A stretch of DNA of 64,000 nucleotides from Candidatus Altimarinota bacterium (GTDB lineage Bacteria; Patescibacteriota; Gracilibacteria; BD1-5; UBA6164): positions 1 through 64,000 of the forward strand of contig JAQTOS010000003.1 in NCBI GenBank assembly GCA_028713225.1. Reading direction: 5' to 3'. How positions within the stretch are numbered: the stretch's first letter is position 1; each line of letters begins with the position of its first letter. Under the pieces are notes generated by a model, which worked only from the letters and a program-made list of their open reading frames with translations, did no database searches and was not told the DNA's origin. Position numbers and translations under genes: made by a program. Positions 1 through 64,000 of this stretch are shown here, piece after piece.

Positions 1-959
1 CATATATTGCAAATATACCTAGTTTATTATGGAATAACTCTTGATCTGTAGATTTACTAAATACTTCAACTAAATATGTAGTAAACAAAAAAACTAATCT
101 TCCGTATAAAATAAATTCAACATCAGACATAGGAACAAAAGATGCTAATACTATAATTCAAGAGATAACTTGAACTTGAGTTGCAACTCTTACTTGAGTT
201 AATATAACAAATATTAATAGTTCTAATATTTGAACTACTTTCTCTTGAGTATTACTTGCAAGTTTTGGTTGAGATATTTCTAAACTTACTAATAATGTTA
301 TTTGAGGTGCTGTTGCTAGTGTTCCAACTGTTAGCTATACCCCACTAAGTGCTACATGATGAACTATTACAAGTTATTCTACATGATGAATAACTTATAA
401 AATCCATACATTTTCATCACCTTGAATATATAATTTCTCTATATTAAGTGGAAATTGAACAATAGAAGTTTATGTTGCTTGAGCTGGAGGAGGAGGAGGA
501 TGACTTGGAACTTATTGGTGAGCATGAGATTGAACTAGTGGAAATAATATAGGTTGAAATGGTGGTTATGGATGAGCTTCTGCTAAACAGATATCTTCAA
601 GCCTGCTAACATGACAAATAACAATTAATGTATGATCTGGTTGAACTGGCTGAGCATCATGATATAATTACCCAACTCCTGTATATTGATGAACTTGATG
701 AAGTTCATCATTTGGAAATTTTTTAAGTGCAAGTTGATGATCATGATGATCCTCTTATGGTTGAATATGAGCTACCGGGTCTTGAAGTGGTTGAGACGTA
801 AATGGTTGATTAAATGTAAGTTTACCTGTAAGTCGTTCAATTCCTCCAATAAATAGCATAAATGGTGGACTGAGATGAACTGGATCTTCAATGGCTACTT
901 GATGATGAGCATGATGAACAGGATGAAATTGAACTGTTATAGTTATTTATCAACAATAA
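1..959 (+). CDS. Glycine-rich surface protein, 5' partial
   Basis: The frame is open from base 3 to the TAA at 957-959 and enters from outside the window. More than forty in-frame TGA codons read as glycine, which alone indicates code 25. The N-terminal part is Asn/Ser/Thr-rich. From about residue 130 there is a segment resembling the bacterial glycine-rich domain that starts 'HTFxxxGxYxFxIxxG' and continues 'VYVAGAGGGGG'. It ends in the short strand GTVIVIY that typically closes this domain. The family is secreted or surface-exposed and of unknown biochemical role. Start and any signal peptide lie upstream. Confidence 0.75.
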
Positions 960-960
960 A

Positions 961-997
961 AAAAGATTCGAACCAAGAGGTTCGAATCTTTTTTTAA
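961..997. terminator. Bidirectional hairpin terminator
   Basis: An A-run, a perfect stem (GATTCGAACC / GGTTCGAATC) around loop AAGA, then a T-run. It serves the glycine-rich gene on + and rel on -, whose stop codon lies inside it. Confidence 0.85.
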
Positions 998-3237
998 TTT
1001 TCTATTTTTCTTATTTCTACATGTTTCAATGTATCAGTCATCTTAAATTTTATTCTATCAATAAATCTATCAACAAGTAAATAATCATAATCTGGGAATT
1101 CTGCTGTAATATCAATGAAAGCTTCTTCGTATCAGCTTTTACCAGAATTCATTTCTATAACATTTACATTCATAGAAAAAAGTACTTCACTAAGAGATTT
1201 CAAAACTCAAATTTTATTAGCAAACACAAAATGAATTTTTACTACTATATTTTCTTCTTGTTCTCATTCAAAATAAGCTGAAATAAGCCTTTCTCTTGAT
1301 AATTTAGAAACAGCTTTACAATCTCTTTTATGAATAGAAATTATTCACTTGCGATTAATATGAGCAACTATTTTATCTCAAGATTTTGGTTCACAACAAT
1401 GAGATATTATATAAGGGACATCCTTTTCTCATCAAACAATTACTTTAGAAACATCAAATACTTCTGAAACAGTAATATTTCACAATTTATCCTTTGTTTC
1501 TGATTTTTTTCTTACTTTTATTATTCTTCTTACTAGATTTGCTGGTGTTTGACTAAAATTTCCAAGTTGTTCTAAAATAGAATATCTTTCCTCCAAACTA
1601 TATTCTTTTCCATCTATAGTTTTAAGTAATGATAATTCTTTATCCAAAGTATCAAGCCCTGCTCTCTCTAAATATTTATTTAATATTTCTTTTCCTCTAT
1701 CTCTATGAAGATCTTTATTTTCTTTTTTCAGGAAAGATTTTATAGCATTTCTTGCTTTTGTTGTCCTAACAAAAGATAACCGAAGAGGATTTGCTTTTCT
1801 TGTTTTATCTGTAATTATTTCAACAACATCTCAATTATGTAATTCTTTATCCAATGTAACAGCTTTACCATTTACTTTTGCAAGCATTATATGATTTCAT
1901 AAATCACTATGAAGTTCATAAGCAAAATCTATTGGAGTTGATTTAGACGGCATATCTATAGAATCTCATTTTGGAGTAAGAAGAAATATTCTATCCCTAA
2001 AAACATCTATATTCATAGAATCCATAAAATCTGAATTTCCTAAATTTTCAACAGCATCTTTAAGTTCTTTAACCCAATCTATATCAGTAGCAATTATACT
2101 TCAATTTTCTTTATATTCAAAATGTGCTGCAATTCATATTTCAGCCTGTAAATGCATAGCACGAGTCCTAATCTGAATTTCTGTAGCCTGTTGTCTATAA
2201 TTTTTTATAAGACCAATAATAGTCGTATGAAGACTTTTATATCAATTTGGCTTAGGTAAAGCTATATAATCCTTAAATTTTTTGGGAATTGGTGTCCAAT
2301 TGCTATGAATTACTCAAAGTGTTCTATAACAAGTTTCTACATCATCAACTATAATTCTTATACCAAAAATATCATATAAATCTTTTACAGACTCAAATCA
2401 TTTATTCTTCATTTTCATATAAATAGAATAAATAGATTTCACCCTAAAATCTATCTCATATTTTATTCCATATCTTTTAAGTAAATCACCTATTTCTTGT
2501 TTAGCATTTTTTCTAAATTCTACTTCACCTACTTTTAATTCAGCTAATTCTTGTTTAATCTTTTTATATTCATTTGGTTCAAGAACTTTAAAACATTCTT
2601 CTTCAAGAGCATTTTTTATACCAAAAAGCCCAAGTCTATCAGCAATTGGAATATAAATATTTAGAGTTTCAAGTGCTATTCTATCTCTTTTTTCTTTATT
2701 TGAATGATGTTTCAAAGTCCTCATATTATGAAGTCTATCAGATAATTTAACAAAAATTACTCTGATATCTTCAGCCATTGCTAAAAACATTTTTCTTAGA
2801 CTTCAAACATTTCTTTCTTCTCATCTATATTTTACCTTTGAAACTTTTTCTACTCATTCACAAACATGAGCAACATCAGCTCAAAACATAGCTTTTATAT
2901 CCTCATAAGTATAATCTGTATCTTCTATAACATCATGAAGCAAACAAGATTCTATAGTCACTAAATCTGGTTTTATAGAAAGAGAAATCATCGCTGATTC
3001 AACAGGATGACTAATATAAGGTTCTCATGATTTTCTAAATTGGCCATGATGTGCTTCTTTAGCTAATTCATAAGCTTTTATAATATGTTTTCTTATATAA
3101 TTTTCATCTAAATCCCCCATATAAGAAGTAGCAAGCTTGATAATTTTTTCTACTTTATCATCTATTTTTGAGTAATCAACAACTATATCTTTTATATTTG
3201 CTATATCTTCCAAAGGACTATTTGTTTCGCTACGCAT
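994..3237 (-). CDS. rel: RelA/SpoT-type (p)ppGpp synthetase/hydrolase
   Basis: 747 residues, the usual length for a long bifunctional Rel. Order: HD hydrolase domain (HDVIED near residue 97, then VKLSDRLHNMRT), synthetase domain with GIRIIVDD, YKSLHTT and EIQIRT, TGS domain near 415-470 (TPIDFAYELH), and a C-terminal ACT-like domain. It would make and degrade the alarmone (p)ppGpp in response to starvation. The intact HD motif argues for retained hydrolase activity. The ATG at 3235-3237 gives a normal N-terminus. It is transcribed divergently from the prepilin at 3383. In-frame TCA triplets on + (TGA Gly) occur throughout. Confidence 0.93.
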
Positions 3238-3322
3238 ATTTTTATTTTTTAGATTTTATTTTTTCCATTATAAAGTTTAACTCAGTTTTTTCAAGGACTA
3301 AATTTTATTTTTTTTTCTTTAC

Positions 3323-3381
3323 TTTTAACTAAGTTTTATTAAACTTAGTTTCGTATATTATTTAATAAAACTTAGTTAAAA
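3323..3381. promoter_or_regulatory. Perfect 21-bp inverted repeat before prepilin start
   Basis: Arms 3323-3343 and 3361-3381 are exact reverse complements separated by 17 bp, and the second arm ends one base before the ATG at 3383. The left arm also overlaps a smaller palindrome (AACTAAGTTT, 4 bp, AAACTTAGTT). The same decamer therefore occurs three times. It could be an operator for a dimeric repressor in the rel/prepilin divergent region, or an RNA hairpin occluding the prepilin start codon. No T-run follows, so a terminator is unlikely. Confidence 0.6.
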
Positions 3382-3382
3382 T

Positions 3383-4177
3383 ATGAAGAGAACAAATAAA
3401 AAAGCTTTTACACTAGTTGAATTACTAGTTGTTATTACTATTTTGGCTATAATATCTGTTGTTGCCTACCAAAGTTTTGGTTGAGCTACTGATAAAGCAA
3501 TATCATCAAGAAAAATTTCTGATATAGCCACTATAGAAAGTTCATTACGAAATTTCAAATCAACAAATAACTATTATCCTATGCCTATGTTATCTAGCGC
3601 AACTAATATGTATTGATATGATGCTACTAGTATAGCACTTCCTACTAATAAATTAGTTGTATGATATAATAAAGCTGAAATAACTAGTATTACATCTGCT
3701 ACATGAGGGTGAAAAGTTATGTGATCTCGAGCTTTATTAACTTCTCAAATATGAGCAAAATGAACTATTGGACTTGATAGTAATTGAGATTTTAATAAAA
3801 AATATCTAACAAAAGATTTATATGATCCTGAACTTGGTGATGTTACAGTAACTTCAGATTCTAGTAAAATGATAGATAAATGAATTGGTAGATATGTATA
3901 TGCTGTATATGCTACACCTAATCTTCCTGGATCTTGGAATAATTCTAGTGCTTCTGCTTCTTATTATAATATAGCAACCACTATAAAAGATACAGCTAAA
4001 GATTCTTATAAATCATATATTGTTTGAGATTTTGATAAAAATTCTTGTGCTACTCCTACTAACTGTCCTGATACTCTTATAGGTTCTAGTACAAATTTTG
4101 TAGCCAATAATCAAACTTTAACTTGAACAAGTGCTGATGTAAATAGACAAATCCCATATTTAGTAAAAGATTTCTAA
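3383..4177 (+). CDS. Type IV pilin-like (prepilin) protein
   Basis: 264 residues. It begins MKRTNKKAFTLVELLVVITI, a short basic leader, then the AFTLVELL prepilin cleavage site (Phe at +1, Glu at +5) and a hydrophobic helix. The globular part is Ser/Thr/Asn-rich and ends with Cys residues in CATPTNC, possibly a disulfide. It would be inserted in the membrane, cleaved by a prepilin peptidase not seen in this window, and assembled by the PilB/PilC machinery encoded at 60.7 and 48.8 kb. Its start lies directly next to a long inverted repeat. Whether it is the major or a minor pilin cannot be told. Confidence 0.85.
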
Positions 4178-4179
4178 TT

Positions 4180-4231
4180 AAAAACTAAATAAAAAGAATC
4201 CTCAAATGAGGATTCTTTTTATTTAGTTTTT
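4180..4231. terminator. Bidirectional 24-bp hairpin terminator
   Basis: Perfect 24-bp arms 4180-4203 and 4208-4231 around loop AAAT, with A-run and T-run on either side. It is shared by the convergent prepilin and PBP genes, and the PBP stop codon lies within it. Confidence 0.88.
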
Positions 4232-6555
4232 GGTTTTATTAAACTTTCATTTTTAGGGATTGCATAATAATCCATTATATACGCTGAAATTCTTCAAAAT
4301 ATTTTAGCTGAAGTAGATTCTCAATATTCACTTGTTCTTGGTCTTTCTAACTTAACTATCATAACAAATCTTGGATCTTCAGAAGGAGCAAATCAAGCAT
4401 AAGAACCTATTGTTGTAGCTGCTCACTTTTCATATGTTCCTTTATAGGCAATTTGTGAAGTTCATGTTTTACCACAAGTATTATAACCTGGAACTCCTCA
4501 AGCTTTTGCAAATCAAATTTGTCCTCATTCTTCTAGCATATCTGTAACTATTTTCGCAGTAGATTCTTTTATTACTCTTTGAACTGGATTTGGTTTATTT
4601 TCTACGACTCTACCATCATCAAAAGTTATAGACTTAACTATATATGGTTGCATATATATTCATCAGTTTGCTATTGTGCTATAAGCAGCTGCCATTTCTA
4701 AAGGAGTTGTTACTATTCATTGTCCAAATGATGTGGTAAAAAGTTGTGCTCTTGACCATTTCTCATATGGTTGGATCTGTCCAAATCTTTCTCATTCAAG
4801 ATTTATTCAAGTTAATTTTCAAAATCCAAAATCATATAAATATTTTGAAAATAAAGATTTTCACATTTTATCTGCGATTTTCAACATTCATACATTACAA
4901 GAAAAGTTTAGTGCATTCTGAAAAGTTTTTAATCAGATACAATTATTCGATACATTTTTGATTTTAAAATCTCAAACTTCTGCATAACCTGGATCATTAT
5001 ATAAATCATATCTTCTAATTTCTCCTGAATCAATTCAAGCTGACACTGTAACTGGTTTCATAATAGAACCTGGTTCATAAAGATTTTGTATAGTATCATT
5101 CATATAAACTCAAGCACCATAATCATTTACATATTTATATCTAACAAGTGCTGGATTTGCTGATTCTTCTCTTGTTGCTAATCTTAATTTTATTTTTTTG
5201 TTATTATAAAGCAGTTCATCTCATTTTTCGCTATCTTCTACCAAAACTGTTTTACCTAGTAAATCTATCCCTGGATTTGGATATTTAGCATTTGTTACTT
5301 TTTCTATTTCATAAACATCACCTGGTTCATTTGGATCAAAACTAGGATATGAGGCCATTGCTATTATTTCTCATGTTTTTGGGTTCATTATAGTAACACT
5401 TCATTTATTGGCTCTAAACTCATTTACTCATTTTTCTAGTTCTTCTTCAGCTTTTTTTTGAATATTTCTATCTATTGTAAGAGCTATATTGGCTCAATCT
5501 ACAGGTATATCTTCTTCTTTTAAATTAGATGGATCTATAACCCTTCACATTGTATCCTTTCTAGTTGTAACACTTCATTGTTTTCATTTAAGTAAATCAT
5601 TGAAATATCATTCTATTCCATAATGCCCTATTCAAGAATTATCCAAAAATCCCAAAACTTGTGCTGCAAGAAATCTTTCTGGATAAAATCTCTGTGGAGT
5701 TGGAGTCAAAATAATAAAATTTCATATAGAATTAGCTTCTTCTAAAATTCATCTTTTTATATTTTCTTTTTCATCCGATATTTTCTGATTTATTTCATCA
5801 TATAGAGATATAGAAAGTTTTGGTATTATTGGAACAAATCTAATTTCCCTTTTCCTAAGCAAGTTAGCTATTTTATCTTTGTCATCTCATAAAATTTTTG
5901 CAATAGCTTCTCATTCCGAATTTTTATCTACTATTTCTTCTGGATTAGCATATAAATTTACTCAATTAACATAAATTCAAGGCAAATTAAGACTTCTAAT
6001 TTTTTCTATTTGATCTTGTGGAAGAGTATCTGATATAAGCAAATTTGTTAATTTTTTCTTATTTATATCATTTTCCAATTTTGCAGAAATAATTCATTTT
6101 ATATAAGCTTCTTCAAATTTAAAATCTGGTAATTCTAGAACATGTAAAAATTTAGATAAATCATTAACACACGATTTTTCTGTTTTCAAATAACAAGTTT
6201 GTTTATAAACAATGTCAGTTAAAAAAACTTTTAATTTCGCCTTATCTCAAACTTGTTTTGGGTCTATAGCAAGATCATCTAAATCAACTGAAGTTGCTAA
6301 AACCTTTCACATATCATTATTTGAATAAATATTTCATCTTGTTACAGGAATTGCTGTTTCTGATTTTTGTTGTCTATCTGCCATAGATTTATAAAAATCA
6401 TAATTTAAAACTGTATAATCAAATACTTTGTATATAAGAAATAATCCAAACATCAAGAAAAATAAGAACGCGAAGTATTCTCTTGGATATTTATCAAATA
6501 TTTTTGCAAATTTCTCTAAATATATCTTTAATATTTTTAAATTTTTATTAATCAT
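4219..6555 (-). CDS. Class B penicillin-binding protein (peptidoglycan transpeptidase)
   Basis: 778 residues. One N-terminal membrane helix (about 25-45) is followed by a dimerisation region and a transpeptidase domain. The catalytic motifs are all present: SIMK (SxxK) near residue 495, SCN (SxN) about 50 further, and KTG in CGKTGTSQ near 695. It cross-links septal or elongation peptidoglycan (FtsI/PBP2-like). I chose the ATG at 6553-6555 (MINKNLK), because an upstream in-frame ATG at 6831 would run into rpsO and adds no family-like sequence. It is divergent from rpsO across about 200 bp. Confidence 0.88.
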
Positions 6556-6657
6556 TTGATTTGTCTTTAATGGTCTAATTATTATTATCTGAATTTCATT
6601 TTTAGCCCCTTTTTTATATTCATTTTTTTGAGATTTACAAGAAAAATATATTTTTTT

Positions 6658-6685
6658 TTGATTTTGGGAATTTTGTAAATATAAT
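6658..6685 (+). promoter_or_regulatory. Probable sigma-70 promoter for rpsO
   Basis: TTGATT (6658-6663), 16-bp spacer, TATAAT (6680-6685), ending 68 bp before the rpsO ATG. This is a close match to the vegetative consensus, but similar matches arise easily in such AT-rich DNA. Confidence 0.45.
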
Positions 6686-6753
6686 CCCTTTGCTTTAAGA
6701 AAAAACTGGTGTAATTTCTGGTTTTTATTTATATTTTTTAAAATTACTGCAAT

Positions 6754-7017
6754 ATGCAAAGAACTGAAAAGAAAGCTGTTATAGCTAGTTTCGCAAGAGA
6801 CGCAAAAGATACTGGGTCTACAGAAGTACAAATAGCAATATTTACTGCTAAAATAGAAAACCTAAAACTTCATTTAGATGAACATAAAAAAGATAACCAC
6901 TCAAGAAGAGGTATTATGCTTATGGTAGCAAAAAGAAGAAAACTTCTTAACTACTTAAAGAAAACTAATACTGAAAAATATGAAGAAGTTCTAGCAAAAT
7001 TAGAATTAAGAAAATAA
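6754..7017 (+). CDS. rpsO: 30S ribosomal protein S15
   Basis: 87 residues, the typical S15 size. It carries the family signature DTGSTEVQIA and the HxKDNHSRRGIMLMVAKRRKLL segment that contacts 16S rRNA. It has no in-frame TGA: glycines use GGN, as in HU below, which suggests that highly expressed genes avoid the recoded codon. It has its own promoter candidate and terminator, so it is probably monocistronic. Confidence 0.97.
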   Translation: MQRTEKKAVIASFARDAKDTGSTEVQIAIFTAKIENLKLHLDEHKKDNHSRRGIMLMVAKRRKLLNYLKKTNTEKYEEVLAKLELRK

Positions 7018-7056
7018 TAATAAAAAACTCCAGAAATTCTGGAGTTTTTTATTATT
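7016..7056. terminator. Bidirectional hairpin terminator after rpsO
   Basis: Stem AACTCCAGA / TCTGGAGTT extended by A- and T-runs. It serves rpsO and the convergent methyltransferase gene, whose stop lies in the right arm. Confidence 0.85.
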
Positions 7057-7693
7057 TTACTATACTTATAATATTTCTTCCGCTATCAAAAACTCTATTT
7101 TCTATTAGTTCAAATAAAGCTTCTTTGAATAAATAATCTAATTCTTTCAAACTAAATCCATGATAATATCTATCAAATTCTCAAATTTTTATATTGAAAT
7201 CTAGACTCAAAAATTCATTCTGAGAATTTTCTATTTTAGATTTTTTGTATTTTTCTTGTCCTATTAAATTCCAATTTGTAAAAAAGATTTTTCAATCTTC
7301 TGATAATAAATTTCTAGCTTTTTTCAAAACTTCTATTCTGTCTTCTAATTTTTGCAAATGATGAAAAGATGCAATGAAAAAAATAGTATCAAATTTTGAT
7401 TCTATTTTATCTAAATCCAGCATATTTAGATTCAAAAATTCATTTTCTGGATGAAGTTTTGAAGCCTCTTCTAGTAATCAGCTTGATAAATCAAGTCATA
7501 AGTATTTTCAAAAATTTATGTTTTTTTCTTTTATAGCAGATAAAAATCTGCCATTTCCACATCAAATATCTAAAACAGACTTAGCTTCTAAATCGTAATT
7601 TCATAAAAAATATTCTATTTCTTCCCACTTCATATTTTCTCTTGACTTAGAAAAGGTTTTAGCAAAATTATTGTAATCTACTTGTAAAATCAT
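7052..7693 (-). CDS. SAM-dependent methyltransferase, Trm9/ALKBH8-like
   Basis: 213 residues, class I Rossmann methyltransferase. Motif I is VLDIGCGNGRFL (about residue 40) and a post-motif FFIASFHHL follows. The opening YNNFAKTFSKSRENMKWEEIEYFL resembles the Trm9-type tRNA wobble-uridine methyltransferases, which start YDxIAxxFSxTR. Substrate is therefore possibly tRNA U34, but this is inference from the N-terminus only. The start at 7691-7693 is the only ATG in frame that leaves the motif intact. Confidence 0.75.
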
Positions 7694-7831
7694 TTGACAT
7701 TTTTTAAAAAATACATATACTCCGAAGACTAACTTTTTTTATCTTTATATTTAAAAATGAGTCTTGGACTTTTGTTCATTTCTCGTTTAATATTGAAAGT
7801 AAAAATTAGTTTTCCAACAAGTTCATTTATT

Positions 7832-8157
7832 AAGATTAGAGAGTACCGACTAGATCAAAGGCTCCCATAAAATAATCTTGAAAAATAAATAAGTTGATTA
7901 GATTCATCCCTTAGCAATAAGGGAGAAACTAAAACATCAATGTAGATTTGAATTATTATTCTTAAATTAATTTATCAGAAAAATAATTCAAATCTATTGC
8001 AGAAAAAATCATTATAAGCTATGACACCAAAATATGCTTATAGGAATTATTGGTCATCAAGCTAATAAGTATTGGTTTAAAACCCAATTTTATCCACTAG
8101 GAAAAACCTAGTTTGATTGCTTTAGATTTAAGACCGCATTAGCGGCTCTTTTTTTTT
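7832..8157 (+). ncRNA. Candidate structured RNA, family not recognised
   Basis: No open frame, but unusually many helices for AT-rich spacer: 7832-7838 with 7873-7879; CCCTTA-GCAA-TAAGGG at 7908-7923; a perfect 15-bp stem 7943-7957 with 7982-7996; 8021-8030 with 8050-8057 (one bulge); 8014-8019 with 8036-8041, which crosses the previous helix and would form a pseudoknot; 8071-8075 with 8084-8088; CTAGG/CCTAG at 8097-8111; then a terminator. I searched by eye for RNase P, tmRNA, SRP and 6S signatures and did not find them. The 5' end is unknown and could lie upstream, in 7700-7831. Confidence 0.45.
8132..8157 (+). terminator. Intrinsic terminator of the candidate RNA
   Basis: CCGC-ATTA-GCGG stem followed by nine T. 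It points in the + direction although no + coding gene lies upstream. This is the best evidence that a non-coding transcript ends here. Confidence 0.7.
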
Positions 8158-8158
8158 G

Positions 8159-9973
8159 TTACATTTTTTCTGGCATTTCTATAGCTAATATTTTAAAAGC
8201 ATCTTTTAAAACAATAGAAAACATTTCAACAAGTTGTAATCTAGCTGTTTTAATTTCTTCATTTTCTTCGTTTATAACTGAAATATTATTATAAAAACTA
8301 TTGAATTTTTTAGTTAAATCATAGGCATATCAAGCCAAAATATGAGGAAAATTTCATTTAACTGTTTCCTCTAAAATTGATGGATAAGCAAAAATAGATT
8401 TAAGTAGTGAAGTTTCTTCTTGTAAATTAAAATTATATCATTCAACATTTGGGCAAGCACAAGGCATTGCCCCTACATCTTTGTAGGGGTGTCCCTTGTG
8501 GGCACCCATTTCAGATTTATTTAAAATATTTCTAGCTCTAACATAAGCATATTGTATATATGGACCAGAATTCCCTTCAAAAGTCATGAATTCATCCCAA
8601 TCAAAAACTACATCTGTAGTTCTATTTTTTGATAAATATCCGTATTTTATAGCTCAAATTCAGATAATATTAGCTAAAGAATTTAATTCAGTGTCTGAAA
8701 TTTCTTGTCTTTTCTCTAAGATTATATTTTTAGCTCTAGAAACTGCCTCATCAAGAAGAGCATCAAGACGAACAATTCTTCATTTTCTTGTACTCATTGC
8801 TCAATCTTTTAGAGAAATGAATCAATTATAAGCATGAATCATTTCAGTTTTTTCTCACCATCCTGCTAACTTAGCAGTTTCAAAAACTTGTTTTAAATGA
8901 AGTTGTTGTCTAACATCAACAAAATATATGATTTTTTCAGGATTCCAGTTTTCTATTCTATATTTTATTGCGGCCAAATCTGAAGCCAAATATCATTTTG
9001 TTCCATCTCTTTTTTGTAGCATACAACTTGGTATTTTTGTCTTTTCATCAAAAATAACTCAAACTGAATTATCATCATTTTGAGTAGCAACTTTTGCTTT
9101 AATTAGTTCTGCAACTATATCAGACATATTATATTTCAAATCTGGATAGTTTTCTAATTTTGGCAAATTTAGACCTTCATAAAAACTTTCTCCAATATTG
9201 AAGTCAGCCTTGATATGCAATTTATCAAGTTCTATTTGAGCCGAACTTATAGAATAAGCCGTGAATTTTTGCCATAATTCTACAGATTCTTTGTCTCCCT
9301 TAGAAAGAAGTTTAAAAGCTTCTCTAGTAGAATTTTCTAAATCAGTTTTTTCTTGTTTTGCTTCTTCTTCAATTTCAGCAGTAATTTTTACATATAATTC
9401 AAAAAGATGATTTACAGCATTTTCTTTTAGTTTTTCTTCATCTCACCAAGTTTTATAGGCAGTAATTAGCTTACCAAAGATAATACCCCAGTCTCCCCAG
9501 TGATTATCTCAGATAACTTTGTATCAAAGTTTTCTGTAAGTATTTATCATTGCTTGCCCTTGATTTGGTGTACACATATGACCTATATGAAGCGGTTTTC
9601 CTACATTTGCTCAGATATAATCTACTACTATAGTTTTTCACTTTCCCTCTCCAGTTTCTCAAAAAGTTTCTTTATTTGCATAAATTTCAGCAAAATAAGC
9701 TGACATTATATCTTTTGAAATGAAAATATTTACATAAGGTCCCGCAATATCTACTTTTGTAAATTCTCTACATTCTTCAAAAACAGATTTCAATTCTCCT
9801 GCTGTTTCCATAGGATTTTTCTTAAGCAATTTTGAAACATTAAAAGCTCAAAATGCATAATCTCACATTTCGTCTTTTGGAGGAATACTTAAATCAAAAT
9901 CCCCTAAATCTAACTCATACTTTTCCTTGATTTTATTTTTTATTATACTTTTTACTTGTTCTTCAGCAGTCAT
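8159..9973 (-). CDS. argS: Arginyl-tRNA synthetase with in-frame repeat insertion
   Basis: 604 residues, class I synthetase that charges tRNA-Arg. The HIGH motif appears as KPLHIGHM near residue 128, and the KMSKS-equivalent loop as AMSTRKGR near 391. The N-terminal additional domain and the C-terminal DALR anticodon-binding domain ([10 protein letters not shown]) are present. Residues about 489-507 are encoded by a REP-like palindromic pair (8451-8507). The insertion adds a Gly/Pro/Cys-rich loop (MPCACP) between two helices of the DALR domain without breaking the frame. Start ATG is at 9971-9973. Confidence 0.95.
8451..8507. repeat. REP-like inverted pair (BIME-like) inside argS
   Basis: Two palindromic units, each carrying GTAG at one end, face each other across a 6-bp centre. 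The right unit reads GTAG-GGGTG-t-CCC-TTGT-GGG-CACCC; the left is a divergent version in reverse orientation. GC content is far above the surroundings. The left unit matches 26617-26642 exactly over 26 bp in reverse complement. Such GTAG-headed hairpins are typical of REP sequences mobilised by RAYT transposases, none of which is in this window. Confidence 0.8.
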
Positions 9974-10376
9974 AAATTTTTATTTATAAATTGTATTTGT
10001 GGCAGATTATATGAAAAAAACTATAAATTACAAAAAAATCTTGTTTGTTGTTTTGTAATATGGATTTAAGCTTGTAAAAACAAATTTTATAAATATATTT
10101 AAATAGCTAATTTTTACAATTAGTGTACTTTATTTACTAATTTATATCTATGGATATAAAGATAAAAGTTCCTTTATTTAAAGGATACTTTTTAACTCTC
10201 ATAATTAAAAAAGGGAGTAAAAAGAAAAAGAGAGGCCCTTAACCTCTCTTTTTCGTACTTTATTTACTAGCTTCTTTTGCAAGAAGTTATATATATTTTA
10301 TTTAATAATATAAAAATTGCAAATTTTTAGTAATTTTATAAAATAATTCAGAATATTTCTAATAAAGAACAAAAAA
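9974..10376. other. Hairpin-rich intergenic gap, possible small RNA
   Basis: No gene seen in 403 bp. It holds a 15-bp direct repeat (GTACTTTATTTACTA) at 10125-10139 and 10255-10269. Between the copies are hairpins at about 10150-10170 (TTATATC/GATATAA), 10167-10197 (CCTTT/AAAGG with flanking AAAAGT/ACTTTT), and a terminator. The layout suits a short + strand RNA, about 10125-10255, but nothing identifies its family. A further small stem (CTTCTT-TTGC-AAGAAG) follows at about 10270-10285. Confidence 0.35.
10225..10253. terminator. Hairpin terminator in the argS-flippase gap
   Basis: AAAAAGAGAGG / CCTCTCTTTTT stem around a 7-nt loop. It is upstream of the flippase and upstream of argS, so it must end some other transcript. 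Confidence 0.65.
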
Positions 10377-11891
10377 ATGATAGACGAACACAAAAGTTTG
10401 AGTGAAAAATTTATAAAAAAATGATTTTGGTTATACTTATTTTCTTTTATTATAGCTCCAATCTGATATATAGTAAAGATAATAATATCAAATGAATTAA
10501 CAGTAGAAGAAGTTTGAGTTATCTATTGAGTAATGAGTCTAATTATGTTACTTTCTTCATTCAATGACTTATGATTAACTGAAAGTTTAAATTATTTTTT
10601 ACCTAAATATATAGCTGTAAAAGATTACGTGAAAGCTAAATCTATGCTTACTTATGCAATGCTAGCTCAAATTATCACAAGTACAATTATATGAGCATTT
10701 CTGATATGGTGAGATAATTACTTAGCTCTAAACTATTTTCATCACAAGGAATCTGCTGATATAATATTTATATTTGCTTTTTTCTTCTTCTGAAACAATT
10801 TTTTCCATATAATATCGACTTTTTTTTGAAGTATACAAAACACATTTTATCAAAAGATTATAGAACTTATTAGAATGTTATTTACATTATTTTTGGTAGT
10901 TTGAGTATGGTTTTTTGATATTTGAGATATAAGAACTTTTTCAGAGGCTTGGATAGGGTGAATGTATATATGAATGCTTTTTGCTGCTTTTTTCTTTTTC
11001 AAAAAATATTATTTTCCATATTTTAAACAAGAAAAAGCTTTATGGGATAAAGAATTATTCAAAACTCTTTTTTCTTATGCAATGATGATATTACTAGCAT
11101 ATCAAGCTGGAACTATTTTGAGTCAAATAGATATGCAAATGATTATTTATATGCTTTGAATGACTGATGCTGGTTATTATACAAACTATTTGAGTATTAT
11201 AGGAATTCCATTTATGATAATTTGACCAATTTTCGCTTTTCTATTTCCTGTTTTCTCTCATTTACATGGTAGTAAAGATTATGAAAAAATAACTACAATT
11301 AGACAAATTTTTACTAAATATTTCACAGTTATTGCAATAATTTGTTCTACATTATTTTTTGTTTTTTGACCAATTATTTCGTATATTTTATTTTGAACAA
11401 AATTTCTAGAATCTTGAGTAATATTACAATATTCTATATTTTTTCTAGTATTTAACTTCTTACTTCAAATAAATTTCAATATACTTGGATGAACAGGAAG
11501 AGTAAAAGAAAGAGTGAAAATTATTTTGATTGCAATAGTTGTAAATATGATAACAAATTATCTACTTATAAAATGGATTTGAGTAGCCTGAGCATCGCTT
11601 GCAACTGGACTTGGTTGGTTTGTGATTTATGCACTTAGCGAAAAATTACTTTTCAAAGAATACAAAATAACTTATGACTGGAATTTTATAATAAAAAATA
11701 TAGCTTTATCTATAATATTATGAACTCTAACTTGGATATTTTTAATTCCCCACTTTACCTGACTAGCAAGATGAATTTCATTTACGTATTTAGTTCTATA
11801 CACTCTAGTTTTTGCCTGATTTTTTGCAGTATTAAACAAGTCAGAATTTGGAATGTTTATATGAGAGATTAAAAAGATTAGGAAGAGATAA
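10377..11891 (+). CDS. Polysaccharide flippase (Wzx/MurJ-like, MATE superfamily)
   Basis: 504 residues, highly hydrophobic, with about 12-14 membrane helices spread over the length. The N-terminus FWLYLFSFIIAPIGYIVKI and the later GGTGRVKERVKIILIAIVVNMITNYLLI segment are typical of oligosaccharide flippases. The protein would move lipid-linked sugars across the membrane for a surface polysaccharide. A WecG/TagA-type glycosyltransferase is at 51.9 kb, but no sugar operon is adjacent. Glycines in the helices are mostly TGA. Confidence 0.82.
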
Positions 11892-11895
11892 AAAA

Positions 11896-11932
11896 AGAGA
11901 TGTTTCCAAATTTGGAAACATCTCTCTTTTAT
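11896..11932. terminator. Palindromic terminator between flippase and LamG prepilin
   Basis: Perfect palindrome at about 11897-11926 with arms AGAGATGTTTCCAAA and complement, followed by T-run. Its outer ten bases are the same as those of the palindrome inside the neighbouring gene at 13347-13371, so it may be a repeat element acting as terminator. Confidence 0.75.
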
Positions 11933-11933
11933 T

Positions 11934-13397
11934 TTAAAATCCAGCAATTCTAGCTTGCTGAGCAATTTCTGAATCTAATAATGCACGATTATATATTTTT
12001 ACATCATCAATAATTCAATTGTACATAAATTGGTATGAGTCTTTTGTATAAGCTGTAGCGGAAGGAGAAGTATAAACTCCTCAAATAGTAGTAGGAATAA
12101 TAGGAGTATGACTTAATATAGCTCTATTATTATCAAAAATACAATTAACTATTTTAATTCAATTTATATATAAACCTCAATTATCTCAATTATAAACAAA
12201 TGTTACAAATTTAAATTTATTATCACTTACTTCATTTAAATTGAAAACATTATCATCTTGGACATATCAACATCAAGCTCAAGTAACTCAAGGAATTCAA
12301 TTTAATTTCATATTAATTTTTCAAGCTATCCGATTATTTATATGACCTACATATCAAATTCATACACCATAATTTACAATATCTCATCAATTACCATTTC
12401 ATTTTCATATAATACTTGCCCAATTATAAGTCCCTAATCAATCAGTTTTTATAATCATTGAAAAAGTAGCAATATTTCATAAATTTAAACTATTTCAAGT
12501 TCATAAATTTACAACTGTTCCAGTTGAAAATCTAGAAGTTCCAGTTATATCAAACTGCATAGCTTTTCATAATATTCATCATGTATATGTTCAAGCAAAA
12601 TTATTATATCAATTAAGCGTATCTCGAGTTGCCCTATAAATAGTTCCATCATTTCAATTACCACTCAAATCTTTTAATTTAGTTCAATTAAGACTTTCCA
12701 TATCCCAATATCAAACAAGATTAGAATCAAAGTTTTTAAAACTAATATCTTTTTTCTTTGAGCAAGTTGCAGAATTGCTTGTTACTAAGTTATTTCATCA
12801 GTCTATAACAAAACAAACATTTGGGTCAAATATTCAAGAAGCAGTATTTACACTTCAAGTTACTGTTATTAGACTTGGTAAACTTGGGTCAAATGAATAG
12901 TTTCATTTAACAAGTGCTTTTGTAGCACTAGCATAAGTAGTATTTACAAAAGAATTATATGAAACAGAGTTTTCTAAATCAGCTCGTATTTGATAATATT
13001 TTCAGTTTCAAGAAGTAGAATATACATAATATGAACTAGTTTTCGGGTCTTTTATTCATCACATTAATTTTATAGCATTTGAAACTGTAGTTCATAAAGT
13101 TCATTGAATAATAATAGTATTTCATCAAGTTAGAGTTGTTGGAGAATCTGGACTTGGATAAGTAGATGATTTTATAGAATATATTTCAAGTCAATCTTGA
13201 GCTGATTTGATAGATGTAGTTCTATTTGCATCTCTAGCATCTGAAGTATAGCTTTGATAACTAATAAAACCTATAGTAGCAAGAATAGCTAAAATAGTAA
13301 TAACTATGATTAATTCCACTAATGTGAAGGCTGATTTTCTCTTGCTAGAGATGTTTTGTCAAAACATCTCTACGTTTTCCGTATTTCATATTTTCAT
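11934..13397 (-). CDS. Prepilin-like protein with LamG/ConA-like domain
   Basis: 487 residues. A prepilin site KRKSAFTLVELIIVITI is followed by a T4P stalk helix. The C-terminal part from about residue 240 (LVGYWDMESLNGTKLKDLSGNGNDGT ... GGILGKAMQFDITG ... IIDDVKIYNRALLDSEI) is a LamG/concanavalin-like jelly-roll domain of the kind that binds carbohydrate or protein ligands. This would put an adhesin on a pilus. The leader is unusually long, because a palindromic repeat lies in frame within it. The ATG inside the repeat (MFGQNISSKRKSAFTL) would give an ordinary 11-residue leader, so the true start is uncertain. Confidence 0.82.
13347..13371. repeat. GTAG-type palindromic repeat in prepilin leader
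   Basis: Arms AGAGATGTTTT and its exact complement around GTC; on the - strand it is headed GTAGAGATG. It lies within the leader-peptide coding region and supplies a potential start codon. Confidence 0.75.
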
Positions 13398-13457
13398 TAG
13401 ATAAAATTTAGTTTTTAAATTGTTTCTGATTTTATATTATTTTAAAAAATATGCAAT

Positions 13458-13490
13458 AAAAAACATTCCTCTTTCGAGGAATGTTTTTTT
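13458..13490 (-). terminator. Terminator of the giant adhesin gene
   Basis: AAAACATTCCTC-TTTC-GAGGAATGTTTT stem with A/T tails, placed immediately after the - strand stop at 13493. Confidence 0.85.
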
Positions 13491-13492
13491 GA

Positions 13493-16400
13493 TTATTTTC
13501 TAGCTCCAGCTACTCTTTCGTAGTAAGCATTGAATATAATTAATCGTTTAATATATTTATCCGCTAAATCAGCAGCTTGATTTTTTGCTATATCAAGAGC
13601 AAATTTTGCTTCAAGTAATGAATTATGTCTGTTCATAAGAGCAATTTTATCTTTTGCACTTATTTTATCATTTCTGATTATATCAAAAGCTGTTTTTCTA
13701 AAAACTGATTCATCTTTATAATTTTTTATATCAAGTATAAAATATCCTTTGTATTTGATATATTTTTTATATGGAGCTTTTGAGGCTACTTGAGAAACAT
13801 TATTAGAAGAATTATTTTGATTTGTAGTTCAAGTAGAAATTACTGCTTCCTTAGAAGTATGAGAACTTGTAGTTCCAGTAGAACTAGCTGGTTTTACTCC
13901 ACAAGAATTATCATAATAAGAATATGAATAATCACCTGATGGACAATAATCTCTAGAAATTGATCCACCACCACCTCAACCAGAATAAACAACTGGAGGA
14001 GTTACAGGAGGCACAACAACTGGAATAGCATTTATTGTAGTTATTGTTGTTGTAGTAGTATTTCAAACTACATCAGTAGAAGTGATAAAATAATAGTAAT
14101 TTTTAGTAGAATCAAATCATGAAATAGTTCCAGAATGAGATTGACTAGCAAGAGTAGCATCTGATGCAACTAAAGTAGCAAGTACATTTGTTCAGGTTCC
14201 AATATATATAGTTGAATCAGTTATTTTATCTGTATCAAAAGAATAATTCAAAAGCATATTTGTTCAAACAAGACTTTGAGTAACAGCAATATTTGCTACA
14301 ACTGGAGCAATAGAGTCATGTAAGATAGAAATTGTAGTTCCAGAAGAAGTATTTCCTGCAGCATCTGTAGCTGTTAATACTATATTATTTGTAGAATTAT
14401 TTACTAGTGGGAAATTAATAGTAAATGTTCCAGAAGCTGAACTTGCATTTACAGAAGCTGTTCCGCTAGTTGCAGTTAGAATAGAACCTGTATCAGCATT
14501 TCAAGTAATTATTGCATTAGCCCCGTTAGTAGCATTTGGATAAACTAAATTTGAAATTGTTGGGGTGATATTGTCATGAATAATTGTAAATCCTCAAGTT
14601 GAAGTAGTTAAAGTTGCATCAGTTGATGAAACTAGTATATCATTTTGAGTATTTTGATTTAAAACTATTGTTCCACTAAATACTCAATTAGAATCAGCAA
14701 CTAAATTCAAAGTTCCAGAAGCTCAAGTTACAGTCACATTTGCGAAAGATTTAGTATTTCAAGTAATTGCAAAAGTATCAGTATTTGCATAATTTACTCC
14801 AGAAATTGGAAGTGTTACAAAATTTATAATTGGATCTTGGAAAATAGAAATTGTTCAAGTTCCGATATTTCCAGCTAAATCAGTAGCTGAAACTGTTAAA
14901 TTATTTACAAATCCTGCATTTAAATCTACTGCAATATTGAAAGTTCCAGAAGCATCTGTTACTTGTGAGAAAGTTCCAGAACCTCCAGTAATTACAATTG
15001 GAGTATTTGCTTCACTTGTTCAAGTAATATTTACTAAAGTTGCATTTGTAGGAGTAGTTCCAGTAGTAATAGATACATTTGGAGCAATAGAATCATGAGT
15101 AACTGTCAAAGTTCCAGTAAGAGTATTCCCTACTTGATCAGATGATGTAATAAGTAAAGAATTTTCTAGATTAGCATTTAGAGTAATATCTCAAGAAAAA
15201 TTTCAAGAAGTATTTATAGCTGGAGTTCCATTTACATCAACTGTAGCACCTGGTTTAGTTGTTCAAGTTAAAGTGAAAGCAGTATTTTGAACAAACATAT
15301 TATTAGGAGTTCCTATGATTAAAGCATTTGGAATACTATCTTCTGTAATAGATAATCCAGTAGAATAAGTATTTCCAGCTAAATCAGTAGAAATAACTGT
15401 AATATTATTTAAAGTTTGAGCCAAAGCAACAGATTCTAGAGGAATATCAATTGAGAAATTTCCAGAAGCATCAGCTGTTCCAGTAGAAGTAAATCCAGAA
15501 TTTGTAACAACTAGTGTTGCATTAGATTCAGTATTTCCTGAAACTGTTAGACTTCCAGCGTGAATTATACTTGGAGTAGCATCCAAAATAGTAGTTGGAG
15601 CAATAGAATCTTGTACAATTGAAACATTTCCAGAACTAGTATTCCCTGCTAAATCAGTAGCAACAATATGAAAATTATTAACTGCATTTATATCTAAACT
15701 TAAATCAAATGAAGCATTTCCAGAATTATCTGTTGTTCAAGTAGCAAGTAATGTAACACCTGAATAAGCTTCAACTTGTAAAGAATTTTCTGTATGTACT
15801 GAAACTTGAGCTACTCAAGAATTAGTATATGCAGGAGCGTTTAGTGTAAATGGATTTGGAGACATGTCATCATGAGTAACTGAGAAATTAGTAGTTGATG
15901 TGTTTCAAACAGCATCCGTAGCTAAAATCAAAATATTATTTACAGTATTATGATTTAGAGTAACAACTTTTGAAAAATTTCCAGCTCAATCAGAAAATAT
16001 ATTCATTCCAGCAACATTAACTAAAATGTTAGATTCTGTAGTTCATTGTATTGTAATTGTATCAGTATTAAGTGTTTGACCACTAGCTGTTGTTATATTT
16101 ATAGCTGGTGGAGTATTATCAACAGTAAGCCATCCATCAATTATTTGAGAAATATTTCCATAAATATCAATAGCAACAAAATTATATTTTCAATCAACAA
16201 TTCCAGCAGGAACTGTTACATTATAATAAGTATTTGCCATAGCATCTTTTTGAGCTAAGAATCCGCTTCCAGAATTTACAGCATCAAGTAAATCTCAAGT
16301 AGAAGTGATAGTTGATCCAGATAAAACTAGATAGATATCACCATCTTCACTTATAGAAACATTTGAAACAGAAGTTTGAGAAGTTCTAAGAGTTTGGTTT

Positions 16401-19400
16401 ACTGCTATACTAGAAGAAACAATTGGCGGCATAATATCAAGTACTTTTGAATCATAAGTAAATGCAACTCCTGGAGTGGCAGCAGTTAATACAACAGTAT
16501 TTGCTGTAGTAGTAGCTAAAACTCAAGTACTTGTAGCAAATAATGCAGCAATTCAAGATACAAGAGATGAAATAGTTTCACCTGATGAAGTAGTATAATC
16601 ATAATCTACTCAATCTACTGTAGTTCTAAAAGTAATTTCTTGTCTAATAGCTCCAGATGGAGTAAATTCTACAACTTGAGCAAGAGCTGGAACATTTGCA
16701 GTTTCCAAAACTGGAGCAGTAGTATTTATAATAGAAACATCGTTTATAGTAAATGGAGTTCCTGGTGTATTTGCTCTAAGGTTAATAATTCCACTTGCAC
16801 TATTATAAGTTGCAGTAATTTCTGGAATAGAAGTATTTATTTTATTAAGTAGATTTGAAATAGTAGTAGCATTATCAGTATTAAATGATTCTACGATTCC
16901 AGTTCCATTTATAGTTGTATAAAGAGTATCTCAAACAACAAAAGTTGGAATAGGAAATTCATCTTCTTGAGCAACAGCAACTACATTATTTGTAGTAGTA
17001 TTTCCAAGACTTGTATTTTCAAGTACAAAAGAATTTACATGAAATGGAACACCTGCTACAGAAGCAGTAAAAGTAATAGTATTTCCTAAAACTGTTGCGA
17101 TAGCTCAAGTTTGAGAAGCATTTATATTTGCTACAAAATCATTTAGAGTATCAGTATTAGTTCCTGAAAAACTTGTGTTAATTATAGAACCAGAATCAAT
17201 CATAAGTGATAATTTATCACCTAGAATTGTATCTCTAGATAAAGTCAAAGTATCAATTTGCGCTACAGCAGGAACATTTGCAACTTGAGAAGTGCTTGGA
17301 TAAGTAGAATTTATAGTCAAAATTCCAGTTGTAAATGCTGTTCCAGCAGTTTTTGAAGTAATTGTAAAAGTAGAAGTTCAGTCAAAAACTGATGATACTT
17401 CAGTCAAAGTATTAATTTGAGTATTTAGAGCATTTAGAGTAGTAGTTTTATCAGTTAGAAAAGCCTGAGTCAAAGTATGACCAGCAATATCTAGAGATAA
17501 ATTATCTCAAGCAGCTATTTCTCTATTTACAACTAGATTATCAATTTGTGCTACATTTTCTACATTTGCTTCAATATTTGTTCCATTTATTACTGTAGAA
17601 GTTCAAGCTAAACTTGCAGTAAAAGAAGTTCCAGCAATTGAAGAAGTGATAGTAAAAATTTTAGTAGTCGTATCAACTGAAGAATTTACTTCTGCTAATG
17701 CATCAATTTTTGTATTTAATGCAGCAAGTGTTGTTGCTTCGTCAGATACAAAAGTTTGAGAAACTGGATTTCCATTTATATTAACTGTTAAAGTGTCACC
17801 AGAAACTAAACTAAAAGGAACTGTTAAAGTATTAACTTGAGCAACTCATACTACATTTATTTGAGTAGTTGTAGAAGTGCTAGTATTTGTAATTTTTGTA
17901 GAATTTACATTAAATGAAGTTCCAGCATTTTTTGCTTCCAAAACTAGTCCTAAACTTCCTGATAATGAAGCATTAACTTGAGTGTTAGTAGTAATTTGAG
18001 AAACTAAATCAGCTAATGATGTTGTTCCAGAAGAACTAATAGTTGTCCCATCGATATTTATTTGGATTTCATCACTTGCTACAATAGATGATGGAAAATT
18101 AATAATTTTTTTCTCAGCAACAGCAGTAATATTTGAAATAATCAAAAGTGGACTAGTAGTATTTTGGAAATTTGTTCCAGAAATTGTAAGATTTGTATTT
18201 AAAGCTGCTGTAATAGTAATTTGATTACTTGCTCAAGTTGCAGATAGATTTGGTAAAGAATTTATTTGACTTACTAAATTATTAAATGAAACTGTATTTG
18301 ATGAAGCAAAATTTTGAGTAACAGTAATTCCATTTACAAGAGCAGTAAATGTATCTCCAGGAGCAAAATCTCTAGTTAAATCTATAGTTTGAACTCAAGC
18401 AATTGGAGCTATTCAAGGAGTAAAAATTACAGAAGATACTCAAGTAGAATAAGCAAGATTAATATCTCAATTAGAAGCTGGAGTAGTAGTAGCATTTACT
18501 ATTACATTAGATCCTATTCAGCTTATAGCTAAACTTCCATGAACAGCATCACTTACTGAAGATAATCATCTAATTAATGAAGCTACTGTTGAAGTATCAA
18601 CAATTCAAGTAGTATCAATATTTGCATTACTTGTAGAACAATCATTTGTTGTTCCAGAACCAGCTATAAAAGTAACATGACAAGTTCAAATATCTAAAAA
18701 ATCTCAAGTTGTAGGAATAGCATTAACTATGAAACTTAATCAAGCTTTTGTTTCAGAAACTGCTCAAGTAAGAATATTTGAAGAAATTGTAGACCCTGAA
18801 GTAGTTATATTCCCTACTGTAAATGCAGTTCCTGCTGTTCTAGCTTCTATAGTAAATACTTTTCATACAAGAGTAGATTTAATTCCAGAAACTCAGTCTA
18901 TTTGAGTATTTAAAGCATTTAGAGTAGTAGTTTCATCTGTAGTGAAAGCTTGTGTTAAAAGAGTTCAGTTTACGTCAAGACTTATATTATCTCAAGCTAC
19001 TATTGTGTTATTTACAGTTAATTGCATTTGTTCTTTAACTGGAACAACATTGGCAACAAGTACTGTTGGAGATAGTGTATTTGTGATATTTAGATTTCAA
19101 AGACTAAATGGAGTCCCAGCTGTAACAGCTTCTATAGAAATAGAATTTGATGTATTTGTAATATTTAAAATTCCTGAATTTGATGAAGCAATAAGAGAAG
19201 CAAAATCAGATATAGTTAAATCATTTGTTCCTGAAAAAGTAAGAGAATATGGACTTCCATTAACAATAGCAGAAATAGTATCTCCAGCAACTAGTGCTTT
19301 TGGAAAAGTTAAATTTGATGCTTGTTTTATAGCTACTTGATTTGCAGTTAAATTAGCAGAAGCAAAACTAGATGAAATATATAAACTTGGGTTAGCAAAA

Positions 19401-20665
19401 GCTATTCAAGGGCTAGTTGATTTTACGCTTATTGTTCTAAGTGCTGGATTATAAGCACTTACAAAAACTCAAGATAGAGAATTTATTTGGTCATTTAAAG
19501 CCAAAATAGTATCATTTGATGTTCCAGAAAAACTTTGAGTAAGAGTGTCTGTTCAAAGAGTAAAATTGATAGTATCTCAGTCAACTAAGTCTCTAGGAAC
19601 ACTTATATCATTTCTTTGAGCAAGAGCTATAACATTTGGACTTATATTTACTCATGAATTTGTAGCTCATACTAAATTTACTGATCAAGTAGTAAAAGCT
19701 TGTCCAGGAATTGCTGAAGAAATAATTAAATCAGATCCAGAAAGACTTGAATTAACAAATCATAGATTATTTATTTGAGTAGATAGAGAATTTATAGTTG
19801 TTGTATAATCAGTATCAAATGCTTGACTTAAATTATTTCAACTTAAAGTAAGAGAAATAGTTTCATCATTGTATAAATTTCTTGGAAAAGAAATTTTTTC
19901 TACTTGAGCAACTGGAATTACATTTGCAACGATATTTACTGGAGCTGTTCCATTTGAAGTGATTATCAAATTTGACATAGAGAAATCAATTCAAGGAGTT
20001 TTTGCTGTCATAACTATTTTTGAAGTAGTACCGCTGTAAACTGCTGATACTGGAGTATTAGCAGTTATATCTTGAGCTAAACTAGTCAAAGAATCATCTT
20101 TTGTTCCAGAAAAAGCAGTTTGAAACAATGTTCAGTTTATTCAGAAATTAACAGTATCTCCAGAAAATAATTCTTGAGGAATAGAAATTTCAGAAACTTG
20201 AGCGACTGCAACTACATTTAAAACAGTATTATCTGGAGTAGTTGGAGTTCTAGTAATAGTCAAATTACCTATATTAAAAGCAGTTCCAGGAACTGATGCT
20301 GTAATAGTAAATTTTTGAGTATTATTATCAAAACTACTATTAACAGAAACTAAATTATCTAATTTTTCATTAAATAATAATGATGTTTCATCAGAGCTTC
20401 AAGAAAAATCTTGAGTAACAGTTATAGTATCAATAGTAACTTGTAAAACATCTCCTGAAAGCAAAGTTCTAGGAAGACTAAGAGAATCAACTTGAGCAAC
20501 TGGAACTACATTTGCAGTATTTAGATTATTTGTATAATCTGGTAAACTTACCGCAAATATAAGCCCTGGAGCTATTATATTAAGCAAAAAAGTCACTACA
20601 AGAACTTTTGCAGTTATTTTTTTAGTATTTATAGTTTCAAAAGAAACATTTTTCAGAATTTTCAT
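13493..20665 (-). CDS. Giant repeat-containing surface adhesin
   Basis: 2390 residues in one frame. An N-terminal signal peptide (VLVVTFLLNIIAPGLIFA) ends near residue 38. Residues about 45-1400 contain roughly a dozen diverged repeats of 80-100 residues, with recurring cores VAQVDxLxLPRxxxxGD and TAGTAFxxGNxTI. Residues about 1400-2190 form a second set resembling bacterial Ig-like (Big) domains, with ATDLAGNTS and DSIAP boundaries. A Pro/Gly-rich linker then leads to SRDYCPSGDYSYSYYDNSCG (near 2233) and a charged C-terminal module. That module recurs in the protein at 26928. Asp/Gly/Ser/Thr-rich composition suggests an extracellular, perhaps Ca-binding fibre used to attach to a host cell. 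Function is inferred from architecture. Confidence 0.85.
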
Positions 20666-20990
20666 AAAAACAAAAATTATAAAAATAAAATTTTTTAAAA
20701 GAAAAAAACGGCAATTTCCCTTTATTTTAAAAGAAAAAATTCTATCCGTTTATAATTTTTGTTTTTGTTTTTGTGTTATTACAAGATGTGTTATAAGGAA
20801 ATATTGATGTTTGTCAAATATATTTTATAATTTATTTTATGTATTTTTGTTTTGATGGATGATTATATCCCTGCATAATTTAAAAGCAAAAAGAGAATTT
20901 TGTTTTTGTAGTAAAAATTAGAACGATTTTGTCAGAAACTAAAACCAAGTTAAGTCCTAGATTTGGAGTTTGAAATTAATTAAGAAAAAC
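20666..20990. other. Upstream region of the giant adhesin
   Basis: 325 bp with no open frame. It holds an AT-rich leader and a (TTTTTG)n tract at 20755-20773. That tract reads CAAAAACAAAAA on the transcribed strand, and a matching tract precedes the DUF1800-DUF1501 gene. No further feature is seen. Confidence 0.5.
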
Positions 20991-21023
20991 AAAAAATAGC
21001 CCCAAATTTGGGACTATTTTTTA
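20991..21023 (-). terminator. Terminator of the GHKL/repeat/peptidase gene
   Basis: AAAAAATAGCCCCAAATTTG stem start with a near-complementary right arm and T-run, overlapping the - strand stop. It is nearly identical to the hairpin at 26878-26911 on the other side of the same gene. Confidence 0.8.
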
Positions 21024-24000
21024 TACTCATTCACGAGTCATCATTTTCAAAATATCTCTTTGTATTTTTTCAAAACTATGTTCGTGTTCCAAGTCTTTTT
21101 GATGACTTCAAAATCAAGTATTTTGCCAATTAATTTTATTTCAAGTTAACTGCCTAAAATTTTTTCATTCATTTAAAATTTTATCAAAATCAATTCCATA
21201 TCATTTTACAAAATCTTCAACTAAATGAGTAAACTCATGAGTCATAAGCTCTATTGTTTTATATTCTTCTTCATTTTTGTATTTATTCCAAAAGTTATCG
21301 TTGAAATTAAAATACATTTTATCACTCGTTTCAAATCAATAATCTACAGCTCTTCATTCTTCTTTATCTTTTCTTAAGTAAAATCAAAAAATAACTTCGG
21401 TTCCAAAAAGTCTTTTAACTAAAGGAGAAAAAGTTCTATCTATTTTTTCTAAAAATTCTTTTTTCTCTAATTTTTCTTTTTCTTCAATTTTATCCAAATC
21501 TATTTTTTCTCTATCTCAATGTTCCATTCAAATATTTAAATTCGTTGCATTATTATTTATAGCATAAGTATCTTTTGTATGTTTTTTCAAAAATACTTCA
21601 TCATCCCTTCTTTTTTTTAATTCTCTGATACTTATAATTTCTCATTTGTTTTCTACCTTTAGATTTATAAGATATTGAATCATAAGATTTTTATTTTTTA
21701 ATTCCTCTATTTCTCATAAATTTAAAATTCAAGAATTATTTACTCTATTCGCTAAATTTACTATTTTATTATCAAATTTCATTTCATAAATATCAAGTCC
21801 ATAATAATCAAGTGGCATCATAGGAAGTCTAGTCTTCCCTGCTAGGTAATCTTTTATTATAAGTTTTGTAAATAGATTAAAAATATGTGGTCTCAAAACA
21901 TCTATATTTTCCTCAAAATCTGTAATTGCATTTCTTGTTTTTGTAAGCTGAATTTTACTTGGTAAATCTAGACTATATCAATTTTTCCTTATATAATCAA
22001 TCATAAAATCTGGCAAGAAATTCAGATATTCATCTTTTATTTCACTCAAAAATAAATTATCTTTTGTTAGTCTTTCTTGTTTATCTTTATTTTGTTTCAA
22101 ACTTAATTTTCAAAATTCTGGAATTTCCACTGTTTCTAAAATTTGTATATTTTCTGAATTTAGGGCATTTTTTCAGTTATATTTAATTTCTATATCGTCG
22201 ACATTTCATACATATTTTTGCAAATTATTAATTCAAATCAAAGCTCCAATATTTCCTCAAATTCATTCACTATCATCTACTCTTTCGATTATTGTTCCCA
22301 TAAATTCTTCATTTCTGATATCATATTTTATCTCAAAATCTATGATATCCTTGTTTTCATTATATTTAGGTTTTAGATTCAAATAAGTAGTTTTTCAGTT
22401 TCATGAATTTGTTTTTAGGTTTACTTCACGAGCTCAAATAGATAGAGAATAAAAACCTTGACCAAACATTCAAGTTGCAGTTTCATCGTTTTCTTTTCCA
22501 GATTTTCCTGGAGTAAGCAAATATTTAAATACTTCATAATTAGTCATTCCAATATTATCAGACATTCTAGATATCCACTTATTATCATTTTGATAAAAAT
22601 TTACGTCTAAATCATCTAAGCCTTCTCATAAGTTTCAATTTTTTCTTGCTTTAATTATTGCATCTCTAGAATTTTGAACACTTTCCCTAAGCCAAATCAT
22701 ACTTGCTCTATCTTGTCCATCTATAGTAGAAGTGATATTTCTTTCAAAAGGAAGTCTATTTTTTAGTTTTTTATTTATTTCTTCTTTTAGCTTTGATATT
22801 ATTTCAAGTCAATTTCCAAAAGACAAGTTTTCTATTTCTTCATCGAAATATCTAGAAATACCTATAATATCCGTCAAAAGCAAATTATTTTCAGTTTCAA
22901 ACTCTACTCTATTCTCTTCTTCTTGCAAAAATTCTCATCACTTACATAAAAATTCTACAAAACTAGAAATTTTTTGAGGATAAGTTTTTTTAGGTTTTCT
23001 ATTTTTTACTAAATCATCAATTGTATAATTATTTTTAATTGCTTCTTTTATAGATATTTCTTCAAAATAATCATATTCCTCATCACTAAAAAAATCTTCT
23101 AAAATAGTATCTCAAATAAAAGTTTTCCGTCATCATCTTCATTCAATAAACACCATTCATTCAAATTCTCAATTACTTCATTTATAAACTCCTTGTAATA
23201 TATTATATTTTATTCATCAAATCACAACTTCATCATAACTTTCTCAATCAGAAATAGAATGAATATGATCTAATTCATCATAATCCTTTGCAACGAGATT
23301 ATCATAAATAAATTCGTCATAAATATAAAAATTTGTTCATTCTTTTATTTTTAATAAAAATTCATCATACTTATTTACTGGAATATTATCATTTATAAAT
23401 CCATCAATAAATAATAGTTTTTTTCACTGCTTTGTTTTTATTAAATATTCATTATTTTTTGAAAGGAATTTTATACTTCCAAAAGTAAGATTATTTTCTT
23501 TTAGATAGTTTTTTATTGTTGTAAGATTTTTTAGAGTTTCGTTTTCTGGAGCAAAAAAATCTTCTATAACAGTATCTCAGATAAAAGTATACCATTTTCA
23601 ATCTATATGAAAAGTTCATCTAATTTCTCAGTCTAATCATGTATATACATGCCTTAAATCATCACATTTGTATCATCAAATTGTTTCTATTATTTCATCT
23701 CAGATAAATAAATAGCTTTTTCATTTAATATTAACTGATCCTATAAATTTTCAATCTTTTCAAGTATGAACATTTCATAAACCTCTGCAATCTTTTAAGC
23801 AAGTTATTTCTATTATTTCATCTCAAATAAATAATTTCCATTCTTTATCTATCAAAATTTTTCATCTAAGGTTTCAATCTTCTCAAGTGTGAATATCTCA
23901 TAAAACTTTACAATCTTTTGACCAAATTGTTTCTATTATTTCATCTCAAATAAATAATTTCCGTTCTCAATCTATTTTAATTCTTCATCTCAATTTTCAA

Positions 24001-26816
24001 TCTTCTCAAGTGTGGATATCATCTAAATAATAATATTCTTTTCATCAAATTGTTTCTATTATTTCATCTCAAATAAATAAATAGCGTCTTCATCTAATAT
24101 TAATACTTCATCTAATCTCTCCATTGTTTCAAATATGAATATCTCCAATATCATCAAATTTATATCATCAAATTGTTTCTATTATTTCATCTCAAACAAA
24201 CAATTTCCGGAATCAATTTTTTTGAACAACTCATACTAATTCTCAATTTAATCATATATTTACTTCTAATAAGTATTCAAAATTTTCTCATCAAATTTTA
24301 TCTATAACTTTATTTCAAACGAACAAAATATTTTTTCATTCTGTTGTTTCTACTAAATATTCATTATTTTTTCAAACAAATACAAGCTCCTTAAAACTAA
24401 GATTATTTTCTTTTAGATATTTTTTTATTATTGTAAAATCTTTTAAAGAATCATTTTTTTCTTCTATTTCTTCTTCTATTTCAACTCATTCAAACTTTGC
24501 AAAAAGTTCTTCTATATCATTCCTTGATAAATCTTCAAATTCTTTTAAATATTCAATTATATATTTTGCATTAGTTTCATCTTCTAGTAAATCCATTACT
24601 TGAATTAAGTATTTTTCAGCATTTTCTAACTTATGAATTTTTCCAGAAAATTTAATAAATACATCTAAAATATTTGAAGAATTTTCTTTTGCAAAATTAT
24701 AAACTTTTTTAGAAAAATTTTTTGAAATTCTTTCAGGATAAAAGATAAATGAATCAATAAGATAAGAAAACCACTGTTCATAAGTCCAAGTATTACAAAT
24801 AATATTTTTAGTAATTTTATAATCACTTTTAATAACATCATCAATATCTTCTTTGATAGAAATTATTTTTCTTTGAATTTTAATATTTTCGTGATTTTGA
24901 AAATCTTCTACAATTTTTTCTAATCATTCTATATATTCTTCTACATCTTTTAAACTATAATATTCTTTTTCTTCATTTTCTTTTCAGTCACTCTTAATTT
25001 TCTCTTCTATTTCTTTTTTCTCTTCAAAAATTCCATTATCCTCAATAACACCATAAAAAACTATATCATCTCATTGTTCATAGCCAGTATTTAGATTTAC
25101 ACTTGCATTTATTTTGGCTAAATCTGATGAATTTTGAGTATATTTTGAGTTTACTAAAACTGTATCTTTTAGTATCAGATAGTCATATCTGGCATTTTCT
25201 CCAAATTCTATTTCATAAAATTCTTTTTGTTTATTTTTTATATTTACTAGCTTTTTGATATTTGGAATTTTTGTAATTTCAAAATTTAGTAATTCTGGGT
25301 CTACAAAAACTATATTATCTTGATTTGATAATATTTCTTGAATTTGTGGGATTGAAGCTAGAACTATTTTTCAATTTGCTTCTAAATCTCATTTTATCTT
25401 TCTAAAAGCCTCTTTTGAAACTTTATTTATATCATATTTTGATTTTGTTGAAGCTTTTGATGATTCTCTTGATTTTAGCTGTTTGATAATTTTTGCGATT
25501 ATTTCAAGTAGCATTAATTTTTCTTTTTCATCATGCACTTTATCTGAAATTTTTTCTATTGCCATTTTTAGAGAAATAACTACTTCTTTTGTAAGTTCTA
25601 TCTTATTTCTTGATTCTGGAAGCCAAGTAAAACTAGGAAGTTCTAGACAAAATTCTTCTATATCATAACTTGTAATAGCAGAAAAATCTTCTATCAAAAC
25701 TCATCCTACTTGCAATCTAATAGCAGTTTTTTTCTCTTTTGTTTCATTATTTTCTCTTATTTTTTTATCATTTTTAAAATGTTTATAGAAAAATGCAGTT
25801 TCATCACTTGTATGTTTTTCTATTTGTGAATCTGTCATAGAATCAGAATTTAATCTCTTTTTTCCCGACATATTTGGAGAAAGTAATTTTTCTGATAAGT
25901 CTTTTGAACTCATTCAGATTCAAGAATCTATTACTCTAAATCAGTTTTCATTGACTTCTATTTTTACTTCTTCTTGTGGTAAAATCAGATTTTCACCGTT
26001 ATAATAAATATATTCTTCTAATTTATTTATTTTTTCTCAATTTAATAAAACTTTTACTTTTTTATTTGTTTGAAATCTGATTATTAAAAACGATTTTAGA
26101 TTATCTTGTTCTAAGCGACTTAATTTCTTTTCCAAAATTACTTCTGTTCAATTATATTTTTTATCAATTCAAACACTTCAAATAAGATTTTCTCCATTTT
26201 CTTCTTTGATACTTATTTGAAATCATTTCTCTCAAGAACTTTTTGTTTGAACTAGGATTTTACTATCTCATCATTTTAAAAATTTTAAAGATTGATAAAA
26301 TCCTTCTCAAAATCTTCAAATATTTTTATCTGTAACAGTTGCATCTATTGCATTAGCTACAAGTTCTACAAGCCCTTGAGCTATATATTCTCACTGATTA
26401 TTTATAAGTTTTCCAACATTTGGTCAATTATATTTTTTTCAAGTCACTGATAAGCTTCTTGATTTTTTGAAAACTTTTAAAAAATCATCATAATTTAAAT
26501 CTTCTCCAGAAGTCATAATTACTTCAGTAAAAGCATTGAAAGTATCCAAATTCATATATCTTGGAATTCCTAAATATTCTCTGAAATCAGCAAAAAATAA
26601 ATACCAAGAAGTATTTGTAGGGGCAATGCCTTGTGCTTGCCCTTCTATCTGTGCTTTATTATCACTTATAGGGTACCCACAAGGGGCACCCCTACGGATT
26701 ATTTCTCTGATTTTATTTCTATTTTGGAACAAAATATTAGCTAAATTTATCTCATTTATATTATTTTTTCCACCCAAACTTTGAGCCAAAGTTTCAAATA
26801 TTTCTTTATTTTGCAT
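21021..26816 (-). CDS. Large protein: two GHKL ATPase modules, 41-aa repeats, HExxH motif
   Basis: 1931 residues, one uninterrupted frame under code 25, and not a family I recognise as a whole. In order: residues 40-67 are encoded by a REP-like repeat. A first GHKL-type module has ELVANAIDA (N box, about 150) and GRFGEGFYQS, with DSGIGMSSKDLSEKLLSPNMSGKK-type G1/lid sequence only later (about 297-320). A charged helical region follows. Five or more 41-residue repeats with core FVGDEIIETIGG span about 815-1085. A second GHKL module has RESVQNSRDA (about 1378), SDNIGM (about 1420) and GMFGQGFYS (about 1450). The C-terminal domain has THEFTHLVE (about 1858), a zinc-metallopeptidase HExxH signature. 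No signal peptide, so probably cytoplasmic. Role unknown; a chaperone-, defence- or effector-like protein is possible. Start 26816 was preferred to an ATG at 26879 that lies in a hairpin. Confidence 0.75.
23560..24380 (-). repeat. Tandem 123-bp coding repeats
   Basis: The marker TTGTTTCTATTATTTCATCT or a one-base variant starts at 23681, 23804, 23927, 24050 and 24173, exactly 123 bp (41 codons) apart. Outer, more diverged units extend the array on both sides. The translated core is F(V/I)GDEIIETIGG followed by an Asp/His-Gly-rich segment, reminiscent of short beta-hairpin (WG-like or propeller) repeats. Confidence 0.85.
26617..26695. repeat. REP-like inverted pair in the GHKL gene
   Basis: Two GTAG-headed palindromic units, 26617-26642 and 26671-26695, point away from one another with GTAG on the outside. 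This is the opposite layout to the argS copy. The first unit is identical over 26 bp to the left unit in argS; the second differs from the other argS unit at about two positions. It is in frame and encodes residues about 40-67. Confidence 0.8.
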
Positions 26817-26877
26817 AATTAATTTTATTTTTGTTTTACTTTTTTCTTTTATTTTACTATATTTTGCTTTTATTTGC

Positions 26878-26911
26878 AAAAAAATAGCCCCAAATTTGGG
26901 GCTATTTTTTT
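26878..26911. terminator. Hairpin between DUF1800-DUF1501 and GHKL genes
   Basis: Perfect stem ATAGCCCC(AAATTT)GGGGCTAT with A- and T-runs. It lies upstream of the GHKL gene and just after the + strand complement of the DUF fusion's 3' end (stop at 26928 is on the other side), so what it terminates is unclear. It almost duplicates the hairpin at 20991. Confidence 0.65.
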
Positions 26912-26927
26912 GTGATTTTATTAAATA

Positions 26928-29900
26928 TTATTTAATTTTTCTCTTATAAAAACTATCAAGTAATATTTTTTGTTTAATATATCTATTTTTCAAACTAAGA
27001 GTATCCATAGTTTTGTCAGTATCAAGAGCAAATTTTGCTTCAAGAAGCGCATTTAATTTCTTAATATATTCTGCCTTATTTGTAATAGAAATTGTTTTTG
27101 ATTTTGCAACTTCAAAAGCTTGTTTTCTAAAAACTTGGCTAGATGAATAATTTTTTATATCAAGTATTTGTAATCAATTATATTTTATATATTTTTTCTC
27201 ATATCAAGTATTTACTATTGTATTTGAAACAGGAATAATTGTATTTATAATTCAAGTAGAAATGTTAGAAATAGTTCCTGTAGATGAACTAGGTTTTACT
27301 CAACAAATCTTATCATAATAAGAACTAGAATAATCTCAGGCAGGACAATAGTCACGGGACAATCATCCACCACCACCTCCGCCACCTCATCCAGAAGAAA
27401 CTGGAGGATTCACAACAACTGGTGGAATAACTGGTACTACAACGGGAGTAGTATCAATAAGAGCAAAATATGTGAAATGATTTGTTGAAAAATTAGCTTT
27501 TCCTGTAGAATCACTTGTAATTCAAGTCATATAAGTCCAATTTTGTAAATCTTCACTAGAAACTACTCTATAATTTGTACTTGTTTTTAAGCCAGAAACT
27601 TCTACATTTATATTTCTATCAAGTTTAAGTCCTACTCAAATAGTATCTGCTCAAATTTTGATAAGTTTATCTACTGTCAAATCTCTCAATTTTTCTCCAG
27701 AATTAGTAGTAGCTCCTGAAGAAAAAATTATATTTTTATCCAATATATCTCAAAGAACAAATCTACCATTCCAAGTTCCAGAACCAGATAATCTATCTAT
27801 ATAAGTAGCTCCAGTTCCAAGAATAAGTCTCACTCAATTTCATTTTGTTAAAACTTTTTCTGTCATTCAAGTTCAAGTTGTTTGTCCAAGAAGTATTTTA
27901 TTTGCAAGAGTTTCATCTCCAGAAACTAGTTTATTTGAAAAAGTGTTTAAAACTGTATCTTTCGTATCTGAAATTGCTAAAGCTCAAGTTTTGTAAGGAG
28001 CAGTATCAACTATTCAAGTAAGAACAGTTTCAGCATACTGATTATTTGAAACTCTAATTTCATAAGCAAATGTACCAGTAAATGCACTAGTATTTGAAAC
28101 TTGTTTAGTAAAGTTTACTTTGTTTCATTTTACAACTGGATTTGATTGATATTGAATTTCCCAATTATTTATAGTATTTGTAAGATTAGAAAAATCTTTA
28201 CCATATTTTACTTTCACATTTGAAGCAGAACTAATAGAAAAATTTGGACTTTCAACATCAAAACTAATATTTGTTTGATAATTAGATCAATTTGGTTTCA
28301 AACTAGCATTGAAATTTGCTATTTTTGGAGCAGAAGTACTAATATCATCTTCTAATTTATGTGTATAAATTCCAGTTTTAGAGTATAGAGCTTCTACTAT
28401 TTTAGAATAAACTGAATCATAGTAGATTCATACATTTAGTAAATCTTCTTTTTCTTTTGTTACATCCAAATCTCAATAAATTTTTTGAGGAAGAGCAGCT
28501 TTTAAACTAGGATTACTAGTCAAAACCCACATTACTCATCATTTTCCATGATCTGTTCCAGCAGAACCATTTTCTTTTATAGTTCTACCAAATTCAGAAA
28601 ATAAAACTATTGTAATATCTTGATTCGCTTTAACTGCATCAAAGAATGATACCATAGATGTTACAACTTTATTTATATTTGCATCCAAAGAACCAGCTTC
28701 TCCAGAATGAGTATCATATCCTCAATCTCAAAACATATAAAATGCTTTTCCATAACCATTATTCACCATTGTTTTAATGAAATCATAGTTTTGAGAATTT
28801 CAATAACCTGCTCCATCTCTTGGAGTATTTGCTTTAGCTGTTGTTCAAATTGCATCTATAGTGACAGCATCTTTAAATGTTCCAGCTGTATTTCCTGGAT
28901 AAGTTTTAGAATTTCCTATTGTTCTCAAAGTGTTTAACATTTGAGTTTTTTTATCTGTAGATAATCTTTCATTATTTAAAATGTTTCATCCTGCTCAGAT
29001 ATTTATATATTTTCATCATCTAAGAGCATAAGGTTTAGAATTTCAAATAACCATAGTATTACTTGGAACTTCATTTTTTATGAATTTTCAGAAACTTCAA
29101 TCAACATTCGTTTGAGTAAAACTATCACAAGATTGAACTGCTTTTGAAGCTTGGTCATGGTCACGAGAATGATCTTTTGTACCAGTTCTATTGAAAACTC
29201 TAAGTTCACCATTATCATAAAGTTCTTTTAATCAATTAGTTCCACCTGCTCCATAAGCTAGGTGATTTTCCATATAAAAATCTCCAGCATCAACTAATTC
29301 ATTTGCTTTCCTATTTATTGTAGGTCTAAGAGTTTGCATATCAGTGAAATTTTTCTTTGAAATGAAATTATTTAGATAATCATATCCTCCAGGTAGGTCA
29401 ACAAATATAATCTTAGAATTTGTAGAATTTAAAAATGAAGTATCAGTATTATTATCTGATTGTTTAGTAATCCCAGAATTTAGAATATATTCAGGTAAAG
29501 TCATGATAATCGTAGCAAGTGATTCTATTTTTTCTTTTTGTTTAGTTGAATCAAAAAGTATAGTATTTCCTTTTTCATCTGTATTTAAAAAACTCACTAA
29601 ACTACTTCTAGTATCAGAATCTATAGTTCTTCAAACTAATAATTTTTGTTCAAATACTGAAATTACTTCATCTGGAGTCAGACTTCTATCTAAACTTCAA
29701 GCAGTTTTTGGAGAAAATGAAGCCGCTGTTATAGGATAACTTATTCCTCATGTAGAAAAAGTTCCTGATGAAAACATAACTTTTGTATTATCCGTAGCAT
29801 TCATAGTAGTCAAATCGAAACTTATATTTCCTCCATCAGTTTTTAGAACTTGATTTGCAAGGTCAAATTGTGCAGAATAAAAATTATATGTTTTAGTAGT

Positions 29901-31418
29901 TGCCCCTGAAAAAGTATAAGTAACAGCTCAAGTTCCAATCATAGTAGCTCAAACAAGGCTTGCAGGATTTATTTCTGCAAAAGTATTATAAGTCAAAACT
30001 TGTGTAGAAGTATATGGAAGTAAATTATATGCTGTTGAAGTTTTTGTTCCATAAGAATAAGCTAATTTTGGCAAATATGTTATCCATTTATTTTGCAAGT
30101 TAGCATTGAAAAAATTATCATTTTTATCAAATCAATCACGACCAAAAATAGAATTTTGAGTTAATGGTTCCCATCCTAAGTTTGATAATAAACTAGTATT
30201 ATAAATCATCGGATCATTATAAGTTTTATTATTTTGGTTCAATAATTTTATAGTTCAAATAGCCAATTCCAAAGGATTTTTATATCTAAGTTCATTCATT
30301 GCTGTATCAGAATACATCATATCACTTGATAAAAGCCATTTTACACTTGGTAAAATTTCGAAATTATTTTGAGTAATAATTGATGATAAACTATTTAGTT
30401 CTTGTGCTGTTGGATTTTCATTTACATAAAATCTGAATAATTTGTTAGCAAGAGCTTGAGATATAGCATCTTCCCTTTTTGAAAATATATAATTTATAGC
30501 ATTATCTCTAAGACTTGTTCATCCACCAGCCTGAAGAGCCGCCAAATCTATAGTACCAGAAGCTGAATTATAAAAAGAAAAATTATCTCATGATTTCAAA
30601 GCTCCAGTCAAAAATGCTACACTTCTAATATCAGATCCAGTGTATGTTGGAACTTGATAACTTACTATATGACTTGTAGAACCAGTATCATAAGTAAAAC
30701 CAAAAATCATTTTAGCAAAACTTGCGACATCAGTTTCTTCATAATTTCTAATACTTCAAAGGTCTTTATTATCTAGAGGTTTATATTCTTCCATTAAGAA
30801 AAGTTGAAGTAATTCACGAGCATAATTTTCGTTTGGATATCTTTTATTTGTTTGATTGAAAAGGTCTAGAAATTGCCCTTCAGTAAAATCACCTGGACTT
30901 CAAGCATTGTAAAAAATCTTTTTTACCAAATTTTTATAATTTCAAAGAGTTTCTCAGTATATCAAATCCTGAGTATTATTTATATCATTAAAATTTATAA
31001 CTCATCCATAAGCATTACTTGAGAAAATATCTTCAAAAACTGCAAAAAGTTTTCTTTTTGCTTCATATGGATCTAGAGCATATTTTGCTTGGTAAAGTTG
31101 ATACATTGAAGATGCTCCTGTGAAAGAAAATCAAGGAGTACTAGTCAAAGCACTTACTTGTGCATTATAAGCTGTTCTATCAGGTCCATTTGCATCAGGA
31201 AAAAGCAGATTTACAGCTGCACTTGCTGAACCAGCATTATAAAGACTGTTTACAGTATTTTGATCAACTCAAATAAGAGCTCTTCTAGCTAAATATTCAG
31301 CTTTTGCTTGAGTCCAAGGATTAGCATCTGCTTTTACTTCATTTTGAAAAACTAAAAAATTTGAAACTAAACTTATTATCACAAAACTTGATAATACTTT
31401 TTTAAATATTTTTTTCAT
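26928..31418 (-). CDS. DUF1800-DUF1501 fusion, secreted, with C-terminal surface module
   Basis: 1496 residues. A signal peptide is followed by a DUF1800 region: AEYLARRALIG near the start and the family motif NYARELLQLF near residue 196. From about residue 670 a DUF1501 region follows: VDLPGGYDYL, FGDGGYDTHSG (about 902), LFSEFGRTIKENG (about 936) and GTDHGKGG (about 954). These two families are usually encoded as adjacent genes of unknown function in exported-protein operons; here they are one chain. DUF1501 belongs to the alkaline phosphatase/sulfatase-like fold. After fibronectin-like sequence come a Gly-rich linker, LSRDYCPAGDYSSSYYDKIC (about 1356) and the same charged C-terminus as the giant adhesin. 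Confidence 0.85.
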
Positions 31419-31820
31419 ACACAAAAAAACTAAGAAATATAAATTATTTTCTCATCATCGCTTTTTGTTTTTGTTTTTGAATTTTTGAAAAACCTTAATT
31501 TTTAGAATATAATTGGATTAATCATTATATCCTTTAATTTAAATAGTAAATTTTTTTTGTATTTACTTTTTAAAGAAAGTGTTCCAACTTTTATTTATTT
31601 TTGATTATATATAGATTAGCTCCATATATTTTTATTTTTATTTTTGAATTTTAATTCACTTATATCTTATAGTGATAATTTTACTATTGTCAATTAGTAT
31701 TTATAAATATTTTTTATTAAAATCTAAATGTCGTTTTTTTGTGAAAAATCTAAACAAAAATTGATTTTTGAGAATAAACCATATAATTGAACAGATTTTA
31801 TTTAATAAAAAGATATACAA
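31419..31820. other. Divergent promoter region, no gene
   Basis: 402 bp of AT-rich DNA (well over 80 percent A+T by eye) between the DUF1800-DUF1501 gene and lepB. It contains the CAAAAACAAAAA-type tract (transcribed strand) at 31461-31479 and should hold the promoters of both genes. No RNA signature or open frame is seen. Confidence 0.5.
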
Positions 31821-32534
31821 ATGTCTGAAGAATCATTAATAAGTCCAGAATTAACAACAAAAGAAAAAATTAAAAAAGAATCAATTGAATTTTTTAGAGA
31901 TTTAATAATCGTAATTGCTGTGGTATTTTTCATAAGAACTTTTATAGCAGAACCCTTTCAAATAAGCGGACAATCAATGTCTACAAGTTATTATGACAAA
32001 GAATTTATCATAGTTGATAGATTTTCTTATCTTGATGTTCCAGTATTAAAAAATGGTGCAATTTCTAGATGAGATGTAATTGTTTTTAAGCCAAATGTAT
32101 CAAAAGAAAAACAATATTATATAAAAAGAGTTATTGGACTTCCATGAGAAACTCTGAAAATCGAAGACGGACAAGTATATATCAAAAAAGTTGGATGAAC
32201 TGAATTTATACAATTAGATGAAAAATACTTAAGTGCTGTTAATAAAGGTCTTACTTTTGTTAGATGAGAAAAAAAAGCTCACGAATATACAGTTCCTGCT
32301 AATTCGTATTTCGTAATGTGAGATAATAGAAATGCTTCAACTGATTCTAGAGAATGTTTCTTCTCTTGTATGATTGATGGACATTCTAATTTCATAGTTA
32401 AAAATGATATAGTTTGAAAAGTTTTCTTGGATTTAGGATATTTCAACTTCAAAGCTTTTTCTTTTGTTCACCCTGATTTAGGAGTTTCAACTACTCCTAG
32501 ATTTCTATCTTCTCCTAGACAATATAATTACTAA
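31821..32534 (+). CDS. lepB: Signal peptidase I
   Basis: 237 residues. One N-terminal membrane helix (about 26-45) is followed by the catalytic Ser in SGQSMSTSY, the catalytic Lys in YYIKRVIGLPGE, and box E GDNRNASTDSR. It cleaves signal peptides of exported proteins such as the large surface proteins encoded next door. It starts a + strand run with truB (3-bp gap) and the O-methyltransferase. It is not a prepilin peptidase. Confidence 0.94.
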
Positions 32535-32537
32535 AAA

Positions 32538-33398
32538 ATGTTTTACCTAATAGATAAACCTCTGAATTTCACGAGTTTCGACATAGTTAAAATTATGAAG
32601 AAAAAATTAAATGAAAAAAGAATTGGCCACACTGGCACACTAGACCCGCTTGCTTCGGGTCTTTTACTAATCGCGGCCGGAAATTATACCAAGCTTATTC
32701 CCTATTTTGAAAAAGATATAAAAGAATATGAATTCACTATTGGACTAGATTGAATAACAGAAACTGCTGATTTAGAAAAAGAAGTTATTAAAATTTCATC
32801 AGAAGAACAAGAAAAATTTAAAAATACTCTAAATAAAGAAGTTTTAGAAAAAATCCTAAAAGAAAAATTTACTGGAACAATCACACAAATTCCACCAAAA
32901 TATTCAGCCGTAAAAATAAACTGACAAAGAGCTTATGATTTGGTCAGAAACGACCAAGAATTTGAAATGAAAACCAGAGAAATCACAATTCACAAAATAG
33001 AAATTATTTCTTATTCTTATCCAGATTTATTTTTAAAAGCTACAGTTTCAGCAGGAACTTATATCAGAAGTATTGCCGTAGATTTATGAGAGATTATCTG
33101 AACAGGATGATACATAAAAACTCTTCGCAGAACTTCAATCTGACATCTTTGACTTGATAAATCTGTTTCAATAGATGATTTAAATCCCGAAAATTCACTA
33201 AATGACCGCGAATTATTTCCAAATAATTTATTCATAGAACTAGGAGAAGAAGATTTAAAAGCCATAAATAACTGATGATTTATAGAAACTAATTTGGATT
33301 TACAAGAAAACAAAGATTATTTTGTTTTGCAAAATTGACTAGTTTCAAATATAGTGAAATTAGAAGATAATTTAATTAAACCAGTAAGAAAGATATAA
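32538..33398 (+). CDS. truB: tRNA pseudouridine(55) synthase
   Basis: 286 residues. TruB signatures: GHTGTLDPLASGLL with the catalytic Asp, YEFTIGLD, IPPKYSAVKINGQRAYDL, and SAGTYIRSIAVDLGE. It makes pseudouridine 55 in the tRNA T-loop. It is tightly linked to lepB and the next methyltransferase. A locally GC-rich patch sits around the active-site codons (32640-32690). Confidence 0.95.
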
Positions 33399-33399
33399 A

Positions 33400-33954
33400 A
33401 TGACAAATATAGAAAACTTCCTAAAAGAATTAAAAGCCTATTGAGTGGCGAATGATATTCCGAATGTAACAGAAACTAATGCTAGATTTTTGAGAGATTT
33501 AGTGAAGATTAAATGAGCAAAAAACTTGCTTGAAGTTGGTATGGCAAATGGTTATTCTACTATAAATTTTGCAATTGAAATACAAAAAAATGGTGGAAAA
33601 ATCACAACTATCGAGTTTTCTCCAGATTCAGTTGCAAAAGCAAAAGCTAATTTCGAAGCAGTAAAACTAGATTGAATAATTGATATTAGATGTGGAAATG
33701 CTCTTGATATCTTGCCAAGTTTGGGAGAAAAATATGATTTTATTTTCATAGATGCTATGAAAAAAAGATACAAAGATTTTTTCATACTGACTTGGGATAA
33801 ACTAGAATCAGGATGAATTATGATACTTGATGATGTAATCAAATTCAGACACAAAATGGAAAGTTTCTATGAATATATGGAAGAAATAGGATTAGAATAT
33901 AATCTACTTCCAATAGATGAAGATGATTGAGTGATTATGATAGTTAAGGATTAA
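33400..33954 (+). CDS. O-methyltransferase, COMT-like family
   Basis: 184 residues. Motif I LLEVGMANGYSTI, acidic loop TIEFSPDS, and the metal-site pattern FIFIDAMKKRYKDFF and LDDVI characterise the class I cation-dependent O-methyltransferases (PF01596). In bacteria some members modify tRNA 5-hydroxyuridine (TrmR); the link to truB would suit that, but it is only an inference. The ATG follows the truB stop by one base. Confidence 0.82.
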
Positions 33955-34038
33955 AAAAATATTGACTTTAGTATTAAAATAATTATAAATAAAAAAGCCC
34001 GATTTTAAAAAGATTGGAGCTTAAAAAAAGGATTCGCG

Positions 34039-34767
34039 ATGCAAAATACATTGCAATATACACCAAAGTCTCTCCTTAATGAAGACTTTAATCCACCACA
34101 AATAGTTGAACTTTTTAGAAAGTTTATAGAGAAAACTCCTCCTGAGATAGCCCTAAAGGCTAACAAAGATTCTATGAATTTTCAAAAACATTCTAGAATA
34201 CCAATAACTTTTTTCAAAAATGGTGTTGATTTATGGAATACTACTAGGAATACAATGTTTGGGAATTTACCAGTATTTGATTTAAATAACAATGATTTTC
34301 TTGTATTTTTTAAAGCAAATGCCTTCTCAATATCTTCTGAAAATTTTGCTCCTATTGAGTTACAAAATGCACTATCTAGAAAAATTATTGATGTGGTAAA
34401 TCAATATATAGAAAAGAAAAATCCGTTGGTAACTGTAGATATTCCAAATAATAATGGAATTATCAAACAAACACTATATGAAAAGCTTAACGAAGGTAGG
34501 TTTAAAATAAAATTTGATAATATACCAGGGATTTCCTACTCACTAATGTATATTTCTTGGGAATTACTTGTTTCTGAAAAAGAAGCAAATATCATCAAAT
34601 CTATGAAAGAATACTATCGTAAGCTCGCATATATAAATTCTGACGATGCTGAAAAACAGTGTGTTGATAGAAAAGCTTATATGCAAAAAATTGTGAATGA
34701 GTGTAAAACTATACTGAAAGACTTTGGTGAAATTTGATATATCCCTCCTAATTTGGAGGGATTTTAA
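34039..34767 (+). CDS. Unknown protein, TGA apparently retained as stop
   Basis: Under standard code this is a clean 232-residue ORF ending in TGA at 34735-34737. Under code 25 it runs ten codons further, through a terminator hairpin, to TAA at 34765-34767. It has no other in-frame TGA; all six glycines are GGN. It also has a clear Shine-Dalgarno (AAAGGA, 34026-34032) unlike its neighbours. These traits fit recent acquisition from a standard-code organism, perhaps a phage. The sequence is soluble and mixed alpha/beta with one Cys pair near the C-terminus (EKQCVDRKAYMQKIVNEC). I recognise no family. Confidence 0.7.
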
Positions 34768-34770
34768 TTT
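34741..34770 (+). terminator. Terminator directly after the 34737 TGA
   Basis: ATCCCTCC / GGAGGGAT stem around TAATTT, then a T-rich tail. It starts four bases after the TGA, so it would lie inside the coding region if TGA is read as glycine. Confidence 0.8.
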
Positions 34771-34829
34771 TGAAAAAAGACATTTCTACATATAATCACG
34801 ACCACTAAATAAAACTAATAAAAAAGCTC

Positions 34830-36284
34830 ATGAAATTTATAATCAGATATGGACGAGAAATAATGATAAAATCTACTCCTGTTAGGAAGAGATTCACGAA
34901 AATACTTTATACAAATATCGCAAATAGTTTAAAAGTTCTTGAAACTAAATTCAAGCTTCATCATAGTTTTGATAAAATAGATTTGGAAATAGATGATGAT
35001 TTCGCTTCTGAAACTATAGAAATTCTGAAGATAGTTCCTGGAATAGAACTATTTTCTATCGTAAAAACTCATGAATTTAAAAGCTTAGAAGATACAAAAA
35101 ATATCGCTCTAGATTATTACAAAGACAAAATTGGAGGAAAATCTTTTGTAGTTAGAGTTAAGAGAACTTGAAGCCATATTTTTGGTTCTCTTGATGCTGA
35201 AAAAGAAATTGGGGGACATTTACTTCATAATTCGAGTAATACGAAAGTAAGTCTAAAAAATCCAGATATAATAGTAAATATTGATATTGCAACAGATAAA
35301 TTTCATCTAATAACTGAAACTTTGAGAGGAGTTTGAGGTTATCCAGTTTGAGTTCAAGAAAGAGTAGTAAGCTTGATTTCTGGAGGATTTGATTCAAGTG
35401 TTTCTAGTTTTTTGATGGCAAAAAGATGAGTAAGAGTGGACTTCCTATTTTTCAATTTAGGTTGAATTACTCATGAAATCTGAGTAAAACAAATCTCAAA
35501 ATACATTCATCAAAGCTTTTCCGCGTCATATAAAGCAAAATTTATAAGTGTAAATTTCGAGAAATTATCATACGAAATTGTTACAAAAATAGAAACAAAA
35601 TATAGATGAGTAATTTTGAAAATTTTGATGCACAAAGTTGCTGAAATGATTACTCAAACTAATGCATATTTTGGGATTGTAACTGGTGAAAGTATAGGAC
35701 AAGTTTCAAGCCAAACATTGGTAAATATGTCAGTTATTGATAGTTTTACAAATGCACTTATTTTGAGACCATTAATTACTTTCAATAAACAAGAAATCAT
35801 AGAAATAGCTAAACAAATTTGAACTTACAATTATAGCTTATCTATGCCAGAATATTGTGGAATGATTTCAGTAAATCCTACAACAGAGGCTAGACTTGAT
35901 AAAGTCGTAAAAGAATTTGAAAAAATAGATATTAGTATCATAAATGAAGCTTTTCAAACAAGAATAACAACAGATATGAGAGATATTTTTAGTGAAGAAA
36001 CAAATGATAGTGAAATAGAAAAAGTAAGAGAAATATCGGACGAAATACTAATCGATATAAGAGAGGAAGATAAAAGACTTAAAAATCCATTAAAACTTGA
36101 AAAAGTTGAAATTTTGAATATACCTTTTTATGATATCAATTCTAGATTTACGAAACTAGACCAGAAAAAAAATTACTTATTTTATTGCGATAAATGAGTA
36201 CTTAGTGAATTACACGCACTATATTTAAAAGAGAAAGGTTTTAATAACATAAAAATTTTCAGAAATGACAAAAAAACAATCTAA
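34830..36284 (+). CDS. thiI: tRNA 4-thiouridine synthetase with rhodanese domain
   Basis: 484 residues. Ferredoxin-like and THUMP domains occupy about 1-165 (SFVVRVKRTGSHIFGS), followed by the PP-loop SGGFDSSVSSFL near 188. A C-terminal rhodanese domain has Cys in LFYCDKGVLSELHA, matching the persulfide-carrying Cys of E. coli ThiI. The partner Cys in MPEYCGMISVNPTT is also present. It thiolates U8 of tRNA. It overlaps the next gene by 20 bp, so the two are co-transcribed. Confidence 0.95.
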
Positions 36285-37536
36285 GAAAAAAACAACTTCT
36301 GAATTTATAGAAACTCCTATAAAAATTGAAGATATAGCTAGCGAAATAAATAAAATTCAAATAAACCCGCATAAAATCATTTGAGGCATTTTATCATTTC
36401 TTACACTTTTTTTGGTATCTATTTATTCTTTTGTAATGTGAAGTTTTGATGGAAATGATTATATAAAATCTCATTCTCTTATCTCAAAAGATATTTATAT
36501 AAATTCGACTTCAAAAGATGATATTGTTATTTACAAATCGGATAAAGATTTAAGTAATTATGGACTACAATCTACTTGTAAAATAGACCAAAAATTTGTA
36601 AAAAATATAAACTGATACTATATTTTTTACTTTAAATTTCTTGATACTAATTGTAAAAATCCTTATTTATATCTAAAAAGTAATAATGACAAAATAATGT
36701 CTTCTTTGATAGAAGTTAATTTAATTGATGACTATTCCCTAATAAACAAATTAACTGATTACAAGTCAGATGATTTAAAAGAAATGAAAAAATGATTAAT
36801 TGTAACTCTTGATTGACTTTCTGATTATTCTGGTAATTCTTGAAGTATTATAAAAAATATAGATTTCTTAGAAAAAAATAAAGAATATAAAAATGCTAGT
36901 TACTTAAAATCAAAAATTAACTATATATTAACTGAAAGACAAAATAATTATTTAATTCCCGTTGCCTGATATAATCTTCCAAAAGATGATAAAAAATGAA
37001 GATCTGAGATCCCAAATGCTGGTAGACCTTATAGAGCTGATACAACTGATGGAATTCATCATGGTTGGGATGTTCTTGCACCAAAATATACTCCAGTTAG
37101 AAGTCTAGCTGATGGAATAATTATTAGAATAGTACATGACTTTAAATTCGAAGATTTAAAGAAATTGAAAACACGAACTTGACTCACTTTTGATGATAAA
37201 ATGGTAAATCTTGATATTTTCAGAGGAAACCAAATTTGGTTAAAAACTATGAATTGAGATGTGGTTTTCTATGCTCATTTAGATAGTATAAACCCTGAAA
37301 TAAAAGAATGAATGCTTGTAAAAGCAGATACTACTATGTGAAAAATAGGTATTACTTGAATCCCAGATAAAAATCGGACAAATACTCATCTTCATTTTGA
37401 AGTTGCAAAAAATCCAAAAATCTTAGGAAAAGCATGAAATTATACATTTGATGATATGATAAATTGGGATTATCTTGGAAAATGAATGAATATAGCTGAT
37501 GTATTTAAATTACAAGAAAAGACATTTAGAAAATAA
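36265..37536 (+). CDS. M23 family metallopeptidase, membrane-anchored
   Basis: 423 residues. A cytoplasmic Lys-rich head, one membrane helix (about 40-60, GGILSFLTLFLVSIYSFVMG), a linker, and a C-terminal LytM domain with HHGWDVLAP near 264 and HLHFEV near 375. These are the zinc ligands of M23 endopeptidases, which cut peptidoglycan cross-bridges. It may act in cell separation, pilus passage or attack on host wall. Its start lies within the end of thiI. Confidence 0.9.
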
Positions 37537-37545
37537 AAAGAAATT

Positions 37546-38001
37546 ATGAATAAAATACTAGCAAAAAACAAAAAAGCTTTTTTTGACTATGAAATAGCTG
37601 ATTCATGGGAAGCTTGAATTGAGCTTATGTGACACGAAGTTAAAAGTGTTAGATTAGGTCAAGTTAATCTAAAATGAAGCTATATAGTACAAATAAATTG
37701 AGCTTTATATGTTAAAAATATGCACATTTCAGCTTGGAAAACTCTTGTAAATAAAGATAGATTAGAAACAGATCAGCCAAGGAAAATTTTCCTGCATAAA
37801 AAAACTATCATTATGCTAAGTTCTAAATTAAAAGAAGCTTGATATTCTATCGTTCCACTTGAAATTTATTTATCTTGAAGCCTTATAAAAATAAGAGTAT
37901 GACTAGCTAAATGAAAAAAAGCTCACGATAAAAAACAAGTTTTAAAAGAAAGAACACTAGAAAAAGAAGCTAAAATGATGATGAAAAAATATGATTATTA
38001 A
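37546..38001 (+). CDS. smpB: SsrA-binding protein SmpB
   Basis: 151 residues, typical length. Family features are KKAFFDYEI, EAGIELMGHEVKSVRLGQVNLKGSY, LIKIRVGLAKGKKAHDKK and the basic tail. It delivers tmRNA to stalled ribosomes for trans-translation. A tmRNA must exist elsewhere in the genome; I did not find one here. Confidence 0.95.
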
Positions 38002-38005
38002 AAAA

Positions 38006-38034
38006 GTAGTGAACGGTTTAAAACCGTTCACTAC
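38006..38034. repeat. 29-bp GTAG palindrome, also terminator-like
   Basis: GTAGTGAACGGTT-TAA-AACC... is a near-perfect palindrome five bases after smpB, flanked by A and T runs. It is related to 46271-46299, with paired (compensatory) differences, and may double as a bidirectional terminator. Confidence 0.8.
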
Positions 38035-38050
38035 TTTTAATTTATATTAG

Positions 38051-38593
38051 TTAATTTATATCAGTTCAAAAATTTAATTGTTTATGTACTCAAACTATTA
38101 ATCAAATAGGACTAGAATCTTTAAAATATAAATCATCTACAATTTTATGAATTATTTGAAATAGACCTCTTCATCTTATTCATCTATGATTATCAAATCC
38201 TCTATCAAGTCTTTCTAGCCTTAAATCCTCCATTTCTTTAGAGTTTTTAGATTTTTCACCATTCCCAGAATCAATAACTTCCAAATTAATCAAAATTCAC
38301 AAATCATTTTTAGAAACAAGTAATCTCATTTTATTTAAATCTCATGATTTTGTTCCATATTCTATAGCATTATTATTTAATTCATCAGAGATAAGAACAA
38401 ATCTAGATTTCCATAAATCTTTTATATTGAAAATAACAAAAATAGTATCTATAAAATCCCTTAATACTTTTGTGTTAGTAAAATCTGATTTATAATGAAA
38501 CTCTAAATCAAGCATATCTTTTTCAATATGCTTAATCAAAAAATCTTTTTTATCTATTTCTTCAGGAAAGCTATCTATATCAATTATTTCCAT
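38051..38593 (-). CDS. RsbW-like GHKL ATPase (anti-sigma factor type)
   Basis: 180 residues. A HATPase_c fold signature: SDELNNNAIEYGTK (N box, about 70-83), VIDSGNG (G1 box) and GRGLFQIIHKI (G2 box). The size and N-terminal strand-rich region fit the RsbW/SpoIIAB serine kinases that bind sigma or anti-anti-sigma factors. No partner gene (RsbV-like, sigma) is adjacent, so target is unknown. It is unrelated in organisation to the big GHKL protein at 21 kb. Confidence 0.78.
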
Positions 38594-38651
38594 TTAATAT
38601 TAATTTAATATAATATTTTCAAGTATATTACTCCTTTTATAATTAAAAGTC

Positions 38652-38690
38652 AAAAAAAAGACCACTTTTTCAAGTGATCTTTCTTTTTTA
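38652..38690 (-). terminator. Terminator after the HU gene
   Basis: Imperfect stem AAAGACCACTT / AAGTGATCTTT between A- and T-runs, immediately downstream of the - strand hup stop. Confidence 0.75.
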
Positions 38691-38702
38691 TAAAGAAAAA
38701 GA

Positions 38703-38975
38703 TTATTTAATTTCTTCTTTAAGAGTTTTACCAGCTCTAAAAACAGGAGTTTTAGTAGCAGCAATTTTAATTTTAGCTTTAGTTCTTGGGTTAACACCAT
38801 TTCTAGCAGCTCTATTAGAAACTCTAAACGCTCCAAAACCAGTAATATTAACTTCATTTCCAGCTTTTAATTCAGCAGAAATAGTAGATATCATAGAAGC
38901 TAATGCTTTAGAAACAGCATCTTGACTTAAACTTGCTTTAGCTGCAACAGCTTTAATAAAATCTTGTTTTTTCAT
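38703..38975 (-). CDS. hup: DNA-binding protein HU
   Basis: 90 residues, exact HU length. It has MKKQDFIKAVAAKASLS, GFGAFRVSNRAARNGVNPRT (the HU/IHF signature) and IAATKTPVFRAGKTLKEEI. It is a nucleoid protein that bends DNA. The ATG at 38973-38975 is used; an upstream TTG would add two residues. It has no in-frame TGA, consistent with high expression. Confidence 0.96.
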   Translation of the reverse strand: MKKQDFIKAVAAKASLSQDAVSKALASMISTISAELKAGNEVNITGFGAFRVSNRAARNGVNPRTKAKIKIAATKTPVFRAGKTLKEEIK

Positions 38976-39090
38976 AAACAATATTGTTAAAAAATAATAT
39001 TAACTCCTTTAATATAGCCCAAACAAAAAGATTTGCAAATTTTTTTTTATTTTTTTTTAACTTTTTTTGCTTAGTTAAGGGGCTTAGGCT

Positions 39091-39140
39091 AATTAACAAA
39101 CAAATAATGGCTTAAATAAGCCATTATTTGTTTGTTAATT
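39091..39140. terminator. Bidirectional 23-bp hairpin
   Basis: Perfect 23-bp arms 39091-39113 and 39118-39140 around AAAT. It lies at the end of the minor-pilin cluster, and the last pilin stop is within it. Confidence 0.85.
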
Positions 39141-39905
39141 TTCAGGTGACAAAATCGAATATTTAAGTAAATTTAAGTTATTTGCTATATTTAAATCAAC
39201 ATTTAAATTCTGTTTATAGCTTCAAAGTTTTCAAGTTGCGACTATATTTATATTCTCTGTAGCAAATTTTTCTCATAAATTATCTGATTTTAAATCATAG
39301 TTTATTGGAGTATTTCATACATTATATAAAATTAAATAATTAGCAGTAGATCAAATTAAAAAATGCTCTATAGTATCAGTAGTATATACAAAATTATTTG
39401 ATGAATTTATATTTTTATTTTCTTTTGATAAACTAGAATCAAATGAACCTGTTCCACTTATTCATCAATTATCACCTATAATATTCCATACCAAAGTATT
39501 TCAATCTCAAGTTTTTATTTCAAATCTTGGTTTTTTAACTGAAAGAAGTGGATATATAGCATAAGAATTTGCATCTAATCATTTCCCTATAATTGAAACT
39601 GAAGTAGAATTTATATCATATCATATAAGAGTTTTATTATTATCAGTAAATATTTCACTTATTTTTTTTGTTCAAAGACCTGGAAATATATGTTCTTCAT
39701 ATCAAAAGTTATTATCTTTGATTTTTTTCAAAGCTAATTCCATAGATCATTCCGCTCGTGAATAAGCTTTTAGATAATCTTGCATTCATCTTGTATCATA
39801 CATATTCTCTAAAATAAGTTTAAAAACTCCTGCTACAAGAATCAGTATGAATGAAGTCATAAGAAGTGCTAATACTACAGAATATCAACTATTATTTTTT
39901 TTCAT
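39135..39905 (-). CDS. PilX-like pilus-associated protein
   Basis: 256 residues. The N-terminus KKNNSGYSVVLALLMTSFILILVAGVFKLI is a short basic segment plus a membrane helix lacking the canonical FTLxE site. YLKAYSRAEGSMELALKKI follows, similar to the start of PilX/GspK-type minor components. The rest is a Ser/Asn-rich beta domain. It is the last of three consecutive pilin-type genes and probably belongs to the pilus tip or initiation complex. Confidence 0.68.
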
Positions 39906-39915
39906 ATTTTGTTTT

Positions 39916-40524
39916 TTATTTATCATATAATCTCTCAGAAACTGTAGTTTCAAACATTATTTTATTTGATTCTATTAGATTTGATTTGATTCATTTTCAA
40001 GTTGCTGGAAGTATAGTGAAATTTATAGTTACTTTTGGCTCAAAATCACGACTTATATAAAATTTCAAATCGCTGAATTGCACCCAAGAATTTGAAATTA
40101 AATCTTGTCCTGAAGATGATTCTCTTATCATAGAACAATTATCTTTTATACTTAAACAAGAATTTAAATTAAAAACTCTAGTATAAGTATCGCTTATTGT
40201 ATCTTTTTTTGCCAAATAATAATGATTTTCTCAAACATATAAATCAGATCATGACATATATAATGCGTCACTTGGAAAATTATGACAATCAGTTCAAGTA
40301 TCACATATTTTTATTCAATTTTTTCTTACATCTTCAGATATAGTCTCAACTATATTTTTTACATTTTCCTGCATCAATCTGCTTACATCAGCTTTATTAC
40401 TCAAATCAGAGGCCAAGAAAAAAACAGCAAAAACAGAAACTAATACTATAGCAAGTATAGTTATAGAAACAATTACTTCAATAAGAGTGAAGGCAGATTT
40501 AAGTTTGAAATTATTTTTTTTCAT
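39916..40524 (-). CDS. Minor prepilin
   Basis: 202 residues, starting MKKNNFKLKSAFTLIEVIVSITILAIVLVSV, a clear prepilin leader, cleavage site and helix. Cys pairs (ICDTGTDC and SCLSIKDNC) may be disulfide-bonded. It is translated in a cluster with genes at 40528 and 39135, 3 and 10 bp away. This is typical of PilV/PilW-type minor pilin operons. Confidence 0.85.
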
Positions 40525-40527
40525 ATT

Positions 40528-41175
40528 TTATAATTTTTTATAATCAGTCAAAATAGTTTTAATATCTAATTCGTGTAATCATTTTGCATACCAAAGAACC
40601 TTTGAATCTAAAGTATAAGAATCAGTTTCAGTAACATTTAATCATCCTGAATCATAAGTCAAATCATCAAATTTTATATATCTATAAAAATTAGTTTTTT
40701 TAGTAAAATTATCATCACAATAAGAATATTTATTTTCTGTATCTAAACAAAGTCTATAATTATCCATTTTTTCTAAATCTGCTACTCCTTCTCAAAAATT
40801 TGATATTTTTTCTAATTTTATTGGAAATTCTGAAACTCATCAATTAAAATTATTTCAAACTTTATAATAAACTCATGTTTGAAAAATATTCTCTCATTTT
40901 GAATAATCCTCTGCATCATTACTTGAATATTTAGGATTAATTTGATTAAATTTATGTATATTTTTATAATTTGAATCTCTGATATTTCTAACAAGTTCTA
41001 TTCACTCTCTTGCTAAATTTGCAGCTACTATTCTATTTTTATTATCCTCATTCATATTAAAACTTGATTGAAGTAACATATAAACAGACAACAATCACAT
41101 TGTAAAAATGAAGATTCATATAAGAACTTCGATTATTGAAAAAGCAGATGATTTAGAATAATTATAATTTTTCAT
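40528..41175 (-). CDS. Minor prepilin, PilV-like
   Basis: 215 residues, beginning MKNYNYSKSSAFSIIEVLIGIFIFTMGLLSVYMLLQ. This is the PilV-type N-terminus (SxxEVLIxxxIFxxGLL), and NRIVAANLAREGIELVRNIRDSN after it is also found in PilV-like proteins. It lies 3 bp from the next minor prepilin and just downstream of the unknown gene at 41181. Confidence 0.83.
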
Positions 41176-41180
41176 ATTTT

Positions 41181-41870
41181 TTAATAATTTAATATTATTT
41201 CTTTTTCTTCTCAAACAAGTCCTGCATCTTTTAGATTATATGATAATACTTTTGCTAAATTTAGAGCAATTATATCTTCATTTGTAAGAGAAAAATTCAA
41301 AAAATCTTGTTTTTCTTGATTCATATCTCACAAATAAAGTCCTGCAATACTTCATCTATTTATTCATTTAAACATTGCTTTTACTTCCCCAGCCTCTCTA
41401 ATTGGCGGAATAAAATAAATTTTCTCTCACATTCTTTTATAATCAGAACCTCTCCACATTAGATTTTCTATTTTTACTGAAGCTGATATTAATACTCTAG
41501 AAAAATCTACTCTAAAGCAATTTATATCTTCTCTCATGAATCAAAGTTCCTCATAATATTTTTCTAAAATATCTAATTCTTCTTGCAAAGTTATTCAAAC
41601 TATATGTATTTTTTTAGCAGTTTTTATAGCTTCATCAAAAAGATTTTTAAAGATTTCTAGCTCATCTCGAGAAGAATATACATTTGAATAAATTGCATAT
41701 TTTTGTCAGATATTTTTCTCGAGTTCTTCATTTTTCTTTAATTTAAGTAAGTCTTCCATAAAAATAATTTGAGTATCATTTTTGGAAACTCCAAAAACTT
41801 CAAAAAGAAATCTTTTATCAAATAAGTTATCATCAATGTTTTCTATACTGTTTTTCTCTACTTTTTTCAT
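41181..41870 (-). CDS. Unknown protein in minor-pilin cluster
   Basis: 229 residues, no signal peptide and no strong membrane helix. It is rich in Glu/Lys, with a likely helical middle (ELEIFKNLFDEAIKTAKKIHI) and a beta-rich second half. It lies 5 bp upstream of the PilV-like gene and 3 bp after the small gene at 41874, so it is probably co-transcribed with the pilins. It could be a cytoplasmic pilus-assembly factor, but I recognise no family. Confidence 0.65.
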
Positions 41871-41873
41871 ATT

Positions 41874-42056
41874 TTATATTTTATCTCAGTTATCTCTTTT
41901 TGGTAATTTTGCTATTTTTTCTTCTATTATAGAATTTATTTGTTCTCTAGTTTTTGGAGTTTTACGTAAAATTTCTAAATCAGAATCCTTACCAATTAAT
42001 GGTTTTTGTTCTAAATTACTGACTGGATTATAATCTCATTCTCTTTCAAAACACAT
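41874..42056 (-). CDS. Small unknown protein
   Basis: 60 residues, charged and soluble (MCFEREGDYNPVSNLEQKP...), with two in-frame TGA glycines. It sits between the RNase HII-QueH gene (12 bp) and the unknown gene at 41181 (3 bp), in one - strand run. Supported by frame, spacing and code-25 glycine use only; no family recognised. Confidence 0.55.
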
Positions 42057-42068
42057 AAAATAAAAAAG

Positions 42069-43250
42069 TTATCAATTAAAATCTCCTTTATCCTTGATAC
42101 TATAAACACAACCACAATAGTTTTGTCTATAGATATTATTTTCTCTACAATACTCAACACTTCTCAAAAATCAATTATTTTTTCTAAACGCAATCTTTAG
42201 AAATTCAAGTCATTTTTCCGCGCTATGTTCATCTCAATATTTAAATAGTTTTTCCAAATCTTTATGAGGAGAAGTATTTAGAGTAGAAGTCCACAATTTT
42301 ATTCCTAATTTTTCGGCTTCTAGAGCTGACCTTCTAAGTCTCATATCATAACATTTAGAACATTTTTCTCATTTTTCTGGAGTGTGCTCTAGTCATTTTA
42401 TTTCGCGAAAAAAGTTTTCTACATCATATTCTCAAACAATATAAGAAATATTTTCTATTTCACATACTTTTATAAAAGCTTTAAGTCTCTTATCATATTC
42501 CTTTTTTGGTTGAATATTTGGGTCATACCAAAAACAAGTTATATCATATTTTCACTTCAAATCTACAATTGGAATAGTAGCATCAGGACCGCAACAAATA
42601 TGAAGTAACATTTTTTCTTTTTTTTCAAGTACTACTTTTACAGGTTTATATGAAATTCTATGAATCCCTGTGATTTTACTTTTATCTGACAAATAATCTA
42701 TATGTTTTTTTGTTCCATATCATTTGTGATTTTCAAGTCATAAATCCGGATATAAACTTGCATAAGTATCAGTTAATTTATCCCTGAAAACTTTTGCAAT
42801 TATACTTGCAGCTCATATTTCCAAAACTTTTCCATCACCTCAAACTACATAAATAGGTTGAACATCTAATTCTTCAAAAGTATATTTATCATTTCAATCA
42901 ACTAAAACTGAACCAATATCTTCTTTTTTTATTTTTCTAAGAAGTTCAACTAAAGCTCTTCTCATCGCTTCTTTATTTGCTTTTTTTATATTTATTTCAT
43001 CTACCTGAAAATTATCTACAACTCATACTCAGAAATATACTTGTGGATTTTCTCATCTAGATAATTCTATTAATTGTGTAAATATTTCTTCTCTCTTTTT
43101 CTCAGTAAGTTTTTTACTATCATTTATAGTATTAAGCAAAACTTTATCTGGAAGATTTTCTGGATTGAAACAAAGAGCTGAAGCCACAACTGGACCAAGC
43201 CAAGGTCATCTACCAGCTTCATCTATTCAAATTTTATATTTATTTAGCAT
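42069..43250 (-). CDS. RNase HII - QueH fusion
   Basis: 393 residues in a single frame with no stop between the two parts. Residues 1-213 are RNase HII: IGIDEAGRGPWLGPVVASA, VLVDGND, ENHKGYGTKKH, an enzyme that removes ribonucleotides from DNA (rnhB). From Met at 42611 the sequence is QueH (epoxyqueuosine reductase): MLLHICCGPDATIPI, CSKCYDMRL, YCRENNIYRQNYCGCVYSI, with the cysteines that bind the Fe-S cluster and metal. The junction IHRISYKPVKVVLEKKEK-MLLHICC keeps the normal C-terminal end of one and N-terminal end of the other. Both domains look intact. Internal initiation at 42611 could also make QueH alone. Confidence 0.88.
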
Positions 43251-43369
43251 AATAATTCTAAAATTATATTTTTACTTATTTTATAAAATAATTATTTTTT
43301 AACAATTTTTTTTAAATTAATTTGTTTTTTCCCATTTTTTTTTTAAAATTGGAGGAAATCAAGAAAGAA

Positions 43370-43930
43370 ATGTTGAGTTTAAAATCTAAAATCAAAAAAA
43401 CTATGGATGCAATTAAAAAAATAGTTCAAGATATAGAGAAAATGAAATCAGAAAAAAAATATGATGATGCTATAAATCTTGTTCAAAATTCTCTGAAAAA
43501 ATACAATGATGATTATAGACTTTATGAGGAATTAGCTGATATTTATCTATTTTTAGGTAAATTAGAAAAAGCTCTAAAAGCTATAAACTTCGCTATAGAA
43601 CTAAATAAAGATTCTGCTACTTGAAATTATTTAAAATGATTTATAAGCTTAGCTAAAAATAATCCAAAAGAAGCTCTAATCTTCTTAGAAAAATCAAATT
43701 CAGTTATGCCAAATAATTCTGAAGTTTTGAGAAATCTATGATGGGCTTATAATATGGTTGGTGAGACTGCCAGATGAATAATGATATTAAAAAGAGCATT
43801 AAATATAGCTCCAAATGATCCGCTTATCACTGAAGACTTAGCAATGGCTTTAATATGAGTATGAGATTTAAAAGAATGAAATTCCCTGCTTGAAAAAATT
43901 TGAGCAAATAAACAAAAAATCAAAAGCTAA
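43370..43930 (+). CDS. TPR-repeat protein
   Basis: 186 residues. A helical Lys-rich start is followed by at least three tetratricopeptide units (YDDAINLVQNSLKKYNDDYRLYEELADIYLFLGKLEKALKAINFAIELNKD; the following units are more diverged). TPR domains mediate protein contacts. GGAGG at 43351-43355 is a rare strong Shine-Dalgarno but lies 14 bp from the chosen ATG, so the start is uncertain. Confidence 0.8.
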
Positions 43931-43934
43931 AAAC

Positions 43935-43972
43935 AAAAAAGACTAAAGAAATCAAAAAAATCTTTAGTCTTT
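43935..43972 (+). terminator. Hairpin terminator after the TPR gene
   Basis: AAAGACTAAAGA / TCTTTAGTCTTT stem around an A-rich loop. The tail is only modestly T-rich, so termination may be partial before the FtsA-like gene. Confidence 0.65.
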
Positions 43973-44000
43973 AATCTTTAATTTTCTAACTAAATATAAA

Positions 44001-45218
44001 ATGTCTTTTATAGATAAACTTCTTCCAACAAAAAAAATACTTGTAGTAGATATTGGTACATACAAAGTAAAAGCCGCAATTTGTGAACAAAAAGATGGTA
44101 ATTTTGATATAATCTGATATTGAGAAAAAAGACAAGAAACAAGTGATATAATTCATTGAGAAATCTGAAATATAGAATGAATTTGTGAAACTATCGAAAG
44201 AGCATTTATAAAAGCAAGTTTGGAAAGTGAAGCAAATCCAAAAGACATGATCATCAATATTCCAACAAGTCACGTAATAAGTGAAGTAAATAAAATAAAT
44301 TATAAAAGAGATTCAAAAAATACTGGAATTGATTTGAGAGAATTAGATGAAATGATTGCAAAAGTAGAATATTTATCTCTAGAAAAAGCTAAAAAATCTA
44401 TAACAGAAAAAACTGGTTACCAAGATATTGATATGAAACTTATAGTTAGTAGTATTACAAAAATGACTATAGACTGACAACAAGTTACAAATCCTATCGG
44501 TTTTACTTGAGAAAATGTTTCTATTTCTACTCTAAATATTTTCATTCCTCTTTCAAAATATAATCTACTTCAAACAATTTGAACTTATTTAAATAAAAAT
44601 ATAGTTTCAATTGTTCCTCTAGAATTTTCTATTCCTAAGCTTATAGAATATACTTCTCTTAGTTTTGAAGATGTGATTTTTATAGATATTTGAAATACAA
44701 AAACAACTATAATTGTACAAAAATCTGGTTCTATAATTTGATTTAATAGACTTGATATTTGAACTAATGATTTAATCAAAGAAATATCTGAGACTACTTG
44801 AGATTTGACTGTAAATATTATCAAAAATTTGGATGATAATAAAAATTATCTTGATGAGAAAAAGAAATTTTTCGAACTATGGAAATCTGGCTTCACAATA
44901 GCATTAAAAGATGTTTTATGAACTGAAGTTAGTCCTTATAAATTATTTTTAACTTGAGGTTGAAATAATTTATTTATGAGAGAAATGCTTGAAAATATAG
45001 ATTTAGCTCAAGAATGATTAAAATCTGTAAAAGCAAACTTTTTAGTAATAGACAAAAATATAGTTGATGAAATTACTTACATCAAAAATGATTTTCTAAA
45101 AGATAAAACAAACTTAAATCTACTTTCTCAAGTAATTTGTGCAAAAGAAATAATAGCCATCAAAAAAGATCCAGTAGCCGAAGTTCTAAAAAAAGTAGTA
45201 AAAAAAATAGAAAAATAA
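44001..45218 (+). CDS. FtsA-like actin-fold protein
   Basis: 405 residues. The actin-like ATPase pattern is present: VVDIGTYKVKAAI (phosphate 1), MIINIPTSHVIS (SHS2 region), IDGQQVTNPIGFTGENV, VIFIDIGNTKTTIIV (phosphate 2), and TGGGNNLF (adenosine). The DGQ..NPIGFTG segment matches FtsA better than PilM. It would tether FtsZ to the membrane; a PilM role cannot be excluded because no ftsZ or pilN is adjacent. It heads a + run with tmk and yraN. Confidence 0.75.
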
Positions 45219-45255
45219 TATTCTCTTCCCTAGCCTAATTTCTAATTATATTTTT

Positions 45256-45909
45256 ATGTTTATAGTAATTGACTGAATAGACTGATCTGGAAAATGAACT
45301 CAAGTAAAACTTATTGTTGAACATTTAGAATCTATCTGAAAAAAAGTAAAAACTCTAGATTATCCTAGATATGATGAACAATCTAGTTTTATGGTTAGAA
45401 AATATCTAAACTGAGAATATGGAAAAGAAGTTTCAGCAAAATTAGCTTCTATTTTCTATGCAATCGATAGATTTGATTCTAGCTTTGATATAAGAAAAGA
45501 TTTTGAATCTTATGACTATATAATCAGCAATAGATATGTTTCTGCTAATATGATTCATCAAGCTGGGAAAATAGAAGATGAGGCAGAAAGAAAAGCTTTT
45601 TTGGATTGGGAATATGATTTAGAATATAATATTTTTGGTATTCCAAAAGCTGATAAAGTAATTTTTCTTGATGTTCCACCAGAAGTATCTCAAGAATTAC
45701 TAAAAACAAAAGAAAACAGAGATTATATCAAAAATGGTACAAATCTAGACCTTCACGAAGAAGACAAAAATCACCTTACAAAAGCTCGGGAGGCAGCAGT
45801 ATCAGTTTGTGATATGTATGATGATTGGACTAGATTAAATTGTACAAAAAACTGAAAAATGATGAGTATAGAAGAAGTTACAAAAATGATTTTAAAAGAA
45901 ATTTTATAA
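45256..45909 (+). CDS. tmk: Thymidylate kinase
   Basis: 217 residues. P-loop GIDGSGKGTQ (three glycines are TGA codons), LDYPRYDEQSS, YIISNRYVSANMIHQAGKI (DRY-like motif) and FLDVPPEVS. It phosphorylates dTMP to dTDP for DNA synthesis. It is followed directly by yraN. Confidence 0.94.
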
Positions 45910-45911
45910 AT

Positions 45912-46265
45912 ATGAAAAATACTTGAGATTTGTGAGAACTTTTGGCTATAAATTATCTGATAAAAAAGTGATATAAAATACTTGATACAAACTACAAATT
46001 TGGTAGATTTGGTGAAGTAGATATTATCGCTTTTTTTGAATCCAAAACTATTTTTGTAGAAGTAAAATACAGAAGTTCTGACAAATTCTGAACTTGAGAA
46101 GAATCAGTAAATAAACAAAAATTATTCAAAATTCTAAAAACTATAGAGTCTTATTGTATGAAAAATAGAATAGATATGGAAAAAGTACAATTTGATGTAA
46201 TATCTATAGTCAAAGAAACTAGTTCTCATAAGCTAACTCATTATAGAAATCAAGCTTTGGGATAA
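45912..46265 (+). CDS. YraN/UPF0102 family endonuclease-like protein
   Basis: 117 residues. GDLGELLAINYLIKKGYKILDTNYKFGRFGEVDIIAFFESKTIFVEVKYR is the family hallmark: a restriction-endonuclease-like fold with GExDI and FVEVK catalytic-type residues. Function is not established; the fold suggests nucleic-acid cleavage. The start is 2 bp after the tmk stop. Confidence 0.92.
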
Positions 46266-46270
46266 AATAA

Positions 46271-46299
46271 GTAGGGAATGGGTTAAAACCATTCCCTAC
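46271..46299. repeat. 29-bp GTAG palindrome after yraN
   Basis: GTAGGGAATGG-core palindrome ending CCTAC, five bases after the yraN stop. It is the same length and central TTAAAACC as the element at 38006-38034. Confidence 0.8.
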
Positions 46300-46321
46300 T
46301 ATCACAAATACTATTTTTAAC

Positions 46322-46357
46322 AAAAAGAATCAGGAAAAATTTCCCTGATTCTTTTTT
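46322..46357. terminator. Terminator shared by yraN and rsmA
   Basis: AAAAAGAATCAGG / CCTGATTCTTTTT stem between convergent genes. Confidence 0.85.
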
Positions 46358-47156
46358 ATATTTTCTCCATCATTTTCAAATAATCTTCTATTTGTACATC
46401 TTCTGCTCTTATTTTTTTATCAAGTCAAAGCTCATCAAAAACTTGTTCTAGTTTAGATATTTCATATTTTGATGCTAGATTTTTTATAAGAAATTTTCTT
46501 GGTTCTTTAAAAGCAATTTTGATAAATTCTAAGAATTTTTCATCATCTGAGTCTGAATAAAGAGAATGAGATTCAAATTTTAGCACTATAGAATCTACTT
46601 TTGGAGCTGGTTTGAAATCTGTATTTTTCACATCTATAACTTTTGAAGTATGAGCTTTTTTTTGTATAAACAGACTCAAAACTGAAGTTTTATTCTTACG
46701 AGATACTATTTTTTCTGCTACTTCTTTTTGCATCAGAATAAGCATAGCTTCTGGTTTATGCTTCGTGTCATATAGAAATCTTTTTAGAATCGGTGAAGTT
46801 ATATAATATGGAATATTTGCTATTACAAAGTATTTCTCATATTTTGGTTCGTAGAGTAAAACATCCTGATTTTTTATTTCAAAATCTGTATTTTTAGTAT
46901 CAAGTTCTCATTTCCCTATTCTAGTTTCTAAAACTGCAATCATATCTCTATCTAATTCAACCAAAGTCAAAGAATCTGGTTGTTCAGCTAGTAAATACTG
47001 AGTTAAAGCCCCATATCCAGGACCAACTTCAACTATATTTTTTCATTCTATATTAAATTCAGAAGCTATAGTTTCTAAAACTGAAGTATTTATCAGGAAA
47101 TTTTGACCAAATGATTTTTTGGCCTTTATATGAAATTCTTTTATTATATCTGACAT
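46356..47156 (-). CDS. rsmA: 16S rRNA dimethyladenosine transferase
   Basis: 266 residues. [18 protein letters not shown], motif [15 protein letters not shown], and the catalytic [11 protein letters not shown] (NxPY) are the KsgA/RsmA signature, with C-terminal [10 protein letters not shown]. It dimethylates A1518 and A1519 of 16S rRNA during 30S maturation. ATG at 47154-47156. Confidence 0.95.
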
Positions 47157-47164
47157 ATTTTTTA

Positions 47165-47920
47165 TTAATGTGTATCTTTAGTAACTACATTCCACTTATT
47201 ATCCACTTTATTTATATAATTTCGATTTATTCACATATTATCAATTAATGCATCGTATTTCCCTCTTTGTTTTTGCATATAAGCTTTTAGATAATCAGCT
47301 TTTATTTGTTGTTTATTTGTTTTCAAAAGATCTGTTCCTATTTGTCTAAAAATAGCTAATTTTGTTTCAGCTAAATCCATACACAAATTTTTTCACGAAT
47401 CATTTACTATAAATTTTGAAGCATTTAAATCAGTTCCAGGATTAGAACAAGCTAATGCTTCTTTTACAATTTTATTATCAGAACAAGCATCAATATAATC
47501 TTTATAAAATCAAGTTGATGAATCAGAAAATGCTTTGTTTAAATCAGTCATTCAATCAAAAAGAGTTTTTTGTGCATCAGATCAAAAATATTCATTCTTA
47601 TTTTGCTCAATTCATCATAAATAAGTTTCGATTCTTTTATCTATTTCTTTGAATTTAGCATCTAAAGCTATATTATAAGCTATTTTTTCTCTGCTTGAAC
47701 TTGAAATACAAACAAAATCTTCTATAGATCTCGGTCAACTCGTAAGACTAGAATTAGCTCCTACACATTGTTTTATTTTTTCTTCATATTTACAATTAGG
47801 CAAATCCGTTGCATTTAATGAATAAATTCAAAACGAAATTGCACTTATTCATAAAATACCTAAAGATGATATAAGTTTGATATTTTTCGCAAAAATAGCA
47901 CTTATTTTTTTAAAGCTCAT
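47165..47920 (-). CDS. Exported protein of unknown function
   Basis: 251 residues. A basic N-terminus and hydrophobic segment (ISSLGILGISAISFGIYSLNA, about 18-38) look like a signal peptide or anchor. The rest is helical and contains six or more cysteines (LPNCKYEEKIKQC, FVCIS, IDACSD, ALACS, NLCMD), suggesting disulfides outside the membrane. It overlaps no gene; its start is 2 bp from the YtxH-like gene's stop. No family recognised. The Cys-rich helical style resembles the protein at 62080. Confidence 0.7.
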
Positions 47921-47921
47921 A

Positions 47922-48161
47922 TTATTTTTTATCCTTATCAAATAAAGATATCACTTTTACAAGGCCTTTTCACATTAATGAAAATCATTTTTTTGCTACT
48001 TCTTTTCAAGCATCAGTTAGTTCTTCAGTAAATTCTTTTCATTTTGCGGTAACTTCTTTTCACTTTTTTGTCTGCGAGGCTACTCAGAAAATAGATGCAA
48101 CAGCCCCTCCTATTATGAGTCAAGTTACTATTTTATCTACTTTTTTCATTGATTTTTTCAT
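47922..48161 (-). CDS. YtxH-like small membrane protein
   Basis: 79 residues. One membrane segment (VTGLIIGGAVASIFGVASQ) is followed by a basic amphipathic helix (KKGKEVTAKGKEFTEELTDAGKEVAKKG). This is the organisation of the YtxH/DUF883-like family, often stress-related. Six or more of its glycines are TGA. An alternative start at 48149 would shorten it by four residues. Confidence 0.7.
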
Positions 48162-48213
48162 GTTTTTCTGTGATTTTAAAATTTGAAATTAAAAGATGAG
48201 TTTTTAATCACTT

Positions 48214-48651
48214 TTAGCTAATTCTATCTATTTTTATATTTTTAGAATCAAATCTAAGTTTTGGAATAGTAACAACCAAAACATTTTCTTCCATATAAGC
48301 TTTGATTTTATTCATTGCAAGATTTTCAGGAAGTATAACATTTCTGATAAAATCTCACCAAAAACACTCAGAATTTCTAAGATTTGCTTTGTCCAAGAAA
48401 TAAGCTTCTGGTTTTTCTCTTTTCCCTTTTATGGTCAAAATAGTTTTATTTAGAGTCAAATCTATATCATCTAATTTTACTCAAGCTATTGGAGCAATGA
48501 TAATTATATCATCTTCAGTTTCTATAATATCAAGAGCTACTTGCCCTACATCATCCTCTTTTTTTTCTTCAGAATTAGTAATTTCTACATCGATTCCATC
48601 ATGTAAATCTAGATCATTTTCTTCATTTCAGAGTCAGAATAACTTGAACAT
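48214..48651 (-). CDS. Hsp20-type small heat-shock protein
   Basis: 145 residues. The alpha-crystallin domain is seen in ALDIIETEDDIIIIAPIAGVKLDDIDLTLNKTILTIKGKRE and ends in the LPENLAMNKIKAYMEENVLVVTIPK strand pair. It holds unfolded proteins as an ATP-independent chaperone. The N-terminal arm is acidic and short; the C-terminus lacks a clear IxI motif except IKIDRIS. Confidence 0.88.
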
Positions 48652-48766
48652 ATTTGCGTATTTAAAAATTAAACAAAAATAATTGCTTATATTATAAAAA
48701 TTTTTGTAAAAAAACAAATTAAATGATAAAATAAATAAAATAACTATAAATTAAAACAAAAAGAAA

Positions 48767-49903
48767 ATGAAAAACATTGATTTAAATGAAGTTTTTGCAA
48801 AATTAAAAGTGAAAATACAAAAGCAAAAAGCTGGAACAATAAAACTTAGTGCAAAAGAAAAAATCAATTTACTAGAACAGCTTTCAAATCTGATAAATTC
48901 AGGAATTCCTATTACAAATGCATTTTCTATAATTTCATATCAGACAAAAGAAATAAAAATAAAAGCTCTAGTTGCTGATTTGCTTGAAAAAATAAATAAA
49001 TGAATTCCATTAAGAGAATCTTGTGCTACATATTCTCAAATATTTTCTTCTTTTGATATAGCAATAATTGAAATGTGAGAAATTACTTGAAAACTTGGTG
49101 ATAGTATAGAACTTATAAAAGAAAAAGAGGAAAAAAATGCTGAATTAAAATCTAAAATAATCTGAGCTTTGACTTATCCAATGGTAGTTATAGCGCTTTC
49201 TATTGCTATGATAGTTACATTTATGCTTTTTGTAATTCCAAAGATTCAAAAAATGTATTCTGATGCCAAAGTCAATCTTCCTGGACTTACAGAATTTGTT
49301 ATATGAGCATCTGAATTTTTACAAGAAAATATTGTTATTCTCTGAGCTATTTTAGCTATGATAATAGTTTGATTAGGATATTTAAAAACTAATCCAAAAA
49401 CTAAGATTTATTTTGATAAATATGTTTTAAATATTCCTATTTTTGGTTGATTAATAAGAAAAAAAGTTTTATCTCTATTTGCGAGAAACTTATCTACACT
49501 ACTAAATAGTTGAATAATCATAAACAAAGCACTAGAAATCACTAAAAAATCACTAGAAAATGCATATTATGAAAAAGAAATTGATTCTGTTATGCAAAAA
49601 ATATCAAGTTGAATTCCACTAAGTGAAGCTATGTGAATAAAATTACTTACAACTTGAAAAGAAAGTGAATTCTTCCCTCTTGAATTATCAAGTTTAGTAA
49701 AAATCTGAGAACAAACTGGTAAGCTACCCGGTCTTCTTGGCAAAATTTCAATTAGATATAACAAAGAAATAGACAACATAGTGAAAAATCTAGCAACTGC
49801 AATAGAACCAATCGTAATAGTATGAGTTTGATGAATAGTTTGAACCATGATTATGGCCATACTTCTACCTTTCTTCAATATGGTAAATGTAGTAGGAAAA
49901 TAA
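48767..49903 (+). CDS. pilC: Type IV pilus inner-membrane platform protein PilC
   Basis: 378 residues. Two GspF/PilC domains are present, each with LLEQLSNLINSGIPITNAF- or LFARNLSTLLNSGIIINKAL-type sequence, and three to four membrane helices (YPMVVIALSIAMIVTFMLFVIP; VILGAILAMIIVGLGYL; C-terminal IVIVGVGGIVGTMIMAILLPFF). It works with the PilB ATPase at 60714. It stands alone with its own terminator. Confidence 0.92.
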
Positions 49904-49921
49904 TAAAAACTGCTTAATATT

Positions 49922-49951
49922 AAAAACACCCAGCAAGTGCTGGGCTTTTTT
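49922..49951. terminator. Hairpin terminator after pilC
   Basis: CCCAGCA-AG-TGCTGGG stem followed by T-run. Confidence 0.85.
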
Positions 49952-49996
49952 ATTTACTTTTTAATAACTAATATTTAATTTTTTTAAATATATATT

Positions 49997-51802
49997 TTAA
50001 TCACAACCTCATCATCATGAATCAGATCAAGTAGTTCAACAATCACCATAATCTCAAACATCTAAAGAATCCAGTGAGTCAAATGACAAATCACTAAAAT
50101 TAAAATCTCATAAATGATCGTTTCATAATATCTCATTAAATCAAGAAGCAAGTAACAATTCCATGTCACCAGTTATATTTGAATAATTCCATGTATCTGT
50201 ACCAGAATAATTCCATGTATCTGTACCAGAATAATTATAATCACCATTATTATAACTTCAGTAATTCTGTAAAAATTCTAATAATTTCAACTTACTAATT
50301 TTAAATAATATAGATTTTAGAAAATTAATTGCTAAAGAATTTCTATCCGCATAAGAATAACATGGTATCTCTTCTGAAACTTTCTTAAATAATTCCTCAA
50401 ATTTATTTATATATTCATCAAGTTTATCTGGTTCCCCTATAGATAAATTCAAAAACTGCATTGTTATTAAATTTCTATCTGCCATATTATAAAAAGTTAG
50501 TTCTTTAGAAACTAGCTCTTTTATTTCTTTAAATTTATTTATATATTCATCCAGCTTATATGGTTCCCCTATAGATAAATTCAAAAACTGCATTGTTATT
50601 AAATTTCTATCCGCATAAGAATAACATGGTATCTCTTCTGAAACTTTCTTAAATAATTCCTTAAATTTATTTATATATTCATCAAGCTTATCTGGTTCTC
50701 TTATAGACAAATTCAAAAACTGCATTGTTATTGAATTTTTATCCGCCATACTATAAAAACTTAATTCTTTAGAAACCTGTTCTTTTATTTCTTTGAATTT
50801 ATCTATATATTCATTAAGCTTATCTGGTTCCCTTATAGATAAATTCAAAAACTGCATTGCTAAAAAATTTCTATCTGCATAAGAATAACATGATATCTTC
50901 TCTTCTGAAACTTTCTTAAATAATTCCTTAAATTTATTTATATATTCATCAAGCTTATCTGGTTCCCTTATAGATAAATTCAAAAACTGCATTGTTATTA
51001 AATTTCTATCTGCCATATTATAAAAAGTTAGTTCTTTAGAAACTAGCTCTTTTATTTCTTTAAATTTATTAAATACAAAATTTTCAGGGATTTCATTTTT
51101 TCATTTTTCAGTTAATCTTACTAAAATTCAATTTATATTTACGTATGAATTCAAATCATTTTGCAATTTTTCAGCTTCTAATGATAATATTTTTTTTCTT
51201 TCATTAATTTTAGATCACTCAAAACCTCAATTATAATTTTCTTCTATATCTAAGATTATATAGTCATTGCTAAAATCTTTTAAATTATATTTTAATTCAA
51301 AATCTTTTAAATGTTTTCTAATTGATTTTTTTCATAATAATCAGAATCATTTGAATATATTCCTTGAGTCTTTCCTTATTTTCAATAAATATTCATTTCT
51401 TTTGTTAATAATTCTTCATTTTCTAAGTTTATCATCAAGTTCAATTTTTAAATTATTAATTTCACTATTTATATTAATAAGTTCAGAATCAATATTGGAA
51501 ATATTATCATCTGTTAAAGTTTCTAATAATCAAGTAGATAATAATAAATCTAATTGATTATTATCTATATTAACTGTCTTTCGCATATCCAATCGTCTTA
51601 ATATATCATAATATTTTTCTAAAACTTTTTTGAATTCGTAAAAAAATTCTTGTTCAACAGTAAATGTATTACTAGTTTTATTTTTAGCAATAGAATTGAC
51701 TAAATTCTTCGTAGAACATACTATTCATTTAGTTATATTCTCAGAAGATGGAGTATTTAAATTAGATTCAGTTCAATTTAATCATTTAATTTGATCTTTC
51801 AT
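49997..51802 (-). CDS. Repeat protein with six 44-residue units and Gly-rich tail
   Basis: 601 residues, unknown family. An N-terminal helical, Asn/Lys/Ile-rich region (1-250, no signal peptide) precedes six tandem units of 44-45 residues. These alternate between two forms, one with FKEIKELVSKELTFYNMADRN and one with FKELFKKVSEEIPCYSYADRN. Each continues LITMQFLNLSIREPDKLDEYIN. Helix-turn-helix solenoid (TPR/HEAT-like) is likely. The C-terminus is Gly/Asp/Asn-rich with NYSGTDTW repeats and ends in a run of TGA-encoded glycines. The repeats may bind a protein partner. Confidence 0.78.
50290..51070 (-). repeat. Tandem 132-bp coding repeats of two alternating types
   Basis: The marker TGCATTG starts at about 50457, 50589, 50721, 50853 and 50988, spacings 132, 132, 132 and 135. 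Alternate units are more alike than neighbours, so the array grew by duplicating a two-unit block of about 264 bp. Confidence 0.85.
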
Positions 51803-51865
51803 AGTAAAACAATAATATTATAATATCCTCAATTTTAACATAAAAGAAATTATAAATCAAATATT

Positions 51866-52675
51866 CTATTTACTCTTCAAAACTTCATATATAAATACAA
51901 AAATTGCATTGTAGATTCTTTTTAGTCTGTTTATTTTTTGTGGTCAAGTTATAAGTCTATATAGCCATTCGAGTCATAGAGCTCTCCAGATTTTTGGGGC
52001 TCTTTTTTGGAATCAGATTAGATAATCAATTGATGAACCAATTCATGCTCAAACTGAAACGCTATCAAGTTTTTCAAAAATATCTAAAATTAATTTTTCT
52101 TGTCTTTTTGCTCAAAGAGTAGCTAAAACTATTTTATCTCCTGAATTTTCTATATCTTTTAATATTTGTTCAAATTCTTCTTGTCTATAAATATAAAGAT
52201 GAAAATTTGCATTTGGATATTTTTCTTGAAGTCTTGGAATAAGAATTTTTTGGCTTTCTACTTTTTTAGTATCTGTTGGATTATATAAATCAAGAATAGT
52301 TACTCAAAGAGAGTTCTTGTCCGCAAATTCTATCAAATCACGAGTCAAATCACTACCACAAATTTTATCTCAATATTTAGCATATAGAGATTTTCTTCTA
52401 AAAAATAAATTGAAGAAAAAATATGGTAGAAGTAGAGTATTTACAAAAGTTCAATAATTATTATCTGCAATTTGAAATCATATATAAAGTCCTATTCCAT
52501 CAGGAACTAGGTGAGTAGCTTTTTTTACTATTTGAGTAAATTCTTTGTCTTTTTTAAGTGATAAAAGTATTTCTGGATTCGGAGTAAAAACTATATTTTT
52601 TTTATCAAATTTTACTATTTCTTTAAAAAAATCTCAGTATTTCAAAGCATCAAGTTCTATATCAAATATTTTCAT
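51866..52675 (-). CDS. WecG/TagA/CpsF family glycosyltransferase
   Basis: 269 residues. Family landmarks: FTPNPEILLSLKKD, HLVPDGIGLYIG, LATLGAKRQEKLI and [33 protein letters not shown]. It transfers an N-acetylmannosamine-type sugar to a lipid-linked acceptor in surface polymer synthesis. It ends with TAG, one of few here. The last residues RLKRIYNAIFVFIYEVLKSK may bind membrane. The flippase at 10377 could handle the product. Confidence 0.92.
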
Positions 52676-52745
52676 AAACAAAAAAGAATTTATATAATCT
52701 AAAGTTTTGCTAGATTATATAAATTCTAATTAATTAATCAAAAAT

Positions 52746-54479
52746 TTATTTTTTAATATCAAAAAGTGAAGCTTTTACATAGTTTACTGAAGCTTGCATA
52801 GCTTGATCTGAAGGCATAACTCATACTTGTCTAATTTGTTCTATTGCATGAGCTAAATCTCTTTTACTATCTGTATCAGCGCTTGTTAACCAAAAGTATG
52901 AACTCATAATTAAAATCAAAGTAGCAAAAAATTTAAGTCAAAGATTTGTTTTTCATCTGAAATACAAATCTGGGTAATAAAATTCAAATCATTTTATCAT
53001 AGATAAGAATAGTAAACCAATAAATACTCAAATAGGAAGGTAAAAATATGAAAAAGTTATAACTAAGCTCGTAAGTAAAACTAAAGAGAAAGATACTTTT
53101 ATTTTTTCCAAAACTGATACTTTTCAACTTGCATTCATAAATGCTTCTAATTGATTAAAAAACATATAAAGATGTTTATATTCACTGTAGTTATCTGCAA
53201 AAATATAGTAAAGCAAGTATTCTAATTTCCATAAATCTTTTTCTTGTATTCTAAGTCTTTCTGAAATAATAGAATAGACCATTGGATTTAAGAAAAAAGA
53301 AAAAATATTATTATTTAATTCAAGTAGTAAGTTTTTTAATTCTTTTAATTGTTGAATTTGTGCATAATGATTTGATTTTAATATTCCTGTTTTAAAATCA
53401 TTATCTATTTTATTATAATCAATTGTTCATTTAAACGTATTAAAAATCTCTTTATTAACAAATTTTTTAGCTGAATAAAAGTAAAATAAATTTTTTATAT
53501 CTGGATAATGTCTGTTTATAATTTCTATTTTCACATATTTCCAAAAAATCTTTTTTTCTACTTGTAATTCTCAGTGAATTATTTTATAAAGATTTTCATA
53601 AAATGCTCTTTTATCAAGAGAATATCAATTTATTGCTTGATCAACTTCTGATTTTAATGAAGAATTCTCTGGCTTATTAACATATTCATATATTGAATCT
53701 TGTTTATAAGGATAATCATCCATAACAAGACCTACTATTTTAACAGTGCGAGTGAAATTTGGATCAAATTCTTTTGGATTTAGTGAAAATAATTCTCTAA
53801 AAACTTCTCTCTGAGTAATATCCAAATTGAAATATAATTCTTGTAAGAAATAATTTACTTTATCTTCATCAGTATACCTAAATTCTATTTCATAATCTTT
53901 TATTTTGAAATATTCAGCATAATCTTTTACTTGTTCCAAATCATATTTTGATTTAAAAAGTTCAAGAAATTTAGAAATATTTTCTTGTTTTTCTCTTTTA
54001 TATAATTTAAGCAAGGCTTTTGCTAAAAGATTTTTGTTATTATCAGAAATAACAACAAAATTTAGATAAGTTAAAAAATCAAAATATTTAAATTCATATA
54101 AATAATTTTTCAAAAATTGTGACCAAACATCATCATATTTTGCATTTTTGTATATTGCATAAGTAATTCCCTGATTATCATCAAGTGAAAATCCTGAAAC
54201 TATAGTATCACTCAAACAATTCACAAAATCAGTAAATTTGTCTCTAATTTTTGAAGAATTCATATAAAGAGCTATAGGATTTGGATTTTTAAATAAATCC
54301 CCTACTTCAGTTTTTAATTCTTCCAAATTTATATTACAATTTTTTACTTTTATATCAGGTATAACATCAATAAAATTCAAATTTGTATTAAAAGCATCTT
54401 GAGTAGCTAAAATTTTATCTGCTGGAATTTCTTCTCAAGGACTTTGAGATTCTGTAGTATTTGTAATTGGAGCCGACAT
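52746..54479 (-). CDS. Large unknown protein with C-terminal membrane helices
   Basis: 577 residues. Residues 1-450 are soluble, helical and rich in Phe/Tyr/Lys/Asp. Two or three membrane segments follow near 465-540 (VLEKIKVSFSLVLLTSLVITFSYFYLPIGVFIGLLFL and GLKFFATLILIMSSYFWL), then a short helical tail. No enzyme motif or family recognised. The promoter region is shared with the divergent TsaC-like gene. Confidence 0.72.
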
Positions 54480-54526
54480 ATTTGTTTTTGTTTTAATTAA
54501 TATTTTAAATATAATAACATATAAAT

Positions 54527-55126
54527 ATGACTAAATCAAAAAAAGATATTGACTTTTTCAAGATAAATTTTACTACTAATAATTATATTAAATTTATGAT
54601 TTATATAATTCCAACAGATACTTGTTTCTGACTAGCTTGCCCCACAAATGATATTGAGTGATATACTGAAATATACAAGCTAAAAAATAGAGATTATTCC
54701 AAACTAATTGCCATAATGCTTCCTGATTTTGAGAGCCTAGAAAAATATACTTTTGTAACAGATGAACAAATAGAATTTCTAAAAAATTACAATAAACCTT
54801 TTTCCGTTTTGTTACAGCCAAAAAACAAAGAAAATCTTATAAATAAAAATATCAAAAATTATAATTTATATGATAAAATTTCTTTTAGAGTAGCAAGTGA
54901 AATAAACAAAGATTTTTTGAACAAAACTTGAGCAATTTTTCTAACAAGTGCAAATATTTCAGGATTTCCTGAAACTTATAAAATAGAAGAAATAAAAGAA
55001 CAATTTTGAGAGAATTTTAAAAATTTAGAAATAATATGAAATACTGAAATTTTAGCTAAAACAAATCCTTCTGATATAATAGAATTTGATAAAAATAATG
55101 AAATTATTTATTTAAGAAAAAACTAA
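54527..55126 (+). CDS. TsaC/YrdC/Sua5-like threonylcarbamoyl-AMP synthase
   Basis: 199 residues. YIIPTDTCFGLACPTND and KLIAIML match the substrate-binding core, and LTSANISGFPE is the conserved SANxSGxP motif. It makes threonylcarbamoyl-AMP for the t6A37 modification of tRNA. The N-terminal 20 residues are an unusual Lys-rich lead, and the ATP-binding KxR region is degenerate (LKNRDYSK), so activity is likely but not certain. Confidence 0.82.
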
Positions 55127-55130
55127 ATAT

Positions 55131-55460
55131 ATGACAAAAGAACATTTAAAAATTCTGAAAATAGTATGAGTAATAATTCTTATAGTACTTTCTATTTTGA
55201 GCTATATTTTCATACAAAAAATACAAAATTTTGAGAAATATAATAAATATTTTAACCAAGCAATTGAAAATCAAAGAGTAGAATTATGGATGAATTTTAA
55301 TCAAGTTGAAAGAATTTATCATATAGATATTGAAAAAGTTCTATGAAAAAAATTATGACTATTTGAGATGAAAGAGCCAATAAGTAAATATTGTGAAAAG
55401 AATTCAATTGACTGTAATAATTTGATTTTAGAACTTAATAAAATCAAAAATGAACATTAG
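55131..55460 (+). CDS. Small single-pass membrane protein
   Basis: 109 residues. One N-terminal membrane helix (ILKIVGVIILIVLSILSYIFI) is followed by a helical extracytoplasmic part with two Cys in YCEKNSIDC. It is 4 bp after the TsaC-like gene and overlaps the DedA start by 11 bp, so is co-transcribed. It ends in TAG. Function unknown. Confidence 0.7.
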
Positions 55461-56052
55461 TATAATATCTTTTTTCCAAGATAATCACTATCTTTTCCTA
55501 GCAATAATTCCATTTTTAGGACAATTACGAATCCCAATATGAACAGCTTTTTTCATACTTTTTGCTTGAGCTCTTATTAGTAATTTTTGAGATTTTGCTA
55601 TATTATTTTCTATATCACTTTTATCATCTATAATCTGAGATATAGCAGCTTATATGCTTGGAAAAAAGTTCTTTTACATAAATTTTATACAAAAACAATT
55701 AAAAAAAGAACATATCAAAAAAGTATTTTCAAAAACTGAAAATTATTTCAATGAAAAATGAAAATCAACTATTTTTATTACTAGATTTTTGATAACTTGA
55801 CTTGGACCTTATATGAACTATATTGTTTGATTACAATCATATAATTTCAAAATATTTATAAAATTTGCCCTACTTTGAGAAATACTTTATGTTTTAGAAT
55901 TGTTATTACTTGGTTATTTATTCAAAGATACTTTTGAATTTGTAGCTGATATCCTATATTATTTAGGAATAATACTTATTTTAGCATTTAGTCTTTTCTA
56001 TATAGCAAAAATAATAATCAAAAAAAATCATAAAATACTTTCTGAGAAATAA
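55450..56052 (+). CDS. DedA-family membrane protein
   Basis: 200 residues. DedA/VTT (SNARE-associated) features: a re-entrant GALISNFGDFAILFSISLLSSIIGDIAAYMLGKKFF block and FITRFLITGLGPYMNYIVGL, corresponding to the FxRFxPGxR region but lacking its usual Arg pair. Such proteins flip lipid carriers such as undecaprenyl phosphate. It overlaps the preceding gene by 11 bp. Confidence 0.85.
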
Positions 56053-56077
56053 AAAAGATGCTTGCGCATCTTTTTTA
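56051..56077. terminator. Terminator after dedA
   Basis: AAAAAAGATGC-TTGC-GCATCTTTTTT hairpin shared by convergent genes. Confidence 0.88.
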
Positions 56078-57193
56078 TTGTTTTTTCTTCACTAATTCTT
56101 CTTTAAAATAATTTATAAGCAAAGTATTTTTATCTTTTAATTTAATAATAATAGTATCAATAATTTGATTAATTTTTTCAGTATTTCAAGATGCTATTTT
56201 ATAAATTTTATTATAGTAACTATCAACTAAAGCATTTATTTTATTTTCTTGAACTTTTGTTAATCATGATTCTATTTTTATAGAAGTAATTACTGTTCAA
56301 GTTTGACTTAATTCCTGTTTTTTCTTAGCAATATTTTCAAGTATTTTTTTCTTTAATTCTGCTTGTTTTTTTCGTTCTTCTTCAGTTTGTTTAAGCGTAT
56401 TAGAATGTTTGACATCATCTTTTACTATTATGAAAGCATCCATAATATTTCTCCCTGGACCACTAATATATTTAGAATTATAAATCATAGAACTAGAACC
56501 ACCAGCATCCAAATTTATAGCATTATAACATCAAAGTTTTATAAGTATTGCTGGAACTTGCCGAATATTTGGATTTTGTATATTTCACATATAAATTGTA
56601 TTTCAATCTTTTGTGGAACATATGAAGTTTTTTAGTGATTTTGCTTTCATTTTTTCACTTATTTCAGGAGCCTTATCAAGCATATTTTCACCATTTTTCA
56701 AAAGAAGTGGAAAATTTCAAATTCAATTATAAATTTTATCTTTTTTATCCAAATTTATTGTTCTTCAAGTCATATAAATATCTCATCTTCAAGAGCTATA
56801 ATCATGAGCATTTTGAAATAAAAATGGATTATTATCCGAGTCAAAAGCAAAAATTACTCTAGATGCACCTGTTTCATCCCATTTTGAAAAATTTGTTCAA
56901 TTACTTATTCTATCAGAATTAGAGTCATTTTTTCCATTACATTCTTTGTAATCTCGTGGGCAAAAATAAGCTCAATTTACTCAAGAAACTCAATTATATC
57001 TAGAAACTAAATTAGACAAACTCTCTCATTCTTTTGATACTCAAGCTATTATTTTGTAACCGCTTCATTTTACTACTTTTATTGCAGTTATTTTATATCA
57101 ATCTATTTCTGTTTTATATAATTCATTTGCATAAACTTCTTTATTTAAAAGAAAAAAGAAAGAAAATATAATTATTATTTTTAGTTTATTCAT
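56075..57193 (-). CDS. Exported phosphodiester glycosidase-like (NAGPA) protein
   Basis: 372 residues. A signal peptide (KIIIIFSFFFLLNKEVYA) is followed by an NAGPA-type domain: GVSGVNGAYFCPRDY, INLDAGGSSSMIYNSK and SGPGRNIMDAFIIV, the classic DGGxSxxM-like segment. Family members remove terminal sugars from phosphodiester-linked glycans or polymers outside the cell. A C-terminal coiled coil of about 90 residues (EEERKKQAELKKKILENIAKKKQ) is an uncommon addition. Confidence 0.85.
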
Positions 57194-57200
57194 AATATTT

Positions 57201-58112
57201 TTAATAAGTTCTAAGTACTTCTATTCTAGATTCTATACTTGGATGAGTAGAAAATAAATTTCCGAAGAAAGTCGTAAATCAGTTTTTCTTTTTAAATGGA
57301 TTTTCTATACACATTTGAGCCACAGATTGTTTTTCTATAGATTCTATAGTTGGATCTCATGAGATCTTTTGCAAAGCTCTTATCATCGCTTCCCTATCTT
57401 TTGTAAGTTCTACACTTCCAGCATCAGCAAGAAATTCTCTTTTTCTAGAAATAGCTAGATTTACAAGTGGTAAAATAATTATAGAAGCTATATACAAAAT
57501 AATTCAAACTATAAATAAAGGATTTTTTCATTTTTCATCAGAATTTCATCAAGTTCTTATAAGAATTTCTCAAACAGTTCAAACTATACCGACAAAAACT
57601 GTAGAAATTACCATTATTTTTATATCTCAATTCATTATATGAGTGAGTTCATGTCCAGCAACAGCTTCTATTTCAGATTTATCAAGTTTATTCAAAAGTC
57701 ATTTAGAAAAAACTATCCAAGAACTTTTTGGATTCCAACCAGTTGCAAAAGCATTCATACTATCATCATCAAGTATTCAAATTTTTGGAGTTGGAAGACC
57801 TCTAGAAATACAAAGATTTTCTACTAAATTATAGATTTCTGGATTTTCTTGTCTTGTTATTGGAGTCGCTCCAGAAAAAGAAAATATTATTTGTTTTTGA
57901 AATAAAATCGCAATAAAAAGCCAAATAGCAATTATTGGTAAACTTATAATACTAGAACTAAATACTTCATTTAATACAGAAGTATCTAATTTTCAGTAAG
58001 AAAAATAAAATCCTAGTAAAATAGACAAAAAAACTATTAAAGGTAATAGTGAAATCAAATATAATGTTTTGAATCTATTTGACCAAATAGATGTTTGTAA
58101 TCAAACGGCCAT
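57201..58112 (-). CDS. htpX: HtpX-like M48 membrane protease
   Basis: 303 residues. Two N-terminal membrane helices, the zinc motif [11 protein letters not shown], a second pair of helices, and the third ligand in [17 protein letters not shown], all in M48 order. It degrades misfolded membrane proteins. It lies next to lemA, a pairing common in bacteria. Confidence 0.93.
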
Positions 58113-58135
58113 AAAATTAAATTAAAAGTTAAAGC

Positions 58136-58165
58136 ATAAGTACTCGCTTGATAGCGAGTACTTAT
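58136..58165 (-). terminator. Hairpin terminator after lemA
   Basis: ATAAGTACTCGCT / AGCGAGTACTTAT stem around TGAT with T-run, between lemA and htpX on the - strand. It suggests the two genes are at least partly separate transcripts. Confidence 0.75.
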
Positions 58166-58188
58166 TTATTTTTTTAGAAAATGTAAAA

Positions 58189-58740
58189 TTAAAAACTTAC
58201 TTTTACATTTTGTCTTTCTGCTTCATTTTCTATTTGGAACATAGTTTCAGCTTTAAATCCGAAAATTCCAGCAAATATATTTGTAGGAAATCCTTGCAAA
58301 TAAGTATTAAATTCATTAGTTGCAGAGTTGAAAAATCTTCTGGCAGCTGAAATTTTGTTTTCTATATCAGATAATTCGTTTTGTAATTGTAAAAAGTTTG
58401 TATTTGCTTTCAAATCTGGATAAGCTTCAGCAAGAGCAAAAACTGATTTCAAAGCTCAAGTTAGCATATTATTTGCTTCTATTTTTTCATCAGCATTTCA
58501 AGCATTAACGAAAGCTGCTCTAGCTTGTGAAACATTTTCAAAAACTGATTTTTCATGTGTAGCATATCATTTAACAGTTTCAATCAGATTTGGAACCAAA
58601 TCAAATCTAAGTTTTAATTGTACATCGATATCAGCAAAAGCATTTTCTCTATTATTTCTAAGAGCAACAAGTCTGTTATATTGCATAATAACATAGATAA
58701 CAAGAACCGCTATTACTCAAATAATTATGTAATTATTCAT
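58189..58740 (-). CDS. LemA family protein
   Basis: 183 residues. An N-terminal membrane helix ([26 protein letters not shown]) is followed by the LemA core: [63 protein letters not shown] and [18 protein letters not shown]. Membrane-anchored four-helix protein, function unclear, often adjacent to htpX as here. Confidence 0.94.
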
Positions 58741-58810
58741 AAGTGTAAAATATTTAAAATATAAAATTTGTACGAGTATTATAAAGATAAATAAAAGTAA
58801 TGCAAAAAAA

Positions 58811-59884
58811 TTATAAACTCATAAATTTCCCATCACTTCCCTTTTTTATAAATCATTCTAGTTCCATCATAGAAGTTCTAAAAGACATTGTGCTTATATC
58901 ATAGGATAATTTTTCACAAATTTCATCTATACTTAATCATTCTAAAAGCAATAAATCATATATTATTTTGTCTAGTTCTTGTTCGAATTTTTTTTCTATT
59001 ATTTCTTTATTTCAAGAAAGCAAAATATTATATTCTTCCAAAATATCTTCAGATTTTGTTACAAGTTTAGCTTCTGAGTTTTTTATCAAATTATTGCAAC
59101 CTCAAGAATTTGCTTTATTTATATCTCCGGGAATAGCAAATAAGTCCTTTCCTTGTTCTAAAGCCAATTTAGCAGTTATTAAACTTCCAGATTTTTCGCG
59201 GGCTTCTATAACAATTACTCCTACTGATAATGCCGAAACTATTTCATTTCTTATTGGGAAATTATAGGCATTTCATATCTCTCAAAGCGGGAAAATAGAA
59301 ATTACAGCTCATCCAGTTTCAACAATTTTGTCATATATTTTTTTATTTCAGACTGGATAATCTAAATCTATTCAAGTTCAAATAACAGAAATAGTAATTC
59401 AGTCAGCTTTCATAGTTTCTTCGTGAGCACAAGTATCACAACCTGCGGCTCAACCAGAAATAATTGTAAAATATTTACTTAAATCTGGAATAATCATAGA
59501 AATCACTTTTTCTCAATAAGAAGTAATTTTCCTACTTCAAACAACTGCAATTTTAGGACTATTATCTATTTTTCACCTCAAATAAAAAAGATATGGAGGA
59601 TTTGAAGAATTTTTTAAAATTTCTGGATAATCTTTATCTTTTATTGTAATTATTTTCACATATCTGTCATCAAGTTTTTTTGATAATAAGTCTAAATTTA
59701 ATTTCTTTTTTCTCTCCAGAATAAATTCTATTTGCTCAGAATTAAATCAATCTTTTGATAAATTAGATGCTGAAACTTTAGTAAAAATCTCTTTGTAATT
59801 TTCAGATTTTTCAAAAATATGATGTAGTTTTTTGTGAGTAAAACCAAGATAATGAAGTCCTAAAAGATAGATTAAATCTTCCAT
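58811..59884 (-). CDS. dprA: DNA-processing protein DprA
   Basis: 357 residues. N-terminal SAM-like helices, a Rossmann core ([82 protein letters not shown]), and a C-terminal winged helix ([23 protein letters not shown]). It loads RecA on incoming single-stranded DNA during transformation. With the pilus genes it points to DNA uptake. Confidence 0.95.
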
Positions 59885-59894
59885 AAAAAATAAA

Positions 59895-59931
59895 ATTAGC
59901 GATTAAAATAAAAATTATTCTAATCGCTAAA
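59895..59931 (-). terminator. Hairpin terminator after the gene at 59979
   Basis: TTAGCGATTA / TAATCGCTAA stem with a 15-nt loop between the pilin-like gene and dprA. Confidence 0.6.
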
Positions 59932-59978
59932 TATTAATTAAACATTAATTTTTAAAAGAATTTTATTTTCTTTCTTTT

Positions 59979-60635
59979 TTAATTGTTATAAAGTCAATAA
60001 GTTTGATATTTTGCTAAATCAAAAGTTCAAGTCAAATATCCATTACTAAAATTAGTGATTTCTCAAATTCATTTAGTATAAGTTTTTCCTCCAATTTCTT
60101 TTGTTATTATATATCATCTTTTTTTAGCTTGAAATGAAGATGATGAAGATATGCTATAATTTACAAGTCATCAAATATTTTTGAAATACAGTATTGCTGT
60201 AGGATTTCAAGCTGTAAGTGGAATAGATAAATTCGTAAATCAAGTTGAAGTAATTCATGAAGCACTTATTGTTCAGACCGTAAAAGTAGAATTAACTAAA
60301 AGTAATTTATATGAGATTAATCCCGCCGAGTTAATTAAAACTAAATTAGCATTTGTAGAGGCTGAACCTGTAAATCTATATTCAGACGTTTCATTTTGCC
60401 TCAAATTACCAGTATATGAATTATCTGGCAAAAATGTATAAACTTCATCATTTCCTGATCAAAACCCTGAATTTTCAAAATCATATTTAATATCAGTTGA
60501 ATTCACCAATCCTTCGGAATTATCCATGTATTTCCCTATTTTTGTAGAAATATAAATAAAGCTTGTAGATAAGAAAAGTAGCAAAAAAACTGACCATATC
60601 AAAATTGAAGCTTTTTTTGTAGAATTTTTGTCCAT
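59979..60635 (-). CDS. Exported pilin-like or surface protein
   Basis: 218 residues. The short N-terminal STKKASILIWSVFLLLFLSTSFIYIS is a basic start plus a membrane helix without Glu at +5, like PilX/GspK-type components. A Ser/Thr/Asn-rich beta domain follows. It is divergent from pilB and may be a pilus accessory protein; similar in style to the gene at 39135. Confidence 0.62.
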
Positions 60636-60713
60636 TTTTTTGAGATTTTTTAAATAGTATGATAGAATAATAATAAGTAAAATTACTAAATTATAAAATT
60701 AAATTTTAAAAAT

Positions 60714-62009
60714 ATGAAGCCTTGAGAAAAAATAGAAGATTTAAAAGAGAAAATTTTTAAAAATGAAGAACAAAAATCATATACTTCTAGCCTTTTTGAA
60801 GCAATAGAAAAAAAAGTAAAAGACTCTTTATTAAGTCAAAATGCTGATGATGCTCTAATTACTATAACTAGATGAGCACTTGAATTAAGAGCTTCAGATA
60901 TTCATTATGAAGTAAAAGAAAATTTTGTTGATTTGAGATTCAGAATAGATGGTATTTTAGTTACTTTATTTTCGCTTAGCCGAAAAGATTATAAAATTCT
61001 TCTTGAAAGATTGAAATATGAGTCAGCTTTGAAACTAAATATAAGTGATATTCCTCAAGATTGAAAATATTCAAAAATACTTGAATGAAAAAAAATTGAT
61101 GTCAGAGTTTCAACTATTCCTACAAAATATGGTGAAAATATGGTTTGTAGAGTACTTGATGCTTCAAAAGCTTTGGTAGATTTCGAAGATTTAGGGTTTT
61201 TCTGGACAACAAAAAGAATTTTAGAAAAAGCACTAAGCAAAAAAAACTGATTAATTCTAGTTACAGGGCCCACAGGTTCAGGTAAAACTACAACTTTGTA
61301 CACAATCATAAAAAAATTAAATACTCCTGATAAAAAAATAATTACACTAGAAGATCCAATAGAATATGAATTTCCAGGAATTGTTCAAGCTGAAGTAAAT
61401 GAAAAAAAATGATTTACTTTTGATGTAGGATTAAAAGCTTTGATGAGACAAGATCCAGATATTATAATGGTTTGAGAAATCAGAGATTATGAAACTCTAA
61501 ATACTGCAACAAACGCTTCTCTTACATGACATCTTGTATTATCGACTCTACATACAAAAAGTGCAGCTGAAACTCTAGACAGAATTGCAAATATGTGAGT
61601 AAAACCATATATTACGGCTGCAGCACTCGATACTATAGTTGCTCAAAGACTTGTTAGAAAAATATGTCCACATTGTAAATGCGAAGTAGAAAAAACAGCA
61701 AATGAAACTATGGTAATTTCTTCTATGATGAAAGATATTGGTTTAAAAACTCTAAAATGAGATAATGTCAAAATCTATAGATGAGCTGGTTGTGATCAAT
61801 GTAATCATACTTGATATGCTTGAAGAATCTGAGTTTATGAAATTATCAGATTAAATGAAAAACTAAAAGATTTAATTAAAAATTGAGCATCTAGTGAAGA
61901 AATAATAGCTGAAGCAAAGGAAAATGATATGATTTCTATAGCTCAAGATTGAATATTAAAAGCAATAAAATGATTCACTACTATTGAAGAAGTTTTAAGA
62001 GTAGTTTAA
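60714..62009 (+). CDS. pilB: Type IV pilus assembly ATPase PilB/GspE
   Basis: 431 residues. [21 protein letters not shown], Walker [11 protein letters not shown] (about 183), Asp box LEDPIEYE, Walker B DPDIIMVGEIRD, His box [10 protein letters not shown] and a C-terminal zinc site CPHCKC ... CDQC. Powers pilus extension. It lacks the long N-terminal MshEN domain of larger PilB proteins. No PilT is in the window. Confidence 0.93.
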
Positions 62010-62079
62010 TAAATTTTGCCAAATTCAATAAAAAGATTAAAATACCAAAAATAAATATTTTCATAAAATATATAAATAA

Positions 62080-63018
62080 ATGTCTAAAAAAACATTATCA
62101 CAAATCATATTAATCACTTTTATATTTTGAATATTTAATACATCATTTGCTGAAAATGCCGCATCTGATTATGCAATATACAAAGATAGAATAAAAAATA
62201 TATGTGAAGAAAAAAAAAATAATAAATTTTTATATAAACCTGATTGAGAAGTATCTAGTTTACTAAAAAATGAAACTGTATATGAAAATCCCGATAGTGC
62301 GACTTGAAATTGAAATGAACAAGCTTCTACTCGAACTTGAATAAATAATAGTTTTGATGCTCCTTTTATAAAAGCAAAGTGAACATATAAAACAAATATG
62401 AATAATATGTACAAATGTGCATTACTAAAAATTCAAATAAAGGAACTTCAAAATGTTCAAAAATTAATAAAAGTAGATACTACTTGAGAAATATGAAAAA
62501 GCATTGATCAAAAAATAGATTGAAAAATCAAAAAATTACAAACCCTAGCAATAGATTGACGAGGAAGTGGTTCTTGTACAAATACAGATAAAAATAAAGA
62601 ATTTGATAAAAGAGAAGTTTTAGAAAATGTAACTTATGAAACTTGTAAATATGTCACTTATCTAGATTTCCTAAGATCTTATTATAAAAATACTTCAAAT
62701 TTATTACAAAAAGACACAGCAAAAGATACATCAATAATCAATAAATGATTACAGACTATAAACTGAGTATCCAGTATAGACTCTATTCGAGCTACTTACA
62801 ATAAAATTTGAATTGATATAAACAGTGAAGAGAAACATGCAATAGAAACATTTCCTGTGGCATTTCAATCTTATAATGAATATGCTTACAATTTTCCTCT
62901 ACATGTACTACTTCAGATAGTAAAAGAAGATTTGATAATTTTTAGAGATAAGCTAAATGCAGTTCTAAATCCGATAAATCAAGTTGTTTACAAAATTAGT
63001 AATGCACAAAAAGATTAA
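62080..63018 (+). CDS. Exported protein of unknown function
   Basis: 312 residues. Signal peptide (SQIILITFIFGIFNTSFA), then a mature part that is helical, Lys/Asn/Asp-rich, with Cys at NICEEK, YKCALLK, GSCTN and ETCKY. It follows pilB by 70 bp. It resembles the protein at 47165 in size class and Cys spacing style, but I cannot show homology. Family not recognised. Confidence 0.7.
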
Positions 63019-63053
63019 AAAAACTTCCACCAAAGCATGGTGGAAGTTTTTTT
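63017..63053. terminator. Terminator, convergent genes
   Basis: AAAAACTTCCACC / GGTGGAAGTTTTT stem around AAAGCAT. Confidence 0.88.
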
Positions 63054-63063
63054 AAATCTAGTT

Positions 63064-63681
63064 TTATAATTGATCTCAACCAGTATTAGCAGCTACATAA
63101 GTTCATTTTGGAGCTTTATTTTTATTTTCATAAGCAGCTAAAATATCTTCAGACGATTTTCAATTATACATATTTGCATTAGATGCTAAAGCATTTCATA
63201 TGCTTGTATTTTTAGTAGCCTTATCTATAAAACCTGTTAATCAAGTTGATCATTTTTGTGCTATTTTTTTTGTATCTACTTGTAACAATCTAGCTTGTAT
63301 ATCTTTAGAAAATCCTGCAACTTTTAAATTTCATAAAAATTCTTTCATTCATTTTCAATCTTTTGCAACAAAATCACTTAAAAGTTTATTTAATTTTTCT
63401 GCAATAGTATTTAAAGCAGCTTGTTCTTGATTTGTATTTTTTATATCAATTGATCATGTAAAATCAGTCATTCATAAATCAAGCAAATCATCTATCTGTT
63501 TTTGAAGATTTGGTAAAACTTTAGCTTCTATCATAGAAACAGCGATCATATCTTCAGTTCATAAATGTTCTCTAACAGCTCTATCTGTTAAAACTTTACT
63601 AAGTGATTGTAATTCTTTATTATTTACTGCTAATCAGTTATTAGCTAAATCAGGTTTAAAAACATCATATTTTGCTTCCAT
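63064..63681 (-). CDS. Unknown soluble protein
   Basis: 205 residues without signal peptide or membrane segment. Mostly helical (LQSLSKVLTDRAVREHL; QAALNTIAEKLNKLLSDFV) with a Gly-rich C-terminus ending TYVAANTGGDQL. It is 13 bp from the gene at 63695, so the two probably form an operon. No family recognised. Confidence 0.65.
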
Positions 63682-63694
63682 AATATTTTTTAAA

Positions 63695-63946
63695 TTAATA
63701 ATTAAATTCCATTTTTTCTACTTCTTTTTGTTCTTTGAATGAAGCAATATCATTTGAGATAAATTGAAGTCATTTATCTAAATCTGATAAGTTTGATTTA
63801 AAATCTTCATATCTTTTATACAAAGCTATAGCAAAAGTTTCTTTTGCTAACTCATCCATTGTAGATATTTCAGTTTCAAATTTAGCTTTATCTTCTGCTG
63901 AAAGCTCATATAAAGCTTCAAGTAATTGCATTATTTTTTCTCCCAT
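63695..63946 (-). CDS. Small helical unknown protein
   Basis: 83 residues, acidic and likely coiled coil (LLEALYELSAEDKAKFETEISTMDELAKETF). It has almost no TGA. Start at 63944-63946 (MGEKIMQLLEA); a second ATG 5 codons later is possible. It heads the - strand pair with 63064; the remaining 54 bp of the window is its upstream region. Confidence 0.62.
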
Positions 63947-64000
63947 ATATATTTATATAAAAATTAACTAATAATAGTTTATCATAAATAATTATTAAAT

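Follow-up and report, generated by a model that had tools for sequence, protein, structure and literature searches.

An in-frame GTAG-type REP dimer in the arginyl-tRNA synthetase gene of a bacterium that reads TGA as glycine

The argS gene of the genome studied here contains a 57-nt insert made of two GTAG-headed palindromes, which is read in frame, so that a loop of the anticodon-binding domain is longer by about 19 residues. The REP anatomy of this segment and its insertion into the gene are well supported. The complete account, in which a BIME-like dimer of the GTAG superfamily of REPs, belonging to a class with a CCTTGTG loop, was moved by a RAYT into argS after the split from the known congener and has been tolerated since, is probable (about 0.8).

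Results

Structure of the argS insert

The genome (1.24 Mb, 97% complete, 19 contigs) reads TGA as Gly, its ORFs being open under translation table 25. The window, that is, the whole 64-kb stretch of DNA that was analyzed, has 26% GC and contains the following features around argS:

8159–9973, minus strand: argS, arginyl-tRNA synthetase, 604 aa under code 25 (TIGR00456; Pfam tRNA-synt_1d, DALR_1)
8451–8507 (57 nt), minus strand: in-frame REP dimer in argS, about 19 extra residues, 490–508 (direct reading, relatives, AF2 model, folding)
8477 to 8451, minus strand: unit A, TGTAGGGGCAATGCCTTGTGCTTGCCC, 27 nt, with exact copies at 26616–26642 and in Chloroflexi and Leptolyngbya MAGs
8478–8481, no strand: spacer TCTT, 4 nt, separating both GTAG ends (direct reading)
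8482–8507, plus strand: unit B, TGTAGGGGTGTCCCTTGTGGGCACCC, 26 nt (direct reading)

The gene contains 19 TGA codons; its product scores 412 bits against TIGR00456, over the cut-off, and matches tRNA-synt_1d and, at residues 473–604, DALR_1. As seen by direct reading, the two palindromes (27 and 26 nt) stand head to head, and each is built as GTAG followed by GGGG, a stem, and CCC. The insert lies in a loop where the DALR (anticodon-binding) domain starts; its first base is the third of codon 489, hence the extra residues are approximately 490–508; the earlier note on this DNA, which had proposed about 19 in-frame residues in this loop, was right to within one position (489–507).

The palindrome signal is beyond chance. 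The sequence TGTAGGGG occurs three times in the window, against 0.07 expected, and none of 100 shuffles reaches three; the minus strand of the insert folds with z = −4.0, with none of 200 shuffles as good; and unit B falls in one of only five stretches of the window with 30 bases at 60% GC. The direct reading, the count and the folding together confirm the pair of GTAG-headed palindromes that the earlier note had placed at 8451–8507, and the pairing of such units in opposite orientations supports its interpretation as a REP/BIME-type element. A loose scan of the window for GTAG hairpins gives 17 matches, compared with 21 in the reversed control, i.e., no excess.

A further match to TGTAGGGG, on contig C16 of the same genome, was rejected as a REP, as it lies inside 16S rRNA. 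A possible AAAT direct repeat around the insert was discounted as too short. Positions 7700–8150 of the window, about 450 nt between two genes, have no convincing ORF and end in a terminator-like hairpin; this region yields no Rfam match and no tRNA or tmRNA.

A second site in the same genome

An identical unit is found 18 kb from the argS insert, with the following features:

21021–26816, minus strand: GHKL-type ORF (code 25), which has the second REP pair close to its N-terminus and whose only match, a weak one, is to HATPase_c_3
26616–26642, plus strand: second copy of unit A, 27/27 identical, inside the GHKL-type gene (direct reading)
26695 to 26671, minus strand: unit B', GTAGGGGTGCCCCTTGTGGGTACCC, a variant, tail-to-tail partner of the second unit A (direct reading)

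The identity thus extends over 27 bases rather than the 26 first noted. Units are paired in opposite orientation at both sites, and the arrangements of the two dimers are, as the earlier note had it, opposite: the GTAG ends are inside at argS and outside at 26616–26695. Another copy therefore exists, though the stem class is rare, being represented in the whole genome by four units at these two sites only; a different GTAG class has 30 matches in this genome, and the argS class is multicopy in other genomes. Both sites are intragenic, while REPs of the GTAG family are mostly extragenic; this tendency is no strict criterion, since the family is also known to include intragenic REPs (Di Nocera et al., 2013; PMC3733652). 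The GHKL-type gene has no homologue among 40 relatives.

Both ends of the GHKL-type gene are flanked by near-identical terminator-like palindromes, AAAAAATAGCCCCAAATTTGGGG/ACTATTTTTT, at 20991–21022 and 26879–26910. Three more palindromes with a GTAG...CTAC "double foot" and other stems are seen in the window at 13345–13373, 38005–38035, and 46270–46300; those at 38005 and 46270, just past the 3' ends of ORFs, may be terminators.

The ArgS loop in relatives

Comparison of 39 ArgS proteins from relatives and from this genome shows that the residues of the insert are absent from the congener (G001) and from nearly all other relatives; solved ArgS structures are also shorter at this loop. The alignment that the earlier note had called for thus bears it out. 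In the AF2 model of ArgS (mean pLDDT 87), residues 490–510 form the sole segment with pLDDT below 50, hence they likely constitute a flexible surface loop. A difference of a few residues in the congener loop means that neither an exact empty site nor a target preference can be defined from it.

The same loop has acquired several palindromes independently in related bacteria. G005 has in this ArgS loop a pair of units that belongs to the same class and is translated in a different frame (HKGHPY against PQGKPL), with a longer spacer; two other species of the same genus have no such pair. ArgS of G009 contains a palindrome of another kind at the same loop (ATCCCCTTTCATAAAGGGGAT) and one more near residue 374, and further repeat-like inserts occur in G031, G024, and G008 at one or the other of these loops (near 374 and 489), that of G031 at the argS-insert loop being again an unrelated palindrome. 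The palindrome statistics of these last inserts are individually modest, with 2–10 of 200 shuffles as good.

At the same two loops, in-frame repeat-like inserts of a non-GTAG kind are seen in the argS loci L038, L040, L046, and L025, with the peptides VIPAKAGI, VIARNEAIQ, CHPELDSGS, NPPIIPFHKG, and HPQPLPSKEG. Separately, ArgS of G008, G010, and G031 (L038, L039, and L040) has mutually unrelated extra segments of about 60–70 aa near residue 206; read as DNA, these show no evident GTAG unit.

Distribution of the unit class

We searched for the class across genomes with the pattern TGTAGGGGCAATNCCTTGTGNTTGCCC, which matched at least 120 stretches, in Thiomargarita, Parabeggiatoa, Chloroflexi, Rufibacter, cyanobacteria, Desulfobacterota, and others; a few viral contigs also bear the motif class. 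The exact 27-mer of unit A is present in one Chloroflexi MAG and one Leptolyngbya MAG. For this reason the identity between the two sites is a poor clock: the observation of the earlier note stands, while its conclusion that the element moved recently is weak, as the identity could be due to the unit being conserved across phyla. The recency of the argS insertion rests better on its absence from the congener.

Among the matches listed for other phyla, 139/143 lie outside ORFs of at least 150 aa and 4/143 inside, whereas in the code-25 clade 19 of the 21 listed places lie inside such ORFs. The odds ratio is large; since the two sets of counts were obtained under different genetic codes, with different patterns and sampling, and at different coding densities, matches from the same genome are non-independent, and paired units are partly double-counted in the clade figure, only the direction of the difference is claimed. 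Recoding alone does not explain the intragenic habit, because open frames of the units are only slightly more common under code 25 (646/840) than under code 11 (617/840). The genes hit in the clade encode MetG, UvrB, UvrD-type helicases, MutL, a Pol I-type exonuclease, RrnaAD, and spermidine synthase, the same mix as in Di Nocera et al. (PMC3733652).

RAYTs of this genome and of relatives

The Y1_Tnp profile (PF01797) finds nothing in this genome. A profile built from the RAYTs of relatives finds one intact gene:

Contig C12, locus L241, 1159–1791: RAYT, 211 aa (profile of relatives' RAYTs)

The protein has the HUH motif (MPNHFH), followed by an in-frame inverted pair of GTAG hairpins, GTAGGGAACGAATATTTTCGTTCC (units also given as GGAACGAATATTTTCG), which lies between this motif and the following helix. 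It has the HUH motif, the conserved W region, and REPs in frame in the stretch from HUH to Y, which is the anatomy of RAYT subclass 2.4; the assignment to this subclass is a putative one, made by motif and loop anatomy, as the score against NF047646 is 54.6 bits, and this RAYT and the related ones (54.6–67.8) all fall below the curated cut-off of 80.

The RAYT-borne unit has 30 matches in the genome at up to three mismatches, 12 of them exact, against none for reversed controls, and is the most numerous REP family found there. Its matches are mostly intergenic, and a few are in frame in genes. One of the latter is in the gene of the 2-oxoacid:acceptor oxidoreductase alpha subunit (L006, 1147–2853, on contig C10). 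This insert is missing from the subunit in relatives, though G009 (L324) has one of its own nearby, resembling a GTAG palindrome.

The search for a RAYT proposed in the earlier note was therefore successful in part: one is present, and the REP that it carries differs from the argS unit. Neither PF01797 nor the relatives' profile reveals in this genome a RAYT carrying a unit of the CCTTGTG (argS) type, so that no RAYT found here carries or is flanked by the same REP; the RAYT present, bearing another REP with 30 matches, is unsupported as the mover of the argS unit. In G005, which has five units, no RAYT was found either.

RAYTs with CCTTGTG units in the loop after the HUH motif do exist in G008, Rufibacter, Methylobacter, and Nitratifractor; that of G009 is broken, its frame stopping just after the loop. 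Among related RAYTs across phyla, 31 of 33 have GTAG or CTAC in this loop. The loop palindrome is equalled by at most 1 of 100 shuffles in 21 of the 33, and the mean stem score is 10.8 in the loop against 6.3 in flanking parts of the same genes. A RAYT gene of G008 (L092, 882–1451, on its contig C8) contains an in-frame GTAG double-foot palindrome, APVGTGLKPVPT. The idea that in-frame REPs inside RAYT genes are unrecorded was dropped, as they are described by Quentin et al. (2018; PMC6006769).

Discussion

Origin and maintenance of the insert

The proposed mechanism starts from a RAYT with REPs in its own reading frame (subclass 2.4 of Quentin, or RAYT group 4), which would mobilize the units as single-stranded DNA. 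In a compact genome most insertions would strike genes, and the survivors would be those that are in frame, free of stops, and situated in tolerant loops. The argS dimer would have been inserted in frame after the species split from the known congener. Its persistence would be due to its open frame and to its position in a variable loop, predicted to be disordered, that links the first helix of the anticodon-binding domain to the next helix; there it is probably neutral for ArgS. The mover of the argS class has probably been lost, lies in the unsequenced few per cent of the genome, or was imported transiently; the RAYT present today bears, and matches, another REP family.

A transposase in the cell would be unnecessary if the pair had been imported as foreign DNA, by natural transformation or phage, from a source rich in the class, and joined by recombination or end joining. 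We consider this unlikely: although the genome has yielded no RAYT bearing the argS-type unit, the same 27-mer is found in unrelated phyla, and a few viral contigs bear the motif class, the insertion is a precise one of 57 nt with no foreign flank, the alternative dimer arrangements of the four units at the two sites are what REP mobilization is expected to leave, and RAYTs with such units are present in the relatives G008 and G009. Selection for a role, either of an RNA hairpin in the argS mRNA or of the loop in ArgS, is improbable. It would suit the strong hairpin of the sense strand and the gain of inserts at the same loop by several relatives; these inserts, however, share neither sequence nor reading frame nor family, the AF2 model shows the loop as disordered, and the same class is seen in many unrelated genes.

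The pair of the same class at the G005 ArgS loop might also be taken as a trace of an ancestral loop that was lost in relatives. This reading is already disfavoured and very improbable, given that the loop is missing in the congener, in the genus mates of G005, and in almost all other relatives, that the G005 pair differs in reading frame and spacer, and that solved ArgS structures have no such segment. Finally, repeats are error-prone in MAGs, yet an artefact of assembly or binning has next to no chance of accounting for an insert that preserves the frame in a contig of 163 kb, belongs to a class seen at two sites with different flanks, and is accompanied by similar insertions in several independent genomes and, in its own genome, by 30 more GTAG units from another class. 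RAYT-mediated insertion of a REP dimer, tolerated in ArgS, is hence the reading that we retain.

Significance

A broader generalization is tentative and may well prove wrong: that in the clade with TGA read as Gly certain loops of essential proteins, those of ArgS near 374 and 489 and one in an oxidoreductase alpha subunit, have been invaded in frame repeatedly and independently by unrelated palindrome families, and that REPs which are extragenic elsewhere are mainly intragenic here. If so, the code-25 clade would be a natural experiment on the way in which new protein segments arise from transposable palindromes. One loop of an essential enzyme has received several insertions independently, and whether they are no more than tolerated can be tested directly. 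REP insertion into genes, so far recorded in a few Proteobacteria, Rickettsia, and others, is now seen in a recoded candidate-phylum lineage; the same REP unit recurs base for base in unrelated phyla; and the abundant REP family of the genome is tied to a transposase gene that contains this REP in its own reading frame.

Comparison with known systems

Rickettsia palindromic elements (RPE) occupy many protein genes of a small genome, where they are read in frame and tolerated as extra loops. The elements described here work like RPE in that they are inserted in frame into unrelated protein genes; the likeness is one of habit, and the GTAG REP sequence and the link to RAYTs set them apart.

The closest counterparts are the GTAG-tagged REPs and BIMEs of Di Nocera et al. 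(2013; PMC3733652), in which GTAG stands at the foot of a hairpin of 20–40 nt, inverted REP dimers have two arrangements, and intragenic dimers code for 20–30 residues in proteins including tRNA synthetases and those of repair genes. REPtrons may be missing there, so that a RAYT with the same REP in the same genome is usual, not required. The argS insert shares the GTAG-foot hairpin, the inverted dimers, and the intragenic coding; it differs in that the stem class occupies two sites only, that the class is mostly intragenic in the clade, and that the host reads TGA as Gly.

Quentin et al. (2018; PMC6006769) describe RAYT subclass 2.4, in which REPs lie in frame after the HUH motif and before the tyrosine region. 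The RAYTs of this genome and of its relatives carry in-frame REPs at that place, including the GTAG...CTAC double foot, as in subclass 2.4 or group 4; they differ in being encoded by TGA-recoded genes of a Gracilibacteria-like lineage, which the searched parts of that paper do not name, and the RAYT of this genome differs further in having no unit of the argS type. Neither this kind of element nor its presence inside genes is thus new, since GTAG REPs within genes and RAYTs that contain REPs in frame have both been described; the lineage, the repeated use of one loop, and the identity of the unit across phyla are the additions.
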